A DNA stretch of 35,467 nt from Paracoccaceae bacterium (GTDB taxonomy: Bacteria > Pseudomonadota > Alphaproteobacteria > Rhodobacterales > Rhodobacteraceae): NCBI GenBank assembly GCA_024227475.1, contig JAAEUI010000158.1, positions 1-35,467 on the forward strand, written 5' to 3'. The translations under genes and the position numbers were made by a program. Shown here piece by piece: positions 1 through 35,467 of this stretch. The notes beneath the pieces are model-generated. The model saw only the letters and a program-made list of their open reading frames with translations, had not been told where the DNA came from and made no database searches. Positions within the stretch are counted from its first letter, which is position 1; the number at the start of each line of letters is the position of its first letter.

Positions 1-20
1 GCAAAAGGAGGAAATGACCA

Positions 21-626
21 ATGAGCGGCAAGAAAAACAGCGTCGTCAACATTCTGATTTCCGGTGTCGGCGGCCAGGGCGTGATGACCGCTGCTGAAAT
101 CCTGTCCCAGACAGCGATTTCCCTGGGCTATGACGTCAAGAAGACCGAAGTTTCCGGAATGTCCCAGCGTGGTGGGGTTGTCACCTCCCACGTTCGTTTC
201 GGTGAAAAGGTGATGTCGCCCTCGGTGCCAAGCGGGGAGGCTGACATACTGCTTGGATTTGAAGCTGCAGAGGCATTACGCACCGCGGGCCAGTTGCGCC
301 CGGGTGGCATTGCTTTGGTCAACACCATGCGTATCGTTCCACCGATTGTCTCGGTTGGGATACATGATTATCCGGACCATCCGATTGACGACATTCGCAA
401 GAATGATTGCGAAGTCCACGATTTGGACGCGGGAAAGATTGCCGAGGAATTGGGTGAAATGCGGCTTGGCAACACGGTCATGCTGGGTGCTGTTGCAGAT
501 CACCTGCCTTTTGAGGCAAAGCATCTGCGCGAACAGATCGTCGCGCGCTTCAAAGCCCGAAAGCCGGAACTTGTGGAACTCAACGAAAAGGCTTTTGAAG
601 CTGGCCGTCAGGCGGTCGCAGGGTAA
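21..626 (+). CDS. iorB: Indolepyruvate ferredoxin oxidoreductase, beta subunit
   Basis: This 201-residue protein matches the gamma-domain family of 2-oxoacid:ferredoxin oxidoreductases (POR/IorB). The N-terminal glycine-rich motif SGVGGQGVMTAAEIL (about residues 14-28) and the following KKTEVSGMSQRGG segment are typical of IorB. With the TPP-binding alpha subunit IorA it oxidatively decarboxylates aryl pyruvates such as indolepyruvate to acyl-CoA in the cytoplasm, as a step of aromatic amino acid catabolism. A strong Shine-Dalgarno (AGGAGG, bases 7-12) precedes the ATG at 21. The partner iorA would be expected just upstream, outside the window; a TGA at 14-16 could be its stop (inference). 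The length is normal for the family. Confidence 0.9.
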   Translation: MSGKKNSVVNILISGVGGQGVMTAAEILSQTAISLGYDVKKTEVSGMSQRGGVVTSHVRFGEKVMSPSVPSGEADILLGFEAAEALRTAGQLRPGGIALVNTMRIVPPIVSVGIHDYPDHPIDDIRKNDCEVHDLDAGKIAEELGEMRLGNTVMLGAVADHLPFEAKHLREQIVARFKARKPELVELNEKAFEAGRQAVAG

Positions 627-724
627 GCGGTGTCCGGTACAAAGTCACCTATCTGCTGCGCCAGTCAAACGTTGCACAGGCTAGGTTACAAACCCATAAA
701 AGCCACCGCCCCAGCGCTCAACCT

Positions 725-1921
725 TTAGAAAAACGCCTGCAGCCCGGTCTGCGCCCGCCCCAGAATAAGGGCATGTACGTCATGCGTGCCTTCATAGGTG
801 TTGACCGTTTCCAGGTTCACCATGTGGCGCATCACCGGGAACTGATCTGAAATGCCGTTGCCTCCGTGCATATCCCGCGCCATCCGGGCAATGTCGAGCG
901 CCTTGCCGCAATTGTTGCGTTTGATCAGGCTGATCATTTCCGGCGCCATGTTGCCCGCATCAAACAGCTGCCCCACCCGCAGCGCTGCCTGCAGGCCAAG
1001 CGTGATCTCGGTCTGCATGTCAGCGAGTTTTTTCTGGTACAGCTGTGTATTTGCCAAAGGCCGTTTGAACTGCTTGCGGTCAAGCCCGTACTGCCGTGCC
1101 CCGTGCCAGCAGGCCTCAGCAGCACCCATAACCCCCCAAGCAATCCCAAAGCGCGCCCGGTTCAGGCACCCAAACGGGCCGGAAAGACCCTCAGCGTTTG
1201 GCAGCAGCGCGTCATCGCCAACCTCAACCCCGTCCATAACAATCTCACCGGTAACCGAGGCGCGTAGCGACAGCTTGCCCTCGATCTTGGGGGCCGACAA
1301 ACCCGCCATGTCCTTTTCCAGAACAAACCCGCGTATTTTACCGCCGTGCGCCTCGGACTTGGCCCAGATCACAAACACATCCGCCAGAGGTGAGTTTGAG
1401 ATCCACATTTTTGTTCCGGTGATCCGGTAACCGCCATCGGTTTTCTCCGCCCGGGTTTTCATTCCGCCGGGGTCGGAACCTGCATCGGGTTCTGTCAAAC
1501 CAAAACAGCCGATGTGTTCACCGGAAATCAGCTTTGGTAGGTACTTGCGGCGTTGTTCTTCGCTGCCATAGGCAAAGATCGGATAGATCACCAAAGACGA
1601 CTGCACCGACATCATCGAACGATAGCCTGAATCCACTCGCTCCACTTCTCGCGCAATCAAACCGTAGGACACATAAGAAGCCCCCACTCCGCCGTATTCC
1701 TCCGGAACAGTCACGCCCAGCAAACCCAGTTCACCCATTTCCCGGAAGATTGCCGGGTCGCTGGTTTCGCTGCGATAAGCCTCCTGCACCCGGGGTTGCA
1801 GGTTCTCCTGCGCATAGGCGCCCGCTGAGTCCCGGATCATCCGGGCATCTTCATCCAGTTGTTGATCCAGCAAAAACGGATCGTCCCAATTGAAAGCATT
1901 CCCATCTTTTACAGCAGCCAT
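725..1921 (-). CDS. gcdH: Glutaryl-CoA dehydrogenase (acyl-CoA dehydrogenase family)
   Basis: This 398-residue flavoprotein carries the acyl-CoA dehydrogenase signatures [12 protein letters not shown] (FAD/substrate loop) and [14 protein letters not shown] near the C-terminus. The Glu of YEGTHD (about residue 377) is the expected catalytic base. The spacing and the TYEGTHD form are those of glutaryl-CoA dehydrogenase, which oxidises and decarboxylates glutaryl-CoA to crotonyl-CoA in lysine and tryptophan breakdown. The full-length N-terminus ([15 protein letters not shown]) also fits GcdH. It is divergent from a LysR-type gene at 2022, a common arrangement for gcdH and its regulator. Position next to iorB suggests a small amino-acid-catabolism neighbourhood. 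Confidence 0.9.
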
Positions 1922-2021
1922 AATTCATTCCTGTTTTTTCTGATCGCCGCAGTATTACCGCCTCAGAACTCAATGCACAAACGCTGTTGTCTCATCAATC
2001 TATCTAATTTAGTAATGGATA
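1922..2021. promoter_or_regulatory. Divergent promoter region gcdH / LysR
   Basis: This 100-base gap separates two divergent starts and must hold both promoters. It becomes AT-rich toward the LysR start, around 2004-2020 (TATCTAATTTAG). LysR proteins normally bind between divergent genes, so the operator is expected here. I could not assign exact boxes. Confidence 0.45.
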
Positions 2022-2915
2022 ATGTCTTTTCAGCGCCGACTTATTCCTTCTACTTCTGCACTGGCCGCCTTTGAGGCGGTTGCGCGTCTGGGCAGTTTCA
2101 CCGCTGCGGCCGGCGAACTCGACCTGACTCAAAGTGCCGTCAGCCGCCAGATCCGGGTGTTGGAGGAGCAGCTGCAGAGTCGGCTGTTTGAACGTAACAG
2201 CCGAAATGTTGCCCTTACCAACAACGGGCGCGAATACGCCCAGGAAGTCCGGCAAGCCCTTTCAATCATCCGCCGGGCATCAGTCCGTGCTGTCAGCAAC
2301 ACACGACAACGGGCATTGCGGTTGGCGATTTTACCGACCTTCGGAACCCGCTGGCTGATGCCCCGAATTCCGCGTTTTGTGAACCAATACCCTGATGTCA
2401 CTCTCAACTTCACCACGCGTATTGGCCGCTTTGATTTTTCATCCCAGGATTTGGACGCGGCAATTATCCATGGCACGCCTGATTGGCCAAACGCCGAAAC
2501 GATGCTTTTGCGAAATGAAACCATGGTTCCGGTCGCCTCAGATGGTTTCCTCCATAACCGCCCCCACGGCGAACCCAAGGACATCCTGAACATGCCCCGG
2601 ATGACCCTCCATTCCCGCCCCACAGAATGGCGCAAGTGGTTTGAAGCCAACGGAACCACGGCACCCACAGTGAACGGCATGATGTTTGAGCAGATATCAA
2701 CCCTGTTGCAGGCCTGCATCGGCGGGGTCGGCGTGGCGCTGTTGCCCGAATTCCTGATCCGCAAAGAACTAAGAGCTGGCGCAGTGCGGATCATCGGCAA
2801 AGCCGTCAGGAGCGAAGAAGCCTACTATTTCGTTCAACCCGAGTTGCAGACCCGGAATTCTTCTGCCGACAATTTCCGGGATTGGCTGAAAAGCGAAATC
2901 GATACGCCGGAGTAG
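2022..2915 (+). CDS. LysR-type transcriptional regulator (GcvA-like)
   Basis: This 297-residue protein has an N-terminal winged helix-turn-helix (about residues 20-60; GSFTAAAGELDLTQSAVSRQ is the recognition region) followed by a two-lobed effector-binding domain. It belongs to the GcvA-like branch of LysR regulators. It is transcribed away from gcdH with a 100-base shared promoter region, so it is probably the regulator of glutaryl-CoA dehydrogenase (context inference; the effector may be glutarate or glutaryl-CoA). The ATG at 2022 has only a weak ribosome binding site, but the N-terminus PSTSALAAFEAVARLGSFTAAA is exactly where the family begins. The length is normal. Confidence 0.85.
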   Translation: MSFQRRLIPSTSALAAFEAVARLGSFTAAAGELDLTQSAVSRQIRVLEEQLQSRLFERNSRNVALTNNGREYAQEVRQALSIIRRASVRAVSNTRQRALRLAILPTFGTRWLMPRIPRFVNQYPDVTLNFTTRIGRFDFSSQDLDAAIIHGTPDWPNAETMLLRNETMVPVASDGFLHNRPHGEPKDILNMPRMTLHSRPTEWRKWFEANGTTAPTVNGMMFEQISTLLQACIGGVGVALLPEFLIRKELRAGAVRIIGKAVRSEEAYYFVQPELQTRNSSADNFRDWLKSEIDTPE

Positions 2916-3043
2916 AAATGTGATGGCCCGACATGCAAATCCCCACCAACCGATAAGAAATGCTTGCAGTTGTTTTCACATAGCAACTCTTTTAGGGAGA
3001 CAGGCAGGCAAACCGACCTATTGAACAACAGGATTTCTGTCAC

Positions 3044-4519
3044 GTGGGTAAAATACAGGGGATCATCGGACCAACGGCAACATTTCGAGATGCCATGGCC
3101 GCGATCAATGCGTCGGAAAACCAGATTGGGATCGTCGTGGATGACGCGGGCAGCATCAACCGTACGGTTTCTGACGGCGATATCCGCCGCGCCCTGCTGA
3201 ATGGCGCGCAGCTTGATGATCCGGTGGCAAACCTCCCTTCAAAAACGCCAATTACCTTCCCAGAGGGCACACCAGACGAAACCCTCTATGCGTCGATGCA
3301 GGAAAACGGGATTCAGGCTGTCATTTTAACGGACAGCGCCAACAGACCGGTTGGGCTCAAGGGTCGCCGGTCTTTTGAGCCGGGAATTCTGCTGTCTCCG
3401 CCACATATGGGTCAGGAAGAAACCCAATTTGTCCAAAAAGCATTCGACGAAAACTGGATCGCTCCGGCGGGGCCGAATCTGAACGCTTTTGAGGCAAAGC
3501 TGGCCGAGGTCTCCGGCAGGAGCAACGCGATGGCCCTGAGCTCGGGAACCGCCGCTTTGCATCTGGCGTTGCGGGTTATGAATATCCGGGCCGGTGATCG
3601 GGTTTATGTTTCTGATCTGACTTTCGTCGCCTCACTGAATCCGATCCTCTATGAAGACGCGGTTCCTGTCCTGATCGACAGCGAGCCGGGCAGCTGGAAC
3701 ATGTCGCCGCTGGCTCTGCAAACACGCCTGGAGAAAGACAGTGCCGCCGGCACCCTCCCGGCAGCGATCATCGTGGTTCATCTTTACGGCCAGTCAGCCG
3801 ACATGAATTCCATCATGGAACTGGCCAGCCAATACGGTGTGCAGATTATCGAGGACGCCGCTGAAAGCCTCGGCGCAAGCTACGATGGCAAACCGAGCGG
3901 CGCCCACGGCGTCCTGTCGGCCTATAGTTTCAACGGCAACAAAATCATCACCACTTCCGGCGGGGGTGCCCTGGTGTCCGACCGCCCGGACCTAATAGAG
4001 AGGGTGCGCAAACTGTCCACCCAGGGCCGCGATCCGGGTGACCACTACCAGCATTCGGAAATCGCCTATAATTACCGGATGTCAAACATCCTGGCGGGCA
4101 TCGGCCTTGGCCAGCTGGATCTGCTGCCTGCCCGGGTCACCGCCCGGCGCAGAGTGTTTGAGCGCTACAAAGACGCGCTTTGCGATATCCCGGGCATCTC
4201 GTTTCAGGGCGAAACTCTCCTGGGCGAGGGTTCTCGCTGGTTAACCGTAGTGCAGTTCGATCCAAACAAAATCGACCTGCATCCCTATCAATTCCTGCGC
4301 CGCCTTCAGGCAGAACGGATTGATTGTCGCCCCGCCTGGAAACCGATGCATCTGCAGCCGTTGTGTCATCATTTTGAGTTTGAGCCACACTCTGAAAATC
4401 AGGTTGTTTCCGCTGGCTTGTTCCTGACGTCGCTGTGCCTGCCATCCGGCAGCGCCATGAGCGATGCCGAGCAGGATCGTGTCATATCCGGCATCACAAA
4501 CATCGCGCAGAACAGGTAG
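3044..4519 (+). CDS. CBS-domain/PLP-aminotransferase fusion (DegT/DnrJ/EryC1/StrS, PglE/LegC-like)
   Basis: This 491-residue fusion has a CBS domain pair (about 1-115; ending motif TVSDGDIRRALLNGAQ, like the CBS repeats of KpsF and PtmE) joined to a DegT-family sugar aminotransferase (about 120-491). The PLP lysine lies in YSFNGNKIITTSGGG. That sequence and STQGRD...YNYRMSN match enzymes of the PglE/LegC type, which transaminate UDP-4-keto-6-deoxy-HexNAc in bacillosamine and legionaminic acid synthesis. Start is GTG at 3044; an in-frame TAG at 2993 and no earlier ATG, GTG or TTG fix it, with a weak CAGGA site. It is followed 14 bases later by the asparagine-synthase-like gene. No matching 4,6-dehydratase is visible in the window, so the exact sugar substrate is unknown. 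Confidence 0.82.
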   Translation: MGKIQGIIGPTATFRDAMAAINASENQIGIVVDDAGSINRTVSDGDIRRALLNGAQLDDPVANLPSKTPITFPEGTPDETLYASMQENGIQAVILTDSANRPVGLKGRRSFEPGILLSPPHMGQEETQFVQKAFDENWIAPAGPNLNAFEAKLAEVSGRSNAMALSSGTAALHLALRVMNIRAGDRVYVSDLTFVASLNPILYEDAVPVLIDSEPGSWNMSPLALQTRLEKDSAAGTLPAAIIVVHLYGQSADMNSIMELASQYGVQIIEDAAESLGASYDGKPSGAHGVLSAYSFNGNKIITTSGGGALVSDRPDLIERVRKLSTQGRDPGDHYQHSEIAYNYRMSNILAGIGLGQLDLLPARVTARRRVFERYKDALCDIPGISFQGETLLGEGSRWLTVVQFDPNKIDLHPYQFLRRLQAERIDCRPAWKPMHLQPLCHHFEFEPHSENQVVSAGLFLTSLCLPSGSAMSDAEQDRVISGITNIAQNR

Positions 4520-4533
4520 GGCCAGTCAGAATC

Positions 4534-6357
4534 ATGTGCGGAATATTCGGAGCTTACAACTTCAACAACACACCGGTTGACCCCTCGGTTGTCGACCGGA
4601 TGTCGTCACGATTGCAGCACCGCGGCCCTGATGCCGACGGCGCCTTTCAGTCGGAAAGGGCAGTTCTGGGCAACCGGCGCCTCTCAATCATCGACCCGAC
4701 AACCGCGAGCAACCAACCGCTGTTTTCAAACGACGGTCAGGTTGTTCTGGTCCAGAACGGTGAAATCTACAATTACATCGAACTGCGCGAAGAGCTGATC
4801 CGGCTCGGAGCAGAATTTGCCACAACCGGCGATACTGAAGTGTTGCTGCGCGCTTATGAGCACTGGGGAAAATCTTTTGTCACCCGCCTGAACGGCATGT
4901 TCGCCATCGCGGTTTTCGACAGGTCAGACTCCCGGTTGCTGCTCTATCGCGACCGGCTTGGTGTCAAGCCGCTCTACATCGCCGGAAACGCCCAGGACGG
5001 TCGCATCTGGTTTGCATCTGAAATCAAATCTATCCTGAGCAACGGCAACTCCTATCCACCAAACACCGCGGCAATCGCTAAATACCTGGCACTGAACTAC
5101 ATCCCGCAACCCGATACCGCCTTTTCGGGCATTACCCACCTGGAACCGGGGCACTGGGCTGAAATCACGCCTGATAGCATCGACATTAACTGCTACTGGG
5201 ATTTGAACGCCGTCCACCAACAGCCGGATATGTCATCGGCGGATTGTCAGGCTGGGATTCTGCGCCTGCTTGATGATGCAACGCGGATCAGAATGCGTAG
5301 CGATACACCGTTCGGCGCATTCCTGTCCGGCGGGCTGGATTCCAGTTCGGTGGTTGGCTTCATGAGCCAGCACGCCCCCCGGCCGCTGCACACCTTCAGC
5401 ATCGGCTTTGATGACCCGCGTTTTGATGAAACCGAATTTGCCCGTATGGCCGCAAGGCGGTTTGGCACGCTTCATGTCTCACAAAACGCCGATCACGACG
5501 TCGCCGCCATGTGGCCCCGCTTCATCTGGCAATGCGATCAACCCCACGGTGATGTCTCTTTCATGCCAATGGACATGGTTTCCAAACTGGCCTCGCGCGA
5601 AGTCAAAATGGTGCTCACCGGAGACGGCGGTGACGAGCTTTTCGCCGGTTACGAAAAATACCTTGCTGTGTTCCCGGAAGGAAAAACAGATCATCTGAAA
5701 GACGGCTGGCAGGAGGCCGCCGTACGCAGCACCGGCCTGCTGCTGGGTGACCAACCCGCAAACCTGTTGGCCGGTTCGCTCCGGGACGCCTTTTTTGACA
5801 CCGACCCATACCGGCCCCTGTCTGACAAAATCCGAAATGCAGGCGGGCAGGATCCCATCAACCAGCTGCTGCTCGCGGAAACAACAACCCTTTTGCCCGG
5901 CAATAACCTTGTCAAACCGGATCGCATGGCGATGGCCAATTCGCTTGAGGTCCGCTCACCTTATCTTGATTACCGCATGGTCGAGCTGGCTTTCGCCATT
6001 CCGGGCCACCTGAAGCTGGCTGGCGGCCAAACCAAAGCCGTTCTCAAGAAGGCGGTGCAGCCGCTGCTTGGTGATCAGCTGACATACCGTAAAAAGCAGA
6101 TGTTCACCGTTCCAGTCGGCGAATGGTTCCGCCAGGCACTTGCCGGGTATTGCCGAGAAGTCCTGCTGGATGGCCGTCTTGAAGCACGCGGATTGTTCAA
6201 AATGCCGACAATCAGCGATATGATTGACACCCACATCGCCGGCACCCAAAACCACACCCGGCAACTTCGCGCACTGATTTCGCTTGAGATCTGGTACCGG
6301 CTTTTCATCGACGAGGACCCGGAGTGGATTGCAAAGGCAGGGCAGGGTTCGACGTAA
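4534..6357 (+). CDS. asnB: Asparagine synthase (glutamine-hydrolysing)-like amidotransferase
   Basis: This 607-residue class II glutamine amidotransferase starts MCGIFGAYN, so Cys2 is the glutaminase nucleophile once Met1 is removed; this fixes the ATG at 4534 although the frame is open further upstream. The glutaminase domain (about 1-210, with LQHRGPD) is followed by an ATP-pyrophosphatase synthetase domain with SGGLDSSS (PP-loop, from S265) and a GDGGDELFAGY motif. The family makes asparagine from aspartate, but members inside polysaccharide loci often amidate a sugar acid instead. Its place between a sugar aminotransferase and an aldolase, with 14-base and 1-base junctions, argues for that second role (inference). 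All expected catalytic motifs are present. Confidence 0.85.
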   Translation: MCGIFGAYNFNNTPVDPSVVDRMSSRLQHRGPDADGAFQSERAVLGNRRLSIIDPTTASNQPLFSNDGQVVLVQNGEIYNYIELREELIRLGAEFATTGDTEVLLRAYEHWGKSFVTRLNGMFAIAVFDRSDSRLLLYRDRLGVKPLYIAGNAQDGRIWFASEIKSILSNGNSYPPNTAAIAKYLALNYIPQPDTAFSGITHLEPGHWAEITPDSIDINCYWDLNAVHQQPDMSSADCQAGILRLLDDATRIRMRSDTPFGAFLSGGLDSSSVVGFMSQHAPRPLHTFSIGFDDPRFDETEFARMAARRFGTLHVSQNADHDVAAMWPRFIWQCDQPHGDVSFMPMDMVSKLASREVKMVLTGDGGDELFAGYEKYLAVFPEGKTDHLKDGWQEAAVRSTGLLLGDQPANLLAGSLRDAFFDTDPYRPLSDKIRNAGGQDPINQLLLAETTTLLPGNNLVKPDRMAMANSLEVRSPYLDYRMVELAFAIPGHLKLAGGQTKAVLKKAVQPLLGDQLTYRKKQMFTVPVGEWFRQALAGYCREVLLDGRLEARGLFKMPTISDMIDTHIAGTQNHTRQLRALISLEIWYRLFIDEDPEWIAKAGQGST

Positions 6358-7208
6358 TGAGCGCAAACAACCCGTCTGAAATGAAGTTCCTGATGATCGT
6401 CAACGATCCCGGAATAGCGGCCTTTGCTTCCCGCAACGGGGTCGACCGACTGTTCGTTGACCTTGAGATTGACGGTAAGGAGGCGCGCCAGGGCCATCTT
6501 TCCACATGGATTAGCCGCCACACACCCAAGGACGTCAGCAGTGTGCGCCAGGCAGCGCCCGATGCGCATTTACTGGTGCGGATAAACCCGCTACATGCGG
6601 CAAGCCTCGACGAGATTGATGATGCAATCTCGCGCGGCGCTGACAGCATCATGCTGCCCATGTTCCAAACCCGCGATGACGTTGACCGGTTTCTTGACAT
6701 GATCGCTGGCCGCTGCCTTGGTATTCCCCTGGCAGAAACCGGTGCTGCCCTGCAGGCTTTGCCGGAAATCGCCGAACACTGCGAACTGACCGAGGTTTTC
6801 ATCGGCCTGAACGACCTGCACCTCGATCTTGGGCTTGATTTCATGTTCGAACCGTTTGCAAACGGCTTGCTGGAAGACCCCTGCACCGCCCTTCTGGATG
6901 CGGGCGTCCGCTTTGGTATTGGCGGGCTGGCGCGGTACAATGAAGGCATCGTCAGCCCGAGGTACCTGCTGGGCGAACACGTCCGCCTCGGCTCAACCCG
7001 GGCCATTCTTTCCCGCACCTTTCACCGGGGGGCAGCATCCGTAGCTGACATCCAAAACGAGATGGATTTTGCCGCGGAAGTCGCCCAACTCAGGTCTGCA
7101 CACCGTGATTTCTGCGCCATGAGCTCTGCCGGGCTGGAAGACAACCGCACCAAAACCGCCAACAAAATCGGCGACGTCGTGCGTCTGATCACATCAAAGA
7201 ATAAATGA
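6357..7208 (+). CDS. HpcH/HpaI aldolase / citrate lyase family protein
   Basis: The likely start is the ATG at 6357, which overlaps the preceding TAA by one base, giving 283 residues; a longer in-frame start at 6324 would overlap asnB. The fold is the HpcH/HpaI/CitE TIM barrel. RIN (R75), AET (E127) and GLNDL (D153) line up with the phosphate/carboxylate-binding Arg and the metal-binding acidic residues of this family, which cleaves or forms C-C bonds between pyruvate-type enolates and aldehydes. Tight coupling to the aminotransferase and amidotransferase genes suggests a sugar-acid (ulosonic acid type) reaction rather than aromatic catabolism. The substrate is not recognisable from sequence. 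Confidence 0.75.
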   Translation: MSANNPSEMKFLMIVNDPGIAAFASRNGVDRLFVDLEIDGKEARQGHLSTWISRHTPKDVSSVRQAAPDAHLLVRINPLHAASLDEIDDAISRGADSIMLPMFQTRDDVDRFLDMIAGRCLGIPLAETGAALQALPEIAEHCELTEVFIGLNDLHLDLGLDFMFEPFANGLLEDPCTALLDAGVRFGIGGLARYNEGIVSPRYLLGEHVRLGSTRAILSRTFHRGAASVADIQNEMDFAAEVAQLRSAHRDFCAMSSAGLEDNRTKTANKIGDVVRLITSKNK

Positions 7209-7210
7209 CC

Positions 7211-7479
7211 TCATTTCAAAGCTTCGCCAAGCCAGTGAACAGCTACCTGGGCCTCGTTCAGCGCAGCTTCCGAGGTTTTAAAACGCGGTGGCTGTAGTGC
7301 CCGATTTTGTACCAACCACTTGTATCCTCGGGGTCTCGCCGGAATTCGTCGAATCCATATGTGCCATCGGGACGGAGAAAAATATCCACACAAACCTGAC
7401 CGCCCTCCAAATTGATTGAGCGCATCACTTTGCTTTTAGCCTGATCACCCATGTCCGCCGCGTCGCTCGGTCCGCCCAT
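7211..7479 (-). pseudogene. Small conserved hypothetical protein, frameshifted at T TTA AAA
   Basis: Reading from the ATG at 7479 gives a 73-residue product ending in HRVLKPRKLR. The -1 frame continues as KTSEAALNEAQVAVHWLGEALK and stops at 7211. Joining both frames gives an 89-residue protein with a coherent ending, like small Rhodobacteraceae hypotheticals of the form VCVDIFLRPDGTYGFDEFRRDPED followed by an alternating Ala/Trp-Leu helix. The junction, bases 7276-7282 on the minus strand, is T TTA AAA, a perfect X XXY YYZ heptamer. It may be a lost T in a T-run, a sequencing error, or programmed -1 slippage. It lies 32 bases after kpsF in the same direction, so it is probably the last gene of the neuB operon. 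Function unknown. Confidence 0.6.
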
Positions 7480-7511
7480 TCAGAATGGACCGTTTGCTGC
7501 CCTCGTTTTCG

Positions 7512-8504
7512 TTACGCCACGCCCCGCTGCAGCAACTGCATCAGCGTCACCAAACCAGTCGGTTTGCCGTCCTCCAACACAAATGCTGCGGATATCCGGT
7601 TTTGCTGCAACACGTTCAGCGCCCGGGCGCACAACCGCTGGGGCTCAAAGAAAACTGACCCCCCGGTCATGATACTGTCCGCCGAAGTTTCCAGCATCGC
7701 CTGCTTCATCGAACCGGTCGAATTCGCCTCAAGGTACCGCCGGATGTCTCCATCTGTGATAACCCCAGCCAACTTGCCACCCGAGCCCAGCACACCAACA
7801 ATCCCGAGCGACTTTGTGGAAATCTCGCCAACAACCTCCATGACCGGTGTATCCAGGGCCACAAGGGGCAGGTCATCGCCACTGTACATGATGTCCGAAA
7901 CCGGGGTCAGGGCCGCACCCAGTTTGCCACCGGGATGAAAATCCCGAAAGCTCTCTTCGCTAAACCCCTTCATCTTTAAAAGCGTGATCGCCAGCGCATC
8001 CCCGAGCGCCAGTTGCAGCAAGGTCGATGTCGTCGGTGCCAGATTGTGCGGGCAGGCCTCTTTCACCAGCGGCAAAATCAAAGCCACATCCGCCTTTTGA
8101 CTAAGCGTACTATCTGCCCGCCCGGTCATGGCAATCGTCGGCACAGCAAAGCGACGCGAATACGTCAGGATATCCGACAGTTCCTTGGTTTCGCCCGACC
8201 AGCTCAGCATCAGAACCACATCGTCGCTCTGGATCATGCCCAGATCGCCGTGGCTCGCCTCCGCTGGATGCACAAAAAATGCCGGTGTGCCGGTGGAGGC
8301 AAATGTCGCGGCCAGCTTGCGCCCGATCAGCCCGCTTTTGCCAACCCCCGCCACAATCAGGCGGCCTTTCATCTGATCAATCAGGTCCAGCGCCGTATCC
8401 AGGGCACGGGTCAGGTCGGAATCCTGCAGCACATCCTGCAAGGCCTGCAGCCCCGTGGCATTCACTGCGATGACTTCGCTGACAGATGCGGCCTTGTCCA
8501 CCAT
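7512..8504 (-). CDS. kdsD: Arabinose-5-phosphate isomerase, KpsF/GutQ family
   Basis: This protein has an N-terminal SIS sugar-isomerase domain (GVGKSGLIGRKLAATFASTG; SHGDLGMI; SWSGETKEL) and a C-terminal CBS pair (VITDGDIRRYLE). That is the standard KpsF/KdsD architecture of about 330 residues. The family interconverts ribulose-5-phosphate and arabinose-5-phosphate, the first step toward Kdo. I place the start at the ATG at 8504, preceded by AAGGTG and matching the family N-terminus (330 residues); a GTG at 8531 with AGGG upstream is a possible longer start. It lies 54-81 bases after neuC. Company with neu genes and, further on, waaA links the locus to acidic sugar synthesis for LPS or capsule. 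kdsA and kdsB are not in the window. Confidence 0.88.
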   Translation of the reverse strand: MVDKAASVSEVIAVNATGLQALQDVLQDSDLTRALDTALDLIDQMKGRLIVAGVGKSGLIGRKLAATFASTGTPAFFVHPAEASHGDLGMIQSDDVVLMLSWSGETKELSDILTYSRRFAVPTIAMTGRADSTLSQKADVALILPLVKEACPHNLAPTTSTLLQLALGDALAITLLKMKGFSEESFRDFHPGGKLGAALTPVSDIMYSGDDLPLVALDTPVMEVVGEISTKSLGIVGVLGSGGKLAGVITDGDIRRYLEANSTGSMKQAMLETSADSIMTGGSVFFEPQRLCARALNVLQQNRISAAFVLEDGKPTGLVTLMQLLQRGVA

Positions 8505-8585
8505 GGGTTTCACCTTTGTGCTTAGCTTCACCGATCCCTATTGGAACAGGATCAGAATCTCAATGCAGGAAGCGCGAAGAGCAGA

Positions 8586-9713
8586 TTAATAGCAATTTGC
8601 TTTTGACAATATCGCGCGGTCCAAAGGCAAGGTCTCGATTAAACCCCGCAGCCGCTGATCCGTCTTCCCGTCCCCATAAAGGTTTTCCAACGGCGGCCGC
8701 AATGCCAGCGCGGTTTTCAGACCCTCAACGATTTTTTCGAGAGTTACGACCGGGCAATCGACTACGTTATCATTCCGCAACCGCCCGTTTTGCCGCGATC
8801 CGATGTTCAGACAGGGCACCCCAAAACTGGCCGATTCAATAATCCCGGACGAACTGTTGCCAACCATTACGTCAGCATTGGCCAGGCACTGCAGGTATTG
8901 CCCTCGATCCAGATGATCAATGACCTTGAATGGCCCATCGCCCGGCAGCGCATCCAGACAGGCATCTATCGCAGCACCGCCCGCGTCTGAATTCGGCCGC
9001 ATGATCAGCCCACCACAGTTCGCGTTTTGCAAGGCAGCAATAATCATCCGCAACTGTTCTGCAGCCTGATCCGCCTCCTGAACCACGGGATGAAAAACCA
9101 CCAAAGCCTGGTGCGTCATCTCAGGCAAACCAAACTGGTCCTGCAGCCAACCCGTCTTGCGTTCGACACCCGCAGCAATCCCAACAAGTCCCGGTGCGCC
9201 GATATCCCAGATGTGCTCCGGATTTTCACCCATCGCCACCAACCGCTCGACCGCGTCCCGATTGGCCGCAAAATGAAAATGACTGAGTTTGGAAATTGCA
9301 TGGCGAAAGCTTTCATCCAGCGTCCCTGACAACTCGCCACCGTGGATATGCCCCACATGAATCCCCAGATGCACTGCCGCCAGCGTCGCGGCCAGCATCT
9401 CGCCACGATCACCCAGCACCAGCACAAGGTCCGGGCGTTGCTCCTGCCAGAACGTAACAAACCCTTTCAGTTCGTCCGCAAGCGCAAGTGCCATCTCGGC
9501 CGCTTCCCCGCCTCTCAGGGTAACCGGGATTTCGTGTACAACACTCAGACCCGAAGCGCGAATATCACGAATGGTTTCCCCATAAGCGGCCAGCAGATGC
9601 TGCCCGGTCACGACCACTCCAAGGTCAATTTGGTCTGAATTTGAAACGGTCCTCAGCGTCGATTCCATCAGGCCGAAATCAGCCCGGCTGCCGGTAACGT
9701 AGTGAACGATCAT
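8586..9713 (-). CDS. neuC: UDP-N-acetylglucosamine 2-epimerase, hydrolysing (NeuC/LegG-like)
   Basis: The 375-residue product starts MIVHYVTGSRADFGLME, the hallmark N-terminus of the NeuC/LegG hydrolysing epimerases. GDRGEML, HIHGGE, MVGNSSSGIIE and the conserved mid-region histidine of HFHFAANRDA are all visible. These enzymes turn UDP-GlcNAc into ManNAc (NeuC) or a UDP-diacetamido sugar into the 2,4-diacetamido sugar (LegG), supplying the sugar that NeuB condenses with phosphoenolpyruvate. The start at 9713 overlaps the neuA stop by four bases (ATGA), with GGAG just upstream inside neuA, so translation is probably coupled. Sequence reading alone does not separate NeuC from LegG. Confidence 0.88.
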   Translation of the reverse strand: MIVHYVTGSRADFGLMESTLRTVSNSDQIDLGVVVTGQHLLAAYGETIRDIRASGLSVVHEIPVTLRGGEAAEMALALADELKGFVTFWQEQRPDLVLVLGDRGEMLAATLAAVHLGIHVGHIHGGELSGTLDESFRHAISKLSHFHFAANRDAVERLVAMGENPEHIWDIGAPGLVGIAAGVERKTGWLQDQFGLPEMTHQALVVFHPVVQEADQAAEQLRMIIAALQNANCGGLIMRPNSDAGGAAIDACLDALPGDGPFKVIDHLDRGQYLQCLANADVMVGNSSSGIIESASFGVPCLNIGSRQNGRLRNDNVVDCPVVTLEKIVEGLKTALALRPPLENLYGDGKTDQRLRGLIETLPLDRAILSKANCY

Positions 9714-10396
9714 ATCTCCGGCACCCGTAGCCCACACGCCACTACAGCTTCAGCAAGAGCAAAATCCTCGGCGTCGTCAATGTCGATACTATCGATCTTG
9801 GACATCCGGTATCCCTTTGTATCAGGATAGAAAAACACCGGATCACGGCGAAAATCCCCGACCCGCTGCACATAAATCGCACCATTCGGGCGCACAACAC
9901 TTGCCTCGTTCTGGCGACGCGTTGCCACCGCTCCGGGCAGCGCTCGCAACAGTGTGGCGTCGCCCGACATTTCAAATGCCCAGCTCAGCGGCTTGTCTTC
10001 TGTAACGCTGATAACCGAAGATGTATCACCACCCAGCATGCCCAAGGCCGACCTGATATGATGAGAGTTCCGAAATGGCGAGGTTGGTTGCAACAGCGCA
10101 AACCAGTCCGTGTCGGGAACCGTCAACGCTTCCAGAGCGTGCATCATAACTTCAGCTGTCACAGCCACATCACTGGCCAGCTTGGCAGGCCGCAAGAACG
10201 GGACACTCGCCCCCGCAACCCGGGCGGCTTCTGCTATTTCTTCACAGTCTGTCGAAACAATCACATCGTCAAATAGTTCGGACCGAAGCGCCGAAAACAC
10301 CGTCCAGGCAATCAGTGGATAGCCCCCCAGTTTCTGGACATTTTTTCCCGGCAACCCCTTAGAGCCACCCCGCGCCGGAATTATCGCAACCTTCAT
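9710..10396 (-). CDS. neuA: Acylneuraminate cytidylyltransferase (CMP-nonulosonate synthetase)
   Basis: This 228-residue nucleotidyltransferase begins MKVAIIPARGGSKGLPGKN, the CTP-binding signature of NeuA/LegF enzymes. SDVAVTAEVM and LQPTSPFR are further family motifs. It activates a nonulosonic acid as its CMP ester, the donor used by sialyltransferase-type enzymes. I prefer the ATG at 10396 because the motif begins exactly there; an in-frame GTG at 10417 would add seven residues. Only the catalytic domain is present; there is no esterase or CBS extension as in some longer homologues. It lies 33 bases after neuB and overlaps neuC by four bases. Confidence 0.88.
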   Translation of the reverse strand: MKVAIIPARGGSKGLPGKNVQKLGGYPLIAWTVFSALRSELFDDVIVSTDCEEIAEAARVAGASVPFLRPAKLASDVAVTAEVMMHALEALTVPDTDWFALLQPTSPFRNSHHIRSALGMLGGDTSSVISVTEDKPLSWAFEMSGDATLLRALPGAVATRRQNEASVVRPNGAIYVQRVGDFRRDPVFFYPDTKGYRMSKIDSIDIDDAEDFALAEAVVACGLRVPEI

Positions 10397-10429
10397 CCGC
10401 CAGCCCCGAACGGCCACGGATCAGGCCCG

Positions 10430-11485
10430 TTATCCGACATGATTCACCCCCAATTGTTCATCCCTTACGACCGACCGCATTAGCGCCCTCCCAATAAAGC
10501 GCTCAATTTGGTCCGGCGCAACACCGGTTCCGGGCCGTTTGGCCGTAATGTCTTGGTCTGAAATCACATGACCCGCCGGAAGATCTGATCGGAACACCAG
10601 ACTTTTGCGCGCAACCTGCCTTACGTCTTCTTCGCACCCCATCGGCCGCTTTTTACCGTCCCCCAAACCCGCCTCAATCTGCCGCAACACCAGCACCATT
10701 TGGGCAAAGCCATCGGGCTCTATCGACGCCTGGTGGTCTGGCCCCTCCATGGTCCGGTCAAGCGTAAAATGTTTCTCCAGAACCGCCATGCCTAACGCCC
10801 GCGCGGCCAGCGCCGCATAAGGCCCCTCGGTATGGTCCGAAAACCCGGTCGGACAATTGAACGCCCGGGCCATTTGCGGGATCGTCCGCAGGTTCTGATC
10901 CTCAATCCGTGCCGGGTAATTACTGACGCATTGCAACACAACAATCTGGTCGCAACCTTCACGGCGCAGCAGATCACAGGCTGACGAAATTTCATCCACC
11001 GTCCCCATACCGGTTGATAACAACACCGGCAAACCTGCCTGTGCGGCCTGCCTCAGCAGGCCAATGTTGTTCAGTTCCCCAGAGGGCCATTTCAGACAGA
11101 TCGGACTCAACGCGATAACGTCCGCCAGGCTCTGCTCATCAAATGCCGTGCACATGAAATCGATCTCAACATCCAGACAGTGCTGCTTGAGACCGGCAAA
11201 CGCCTCCACCGGCAATTCCAGCCTGCGCAGCATTTCATCTTGCGTGCCCGATCCCGTCTGGTCTGCCTGATAATCCGCCTTCCGCGTGCCGGCACGCACT
11301 AGCGCATCTGTCCGAAATGCCTGAAACTTAACCGCATCGGCACCCGATTTCTTTGCCGCATCAACCAGTTCATGCGCCAGTTCGGCGCTGCCATTGTGGT
11401 TCACACCGATTTCGGCAATCACATAACAGGGATCGAGACCCGACACCCTCCGCTCCCCCAGTTGAATGCTGTATTCCGGTGTCAT
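10430..11485 (-). CDS. neuB: N-acetylneuraminate / nonulosonate synthase
   Basis: The 351-residue protein has a TIM-barrel NeuB domain (about 20-280; VIAEIGVNHNG, KFQAFRTD, STGMGT, LQCVSNYP, GFSDHT) and a C-terminal SAF/antifreeze-like domain (about 290-350). It condenses phosphoenolpyruvate with an N-acyl hexosamine to make a nine-carbon acid. The start ATG at 11485 has AAGGAAACGAAACAG upstream. It is the first gene of the operon neuB-neuA-neuC-kpsF-small ORF, so its promoter should lie in the interval shared with the divergent flippase gene. Whether the product is Neu5Ac or legionaminic acid cannot be decided here. Confidence 0.9.
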   Translation of the reverse strand: MTPEYSIQLGERRVSGLDPCYVIAEIGVNHNGSAELAHELVDAAKKSGADAVKFQAFRTDALVRAGTRKADYQADQTGSGTQDEMLRRLELPVEAFAGLKQHCLDVEIDFMCTAFDEQSLADVIALSPICLKWPSGELNNIGLLRQAAQAGLPVLLSTGMGTVDEISSACDLLRREGCDQIVVLQCVSNYPARIEDQNLRTIPQMARAFNCPTGFSDHTEGPYAALAARALGMAVLEKHFTLDRTMEGPDHQASIEPDGFAQMVLVLRQIEAGLGDGKKRPMGCEEDVRQVARKSLVFRSDLPAGHVISDQDITAKRPGTGVAPDQIERFIGRALMRSVVRDEQLGVNHVG

Positions 11486-11775
11486 TCTGTTTCGTTTCCT
11501 TGGCTCGCTTGCCGCACCTTAGAACCAAACGCGGCGGTTTTGAATCCCTAAACATCTAGAGCGCGTCGCGTTTGATCGGTTCCAGTTGTGGTTATTGTTG
11601 GCGTCGGGTTACACCATATCGGGACAGCACGTCGCGACGCGCATGTGAATCCGTTTCGGCGTGACGTGCTCTAAGGTGCGCGCCACGGGCGTTCGCCCCC
11701 GCGCTTGCTTGTTGTGAGAGGGTGTATTAGCTGTATGATCCCCGCCAGCAATCATGTCGGGCAGAACGTTCTCAC
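11486..11775. other. Divergent intergenic region with palindromic element
   Basis: A 290-base gap between the divergent neuB and murJ-like genes. It must carry both promoters. Most of its centre is taken up by a 117-base inverted-repeat element listed separately. I see no small gene with a convincing start. Confidence 0.6.
11557..11673. repeat. MITE-like intergenic palindromic element
   Basis: The two ends are imperfect inverted repeats: TAGAGCGCGTCGCG at 11557-11570 and CGTGACGTGCTCTA at 11660-11673 pair at 12 of 14 positions. The interior contains another perfect palindrome, CGTCGCGACG, at about 11631-11640. The size (117 bases), terminal TAGAGC/GCTCTA ends, intergenic position and lack of coding content resemble the small dispersed repeats found in Rhodobacterales genomes. 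Copies elsewhere cannot be checked here. Confidence 0.5.
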
Positions 11776-13269
11776 GTGACAGACACTAAATCCAGATCCA
11801 TCCTCCTGACAACGGTGCTGATCAGCGCTGCGCTGCTGGTTGGCCGTGTGTCCGGCTTCATCCGCGAAACCATCCTTGCCGCGCGGTTTGGGGTCTCCGC
11901 CGAAACCGACGTTGCCGTTCTGCTGTTGACACTTCCGGATTTTCTGGTTGGCCTGCTGCTGTCCGGCGGCCTGAGCGCCGCCCTGCTCCCGGCCATGAAA
12001 AAACTCGACCTGCCGGAACGGGTTCTCTTCCTTCAAAAATCCGCCCTTCTGGCTTTCCTGTTGTTTGCTGTTTTTGCGCTTTGTCTGGCCATCTGGCCGT
12101 CGGTCCCTTTCGCCCTGCTTGCACCGGGGCTTTCGGCTGACGTGGCCCAAACCTACGCCCCCCATCTGGCCATTTCCGCCATCGCCATTCCCATAGCCGC
12201 GCTCAGCGGCGTCTCCGTCAGTTTCCTCAATACCCAGGGCAAGTTCTTCATTGCCGGTCTTGGCACCCTGAGCTTCAACACCGTGCTCTGCCTGTACCTT
12301 TTGGTATTCTTCAGCACCGCAACGCCCCTGATGGGGTTTGCGATAGCCATTGTCGTTGCGGCACTGGCCCGGTGGGGATTACAGCTTGCCCAGATGCCAA
12401 ACATCTTTCGTCCAGGCAAACCCGAAAACCCGGTTCTACTGCGCCCGGTGCTGCGTGGTTTCCTGAACGGACTGCTGGCCTATTCGATCATGTTCGGCGT
12501 GCCCTATTTGTTCAGATCGGTCTATGGCTTTGGCGGTGAAGGCAATCTGGCGGTTTTCAACTTTGCTCTGAAGCTGTTCGAATTGCCCGCAGTGCTGCTC
12601 ATCGCTCCGCTGGTAACCGTCATGCTGCCCCGGTTGTCCGGTCTGGCCGAAAAAGACAGCGTCGCATTTCACCAAACCCTGTCCGCCGGGCTGTTTGCCG
12701 GTATTTCCCTTGCCCTGATCGCGCTTGGTTATGGACTGGTCTTTGGTGACGCCGCCGCGCAAGTGATCTTTGCCCGTGGCGAAATGCAGGCAGGCGATGT
12801 TGACCGCGTCGCTGCCATTGCCAAGGTCATGTTTGTTGCCCTGCCTTTCTTCGCGATCTCGCAACTCGCAGCCTCCGGCCTGAATGCCTTGGGCAAAACC
12901 TCATTAGTGCTGAGGAACGCATTGATTTCCCTGGCGCTGGTTGCCGTCGCTCTTCTCGCAGTGCCATCTGCTGATTCAGAAACGCTGACCATCTGGGTAC
13001 TGGTCGGCTTCCACGCGGCCCTTGCGGCCCTGAACCTGCGGAGCCTGTCGCGTGTTGCTCAGATCGATCCCTTGTCGATCTTAAAACCCGCTATGAAACC
13101 CCTGACGCTAACCGCAATTCTTACAGCTTGCGTCTGGCTGGCGTTGCAAAAGCTTGCACCTGATCTCGGGAATTACCTGCTGGTCGGTCTCAGTCTGCCG
13201 TTCCTGGCCACGCTGCTTGGCCTCAACTCCCGCGCCCTAGGCACGCTCCGTCGGATCCGCAACACCTGA
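11776..13269 (+). CDS. murJ: MurJ/MviN-family lipid flippase
   Basis: This very hydrophobic 497-residue protein has about 14 predicted membrane segments and MviN-family motifs near the N-terminus (GFIRETILAARFG) and in the middle (NTQGKFF, LFELPAVLLIAPLVTVMLPRL). MurJ flips lipid II; more divergent members in polysaccharide loci may flip other undecaprenyl-linked sugars. The start is GTG at 11776 with a weak ribosome binding site. It is divergent from the neuB operon and convergent with the GT29-like gene, only two bases between the stops. It could be the essential MurJ or a paralogue specialised for the local glycan; the setting favours the paralogue, weakly. Confidence 0.75.
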   Translation: MTDTKSRSILLTTVLISAALLVGRVSGFIRETILAARFGVSAETDVAVLLLTLPDFLVGLLLSGGLSAALLPAMKKLDLPERVLFLQKSALLAFLLFAVFALCLAIWPSVPFALLAPGLSADVAQTYAPHLAISAIAIPIAALSGVSVSFLNTQGKFFIAGLGTLSFNTVLCLYLLVFFSTATPLMGFAIAIVVAALARWGLQLAQMPNIFRPGKPENPVLLRPVLRGFLNGLLAYSIMFGVPYLFRSVYGFGGEGNLAVFNFALKLFELPAVLLIAPLVTVMLPRLSGLAEKDSVAFHQTLSAGLFAGISLALIALGYGLVFGDAAAQVIFARGEMQAGDVDRVAAIAKVMFVALPFFAISQLAASGLNALGKTSLVLRNALISLALVAVALLAVPSADSETLTIWVLVGFHAALAALNLRSLSRVAQIDPLSILKPAMKPLTLTAILTACVWLALQKLAPDLGNYLLVGLSLPFLATLLGLNSRALGTLRRIRNT

Positions 13270-13271
13270 CA

Positions 13272-13898
13272 TCACCGATGCAGATGCACCCGTTGATCCG
13301 CTTCCATCAGGCTTTCGACGAATTGCTTTTCCGCGGCAAAATCATGCGGCACCTGATCGGCCGTGCGGCGGCCTGACAACGAAAGGCTGGCAAAGAAATC
13401 GAAACCGAACAGATCGATCCGTTCAGCCCCGGAGCGCGCCACCATATCGATCAGCATGATTCCGGTTGTGGGCGGCGCACCCAGTTTGTCGCACATCCTG
13501 TCCCACTCCGGCATGGGATGCAGGTAAAACCCGGGCCGGACAACAAACCGCCGCCGTAACCGCTTGCGTTTCTTCGCCATCCACAGCAGCCGCTCTGGCG
13601 CACGCGCATCAATCAAACTCTCGTCCACAGGCATCGCCAGCGCCAGCCAGTCAGTTTTGGTGCCGTGTGACTGCGCCGAAGGCAGAGGTGCCGCATGCAT
13701 CCGGATCACCACATCCCCGCGATCTATCGCCGCGCCGTGAGGTTTTTCAGACAGGCTCCTGGCGTTGCCGACAATGCTGACCCGCTTGCCCGCCAGATCC
13801 TGCATCAGATCATCAGGATCACAGGAAAACGACTGCAGATAGATCTCGCCCCGGCTCCATTTGCGCAGGGTGAACACCAGCTGTTCAAATCCCGCCAT
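13272..13898 (-). CDS. GT29-like (animal-type) sialyltransferase homologue
   Basis: This 208-residue protein shows the sialylmotifs of glycosyltransferase family 29 in order. Motif L is VSIVGNARSL...AIDRGDVVIRMHAAP...GTKTDWLAL (about 38-90), with the VGN and R-M positions that bind CMP. Motif S is PTTGIMLIDMVARSG...IDLFGFDFF. Motif VS is HDFAAE, fitting H-x4-E. The aromatic motif III is not evident, the conserved cysteines of motifs L and S are missing, and there is no N-terminal membrane anchor, so it should be cytoplasmic. GT29 enzymes use CMP-sialic acid; plant members are linked to Kdo. It is last in an operon after waaA, overlapping it by 14 bases, with a strong GGAGG before the ATG at 13898, which decides the start over one at 13919. 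Likely role: adding a Kdo or nonulosonate residue to LPS (inference). Confidence 0.7.
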   Translation of the reverse strand: MAGFEQLVFTLRKWSRGEIYLQSFSCDPDDLMQDLAGKRVSIVGNARSLSEKPHGAAIDRGDVVIRMHAAPLPSAQSHGTKTDWLALAMPVDESLIDARAPERLLWMAKKRKRLRRRFVVRPGFYLHPMPEWDRMCDKLGAPPTTGIMLIDMVARSGAERIDLFGFDFFASLSLSGRRTADQVPHDFAAEKQFVESLMEADQRVHLHR

Positions 13899-15228
13899 CG
13901 TGTTTCCCTCCAAGGGCAAGCGGCTCGATCATAGCGCGGAACAGACTTTGCATATCCGCCTCAACTGCCAGCCCTTCCCGCGCGTTTGCTACTTGCATTT
14001 CCCGGACCGGACCACTCAACAGCGTCTGGAATGCCAAGGCCAGCTCCGTTGCATCCTCAATCATCTGGCAACCAGCACACGCCTGCAGTTGACTGAATTC
14101 CGCTTCGAAATTTGCAACACGCGGCCCGGAAATGATTGCTGACCCGAACTTGGCCGGCTCATAGGGCGTATGCCCACCCTTTGGCACCAGCGACCCGCCA
14201 ACAAAAGTGATCGCGGCCAGCGAATACATCAGGGGCATGTCTCCCAGACTGTCAGCCAGATACACCGCCGTTTCGGCCCCCGGCATCTGCCCTTTTGAGC
14301 GCACGGCAATGTCAAACCCGCGCTGCAGCGCCAGTTTTTCAACCTCCGGCCCGCGATCCGGATGGCGCGGTGCGAGGATGAGTTTCAGCGCGGCGTCCCC
14401 GGCCCGCACCGTGGCAAATGCCGCCAGCACCACTTCATCCTCCCCGCGGTGCGTCGACGCTGCCAGGATCGTTTTCTCGCGCGCAAACACTGAATGAAAT
14501 CCTGCCAGTTCTTCCGCTGGAATCTCCGAATCTACAATGGATTTCATATTCTTGATCGTCACAACCCGCTCGGGCGCAACGCCAACATCCCTCAGGGCAT
14601 CGGCAGTCGCCGTGTTCTGGCAAAAGAACCGGGCAACATTGGCAAACATGGTCTGGCCAAATCCAACAGCCTTCCATCGTCGCAAACTACGCTCAGAAAT
14701 CCGGGCATTGATAAAAATCACCGGCACTTTCCGCGCTGCCAGCATTGCCAGCCTGTTGGGCCATATCTCACCCTCAACATTCACAAAGGCGACCGGCATC
14801 CAGCTCCCCAGAAACCGCCGCAAACTGCGCTCGAAATCCAGCGGCGCAGCCTGCAGTGTAACGCGGAAATCACGCCACTCCGACGCCAGCTTCAACGCAG
14901 TTGGATTGTTGGTTGTCACCAGGATTTCATGGTCTGGGTAGGTCTCGGACAAATACCTCAGAAACGCCCTCACCGATTTTAGCTCTCCGACGCTGGCGGC
15001 ATGCAGCCAGATCACCGGGTCTCCACATGGAACGACGCTCGGTCGCCCAAACCGGCTGCGGAATTGTGCCCAATCGTCCCTGCCTGCCAGAAGGCGAAAG
15101 GCCAGATACCCCACAACCAGTGGCGACAGACACAGAAGTATGATCCGATAAATACCCAGAAATCCCTCCCCGCCCCAAAGGGCTCCTCTCGCTATCGCTG
15201 TTTCCAGCGCCGGTGCAACCAGTACCAC
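13885..15228 (-). CDS. waaA: 3-deoxy-D-manno-octulosonic acid (Kdo) transferase
   Basis: The protein (447 residues from GTG 15228) is a GT30 Kdo transferase: an N-terminal membrane segment (YRIILLCLSPLVVGYLAF), then LHAASVGELKS with the catalytic Glu, VNVEGEIWPN, NARISERS, and C-terminal LADSLGDMPLMYSLAAITFVGGSLVPKGGHTPYEPA. It moves Kdo from CMP-Kdo to lipid A precursor at the inner face of the inner membrane. The GTG start overlaps the upstream acyltransferase by 37 bases. A better Shine-Dalgarno (GGGAGGG) lies just before an in-frame CTG at 15159, which would begin LGIYRIIL like other WaaA proteins, so the true start may be there. It is the middle gene of acyltransferase-waaA-GT29. Confidence 0.9.
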   Translation of the reverse strand: MVLVAPALETAIARGALWGGEGFLGIYRIILLCLSPLVVGYLAFRLLAGRDDWAQFRSRFGRPSVVPCGDPVIWLHAASVGELKSVRAFLRYLSETYPDHEILVTTNNPTALKLASEWRDFRVTLQAAPLDFERSLRRFLGSWMPVAFVNVEGEIWPNRLAMLAARKVPVIFINARISERSLRRWKAVGFGQTMFANVARFFCQNTATADALRDVGVAPERVVTIKNMKSIVDSEIPAEELAGFHSVFAREKTILAASTHRGEDEVVLAAFATVRAGDAALKLILAPRHPDRGPEVEKLALQRGFDIAVRSKGQMPGAETAVYLADSLGDMPLMYSLAAITFVGGSLVPKGGHTPYEPAKFGSAIISGPRVANFEAEFSQLQACAGCQMIEDATELALAFQTLLSGPVREMQVANAREGLAVEADMQSLFRAMIEPLALGGKHDGGI

Positions 15229-16067
15229 TGGCCCGGGTTTTCGTGAATACGCCGCGCCAAACGGTCGTTGAATTCCACCATCATCTGTTCAGCGGTCGAA
15301 TGCGGGATTTCTTCCTCGAATTCCACCGTTATATCCAGTCCGTTTTCCTGCCGGGTGCCAAATGCTGGCACCAGCGGCAGATCATATTTCAGCGCCAGCT
15401 CGGCCGGGGCCGTCGTGGTTTCTGCGGCATGGCCCAGAAACGGTATCTTCACGCCGGGTGTAAAATACTGGTCCGGCAGGATGGCAAAAAACCCGCCTTT
15501 ACGGATGTGGCGGACCATCTCCATGGTTCCGGCCCTGCCTTTAGGCAAGATCGGTGCGCCTCCATACCGGATACCGTTCAGAAAATGTTGTTCGTACCAC
15601 AGGTTATTGTTGGGTCGGTAAACCGCTCCGGTCTCCATGCCCTTTGCCTTCAGCACATGCCGAATTGCTTCCCACTGGCCAAAATGTGCTGACACGACCA
15701 ACGCACCTTTGCCCTCACTTTTCGCTCGCTCCAGCGCTGCCAGACCTGGACCGCTGGCATGGAACCGGTCAAGCAGTTCGCAAAATTCAGCATTGTGCAG
15801 AATCTCCGACAGAGTCCGCCCCATGTTCTGCCCTACTTCCGAAGCGATCCGGCCACGCTTCGATTTCTCCATGTCCGGATAAACCCGCACCAGCCCTTCC
15901 TCAATGCGGTTGCGAAACGGCGGCAGATAGCGCGCACCAAAGCCGATAATCCGCGCCGCCAGTCCACTGCGCGTATCAAAAGGCAGCAGTCTGCCAAGCC
16001 CCAACAGGGCCGCGATGGGCATGTACTGCAGGAAATGCACTGCTGATTTTGCGACTGGTTGTTTCAT
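15192..16067 (-). CDS. Lipid A lauroyl/myristoyl acyltransferase (LpxL/HtrB family)
   Basis: This 291-residue lysophospholipid acyltransferase-type protein has an N-terminal hydrophobic helix, the HFGQWE motif (the H-x4-D/E catalytic pair; VVSAHFGQWEA), FAILPDQYFTPGVKIPFLG, and the closing PGQWYWLHRRWK that marks LpxL/HtrB proteins. It adds a secondary acyl chain to Kdo-lipid A or its precursor at the inner membrane. It is the first gene of the operon with waaA and the GT29-like gene. The start ATG at 16067 follows a GGCAGAG site. LpxL versus LpxM-type specificity cannot be told from sequence reading. Confidence 0.87.
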   Translation of the reverse strand: MKQPVAKSAVHFLQYMPIAALLGLGRLLPFDTRSGLAARIIGFGARYLPPFRNRIEEGLVRVYPDMEKSKRGRIASEVGQNMGRTLSEILHNAEFCELLDRFHASGPGLAALERAKSEGKGALVVSAHFGQWEAIRHVLKAKGMETGAVYRPNNNLWYEQHFLNGIRYGGAPILPKGRAGTMEMVRHIRKGGFFAILPDQYFTPGVKIPFLGHAAETTTAPAELALKYDLPLVPAFGTRQENGLDITVEFEEEIPHSTAEQMMVEFNDRLARRIHENPGQWYWLHRRWKQR

Positions 16068-16327
16068 CTCTGCCCGTTCCGCCTGCAGGCTTTTCTAAAT
16101 CAACCGGGCGCGGTTTGAAACTGCTCAATTTTGCGCTGCACTCTGGGTTGTTAACACCTCGTCAACGTGTCAAAGCATAGGAAAGAAGAGCAGTTCAGGG
16201 CATGTCGTGTTAAAACGGAATCGAAAAGCGCGTCACGACGTGGCGGTCAGTTGGAGGCTGGCGTGACCCAGGCCATCACCACCATCGGAACTGAAAAAAC
16301 GTGACGCGCGCAAGTAAAAGCCACGCA
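16068..16327. other. Divergent intergenic region LPS operon / recQ
   Basis: About 260 bases between divergent genes. It holds an imperfect hairpin-capable inverted repeat: CATGTCGTG at about 16201-16209 faces CACGACGTG at about 16237-16245, with 8 of 9 pairs. The interval between includes ACGGAATC and GCGCGTCACG, words reminiscent of the element at 11557-11673; common origin is possible but unproven. No small gene is convincing. Confidence 0.4.
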
Positions 16328-18373
16328 ATGTCTGACCCCCAGGATGTGTTAGCCAAAGTCTTCGGATTCTCCGCCTATCGCGATGGTCAGGAAGAGGTCG
16401 TGAACGCGATCCTGCAAGGCCGCAACACCCTTGCAATCATGCCCACTGGTGGTGGCAAATCCATGTGCTTCCAGCTGCCTGCCCTGTTTCTGGAAGGGGT
16501 CACAGTGGTCATCTCACCGCTGATTGCTCTGATGCGCGATCAGGTCCGCGCCCTTGGCGAAATTGGCATCGCTGCGGGTTCCCTGACCTCAGGCAACACC
16601 GAAGAGGAAACCGAGGAGGTATTTCAGGCACTGGAGGAAAACCGCCTGAAGCTGCTCTATATCGCGCCCGAACGGCTGGCCAACCCGGGCACCTCGATCC
16701 TTCTGCGCAAGATCAACACCCAACTGATCGCAGTGGACGAAGCCCATTGCGTCAGTCAGTGGGGCCATGATTTCCGCCCCGACTATCTGCGCATCGGGGC
16801 ACTCCGTCGCGACCTGGATGTGCCGCTGGCCGCCTTCACCGCCACCGCCGATCAGGAAACCCGCGACGAGATCATCGCCCGCTTATTCGAAGACACCGAG
16901 CCGGAGGTTTTCCTGCGCGGCTTTGACCGCCCGAACCTGCACCTCGCCTTCCAGCCCAAAAACAGCCCTCGCCAGCAATTGCTGAAATTTGTCGCAGCGC
17001 GTCAGGGCCAGTCCGGTATCATCTACTGCGCCACCCGCAACAAAACCGAAACCCTGGCCCAGGCCCTGCGCAACGAAGGCCACAAGGCGCTGTCCTACCA
17101 CGCCGGGATGGAGGGCGAAGACCGCCGCATCGCCGAGGCCCGGTTTCAGCGTGAGGATGGCTTGATCGTTTGCGCCACCGTCGCCTTTGGCATGGGCATC
17201 GACAAGCCCGACATCCGCTGGGTCGCCCACGCCGACCTGCCCAAATCCATGGAGGCCTACTATCAGGAAATCGGCCGCGCCGGACGCGACGGGGCGCCAG
17301 CTGACACGCTGACCCTTTATGGTGCTGACGACATCCGCCTGCGCCGTGCCCAGATCGACGAAGGCCTCGCCCCGCCTGAACGCAAGGCCGCCGATCACGC
17401 CCGTCTGAACGCACTGCTTGGGCTGGCAGAGGCGCGCCGCTGCCGCCGCCGGGTTCTGCTGCGCTATTTCGGCGACAAAGTGGATCATTGCGACAACTGC
17501 GATCTTTGTGCCGCCCCTCCCGAGGTGTTTGACGGCACACTGGCCGTGCGCAAGGCCCTCTCCGCCATCCTGCGCACCGGCGAGTTCTTTGGCGCGGGCC
17601 ACCTGATCGACATCCTGCGCGGCAAGGAAACCGACAAAATTCACGCCCGCAATCATGATCAACTGCCGACTTTCGGCGTGGGCAAGGAATACGATCAACG
17701 CCAGTGGCAGGCGATTTTCCGGCAGATGATGGGCTACGATCTGATCCGCCCGGATATGGAGCGCCACGGTGCATTCCGCATGACCGAAGCCGCCCGTCCG
17801 ATCCTGCGGGATGAGGCGACAATCGAACTGCGCAAAGACACGATCATCAAGGCCGACAACCGCCGCACCAAGGTCCGGGCGCTGGTATCGGAGGAGGATG
17901 AGCCCCTGCTCTCCGCCCTCAAGGCCAAACGCCGGGCATTGGCAGACGCCATTCAGGCCCCTGCCTATGTTGTCTTCCCGGACAGCACGCTGATTGCCAT
18001 GGCCACGCAGAAACCCGTTACGCTTGACGATTTCGCCCAACTCCCCGGTGTCGGCGCCGTGAAGCTCAAACGCTATGGCACCGCGTTCCTCGAAATCATC
18101 AACGGCGCAGCCGAAGAAATGCACCCCTCACGGCGCAAGCTCGCTGGAAAACCCGCCGGTGACCTGTTTGACCGGTTGCTCGAAGCTCAGCAGGGGCTGG
18201 CCCGGGGCGAAACCGGAACCGACAAATACCTGACCTGCACTAACAGCACCCTGTCCAAAATCGCCAAAGCCCGTCCGCGTGACATAGAAACACTGGCGCA
18301 GGTTCAGGGCGTCGGTCCGCAAAAGGCCGCGCGTTTCGGCCCCGCCTTTTTGGAGGTCCTCCATGCGGAATAG
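16328..18373 (+). CDS. recQ: ATP-dependent DNA helicase RecQ with tandem HRDC domains
   Basis: This 681-residue superfamily II helicase has Walker A MPTGGGKS (K44), DEAH (from D137), and motif VI QEIGRAGRDG. The RecQ zinc-binding region follows (RCRRRVLLRYFGD...HCDNCDLC), then a winged-helix RQC region. Two C-terminal helix-hairpin modules follow: an HRDC domain (FAQLPGVGAVKLKRYG) and a second copy-like one (LAQVQGVGPQKAARFG). Many bacterial RecQ proteins have one HRDC; two or three occur in some lineages. It unwinds DNA in recombinational repair. I chose the ATG at 16328 because family homology begins there; an in-frame GTG at 16301 would add nine residues. Confidence 0.92.
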   Translation: MSDPQDVLAKVFGFSAYRDGQEEVVNAILQGRNTLAIMPTGGGKSMCFQLPALFLEGVTVVISPLIALMRDQVRALGEIGIAAGSLTSGNTEEETEEVFQALEENRLKLLYIAPERLANPGTSILLRKINTQLIAVDEAHCVSQWGHDFRPDYLRIGALRRDLDVPLAAFTATADQETRDEIIARLFEDTEPEVFLRGFDRPNLHLAFQPKNSPRQQLLKFVAARQGQSGIIYCATRNKTETLAQALRNEGHKALSYHAGMEGEDRRIAEARFQREDGLIVCATVAFGMGIDKPDIRWVAHADLPKSMEAYYQEIGRAGRDGAPADTLTLYGADDIRLRRAQIDEGLAPPERKAADHARLNALLGLAEARRCRRRVLLRYFGDKVDHCDNCDLCAAPPEVFDGTLAVRKALSAILRTGEFFGAGHLIDILRGKETDKIHARNHDQLPTFGVGKEYDQRQWQAIFRQMMGYDLIRPDMERHGAFRMTEAARPILRDEATIELRKDTIIKADNRRTKVRALVSEEDEPLLSALKAKRRALADAIQAPAYVVFPDSTLIAMATQKPVTLDDFAQLPGVGAVKLKRYGTAFLEIINGAAEEMHPSRRKLAGKPAGDLFDRLLEAQQGLARGETGTDKYLTCTNSTLSKIAKARPRDIETLAQVQGVGPQKAARFGPAFLEVLHAE

Positions 18374-18422
18374 AGCGTTTCAGGTTTGGGCGAAACCAGG
18401 CCAATCCTGAAACGTCGCTGTC
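18374..18422 (+). terminator. Inverted repeat after recQ, possible terminator or repeat
   Basis: CGTTTCAGGTTTGG and CCAATCCTGAAACG pair at 13 of 14 positions around an 11-base loop, just after the recQ stop. There is no T-run, so it is either a weak terminator or RNA-stabilising stem, or a dispersed palindromic repeat (the left flank is TAGAGCG, like the left end of the 11557 element). Confidence 0.45.
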
Positions 18423-18489
18423 AGAATCACCTGACGCCGCGCAGCCCGACAGCCTTGTTTTTTGAAGATAAACCACCGAAGGTCGCGCC

Positions 18490-20286
18490 ATGCGCTTGTC
18501 TCTCCTCACGGATTCAACCCGGTCTCAGTGGCTGCTTCTGCTCTCACCGATCCTGACCCTGCTCGCCCTGCTCGGGCTTTGTTATGTCCTGGGATTGTTC
18601 GGTTCAGACGATAACGCCCAGCGGGCAATCCGCTCAGTCAACAAGAACGACTTCATCCATGCTAACGGACGCCTGCTGGAACTGAATGGGCAGCCCGTGC
18701 TCCTGAAGGCGGTGAGCTTCTCAAACTACTACAGCGCCAGGATCGGCAACGGCGGCTTTTCGCTACTGGGCTCCAAGCACCATGCAGAGGCCGATTTCAA
18801 GCAGGTCCGCATGCTGGGGTTCAACACCATACGCTTTGCCTTCAACGGCAACTGGCACCAGGCAGACCCGGTTGCTTTTTGGGAATGGCTCGACCAGAAC
18901 GTTTTTTGGGCGGAAAAACACGATCTGAAACTGGTCCTTGATCTGCATGTTCCCATTGGTGGCTTCTGGCTTGCTCCCAACGACCCGAACATCGATTACA
19001 GCTTGTGGAATGACCCGACTACCCTTCAGCAAAACACCGACCTGTGGCGGTTGATTGCCAAACGCTACCACGACAGACCTGCCATCGCCGCTTATGAATT
19101 GCTGAATGAACCAGTGACCGACGACGCAACAGGCAACCAGTGGCGCGTGTTGGCCGCAGATCTTGTCAAGGCTGTGCGTGAAGTGGACAAGAACCATCTG
19201 CTGGTCATCAGCTCGCTCTACGGTACCAACAGGAAATACACCTCCAGGAAGGCCGACTACCAGTTTCTGGTGGACGACAACAACGTGGTCTATGACTTCC
19301 ATTTTTACCTGCCGATCGAATACACCCATCAAAACGCTCCCTGGGTCGACCGACCGCTTGGCGACGGGGGCATCTATCCAGACTTCCGGACGCCGATCCC
19401 AACCGGGCATCAGGTGTGGGCCCTGAGCAGCAAGGCAAGCGACCCCCGCCTGGACACCGGCGACACTGACTGGGCTGACTTTCAAAGTGATTGGACCCAT
19501 ATCAACAATCCGGACATTGTCGCCGGTCTGCCGGTCATCAAGATGCACGGCGCAGTCAGCGGGGTCGGCGAATTCGATAACGTCCGGGTTTACGAATACG
19601 ATCCGGCAACCAATCGTGTCACACAACTGATCGATGAACCGCTGGCGAGCGTAGGCATCTGGCAATGGTGGCCCTGGGACTCCTCGGAAGCAGAAACCCA
19701 CAAACCCGAATTCCTGCGCAATGAAACCAGCGGCTTCAACGATCGCTACAGCTTGGTAATCAACCGCAAGTCCCCGCGTAACAGCACCTCTGGCTGGAGC
19801 AGCGATGACCACTGGTTCAAGGCCACACCGGGAAGGCTCTACAAGGTTACCGGCAGCATGCGCGGCTCCGGCATTACCTATGCTGCATTGGACAACGAAG
19901 CCTTCATCGGCTTTGAACTGGATTTTTACAAAAACCCCGAAGACTCCAGCAAACAAGCCTTTCATTTCCGCGACCGCAGCTATCTGGAGGATGAATTCCT
20001 GAAGTTCTACGAATTTGGTGCCCGGAACGATGTGCCCATGTCGGTTCTTGAATTCGGCACCATGGCCGCCACTGTGACAGAAAAAAAGGGCGGCGACCGG
20101 TGGGTCAGCGATATGCTCGACATCCTGCACCAGCACGACACCAGCTTTGCCTTCTGGAATTACCACGGCGGGTCCATGGGGCTTTACCTGAGTGACGACG
20201 ACTCGCCGCCGGACCAGCCGAACCGCAGGCTGCTGGAGGTGCTGCGGGAGAAGCTGAAGGACCGGAAAGAGGCCGCGGAAGGATAG
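18490..20286 (+). CDS. Membrane-anchored GH5-like glycoside hydrolase with inserted domain
   Basis: This 598-residue protein has an N-terminal membrane anchor (about 14-37) followed by a GH5-type (cellulase/mannanase superfamily) barrel. LLNEP holds the presumed acid/base E207, YDFHFYLP carries the usual His/aromatic pair, and VLEFGT holds the presumed nucleophile E521. Acid/base and nucleophile are about 314 residues apart, far more than usual for GH5, so a domain of roughly 150-200 residues sits in the barrel. Its part around WSSDDHWFKATPGRLYKVTGSMRG looks like a beta-sandwich carbohydrate-binding module. It would act on a beta-glycan outside the inner membrane. No neighbouring polysaccharide-use genes are present, so the target may be a self-made glycan. 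The ATG at 18490 is the only good start. Confidence 0.78.
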   Translation: MRLSLLTDSTRSQWLLLLSPILTLLALLGLCYVLGLFGSDDNAQRAIRSVNKNDFIHANGRLLELNGQPVLLKAVSFSNYYSARIGNGGFSLLGSKHHAEADFKQVRMLGFNTIRFAFNGNWHQADPVAFWEWLDQNVFWAEKHDLKLVLDLHVPIGGFWLAPNDPNIDYSLWNDPTTLQQNTDLWRLIAKRYHDRPAIAAYELLNEPVTDDATGNQWRVLAADLVKAVREVDKNHLLVISSLYGTNRKYTSRKADYQFLVDDNNVVYDFHFYLPIEYTHQNAPWVDRPLGDGGIYPDFRTPIPTGHQVWALSSKASDPRLDTGDTDWADFQSDWTHINNPDIVAGLPVIKMHGAVSGVGEFDNVRVYEYDPATNRVTQLIDEPLASVGIWQWWPWDSSEAETHKPEFLRNETSGFNDRYSLVINRKSPRNSTSGWSSDDHWFKATPGRLYKVTGSMRGSGITYAALDNEAFIGFELDFYKNPEDSSKQAFHFRDRSYLEDEFLKFYEFGARNDVPMSVLEFGTMAATVTEKKGGDRWVSDMLDILHQHDTSFAFWNYHGGSMGLYLSDDDSPPDQPNRRLLEVLREKLKDRKEAAEG

Positions 20287-20389
20287 CATTGCTATCTGAA
20301 TCGTCGGATCGAGCCCGAGCGGGCCAGCGATTTCATGCAACCTGCAAAACTTCCGCGCGGATGAAACGCTTCGGCAAGTCGAACTAACT

Positions 20390-20405
20390 CTTCTCTTCCG
20401 AGAAG
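20390..20405 (+). promoter_or_regulatory. Short hairpin over the ribosome binding region of the FNT gene
   Basis: CTTCTC-TTCC-GAGAAG forms a perfect six-pair stem, and its right arm with the next G (GAGAAGG) is the best Shine-Dalgarno-like sequence before the ATG at 20420. It could mask the site, but a stem this short is weak evidence. Confidence 0.3.
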
Positions 20406-20419
20406 GTTCCGGTATCTTC

Positions 20420-21211
20420 ATGTCAATGACAAAGTCTGCAGATCACGATGCATACGGGCCCAAAGAGGTCGCTGCGCTGATAGAAACCGCAGGAGTCGCC
20501 AAGACGGCTTTGCCGACGGCTCAGATGTTGGTTCTTGCCATGCTTGCAGGAGCCTTTATCGGATTCGGATCAGCTTCTTACACAATGGTGATGACTGGCC
20601 TTGACCCAGCATTTGGGCCTTCCAGAATGCTCGGCGGAGTCATTTTTTCGCTTGGGCTTATTCTTGTCGTCGTCGGCGGCGCTGAATTGTTCACCGGCAA
20701 TGCACTCATGGTCATGGCGGCCGTTGACCGCAAGATCACGCTGCGCCAACTCCTGGGCAACTGGACAGTCGTCTATGCGGGAAATTTGATCGGCGCCGCC
20801 GGGCTTGCCGTTGCTTTTGGGTTTTCCGGCCTTCTTGACGGTCTGATGGGCGCTACCGCGTTAAAAATCGCAGAGGCGAAGGTCACACTTTCACCGGTCG
20901 AAGCATTTGTGCGCGGTGCACTTTGCAACGCACTCGTCTGCCTTGCGGTCTGGCTCACCTTTGCTGCCCGGTCGGCGGCAGGTAAAATCCTGGCAATCAT
21001 CTGGCCGGTTACCGGATTTGTTCTACTTGGACTCGAGCATTCAGTTGCTAATATGTACTTCTTCCCGCAGGCTTGGGCGGCAGGTTCTTCTGCCCCCGTT
21101 AGCGCCGCATTGGCAAATCTCTTTTGGGTAACTCTTGGCAATATTTTCGGTGGCGCGGGAGGCGTTGCACTGGCCTATCGTTTTGCCTACCTCGGTCCGA
21201 CAAAAAGCTAA
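20420..21211 (+). CDS. Formate/nitrite transporter family channel (FocA/NirC)
   Basis: This 263-residue protein has six membrane segments and the FNT family signatures: AGAFIGFGS in the first segment, GGAELFTGNAL, NWTVVYAGNLIGA, and LGLEHSVANMYF, which contains the pore histidine typical of FNT channels. It moves small monovalent acids such as formate, nitrite or hydrosulfide across the inner membrane. No nitrite reductase or formate genes are nearby, so the substrate is open; formate is attractive because of one-carbon metabolism elsewhere in the window (speculation). A second ATG at 20426 is two codons downstream. Confidence 0.88.
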   Translation: MSMTKSADHDAYGPKEVAALIETAGVAKTALPTAQMLVLAMLAGAFIGFGSASYTMVMTGLDPAFGPSRMLGGVIFSLGLILVVVGGAELFTGNALMVMAAVDRKITLRQLLGNWTVVYAGNLIGAAGLAVAFGFSGLLDGLMGATALKIAEAKVTLSPVEAFVRGALCNALVCLAVWLTFAARSAAGKILAIIWPVTGFVLLGLEHSVANMYFFPQAWAAGSSAPVSAALANLFWVTLGNIFGGAGGVALAYRFAYLGPTKS

Positions 21212-21513
21212 CCCAGTGCCTTGATGCCTGAGCAACGGGTAGCAATTACTCCCAAGGGCGCGGGTTTTTAAGCCCGGCCCATGGTTCAGACTGTGCCGTG
21301 CGGCGCCGTTATTGCCGGTTTTCGTTAACCTTTCACCCTTGCCACACAAACTGCCATACGCTTGCCATACAGCGGCTTTTGGCGTTGATCTTTGCCGCTC
21401 CACACCCCAACGCACGGCAGCCGGCCTTAACTGCCTTTTTACCGTCCGGTTTTTCCCTGCGGTTTCAGTGTTTTGTGGAACTGATGCATATTAACCGACT
21501 GTTAATAAATAAT
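21212..21513. other. Intergenic region between FNT gene and imuB
   Basis: A 302-base gap between convergent genes. A weak hairpin, CGGGTTTTTAAGCCCG near 21262, could end the FNT transcript. The rest shows no convincing gene, RNA or promoter; plus-strand open frames here run into the antisense of imuB and have proline/arginine-rich shadow composition. Confidence 0.5.
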
Positions 21514-21537
21514 AAATGTTCCGCATGCGGAACATTT
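21514..21537 (-). terminator. 24-base perfect palindrome at the 3' end of imuB
   Basis: AAATGTTCCGCATGCGGAACATTT is its own reverse complement and abuts the imuB stop codon at 21538. Read on the minus strand it is followed by TATTATTTATTAAC, so it resembles an intrinsic terminator with a strong stem and an interrupted U-tract. Its perfect symmetry would also suit a dimeric DNA-binding protein. Confidence 0.55.
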
Positions 21538-23193
21538 TCAGCCAAAATTACCCTGACAAAACCAGCCGTCACCTGTTTCCCGCCCTTTGGTCTCAAACAA
21601 CCACAACCGCTCCCCGGCGTCGGTCTCCACCCGCCAGTAATCCCGCGTGCCGCTGCGCCAGTTCGGATCGTCCAGCCACCATTCCGGCGCAATCCGTTCC
21701 GGGCCGGTGGCGCGGGTGGTTTTGAACTGCCGCCGCCGCCAGGTAAATACAGCAGGCGGTGCCCCCGCCCCATCTGCCCGCACCGGTTCCGGCGGAAACA
21801 GGTAAACCGGGCGCGGGACCGGCGGTTTGGGCCAGTCGGTGGCATTCTCCACATAGGCCGCCGCCATCCGGGTTGCGGTTTTTTCCGGGATATGGCTGTC
21901 CGCCGGGTGCAGGCGGATCAGCGATTCCAGCCCACAACGCGTCCCGATCCGCCCCAGCAGATCGGCCATCGCCGTATCCTCATCGCGCAACTTCTTCGCT
22001 GACGCAACCGCATCGGCATGCCCCTTGTGCTGGGTCGGGGCCAGCGGCTCGGTGACAAAAGCCTCCAGCCGCATGGTATCAATGCCAAACCCGGCCTCAG
22101 CCTCGGGCATTCGCAAGGTCATCAGCGGGCGGATCCGCTCCGGATCATGGCTCGGGCGGGCCAGCCCGATTTCCAGCACCTGCATGCTGTGATCGGTGCG
22201 GAACAATGTCAGGCGCAATTTCCGCACCCCGCGCCCGGCCTTGCGCAGCTTGTCACACAAGGGCACCAGCAGCCGGTCAAACCCGGCCAGCAGATCATCC
22301 TGCAGGCCGATCGGTTCGGGCAGCGACAGGCGGGTGGCAAAATGATGCTGGGCCCGGACCGGCGACACCGGCTCGGGCTCGGCCCCCAGCGCCTGATCCA
22401 GCCGCTGCACCACATGCTGGCCAAAACGCCGTGCCACCGCGGCGCGGGGCAGCCCGGCGAGATCCGCCACAATCCGCAACCCCAGCCGGTTGAGGTTGGC
22501 ACAGACATCCGGCGGAAGGCGCAGGGCCGCCACCGGCAAACGACCGATGGCCGCACGGGTCTGCCCGGGCTGGGCGATGTCGCAGGTCGGCCCGGCAACC
22601 GCCGGCCTGTTCGGAGCAGGCCCCCCCCGTTCCCAATTACGCCGCTTGAAGGCACGGGACCGCGTGGCATGGGCCTCCTGTTCAATCGCGTCACCCGAAC
22701 GGTGCGCACTCGCCCCCTGTCCGGCAAACCGCGCCAGCGCCCAGGCCGCCCCGACCGTATCAGCAATGCCCAGCCGCACACTCAGCCGCAGCCCTTCAAG
22801 GTCCTCGCGTACCGCCGTCGCCAACGCCTCCTCACCCCCAAACAGATGCGGACAGCCGGTAATATCCAGCACCAGCGACGCCGGTGGCTCCTCAGACACC
22901 CAGGGCGAATATTTCCCCGCCCAGCGCCGCAGGTTGGTAAGAAACGCCGCCTCCTGCACCGGGTTCGCCGGGACCGTCAGCAGATCGGGGCAGAACGCTC
23001 GCGCATCCGAAAGTGACTGCCCAACCGATAACCCCTCGGCACTCGCCTCCGACGACAGGCTGGCCAGCGTCAGGGCATTGTGATCCTCCGCCACAATGGC
23101 AAACGGCTGGGCAATTTTTCCCCGCGCCACCCGAAGCACACGTTCGGCAGCAAGATGAGGAAACCAGAGCGACAGAATACGGCGGCGAGGCAT
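21538..23193 (-). CDS. imuB: ImuB-like Y-family DNA polymerase homologue
   Basis: This 551-residue protein begins MPRRRILSLWFPHLAAERVLR and has the Y-family (UmuC/DinB-type) fold of ImuB, with LVLDITGCPHLFGGEEAL in the palm region, a helix-hairpin region around RLGLRIVADLAGLPRAAVARRFG, and a long C-terminal extension. ImuB proteins usually lack polymerase carboxylates and act as scaffolds for ImuA and DnaE2 in SOS mutagenesis. Here neither imuA nor dnaE2 adjoins it, although the normal operon is imuA-imuB-dnaE2. A LexA-type box lies 17-31 bases upstream of the start, so SOS control is likely. A possible linker is the low-complexity stretch at about residues 175-205. Confidence 0.85.
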   Translation of the reverse strand: MPRRRILSLWFPHLAAERVLRVARGKIAQPFAIVAEDHNALTLASLSSEASAEGLSVGQSLSDARAFCPDLLTVPANPVQEAAFLTNLRRWAGKYSPWVSEEPPASLVLDITGCPHLFGGEEALATAVREDLEGLRLSVRLGIADTVGAAWALARFAGQGASAHRSGDAIEQEAHATRSRAFKRRNWERGGPAPNRPAVAGPTCDIAQPGQTRAAIGRLPVAALRLPPDVCANLNRLGLRIVADLAGLPRAAVARRFGQHVVQRLDQALGAEPEPVSPVRAQHHFATRLSLPEPIGLQDDLLAGFDRLLVPLCDKLRKAGRGVRKLRLTLFRTDHSMQVLEIGLARPSHDPERIRPLMTLRMPEAEAGFGIDTMRLEAFVTEPLAPTQHKGHADAVASAKKLRDEDTAMADLLGRIGTRCGLESLIRLHPADSHIPEKTATRMAAAYVENATDWPKPPVPRPVYLFPPEPVRADGAGAPPAVFTWRRRQFKTTRATGPERIAPEWWLDDPNWRSGTRDYWRVETDAGERLWLFETKGRETGDGWFCQGNFG

Positions 23194-23209
23194 AGGGGTG
23201 GGTACGTTT

Positions 23210-23235
23210 GTTCAGGGTTTGTTCCAAATTAGAAC
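23210..23235. promoter_or_regulatory. LexA-type SOS box upstream of imuB
   Basis: GTTC-AGGGTTT-GTTC at 23210-23224 is a perfect GTTC-N7-GTTC direct repeat, the LexA operator of alphaproteobacteria. With the next seven bases and GAAC at 23232-23235 it becomes GTTC-N7-GTTC-N7-GAAC, an unusual triple array. It sits just ahead of imuB (start 23193). Confidence 0.7.
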
Positions 23236-23394
23236 AGATGCTGATGGGAGTCGAGTCTGCTCGGACACGGGCAAGTTGGCATAAGCTGCGTACCAATTTC
23301 CAGCCTCATCGGAACGTCATAGTGGACTGCCTCAGCAACGCAGAGATACTACCCGCAGATTTAGTACAACCATTCAGCAATTGCACAGCCCCAC

Positions 23395-23805
23395 ATGAGC
23401 CGAAACCTCCTCACTGTCATTCTTGCTGCTGCCGTTGCCGTTGCGGTATATGCTGCACTGAGTGTTTCAAAGTTCGAAGGATACCCCTCCCTGATTGCAA
23501 CCGGCCTTGGAGTCTTTGGCGGATTCGTTCTGTTTCTGAGCGGATTAATCGACAGCAGCACAGCACAGAAAGGCATATTACCGGCCGTCGCCTCGGTGTT
23601 GCCGCGTTTCCTGGGCTGGGCCTGCGCCAACCGCTCCCGCGCAACCGGAGTTGCACTTCTGGCGGGCGGTCTTGCAGTTGCGGCATTCTGGGCAGGACCA
23701 CATGGGGTAACAGTAATTTCCATTGCTTGTGACGAGGCGGATCAGGTGATCATCGACGGAACCTTCGGAAAAGAGTGTCCTGCCGCACTAAATGCCGGCC
23801 TGTGA
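23395..23805 (+). CDS. Small membrane protein of unknown function
   Basis: This 136-residue protein has about three hydrophobic segments (about 5-24, 31-52 and 84-100) and a short polar tail containing CDEADQVIIDGTFGKEC. The spacing looks a little like small TctB-type membrane proteins, but the match is not good enough to name it. It starts at an ATG without a clear Shine-Dalgarno and is followed 33 bases later, in the same reading frame past two stop codons, by the endonuclease/phosphatase-fold gene, so the two probably form an operon. The two cysteines in the tail could form a disulfide outside the membrane (speculation). Confidence 0.55.
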   Translation: MSRNLLTVILAAAVAVAVYAALSVSKFEGYPSLIATGLGVFGGFVLFLSGLIDSSTAQKGILPAVASVLPRFLGWACANRSRATGVALLAGGLAVAAFWAGPHGVTVISIACDEADQVIIDGTFGKECPAALNAGL

Positions 23806-23838
23806 CGCGCGCCAAGGCGGCGGTTCAGCGACTAGCCG

Positions 23839-25050
23839 ATGGCTCTTGAGTGTTCGGTTGAGCGCAATGGGCGCCGCGAAAGCTGGACGGGCGAACTCGC
23901 AGACAACCGCTGCGGAAACCGTCCGCTCGAAGTGCAGTATATCCGAAATGGAATTGCGTCGCCGCCCAACATCAATGCAACAAAAGAAACTTCGGTCGAA
24001 GGTGCCCGCATTTTTGAGGGGCATGCCGCCTTGCGGGCGCATCTTTCCGAAATTCCGGCAAGGGACAAAACAGACAACCTGTTGTTCGCAACTTGGAATT
24101 TGCGGGACTTCGGAAACAGCAGATATCGTCGTATTGAGGGGCAGCCGCGACTGAATGAAGCCCTAATTTATATCTCAGAAACCCTGACCCATTTCGATCT
24201 GATTGCTGTGCAGGAAATCTATGATGAGACGAAACTATTAGGGCTGACCCGGCTGATGGGCCCGGACTATGCCTACAGCCTCGGCGCTCCCAGCCCTGGC
24301 CGCTGCGGCGGCGGGGGGGAGGGGTTGGGCGAACGACTCGGGTTTATTTATGACCAGCGCAAGCTGCGTATTCTGAGTGACAGTTCAACCGTTGTGGTGG
24401 ATGCAGACCAGAATAAGAAAATGCTTCGTGAATACCCGAATTGGGAGGATGCAATCGCGGACTTCCAGGAACAGCCTTGCCGCCCGCCTTTCTTTGCTCG
24501 GTTCGAGATGGAAGGCCAGACATTCTCGGCCTTCACCCTGCACGCCTATTTTGGAAATTCCCATGGCGACAAACTGAAACGCAGATTGGCCGATGTTTAC
24601 CGAACCATGAATTATTTTGCGAACTACGCAGAAAATCGTCTGGAAAACGAAACACTTCTGTTTGGTGGCGACATCAACGGAATCAAAACGGATGGGCCCG
24701 CTCAAAAAGTTGCAGAAGCTTTGGGTTTTGATTTTCTAGGTCAAGAGTATCAGGTTCCCACAAACGCCAGGGGCACGCATGCCTATGATCGGATCGGTGG
24801 GCTTTTCCCCGCAAACAGCAGGTTGGCCCTCTCAAACCACGGAACTGTTGATGTGTTTTCAATTGTCATGCGTGACTCACAGCGGCTTGATTACCGTCCC
24901 TACTACGCCGACCTGTTGCGGCAAAAGGCCGAGGCTGGCAATCCGATTTCCAATGAAGTCAGGTTCTTTGATTATTGGCGCACCTACCAGATTTCTGACC
25001 ACCGCCCAAAATGGGTCGAATTCGTGATCTTACCTAAGCCGGAAGATTAG
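23839..25050 (+). CDS. Endonuclease/exonuclease/phosphatase family protein
   Basis: The 403-residue protein contains EEP-superfamily landmarks: LLFATWNLRDFG (metal-binding Asn), FDLIAVQEIYDE (catalytic Glu), LHAYFGN, LLFGGDINGI (catalytic Asp/Asn pair) and YQISDHRPKWVEF (C-terminal Asp-His). These are the active-site motifs of DNase I/APE1/phosphatase-fold enzymes. The first roughly 75 residues before the domain are unlike known modules. A TAG two codons upstream makes the ATG at 23839 the earliest start. No signal peptide is visible. The substrate (DNA, phospholipid or nucleotide) cannot be told. Codon use resembles the neighbours. Confidence 0.75.
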   Translation: MALECSVERNGRRESWTGELADNRCGNRPLEVQYIRNGIASPPNINATKETSVEGARIFEGHAALRAHLSEIPARDKTDNLLFATWNLRDFGNSRYRRIEGQPRLNEALIYISETLTHFDLIAVQEIYDETKLLGLTRLMGPDYAYSLGAPSPGRCGGGGEGLGERLGFIYDQRKLRILSDSSTVVVDADQNKKMLREYPNWEDAIADFQEQPCRPPFFARFEMEGQTFSAFTLHAYFGNSHGDKLKRRLADVYRTMNYFANYAENRLENETLLFGGDINGIKTDGPAQKVAEALGFDFLGQEYQVPTNARGTHAYDRIGGLFPANSRLALSNHGTVDVFSIVMRDSQRLDYRPYYADLLRQKAEAGNPISNEVRFFDYWRTYQISDHRPKWVEFVILPKPED

Positions 25051-25241
25051 TGTCTCGGGCGGGCGGGTCATTCAAAATACAGGGTAAAAATCTGGCCATG
25101 ACGCGCCCGCCACTAGAAACCGGTCGGATTCTCTGCCAATCTGGTCGCATCCAATTAGTGGAATCCGGTAAATCTGTTGAAGACTGCGCGCTGAATAGAA
25201 CCTAAATACTACCGATCCGCGAATTTGAATTGGTAAAAAAC

Positions 25242-25314
25242 CTCGGAGGCTGAAGACAGCTCAGCCGAGCAATAACCTGTAACCGAGTAATGAGGACCAA
25301 CGGGCAAAATGCCC
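25242..25314 (+). promoter_or_regulatory. Structured leader upstream of the binding-protein/BCCT operon
   Basis: Two stems precede the ATG at 25334. The first is CTCGG-(AGG bulge)-CTGA pairing with TCAGCCGAG (25242-25253 with 25261-25269). The second is GGGC-AAAAT-GCCC (25302-25314), 19 bases before the start. They could be a cis-regulatory leader; they match no riboswitch class I know. Confidence 0.35.
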
Positions 25315-25333
25315 AAAAACGGGAGGATGTTGA

Positions 25334-26497
25334 ATGAGCCGATTCCGAAACAAATTTTTAGGTAAATGCCTGTCACCCTGCGTTGCGCTTTTATTGACGA
25401 TACCAACAGGCATCGGACTCGCACAGGAAACGACTGAAACAGCGGGAAGTATGGCCCCGCCCAAGCCGGAAATTACTTTCACATCCTGGACCGGGCCATA
25501 CATGCGCAGCCAGATGCTGGGTTTTGTACGCCCGTATGAATCCGAGAACGGAGTTCGGGTGAATGTTGAACACTACAACGGCGGTATCGCCGAGATACGC
25601 GACCAGGTGGAAAGCGCGAATGTCGTCTGGGACGTGGTTGATCTGACCCAGGCCGATTCTCTGCGGGCCTGCGAAGAAGGGCTGCTAGAGGATCTCTCTG
25701 GAATCGATCTCCCCGCAGGCTCTGACGGAACACCCGCGGGTGACGATTTCGTCGAAGGCGCACTAAACAGCTGCGGAGTGGGCGTAATTGTCTGGGGAAC
25801 CGCCTTTGCTTACAGCAATTCGGCTTTCGGAGATAATCCCCCTGCCAGTATCGCTGGTTTCTTTGACACCGAGAGCTATCCCGGCCCACGGGCGATCCGC
25901 AACGACCCAACCGTGATTATGGAATGGGCGCTGATGGCAGATGGGGTTGCACGCGAAGACGTTTACTCGACTCTCGAAACAGATGACGGTGTCGAGCGTG
26001 CGCTTGAGAAAATGAACGCGATCAGGAACGGGCTGCAGCTCTGGCAGTCGGGCTCACAACCGGTGCGGCTGCTCAATTCCGGCGACGTTACCATGTCGAT
26101 GATCTGGGCCACGACCGGGGTCAGTGCCTCGAAGGAGGAGGGCGCGGATTTCGCCGTCAACATGGATGGCCGGGTGATCGAGCTGGATCTATTCGGCATC
26201 CCAAAAGGCAGCCGGTACAAGGACGCGGCGATCGACTTTATCCGCTATGCCAGCAGCACGACGTCATTGGCCAAAATGGTCGGCTTCCTGCCGAACGGTC
26301 CGACACGCAAATCGTCGCTGAGCATGCTCTCAGACGACGTTTTGAAGCTGATTCCCAACGGCCCCGCCTACAAGGACAATGTGTCGATCATGTCGGATGC
26401 GAATTGGTGGGCGGCGAACCATGCACGGCTGGAAGAAGCGTTCCAGGGCTGGCTGACCGATGCGGCCCGCCAAGGCGCCTCAGGCACAACCCGCTAA
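25334..26497 (+). CDS. Extracellular solute-binding protein (PotD/spermidine-putrescine type)
   Basis: This 387-residue periplasmic binding protein has a Sec signal peptide (hydrophobic stretch CVALLLTIPTGIGLA, cleavage likely after LA near residue 30). The mature part follows the PotD/type II pattern: ITFTSWTGPYM, WDVVDLTQADS, GVGVIVWGTAFAYSN, and SMIWATTGVSA. GGGAGG precedes the ATG. PotD relatives bind polyamines, betaines or other cationic ligands. Normally such a gene heads an ABC transporter operon, but here the next gene, 28 bases on, is a BCCT secondary transporter, and no ABC permease or ATPase is present in the window. It may deliver substrate to the BCCT carrier or to an ABC system elsewhere. 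Confidence 0.85.
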   Translation: MSRFRNKFLGKCLSPCVALLLTIPTGIGLAQETTETAGSMAPPKPEITFTSWTGPYMRSQMLGFVRPYESENGVRVNVEHYNGGIAEIRDQVESANVVWDVVDLTQADSLRACEEGLLEDLSGIDLPAGSDGTPAGDDFVEGALNSCGVGVIVWGTAFAYSNSAFGDNPPASIAGFFDTESYPGPRAIRNDPTVIMEWALMADGVAREDVYSTLETDDGVERALEKMNAIRNGLQLWQSGSQPVRLLNSGDVTMSMIWATTGVSASKEEGADFAVNMDGRVIELDLFGIPKGSRYKDAAIDFIRYASSTTSLAKMVGFLPNGPTRKSSLSMLSDDVLKLIPNGPAYKDNVSIMSDANWWAANHARLEEAFQGWLTDAARQGASGTTR

Positions 26498-26525
26498 GCC
26501 GGAACCAGGAAAGAAAGGTAATGAA

Positions 26526-28127
26526 ATGAGTACCGAATCAACAAATACGCCGGACAACCTGGTTGCTAAATCAGGCCTGTTCAAAGGCATGAACCCTCTA
26601 ATGGGGATTTTGTCGATGGTCATGATCTTAGGCTTTGTCGCCTATACGATTGTGGACGTCGAACGATCATCCGCGGTCTTTTCGGCCGGGAAAAGCTTTA
26701 TTATTAATACGATGGACTGGTTTTATGTGATCGTGGTGAACGCCGCACTTTTCTTTGTCTTCTGGCTGTTGGTCAGCCGGTTTGGCGATGTCAAGCTCGG
26801 CAAAGATGATGACGAACCCGATTTTTCGACCTTCTCGTGGATCTGCATGCTTTTCAGTGCCGGACTAGGGTCCGGTCTGATCTATTGGGGCGTAGCGGAA
26901 CCGATGTACCACATCCAGGGCAATCCGTTCATGGACCGGGCTGGCATCGAGGCCGGTAGCGTGGACGCCGTGAATGTGGCGGTAACCGTCACCAATTTCC
27001 ATTGGGGGTTCCATGGTTGGGGTCTTTATGTATTGGTGGGGCTGAGCCTTGCTTACTTCTCATACCGTCGCGATCTGCCACTAACATTGCGTACTGCGCT
27101 TTATCCGGTGCTCAAGGAACGCATCTACGGACCTTGGGGGCACCTGGTGGACCTGATTGGTGTTTTCGGCACAATCTTTGGTTTGGCCACCTCGCTGGGT
27201 CTGGGTGTGACACCTATCGCTGCGGGGCTTGAGAACCTGGGCTGGATGACCAACAATCAGACAAACCAACTGATCCTCGTCGCCATCATCACCTGCCTTG
27301 GCACGGCTTCTGCAGCGTCAGGCGTTGGCAAGGGTGTCCGTATCCTGTCTGAGGCCAATGTCATGGCAAGCGTAGGCTTGCTGCTTCTGTTTATTATCCT
27401 CGGGCCAACAGCATTCCTTCTGGGGATCACAATCTCGGGCTTTGGCGACTATATCTGGAACGTTATCCCGATGGGCTTTTGGATCAACGGCGACCCTGAA
27501 GTGCAGTGGCAAGGCTGGTGGACCATCTTCTATTGGGGTTGGTGGATCGCATGGTGCCCGTTTGTGGGGCTGTTTATCGCCCGCGTTTCCAAGGGCCGCA
27601 CCATCCGGCAGTTCTGCACATGTGTGCTGTTGATCCCGACTTCGGTCGTGGTTCTGTGGATGGGCGTCTTTGCCGGGGCTTCCACTGGGGTTGACATGTT
27701 CTACAACGCCGGTGTCGTCGATGCCGTCAACAATGACTACGCTTCGGGCGTGTTCGCGGCTGTGGCGGGCTTCGGGTATGATTTCCTGACCTATCCGATC
27801 ACTGTGCTGATCACGATCCTGCTGATCTCGTGGTTTGTGACATCCTCGGACTCAGGCACGCTGGTGATGTGCACCATGCTGTCGATGGGTGACGAGCACC
27901 CGCCGGTCAAGTTCCGCATTTTCTGGGGCCTGACAGCGGGCGTCGTGGCCGGGGTACTGATGATGGCTGGCGGCCTCAGCGCGCTTCAAACCGCGTCGAT
28001 CGTGGCCGGTCTGCCCATCGCAGTGATCCTGCTCTTCATGATCTACGGAATGGTGAAGACACTGCACGAAGACCATCCGTTGCCGGATGTCGAGGACAAA
28101 TACGAAATGGAGTTCCTGAACCGGTAG
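26526..28127 (+). CDS. BCCT family betaine/carnitine/choline-type transporter
   Basis: This 533-residue protein has about 12 membrane segments and clear BCCT signatures: SAGLGSGLIYWGVAEPMYH in the unwound TM segment, the tryptophan-rich WGWWIAWCPFVGLFIARVSKGRT (the family hallmark), and WFVTSSDSGTLV, whose Ser/Thr positions match the sodium site of BetP-like carriers. It imports a quaternary ammonium compound such as glycine betaine, choline, DMSP or carnitine. The start ATG at 26526 follows AGGAAAGAAAGG; an upstream in-frame ATG overlaps the binding-protein gene. N- and C-terminal tails are short, unlike osmosensing BetP, which fits a catabolic rather than osmotic role. A strong terminator follows. 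Confidence 0.92.
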   Translation: MSTESTNTPDNLVAKSGLFKGMNPLMGILSMVMILGFVAYTIVDVERSSAVFSAGKSFIINTMDWFYVIVVNAALFFVFWLLVSRFGDVKLGKDDDEPDFSTFSWICMLFSAGLGSGLIYWGVAEPMYHIQGNPFMDRAGIEAGSVDAVNVAVTVTNFHWGFHGWGLYVLVGLSLAYFSYRRDLPLTLRTALYPVLKERIYGPWGHLVDLIGVFGTIFGLATSLGLGVTPIAAGLENLGWMTNNQTNQLILVAIITCLGTASAASGVGKGVRILSEANVMASVGLLLLFIILGPTAFLLGITISGFGDYIWNVIPMGFWINGDPEVQWQGWWTIFYWGWWIAWCPFVGLFIARVSKGRTIRQFCTCVLLIPTSVVVLWMGVFAGASTGVDMFYNAGVVDAVNNDYASGVFAAVAGFGYDFLTYPITVLITILLISWFVTSSDSGTLVMCTMLSMGDEHPPVKFRIFWGLTAGVVAGVLMMAGGLSALQTASIVAGLPIAVILLFMIYGMVKTLHEDHPLPDVEDKYEMEFLNR

Positions 28128-28158
28128 CTTGAGAGCAACAGTTAAGGAAAACCCTTTT

Positions 28159-28187
28159 GGGGGGCAACTAATCTTGCCCCCCTTTTT
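28159..28187 (+). terminator. Rho-independent terminator after the BCCT gene
   Basis: GGGGGGCAA and TTGCCCCCC form a perfect nine-pair stem around a six-base loop, followed by TTTTT. It lies 32 bases after the BCCT stop. Confidence 0.9.
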
Positions 28188-28293
28188 GTTTCACCTTGTT
28201 TGGGTTGAAGTTGGGCGCTTTGCGTACGACTGAAAGGCGGGCGCCCTATGAGTCCACACTGTTACGAGTACTGGACCAACACGACCAGCAAGC

Positions 28294-28977
28294 TCACCCC
28301 TTCGCCACATACTCCCGCAACAACTTCACCGATGGGAAATGCAGCGCCCGTTTTTTCCGGCCAAGCACTCGGGCTTTTCGCATCCGCCCCATTTCCCGGG
28401 CGACCGACTCGCGGCTGGAAAAGACAAAGGCGGCCAGTTCGGTCTGGGTTGGCGGTTTCTCGATCAGTGCTTCATCGTGTTTGCAATTGCGTTCTGCCAG
28501 GTCCAGCAGATTCTCCCTCAGGCGCTCGTCCGCAGACTTGGCGTTGAAATCCACCACCCTTTTGGACAAGTACCGCAAGTGCCCCACAAGCAAAGTGAGC
28601 AGGCCGTAACTCATATCTGAATGTATTCTAAGAAGCTGGCGGAACTGCTCTGGCGCCAGCCGTGCTGCGATACAATCGGTTTCCGCGATTGCGTCGCTTG
28701 ATCGCGGAGCCTCATCAATCGCGGAAAACTCGCCGATGCAGTCTCCGTTGTTAAAGGTCAGAAACGAAACTTCGCGGCCCCCGTCGGTATAAACCGTGGC
28801 TTTCACAGAGCCATCCAACACAAAGAAAACATCACTGCTTTCATCGTCCGCCGAGATCAGAAAATGACCGGACCGATAGGAATTCACCGTCCACAAAGAC
28901 GACAATTGATCCCAACTATCCTGACCGATTCGGCCAAGGAAAGACCCCTTGGGAAATGTAAGTTCATTTCTTTGCAT
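28294..28977 (-). CDS. Crp/Fnr family transcriptional regulator
   Basis: This 227-residue regulator has an N-terminal cyclic-nucleotide-binding beta-roll (about 20-125; GEFSAIDEAPRSSDAIAETD is the phosphate-binding cassette with its Arg-Ser), a dimer helix, and a C-terminal winged HTH (TQTELAAFVFSSRESVAREMGRM). There are no clustered cysteines as in Fnr, so it is more like Crp/cAMP receptor proteins. It lies between the BCCT operon and the demethylation operon and is transcribed away from the latter; it could regulate either. There is no T-run terminator after it. Confidence 0.85.
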   Translation of the reverse strand: MQRNELTFPKGSFLGRIGQDSWDQLSSLWTVNSYRSGHFLISADDESSDVFFVLDGSVKATVYTDGGREVSFLTFNNGDCIGEFSAIDEAPRSSDAIAETDCIAARLAPEQFRQLLRIHSDMSYGLLTLLVGHLRYLSKRVVDFNAKSADERLRENLLDLAERNCKHDEALIEKPPTQTELAAFVFSSRESVAREMGRMRKARVLGRKKRALHFPSVKLLREYVAKG

Positions 28978-29177
28978 TGGACTAGCGTGTTGTTTCCCTG
29001 AACCCTACCCGATGAAATTAGATTCCTGAAACGAATTCCGACACCAGAAATCTCAATGCATGTCGCTTTTGGGCAAGCAGGTGTGAAAAAATTCAAGAAA
29101 ATTTCACAACATTCTTCACGGAAGACGAATCACTGGAAGCCGACACACATCAGAATTCAGTCTCACTTGGTGCGGAT

Positions 29178-29705
29178 TTGCGGGCGCTGCGCAGGTCACG
29201 TGGCCTGACCTTGGCTGAATTATCCGAGAATTCCGGCCGTTCGGTTGGCTGGCTCAGTCAGGTGGAGCGAGATATTTCGCGCCCATCCATAGACGAACTG
29301 AAGGCGCTTGCCCGTGCACTGGACGTATCTGTATCCCTGTTCTTTGGCCGTGCGTCAGCCGTAGCGGACGAGGAAGGCTATGTCGTCCGTTCGAATGCCC
29401 GCCGCAGCATCGGACACCGCGAAAACGGTCTGATCGAAGAACTTCTGTCTCCGGACCTGACAGATGATTTTGAAGTTGTGCACTCGACCTTTGAAGCCGG
29501 AGCCGAAAGACACGGGTTTGAAATCCGGCTGACACAGGAAGTAGGCTACCTGATTTCCGGTCGTCTGACGCTTTGGGTCGGGGCACGGGAATTCGATCTT
29601 GGCCCGGGAGACAGTTTCCGCATCCGCGGTGAACATTACCGTTGGGCTAATCCGCATTCAGAACCGGCAAAGGTGATCTGGATCATCGCGCCACCGGTCT
29701 ATTAA
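29178..29705 (+). CDS. XRE-family transcriptional regulator with C-terminal cupin domain
   Basis: The protein (175 residues from TTG 29178) has an XRE helix-turn-helix (LRRSRGLTLAELSENSGRSVGWLSQVERDISRPS) and a C-terminal cupin (GYLISGRLTLWVGAREFDLGPGDSFRIRGEHYRWANP), the usual small-molecule-sensing repressor layout. The frame is open upstream to 29016 but offers no ATG or GTG, only ATT at 29091, CTG at 29133 and this TTG. The HTH normally begins a few residues earlier, so the real start may be non-canonical and upstream. It is the first gene of the run that continues with GFA, LysE and the demethylating enzymes, with an 11-base gap, so it probably controls that operon. Confidence 0.8.
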   Translation: MRALRRSRGLTLAELSENSGRSVGWLSQVERDISRPSIDELKALARALDVSVSLFFGRASAVADEEGYVVRSNARRSIGHRENGLIEELLSPDLTDDFEVVHSTFEAGAERHGFEIRLTQEVGYLISGRLTLWVGAREFDLGPGDSFRIRGEHYRWANPHSEPAKVIWIIAPPVY

Positions 29706-29716
29706 GGAGAACAAAA

Positions 29717-30100
29717 ATGAAAACAGGTTCCTGCGAATGCGGTTCGGTAACTTACAAACTGACCGGCGAAATGCGCGCACCAACCGCCTGCCACTGCACA
29801 CAATGCCGCAAAACCAGCGGTCACTACTGGGCCGCAACACAGGTGGCCAGCGATAACCTCACAATCACCCGCGATGAAGGGCTGAAATGGTACCGCTCAT
29901 CAGATTGGGCGGAGCGGGGTTTTTGCCAGAACTGCGGATCTTCTTTGTTCTGGCGCAGGGATGGCGCGGGCAAGACGTCTATTGGTGCCGGCACGCTTGA
30001 CGGCGCTACAGGACTGAACACTGCCAAACATATCTGCATGGCAGACAAGGGCGATTATTACGAGATAGCCGATGGGCTGCCACAGTTAGAGGACTGGTGA
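29717..30100 (+). CDS. GFA/CENP-V domain zinc protein
   Basis: This 127-residue protein has the zinc-binding cysteine pattern of the GFA family: C6 and C8 (CECG), C25, C27 and C30 (CHCTQC) and C70 and C73 (CQNCGS). Members are named after glutathione-dependent formaldehyde activation, though many are of unproven function. AAGGAG stands before the ATG. Being directly upstream of two demethylating flavoenzymes, whose reaction can release formaldehyde when folate is not loaded, gives some support to a formaldehyde-handling role (inference). It overlaps the next gene by one base. Confidence 0.82.
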   Translation: MKTGSCECGSVTYKLTGEMRAPTACHCTQCRKTSGHYWAATQVASDNLTITRDEGLKWYRSSDWAERGFCQNCGSSLFWRRDGAGKTSIGAGTLDGATGLNTAKHICMADKGDYYEIADGLPQLEDW

Positions 30101-30723
30101 TGCTGGAGATTCTATTTGGCTTTGACCCGGCTCTCGTGGTGGCCTTCATCGCCGCTGGATTGCTGTTGAACATCACGCCCGGGGCGGATTTCGTCTTTGT
30201 TTCCGCTTCTGGCATTTCCGGGGGGCCTCGCATTGGCTTGGCTGCTGCGGTTGGAATCAACATCGGCGTCACGATCCATATCTTGGCCGCAGCAGCAGGC
30301 GTGTCGGCCCTGCTGCAAACCAGCCAATACGCTTATGACGCCATCCGGTTTACCGGGGCAGCCTACCTGCTTTATCTCGCGGTGCAGGCCTGGCGATCCA
30401 GCGGAGAGATAGGAACTGAACGAGCATCGCTGACCGCGCTGGCGGCGGTCCGGCGCGGGTTCATCACCAATTTCCTGAACCCCAAAACAGCACTCTTCAT
30501 CTTTGCCTTCATTCCACAATTCACCGATCCGGCGATCGGACCGGTCTGGATGCAAGTCCTGATCCTCGGTGCGATCTTTCAGTTCTTTGGCCTTCTATTT
30601 GTACTGGCTTTGGGGGCCGCAGCCGGCTTTTTTGCGGACGCGTTACGTGCGCGGGTCCGTGTGCTCAACAAGATAACTGCAATTCTCTTTGGCGGGCTGG
30701 CGGCCCGTCTGGTGTTAGACTGA
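30100..30723 (+). CDS. LysE/RhtB family amino-acid exporter
   Basis: This 207-residue protein has about six membrane segments and the LysE/RhtB signatures LLNITPGADFVFV near the N-terminus and RRGFITNFLNPKTALFIFAFIPQF in the middle. It exports amino acids or related small molecules. The ATG at 30100 overlaps the GFA stop by one base (TGATG). In a demethylation operon it could discharge excess glycine, sarcosine or another product (inference). Confidence 0.87.
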   Translation: MLEILFGFDPALVVAFIAAGLLLNITPGADFVFVSASGISGGPRIGLAAAVGINIGVTIHILAAAAGVSALLQTSQYAYDAIRFTGAAYLLYLAVQAWRSSGEIGTERASLTALAAVRRGFITNFLNPKTALFIFAFIPQFTDPAIGPVWMQVLILGAIFQFFGLLFVLALGAAAGFFADALRARVRVLNKITAILFGGLAARLVLD

Positions 30724-30733
30724 AGGAGTAAAC

Positions 30734-33181
30734 ATGTCTGACTTTCCCACAAAGGCCCGTGTCGTCATCATCGGTGGCGGTGTTGTCGGTTGTTCTTCGC
30801 TCTATCATCTGGCCAAAAAGGGCTGGACCGATTGCGTGCTGCTGGAAAAAAACGAACTGACCGCCGGATCAACCTGGCACGCCGCCGGTAACGTTCCGAC
30901 CTTTTCGACCAGCTGGTCGATCATGAACATGCAGCGGTATTCGACCGAGCTTTATTCGCGACTGGGTGAAGAGGTCGATTACCCGATGAACTATCACCAG
31001 ACCGGCTCGATCCGGCTGGCGCATACCGCAGAGCGGATGCAGGAGTTTGAACGCGCGGCCTCGATGGGACGGTACCAGGGGATGGACATTCAAATCCTGA
31101 CACCCGAACAAACCAAGGAATGTTATCCATTCCTCGAGACACATGACATGGTTGGTGCGCTATACGATCCGCATGACGGTGACATCGATCCCGCGCAGGT
31201 GACCCAGGCGCTGGCCAAGGGTGCGCGGGACATGGGCGCGCGGATCATCCGCTTTTGTCCGGCGACCGGTGTTTCTCAGAAGGAAGACAAGACTTGGGTC
31301 GTCCACACTGAGAAGGGCGATATCGAGTGTGATTACGTGGTCAATTCCGCTGGGTATTACGCGCAGCGGGTCGGCGAGTGGTTCAAGCCATTCGGTGGGC
31401 GCACCGTGCCGATGACGGTGATGAGCCATCAGTATCTGCTGAGCGAGGAAATCCCCGAGATTGAAGCCTGGTCCAAGGAGAACGGAAAGAAACTGCCCCT
31501 GCTGCGGGACGTTGATGTGTCGTATTACCTGCGGCAGGAAAAGCACGGGTTTAACCTCGGCCCCTACGAGCCCAACTGCCGGGCGCATTGGAATACGGAT
31601 GCTGACCCGATGCCGGACGATTTTTCCTTCCAGCTGTGGCAGGACGATCTGGACCGGATTGAGGACATCGTGACGGACGCAATGGAACGGGTCCCGTTGC
31701 TGGGCACGTCGGGTGTCAGCCGGGTGATCAACGGACCGATCCCTTACGCGCCTGACGGGCTGCCGCTTGTCGGGCCAATGCCCGGTGTGACCAATGCATT
31801 TGAGGCCTGCGTCTTTACCTTTGGCATCGCTCAGGGCGGGGGTGCCGGTAAGGTTCTGGCGGAATGGATCGTCGATGGTGTGACCGAGTGGGACATGTGG
31901 TCGGTCGATCCGCGCCGCTATACAGATTATACTGACCACCAATATTGCGTGGACAAAGGGATGGAAGTCTACGGCAACGAATACGCCATGCACTTCCCGC
32001 AGCATGAGTGGCCCGCGGGCCGTGACCGCAAACTGAGCCCGGTCCATGAAAAGATCAAGGAACTGGGCGGTGTGATGGGGGCCTACAACGGCTGGGAGCG
32101 GGCCAACTGGTTTGCTAAGACTGGCGATGATGTTTCCTTGGAAGCCACTCACACTTGGGGCCGTTCCGGGCCGTGGGAGCAACGGATCAGGGAAGAATGC
32201 GAGGCGGTGCGTGACCATTGCGGCGTTCTCGACCTGCCCGGGTTCTCGCGCTTTTGGGTGCAGGGCGAAGGTGCAGACGACTGGCTGCGCGGCTTTTGTA
32301 CCGGTGGCATTCCCAAGGTTGGCCGGATGAACCTGATCTACGTTGCCGACAAGCGGGGCCGCATTCTGACCGAGATGTCCTGCATTCGTCTGGCCGAAGA
32401 CAGTTTTGTTCTAATCACAGCTGCAACGGCCCAGTGGCACGATGGCGAACTTGTACGCAGCTCAGTGCCCCACGGTGTTACGGTGCGGGAGACCACAACC
32501 GAACGCGACACGCTGATTGTGGCGGGGCCCAAATCGCGGGACGTTCTGGCAGGTATTTCTGACGCCGACCTGTCTCAAGGCTGGCTGACACATCAACACG
32601 CGACTGTGGCCGGGCGCAAAGCCTTCCTGATCCGCGTGTCATTTGCCGGTGAACTGGGCTGGGAAGTCCATGCCGAGAATGACGATATGCCGGGTATTTA
32701 TCAGGCTGTGCTGGACGCCGGGGCCAAGCCATTTGGCATGTATGCGCTGAATTCTCTGCGCATGGAGAAGGGCTATCGGGCCTGGAAAGGTGATCTGTCT
32801 ACCGACTATTCAATTCTGGAAGGTGGGTTGGGACGCTTTGTGAAGCTCGACAAGCCGTTTGACTTTGCTGGCAAAGCGGCAATTCAGAACGAACTGCAAC
32901 AGGGCGTAAAGAAATCCTTTGTGACACTCGTCGTGGACGCCAAAGATGCAGATGCTCCGTACATGTCAACCCTTTGGCACGATGGGGAAATTGTTGGCGA
33001 GACCACTTCCGGCGCCTGGGGCTATCGGGTGAATGCCTCGATTGCACTTGGCATGCTCAGGGCTGACCTGGCAGCGCCGGGAACAGAGATCGAAGTGGAA
33101 ATCTACGGCGAGCGCTGCCGCGCGGTTGTTCAGGAAGACCAACCGTTGTGGGACCCGCAGAACGAACGGTTGCGGGCGTAG
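30734..33181 (+). CDS. Dimethylglycine/sarcosine dehydrogenase-like FAD-GcvT enzyme
   Basis: This 815-residue two-part enzyme has an N-terminal FAD-dependent oxidoreductase domain (about 8-390; VVIIGGGVVGCSSLYHLA is the dinucleotide-binding motif, and H49 in STWHAAG aligns with the His that covalently holds FAD in dimethylglycine dehydrogenase). The C-terminal part is a GcvT/aminomethyltransferase-like folate domain (about 430-810; SFAGELGWEVH, LNSLRMEKGYRAWKGDLS). The family oxidatively demethylates N-methyl amino acids and passes the one-carbon unit to tetrahydrofolate. AAGGAG precedes the ATG. It is one of two such enzymes in the operon, so sequential demethylation of one compound is plausible. 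The exact substrate is not settled by sequence. Confidence 0.88.
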   Translation: MSDFPTKARVVIIGGGVVGCSSLYHLAKKGWTDCVLLEKNELTAGSTWHAAGNVPTFSTSWSIMNMQRYSTELYSRLGEEVDYPMNYHQTGSIRLAHTAERMQEFERAASMGRYQGMDIQILTPEQTKECYPFLETHDMVGALYDPHDGDIDPAQVTQALAKGARDMGARIIRFCPATGVSQKEDKTWVVHTEKGDIECDYVVNSAGYYAQRVGEWFKPFGGRTVPMTVMSHQYLLSEEIPEIEAWSKENGKKLPLLRDVDVSYYLRQEKHGFNLGPYEPNCRAHWNTDADPMPDDFSFQLWQDDLDRIEDIVTDAMERVPLLGTSGVSRVINGPIPYAPDGLPLVGPMPGVTNAFEACVFTFGIAQGGGAGKVLAEWIVDGVTEWDMWSVDPRRYTDYTDHQYCVDKGMEVYGNEYAMHFPQHEWPAGRDRKLSPVHEKIKELGGVMGAYNGWERANWFAKTGDDVSLEATHTWGRSGPWEQRIREECEAVRDHCGVLDLPGFSRFWVQGEGADDWLRGFCTGGIPKVGRMNLIYVADKRGRILTEMSCIRLAEDSFVLITAATAQWHDGELVRSSVPHGVTVRETTTERDTLIVAGPKSRDVLAGISDADLSQGWLTHQHATVAGRKAFLIRVSFAGELGWEVHAENDDMPGIYQAVLDAGAKPFGMYALNSLRMEKGYRAWKGDLSTDYSILEGGLGRFVKLDKPFDFAGKAAIQNELQQGVKKSFVTLVVDAKDADAPYMSTLWHDGEIVGETTSGAWGYRVNASIALGMLRADLAAPGTEIEVEIYGERCRAVVQEDQPLWDPQNERLRA

Positions 33182-33277
33182 TCATGTTACAAACTGTCCC
33201 GGCCATTGCGCCGGGCCAGCCAGAGGATGGCAGTTCCGGATCAGACCCGGGGCTGTTGCGCAAGGAGAGGCATCCAA

Positions 33278-34153
33278 ATGACCGAAATCACTATCCTTGA
33301 CGGGGGAATGGGGCAGGAACTGTTGAAGCGTTCTGCAAATCCGGCGCATCCGATGTGGTCCGCGAAAGTCTTGCTGGACGAACCTGAAATTGTTCAGGCG
33401 GCCCACGAAGACTTCATACGGGCAGGTGCGGATGTGATTACATTGAATACCTATTCTTGCACCCCGGAACGGTTGGAGCGCGACGGACAACCCGAGTGGT
33501 TCCGGCCTTTGCAGGCGAGCGCCATAGAACTGGCCAGAGCGGCACGGGATGCAACCGGTGGAACTGCCCGGATCGCTGGATGCCTGCCCCCGCTGAGGGC
33601 GTCTTATCGTCCCGATCTGTCACCTGATTTTGGCGACAACCAGCGCCGCTATCGCGAAGTTGTGGCTGAACAGGCTGGTAGTGTGGACCTGATCCAATGC
33701 GAGACCATGGCGTCTGTGGCCGAAGCCACCGCAGCTTGCAGTGCCGCTGTTGAAACAGGATTGCCGGTTTGGGTCGGGCTGACCGTTTCGGACGATGGCA
33801 GCAATACGCTGAGGTCTGGCGAACCCCTGGTGGACGCTCTTGCAGCACTTAGCAAAATGGGCCCGGATGCAATTTTGCTCAATTGTTCGATCCCGGAAGC
33901 CATCGACGTGGCCCTGCCGGTGGTTGCTGCATCCGGGTTGCCCTTTGGCGCCTACGCGAATGGGTTTACCTCAATAACCGCATTGCAGCCAGGCGGGACC
34001 GTTGACGCGCTGGAGGCCCGCTCTGACCTGACACCTGAACGATATGCAGACCATGTCGACAGCTGGATTGCGCTTGGTGCAACCATCGTCGGCGGCTGTT
34101 GTGAAGTCGGCCCCGCCCATATTGCTGAAATAACCCGGCGGGTGCGGGGATAA
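33278..34153 (+). CDS. Homocysteine S-methyltransferase family protein
   Basis: This 291-residue protein has the Zn-binding triad of the family: C203 (LLNCSIPEA) and C274-C275 (GGCCEVGP), plus ILDGGMGQELLKR at the N-terminus. Members transfer a methyl group from S-methylmethionine, glycine betaine or related donors to homocysteine. Placed between two dimethylglycine-dehydrogenase-like genes, a betaine-type donor is the natural guess: it would take the first methyl group and the flavoenzymes the remaining ones (inference). The start ATG at 33278 has AAGGAGAGG upstream; the in-frame start at 33206 lacks a ribosome site and adds a non-family arginine-rich stretch. Confidence 0.85.
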   Translation: MTEITILDGGMGQELLKRSANPAHPMWSAKVLLDEPEIVQAAHEDFIRAGADVITLNTYSCTPERLERDGQPEWFRPLQASAIELARAARDATGGTARIAGCLPPLRASYRPDLSPDFGDNQRRYREVVAEQAGSVDLIQCETMASVAEATAACSAAVETGLPVWVGLTVSDDGSNTLRSGEPLVDALAALSKMGPDAILLNCSIPEAIDVALPVVAASGLPFGAYANGFTSITALQPGGTVDALEARSDLTPERYADHVDSWIALGATIVGGCCEVGPAHIAEITRRVRG

Positions 34154-34211
34154 CCTGACCCTCGAAAATGGGTGGCTGAACGCCGACCCTGCGAAATTTT
34201 TGGAGACAAAC

Positions 34212-35467
34212 ATGACTGTACCAACTCAGGCCCGTGTGGTCATCATCGGCGGCGGCGTTATCGGCTGTTCGGTGGCATATCACCTGACGAAACTTGGCTG
34301 GAAAGACGTCGTATTGCTGGAACGCAAACAGCTGACCAGTGGCACAACCTGGCACGCAGCCGGGCTGATCGGGCAGTTGCGCGCAACCGCAAATATGACC
34401 AAGTTCGCGCGCTACTCGGCAGAACTGTATCTGGGCCTGGAAGAAGAAACCGGTGTGGCGACCGGCGTGCGCCAGGTTGGCTCGGTCACGGTTGCGCTGA
34501 CCGACGAGCGGAACGAAGAGATTTTGCGTTTGGCGTCTATGGCCCGAGCGTTTGGAGTGCCGGTGGAGGATATTTCGCCGCAAGAAGTGCAAAGCCGTTA
34601 CGAACACCTGAACATCGATGGCGTGAAAGGCGGCGTTTGGTTACCGACGGATGGGCAAGGTGATCCTGCCAATATCGCGCTGGCGATGGCCAAAGGTGCA
34701 CGGCAACGCGGCGCAAAAGTGATTGAACGCACGAAGGTGACTGGTGTTGCCAAGGAAGGTCGCCGGGTGACAGGTGTTGACTGGCAAGATGAAAACGGTG
34801 GCAGCGGTCACATCAAGGCGGAAATGGTGGTGAACTGCGGCGGCATGTGGGGCCATGAAATTGGCCGTATGGCCGGAGTGAACGTACCACTGCACGCCTG
34901 CGAACATTTCTACATCGTCACTGAAGCCATTCCTGGGTTAAGCCAGATGCCGGTGCTGCGGGTGCCGGACGAATGCGCCTATTACAAGGAGGACGCTGGT
35001 AAATATCTGCTCGGCGCATTCGAACCCAACGCAAAGCCTTGGGGGATGAACGGAATACCAGAAAACTTTGAGTTTGACCAATTGCAGGAGGATTTTGATC
35101 ACTTCGAGCCCATTCTCGAACGCGCCTGTAACCGGGTTCCGATGCTGGCAGAAGCTGGCATTCACACGTTCTTTAACGGCCCGGAAAGCTTTACACCGGA
35201 CGACGCGTATCATCTGGGGCTTGCGCCCGAAGTTGATAACTTCTGGGTGGCAGCCGGGTTTAATTCCGTCGGAATTCAGTCCGCCGGTGGCGCTGGCATG
35301 GTGCTGGCAGAGTGGATGGAATCGGGGGAACGGCCGTTTGACATCGGCGATGTGGACATCAGCCGGATGCAGCCGTTTCAGGGCAACAAACATTACCTGT
35401 ACGAACGGTCAAAGGAAACTCTGGGCCTGCTTTATGCTGACCATTTCCCTTACCTGCAAAAAGCTAC
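34212..35467 (+). CDS. Second dimethylglycine/sarcosine dehydrogenase-like FAD enzyme, cut by window end
   Basis: The first 418 codons are visible and open at the window end. The protein begins like its upstream paralogue: VVIIGGGVIGCSVAYHLTKLGW, and H48 in TTWHAAGLIGQLR, the covalent-FAD position. NCGGMWGHEIGRMAGV and AAGFNSVGIQSAGGAGMVLAEW follow the same family. A C-terminal GcvT-like domain would be expected beyond the edge (KHYLYERSKETLGLLY looks like the linker that precedes it). It is 58 bases after the methyltransferase gene, with TTGGAGAC as ribosome site. The two enzymes are clearly related but diverged, which suggests different substrates or successive steps. Confidence 0.87.
   Translation, partial: MTVPTQARVVIIGGGVIGCSVAYHLTKLGWKDVVLLERKQLTSGTTWHAAGLIGQLRATANMTKFARYSAELYLGLEEETGVATGVRQVGSVTVALTDERNEEILRLASMARAFGVPVEDISPQEVQSRYEHLNIDGVKGGVWLPTDGQGDPANIALAMAKGARQRGAKVIERTKVTGVAKEGRRVTGVDWQDENGGSGHIKAEMVVNCGGMWGHEIGRMAGVNVPLHACEHFYIVTEAIPGLSQMPVLRVPDECAYYKEDAGKYLLGAFEPNAKPWGMNGIPENFEFDQLQEDFDHFEPILERACNRVPMLAEAGIHTFFNGPESFTPDDAYHLGLAPEVDNFWVAAGFNSVGIQSAGGAGMVLAEWMESGERPFDIGDVDISRMQPFQGNKHYLYERSKETLGLLYADHFPYLQKA

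Follow-up and report, generated by a model that had tools for sequence, protein, structure and literature searches.

Those GT29 enzymes whose activity is known take keto-acid sugars activated with CMP as their donors. Bacterial proteins resembling GT29 sialyltransferases, devoid of a membrane anchor and of the conserved cysteines, were described in 2018 (Petit et al., PMC5811610); the available part of that report covers 23 bacterial sequences, and bacterial members are basal in its GT29 tree. In Arabidopsis, loss of the GT29 protein MGP2/RCKT1 removes Kdo from RG-II, and the accessible sections of the same study report that expression of RCKT1 in an E. coli strain was unsuccessful (PMC11288761). 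In Acinetobacter, KdoT adds a third Kdo independently of WaaA, according to the accessible text (PMC12856342). Further, in the portions of the papers available, the LPS of Rhodobacter capsulatus carries Neu5Ac (PMC9631793), and the LOS of Loktanella rosea carries alpha-Neu on a Kdo in a core of two Kdo and one Neu (PMC3210612); nonulosonic acids therefore do occur in the LPS of related bacteria. In the open-licence literature, we found nothing relevant on a bacterial GT29 Kdo transferase or on GT29 in Rhodobacterales beyond PMC5811610, and no paper linking GT29 of bacteria to Kdo genes or separating a NeuB-linked from a mostly NeuB-free clade.

Here we describe a GT29 gene in a stretch of 35,467 nucleotides (hereafter the window; contig JAAEUI010000158.1 of a Paracoccaceae bacterium). 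The analysis points to a bacterial GT29 clade whose context suggests Kdo over sialic acid, which is new here. We propose, with a probability of about 0.58, that the window protein is a transferase of the LPS inner core that adds Kdo from CMP-beta-Kdo, both donor and acceptor being deduced from context.

The GT29 gene and its product

The gene is located at 13272..13898 on the minus strand; the open reading frame starts with the ATG at 13898, its stop codon ends at 13272, and it encodes 208 amino acids. Its start overlaps the 3' end of waaA by 14 bases (13885..13898, minus strand), and GGAGG is present just 5' of the ATG, within waaA. An earlier, sequence-only reading had noted this overlap and had taken the product for a GT29 homologue. 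Both points held: PF00777 (GT29) matched the protein at E = 4.7e-9 with 36.5 bits, above the curated cut-off of 23, which places it in the family. The match spans residues 37-84 only, that is, motif L. PF00777 was the sole Pfam match at E <= 1, with no match to PF04413 (GT30, WaaA) at that level, and no NCBIfam model matched at E <= 0.1. The GT29 family was absent from all 14 control genomes.

In a contig collection, 182 stretches encode a GT29 relative, of which the best 80 were taken; these include Amylibacter, Neptunicoccus, Paracoccus, Thioclava, Defluviimonas, Loktanella and others. The alignment A2 consists of 79 rows, namely the window protein and 78 of these best 80 of 182 loci (L072 and L081 were left out), and PF00777 matched every row at E <= 0.01. 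When the PDB was searched by sequence, porcine ST3Gal1 was the top match to the window protein (1.9e-4), and the profile of the 79 rows found ST3Gal1, ST8SiaIII, ST6Gal1 and ST6GalNAc2 (2.9e-7 to 3.4e-4).

The AlphaFold (AF2) model of the protein had a pLDDT of 90.5 and a pTM of 0.88. Its 24 best Foldseek matches in the PDB were all GT29 sialyltransferases, indicating a GT29 fold, and the top match (2wnb; E 4e-8, TM 0.62 by query) was porcine ST3Gal1, the very structure with which a comparison had been proposed. GT42 CstII matched more weakly (4.2e-5), and HPPK (6.6e-5) and SteA (6.8e-4) also scored below 0.001. For the predicted model, the assignment to the GT29 fold stands, and a TM of about 0.6 goes with the window protein being smaller than the targets. 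The sequence-only reading had named the lack of a GT29 hit at fold level as a ground for its refutation, and it withstood this check. Because the PF00777 score, the matches throughout the family (79 of 79 rows) and the Foldseek fold matches agree, the likeness is beyond chance, and we rejected a fortuitous resemblance to GT29.

Sialylmotifs L, S and VS occur in this order in the protein: motif L within residues 37-84 (VGNARSL...VIRMHAAP), motif S at about 143-169 (PTTG...LFGFDFF) and motif VS at H185-E190 (HDFAAE). Note that the motif names and residue roles used for this protein are presumed ones, in part drawn from PMC5811610. In all 79 rows of A2, G44, N45, R66, P143, T145, G146, G165, F166, D167, H185 and E190 were invariant. 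When the protein was aligned with ST3Gal1, motif L gave good scores and motif S weak ones. No cysteine column was conserved (no column had Cys in more than 70 of the 79 rows), and the window protein has two cysteines, at residues 26 and 136. Further, its best 19-residue hydropathy mean was 0.76, and none of the 79 rows reached 1.6 (the highest was 1.58), giving no indication of a membrane anchor. By inspection, motif III (between S and VS) was absent from the clade of the window protein; the stretch reads FFASLSLSGRRTADQVP. The sequence-only reading had listed these same features, namely the three motifs in the right order, 208 residues, and the lack of conserved cysteines, of motif III and of an anchor, and all of them were reproduced.

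At the place of motif III, a second GT29 group (see below) has TYYN, whereas the window clade has invariant S173, G176 and R178. A basic stretch, KKRKRLRRR in the window protein, holds the invariant R111 and R113. Residue 68 in motif L (codon near 13695) is His in all 11 waaA-linked rows of A2 and Asn in the 68 others, and RMN of ST3Gal1 aligns with the position of His68 in motif L. As judged from the alignment, H68 in place of the motif L Asn could reflect an altered donor site in the waaA-linked subgroup. Together with the missing motif III, this substitution could also be read as the mark of a GT29-fold protein that no longer has transferase activity and serves as a helper of WaaA. This is very improbable, however: none of the 79 rows departs from G44, N45, H185 and E190, a constancy that an active enzyme would be expected to show.

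Gene neighborhood and distribution

In the window, the GT29 gene is preceded by waaA, encoding the Kdo transferase of GT30 (13885..15228, minus strand; PF04413, E 3.9e-46; 297.5 bits against NF004388, under the equivalog cut-off of 438), and by a gene for an lpxL-like lipid A acyltransferase (15192..16067, minus strand; PF03279, E 9.3e-39). Downstream, the order is murJ, neuB, neuA/pseF-like, neuC and kdsD. The MurJ-family gene (11776..13269, plus strand; PF03023, E 9.9e-23) is convergent to the GT29 gene. The neuB-like nonulosonate synthase gene (10430..11485, minus strand; TIGR03569, 378.3 bits, under the cut-off of 399.65) is 1.8 kb from the GT29 gene, in agreement with the distance of about 2 kb previously given for neuB-neuA-neuC. 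It is followed by a gene for a CMP-nonulosonate synthetase-like protein of the PseF/NeuA type (9710..10417, minus strand; TIGR03584, 159.4 bits, under the cut-off of 205.7), by neuC, encoding a UDP-GlcNAc 2-epimerase (8586..9737, minus strand; TIGR03568, 362.9 bits, above the cut-off of 235.9), and by a gene for a kdsD-like arabinose-5-phosphate isomerase, which catalyzes the first step to Kdo (7512..8531, minus strand; TIGR00393, 288.9 bits, above the cut-off of 203.7).

Farther along, at 3044-7208, an open reading frame for a LegC-family aminotransferase, also holding a CBS-domain stretch, stands in a row with genes for an asparagine-synthase-like and an HpcH-aldolase-like protein. These genes, opposite to kdsD-neuC-neuA-neuB, are perhaps part of a legionaminic-acid-like pathway. 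The window genome has a second NeuB-family match elsewhere (G000:C581:1458-2468). Further, many genomes of the window's genus have two WaaA-like genes; in the window genome these are on the contigs G000:C158 and C254, and the match on C254 contains an internal TGA.

Among 61 genomes (that of the window and 60 relatives), the GT29 gene was found in 12, all in the window's genus (its own genome and 11 of 32). In 10 of the 11 genus relatives, waaA was directly upstream of the GT29 gene, one of them (G005) with a waaA cut short by the end of the contig; in the eleventh (G008), the contig stops before waaA is reached. Directly downstream, kdsD was found in 8 of the 11 and was not found in the fetched stretch of the other three. 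In the window, murJ and neuBAC separate the GT29 gene from kdsD, whereas kdsD follows directly in eight relatives, in which no MurJ-family gene lies between the two. A tblastn search with neuB, neuA and neuC of the window gave no match in the stretches fetched around the 11 GT29 loci of genus relatives.

In other genera, the usual order was MFS - GT4 - GT29 - asd. We called open reading frames by codon usage in 92 loci (L025-L115 and the window); 11 without a GT29 call were left out of the counts, and the remaining 81 count five places twice. A GT4 gene was within six genes of the GT29 gene in 56 of these 81 loci and directly upstream in 52; the two genes share 4 bases in 47 of these 52 loci. 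One member, from P. denitrificans, was scanned with Pfam, and the nearest named relative of the GT4 protein is probably LpcC, the Rhizobium core mannosyltransferase. At least one of waaA, lpxL or a GT4 gene was within six genes in 69 of the 81 loci, and none of them in 12. In three loci (L058, L060 and L079), the place of the GT4 gene was taken by a gene of another cluster.

The GT4 partner bears on the acceptor. A Kdo transferase could act on something other than Kdo-lipid A, such as an outer-core sugar, the end of the O-antigen or a capsule, and the GT4 enzyme that is the usual partner outside the genus could likewise act farther out; the replacement of GT4 in three loci, by a polysaccharide-pyruvyl-transferase according to Pfam in the one scanned (L058), is also consistent with such an acceptor. 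We regard this as quite unlikely for the window protein, as waaA and lpxL, genes for lipid A-Kdo, adjoin it on the upstream side in the window and its nearest relatives.

The polysaccharide-pyruvyl-transferase-family genes were observed beside GT29 in several places. In L058, the two genes are at 9030-10010 and 10001-10621 (PF04230; Pfam in this locus only), and L060 and L079 show the same neighbor by blastp cluster. By eye, the two appear to form one fused open reading frame in L159 and are adjacent in L215:8511-10224, from another class of the phylum.

In a family sample of 394 genomes, nearly one per genus, 51 had a match: 36 at E <= 1e-40 (the window clade), 13 between 4e-13 and 3e-25, and two weaker (G208 and G273), which were left out of both groups; these E-value limits were our choice. 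Nine of the 13 second-band genomes were called core by likeness, and G230, G062, G063 and G150 were divergent. In a class sample, 4 of 385 genomes matched, including that of the window, two of the others weakly. In a phylum sample, 16 of 398 matched, namely the window genome, four others of its family strongly, G865 of another class of the phylum, also strongly (8e-46), and ten with E-values no better than 3e-9. The presence of the clade in 36 of 394 family genomes, together with the bacterial GT29 described in 2018 (in the available part of PMC5811610), weakens the earlier picture of a singular bacterial sialyltransferase.

A tree was built from all rows of A2 that belong to the genus (11), alternate rows among its other 68 and the 15 rows of alignment A3 not in A2. 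The window clade formed one side of a branch with 100/99 support. In the second group, the nine core members had a support of 97/88 together with G150, which was placed among them on a very long branch, and of only 79/62 by themselves; long branches come together in this part of the tree. The window protein grouped with its genus (99/96 and 100/97), and the GC content of its gene is 0.596 (window, 0.574). Neither result supports lateral gain by the window genome, which had been suggested from the sequence. The GT29 gene of L160 (G441) is broken into two reading frames, perhaps as a decayed copy or through a sequencing error.

The donor sugar

Nonulosonic acid synthesis requires a NeuB-family synthase. 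A NeuB homologue (E <= 1e-20) was present in one of the 11 GT29-bearing genus relatives compared with 7 of 21 without GT29, and NeuC (E <= 1e-20) in the same one of the 11; two of the ten GT29-bearing relatives without NeuB are 71-72% complete. In the family sample, PF03102 (NeuB) was found in 3 of 36 genomes with the window clade compared with 116 of 358 others (Fisher p 0.0019, uncorrected for kinship), and was not found in the remaining 33 carriers. Among 50 named carriers, four had NeuB, Thioclava marina (L056) being one, and 46, including Paracoccus denitrificans (L048), did not (the completeness of those genomes was not given); this set and the family sample share at least one genome, as Thioclava marina is seemingly in both with the same coordinates. 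PF03102 is broad, matching in 9 of 14 control genomes, which adds weight to its absence and takes weight from its presence. NeuB was not found in either Loktanella carrier (L058 = G816 and L110 = G852; L. rosea is not among them), and in both of these waaA is 2-3 kb upstream of the GT29 gene. These results, uncorrected for kinship throughout, show that the window clade as a whole is not tied to making a nonulosonic acid. Uptake of ready-made sialic acid by the carriers would make NeuB needless.

A KdsB-like protein (E <= 1e-36) was present in 44 of 47 carriers of the window clade and in all 38 near-complete ones. The three carriers without a clear one have genomes that are 71 to 89% complete and include that of the window (79% complete), in which KdsB was not clearly found and the best match (2.8e-8) was the neuA gene. 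The model's own cut-off was passed in only 6 of the 47 carriers. Because the KdsB model also matches (E <= 0.001) control genomes without LPS, e.g., Bacillus subtilis, we relied on the level of 1e-36.

The second GT29 group shows a different association. NeuB was present in all nine core members, within about 3 kb of the GT29 gene in eight; in the ninth, the contig ends at the gene. By eye, and with variations, their clusters contain, in this order, genes for a CMP-sugar synthetase and an SDR, two waaA-like genes, neuC, another gene, the GT29 gene, neuB and an lpxL-like gene. The two waaA-like genes stand in tandem in the neuB-linked clusters L146-L153, again by eye. Among all 13 second-band genomes, NeuB was present in 10 compared with 109 of 381 others (p 0.0006, uncorrected for kinship); in G230 it is far from the GT29 gene.

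The window protein might be a true sialyl- or legionaminyltransferase that draws on the CMP-nonulosonate from the neighboring neuB-neuA-neuC and modifies the LPS core with it, giving a core like the Neu-Kdo one of Loktanella rosea. The proximity of neuBAC (1.8 kb) and the link of the second group to neuB are in its favor, and the GT29 gene is the only PF00777 match in the window genome and therefore its only obvious CMP-nonulosonate user. A product of this kind is known from the L. rosea core, alpha-Neu-(2->8)[alpha-Kdo-(2->4)]-alpha-Kdo, in the accessible part of PMC3210612; by analogy, this type of product would fit either GT29 group. However, NeuB and NeuC homologues (E <= 1e-20) are missing from 10 of the 11 GT29-bearing genus relatives (two of the ten only 71-72% complete), 46 of the 50 named carriers, including both Loktanella genomes, lack NeuB, and murJ and neuBAC of the window occupy the place where eight relatives have kdsD directly. 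We therefore regard a nonulosonic acid donor as unlikely.

At the level of the clade, we rejected the adjacency of neuBAC as a sign of a sialic acid donor because NeuB and NeuC are scarce in carriers; their scarcity indirectly counts against transfer from CMP-Neu5Ac or another CMP-nonulosonate. The position of neuBAC near the window gene looks incidental, although in the window genome itself, where neuBAC lies between the GT29 gene and kdsD, a CMP-nonulosonate donor is possible. CMP-Kdo transfer is supported indirectly by the neighboring waaA and kdsD and by the KdsB-like protein in 44 of 47 carriers. Kdo is favored over a nonulosonic acid because most of the genomes examined that have the clade lack NeuB and because kdsD, not neu, is the neighbor in 8 of 11 relatives; the window protein thus probably attaches Kdo rather than sialic acid. 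The sequence-only reading had envisaged a CMP-sugar-using transferase that puts a nonulosonic acid or an extra Kdo on lipid A/core. Such a transferase is still the best reading, with Kdo as the favored one of the two donors.

Proposed role and comparison with known systems

In the role that we propose, the GT29 protein would be soluble or peripherally membrane-bound. Once WaaA has transferred Kdo to the lipid A precursor, the GT29 protein, made from the overlapping frame, would act next, taking Kdo from CMP-beta-Kdo with inversion to give an alpha-Kdo linkage. The acceptor would be the Kdo-lipid A just made by WaaA or a neighboring sugar, giving the core a Kdo beyond those supplied by WaaA. 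In this scheme, His185 of HDFAAE may serve as the general base and VGN of motif L may hold CMP. The clade-invariant R111, R113 and R178 may bind the phosphate or the acid groups of the donor and the acceptor, a task in which they would replace the absent motif III. RCKT1 of Arabidopsis and KdoT of Acinetobacter serve as precedents for such a role.

If this is true, a WaaA-independent Kdo transferase could be named for a group with Paracoccus, Thioclava and Amylibacter among its members. A broader suggestion, tentative and rather doubtful, is that LPS-core Kdo transferases make up the larger bacterial GT29 clade, and that the sialyltransferases of animals and the RG-II Kdo transferase of plants both go back to an enzyme of bacterial inner-core synthesis. 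The use of sialic acid would have arisen by a later change of donor, which recurred in the bacterial group linked to neuB, and animal sialyltransferases would then have an origin tied to LPS synthesis. As the GT29 protein is small and has neither an anchor nor conserved cysteines, it should be easier than RCKT1 to make in E. coli, making the donor question directly testable.

The animal GT29 enzymes ST3Gal1, ST8SiaIII, ST6GalNAc2 and ST6Gal1 are the best PDB matches by sequence and fold and share motifs L, S and VS with the window protein, but they are longer, membrane-anchored and disulphide-bonded, possess motif III and use CMP-Neu5Ac. RCKT1/MGP2, compared here by its description, is also a GT29 protein and, in the accessible part of PMC11288761, is proposed to use CMP-beta-Kdo with inversion; it differs in being a plant enzyme whose substrate is the pectin RG-II. 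WaaA, encoded by the neighboring gene, transfers Kdo to the lipid A precursor and belongs to a different family (GT30). KdoT performs the same kind of job as that proposed here, providing an inner-core Kdo that does not come from WaaA, but the available text describes it as ELM1-like and proposes a GT-B fold, unlike that of GT29 (PMC12856342). As far as the available part of PMC5811610 goes, its bacterial proteins resemble the window protein in their GT29 kinship and in having neither a transmembrane domain nor conserved cysteines, and they are mostly alphaproteobacterial; it reads them as sialyltransferase-like, with motif III. In contrast to those proteins as presented there, the window clade has no motif III, occurs mostly without NeuB and, in the window's genus, lies beside waaA and kdsD.
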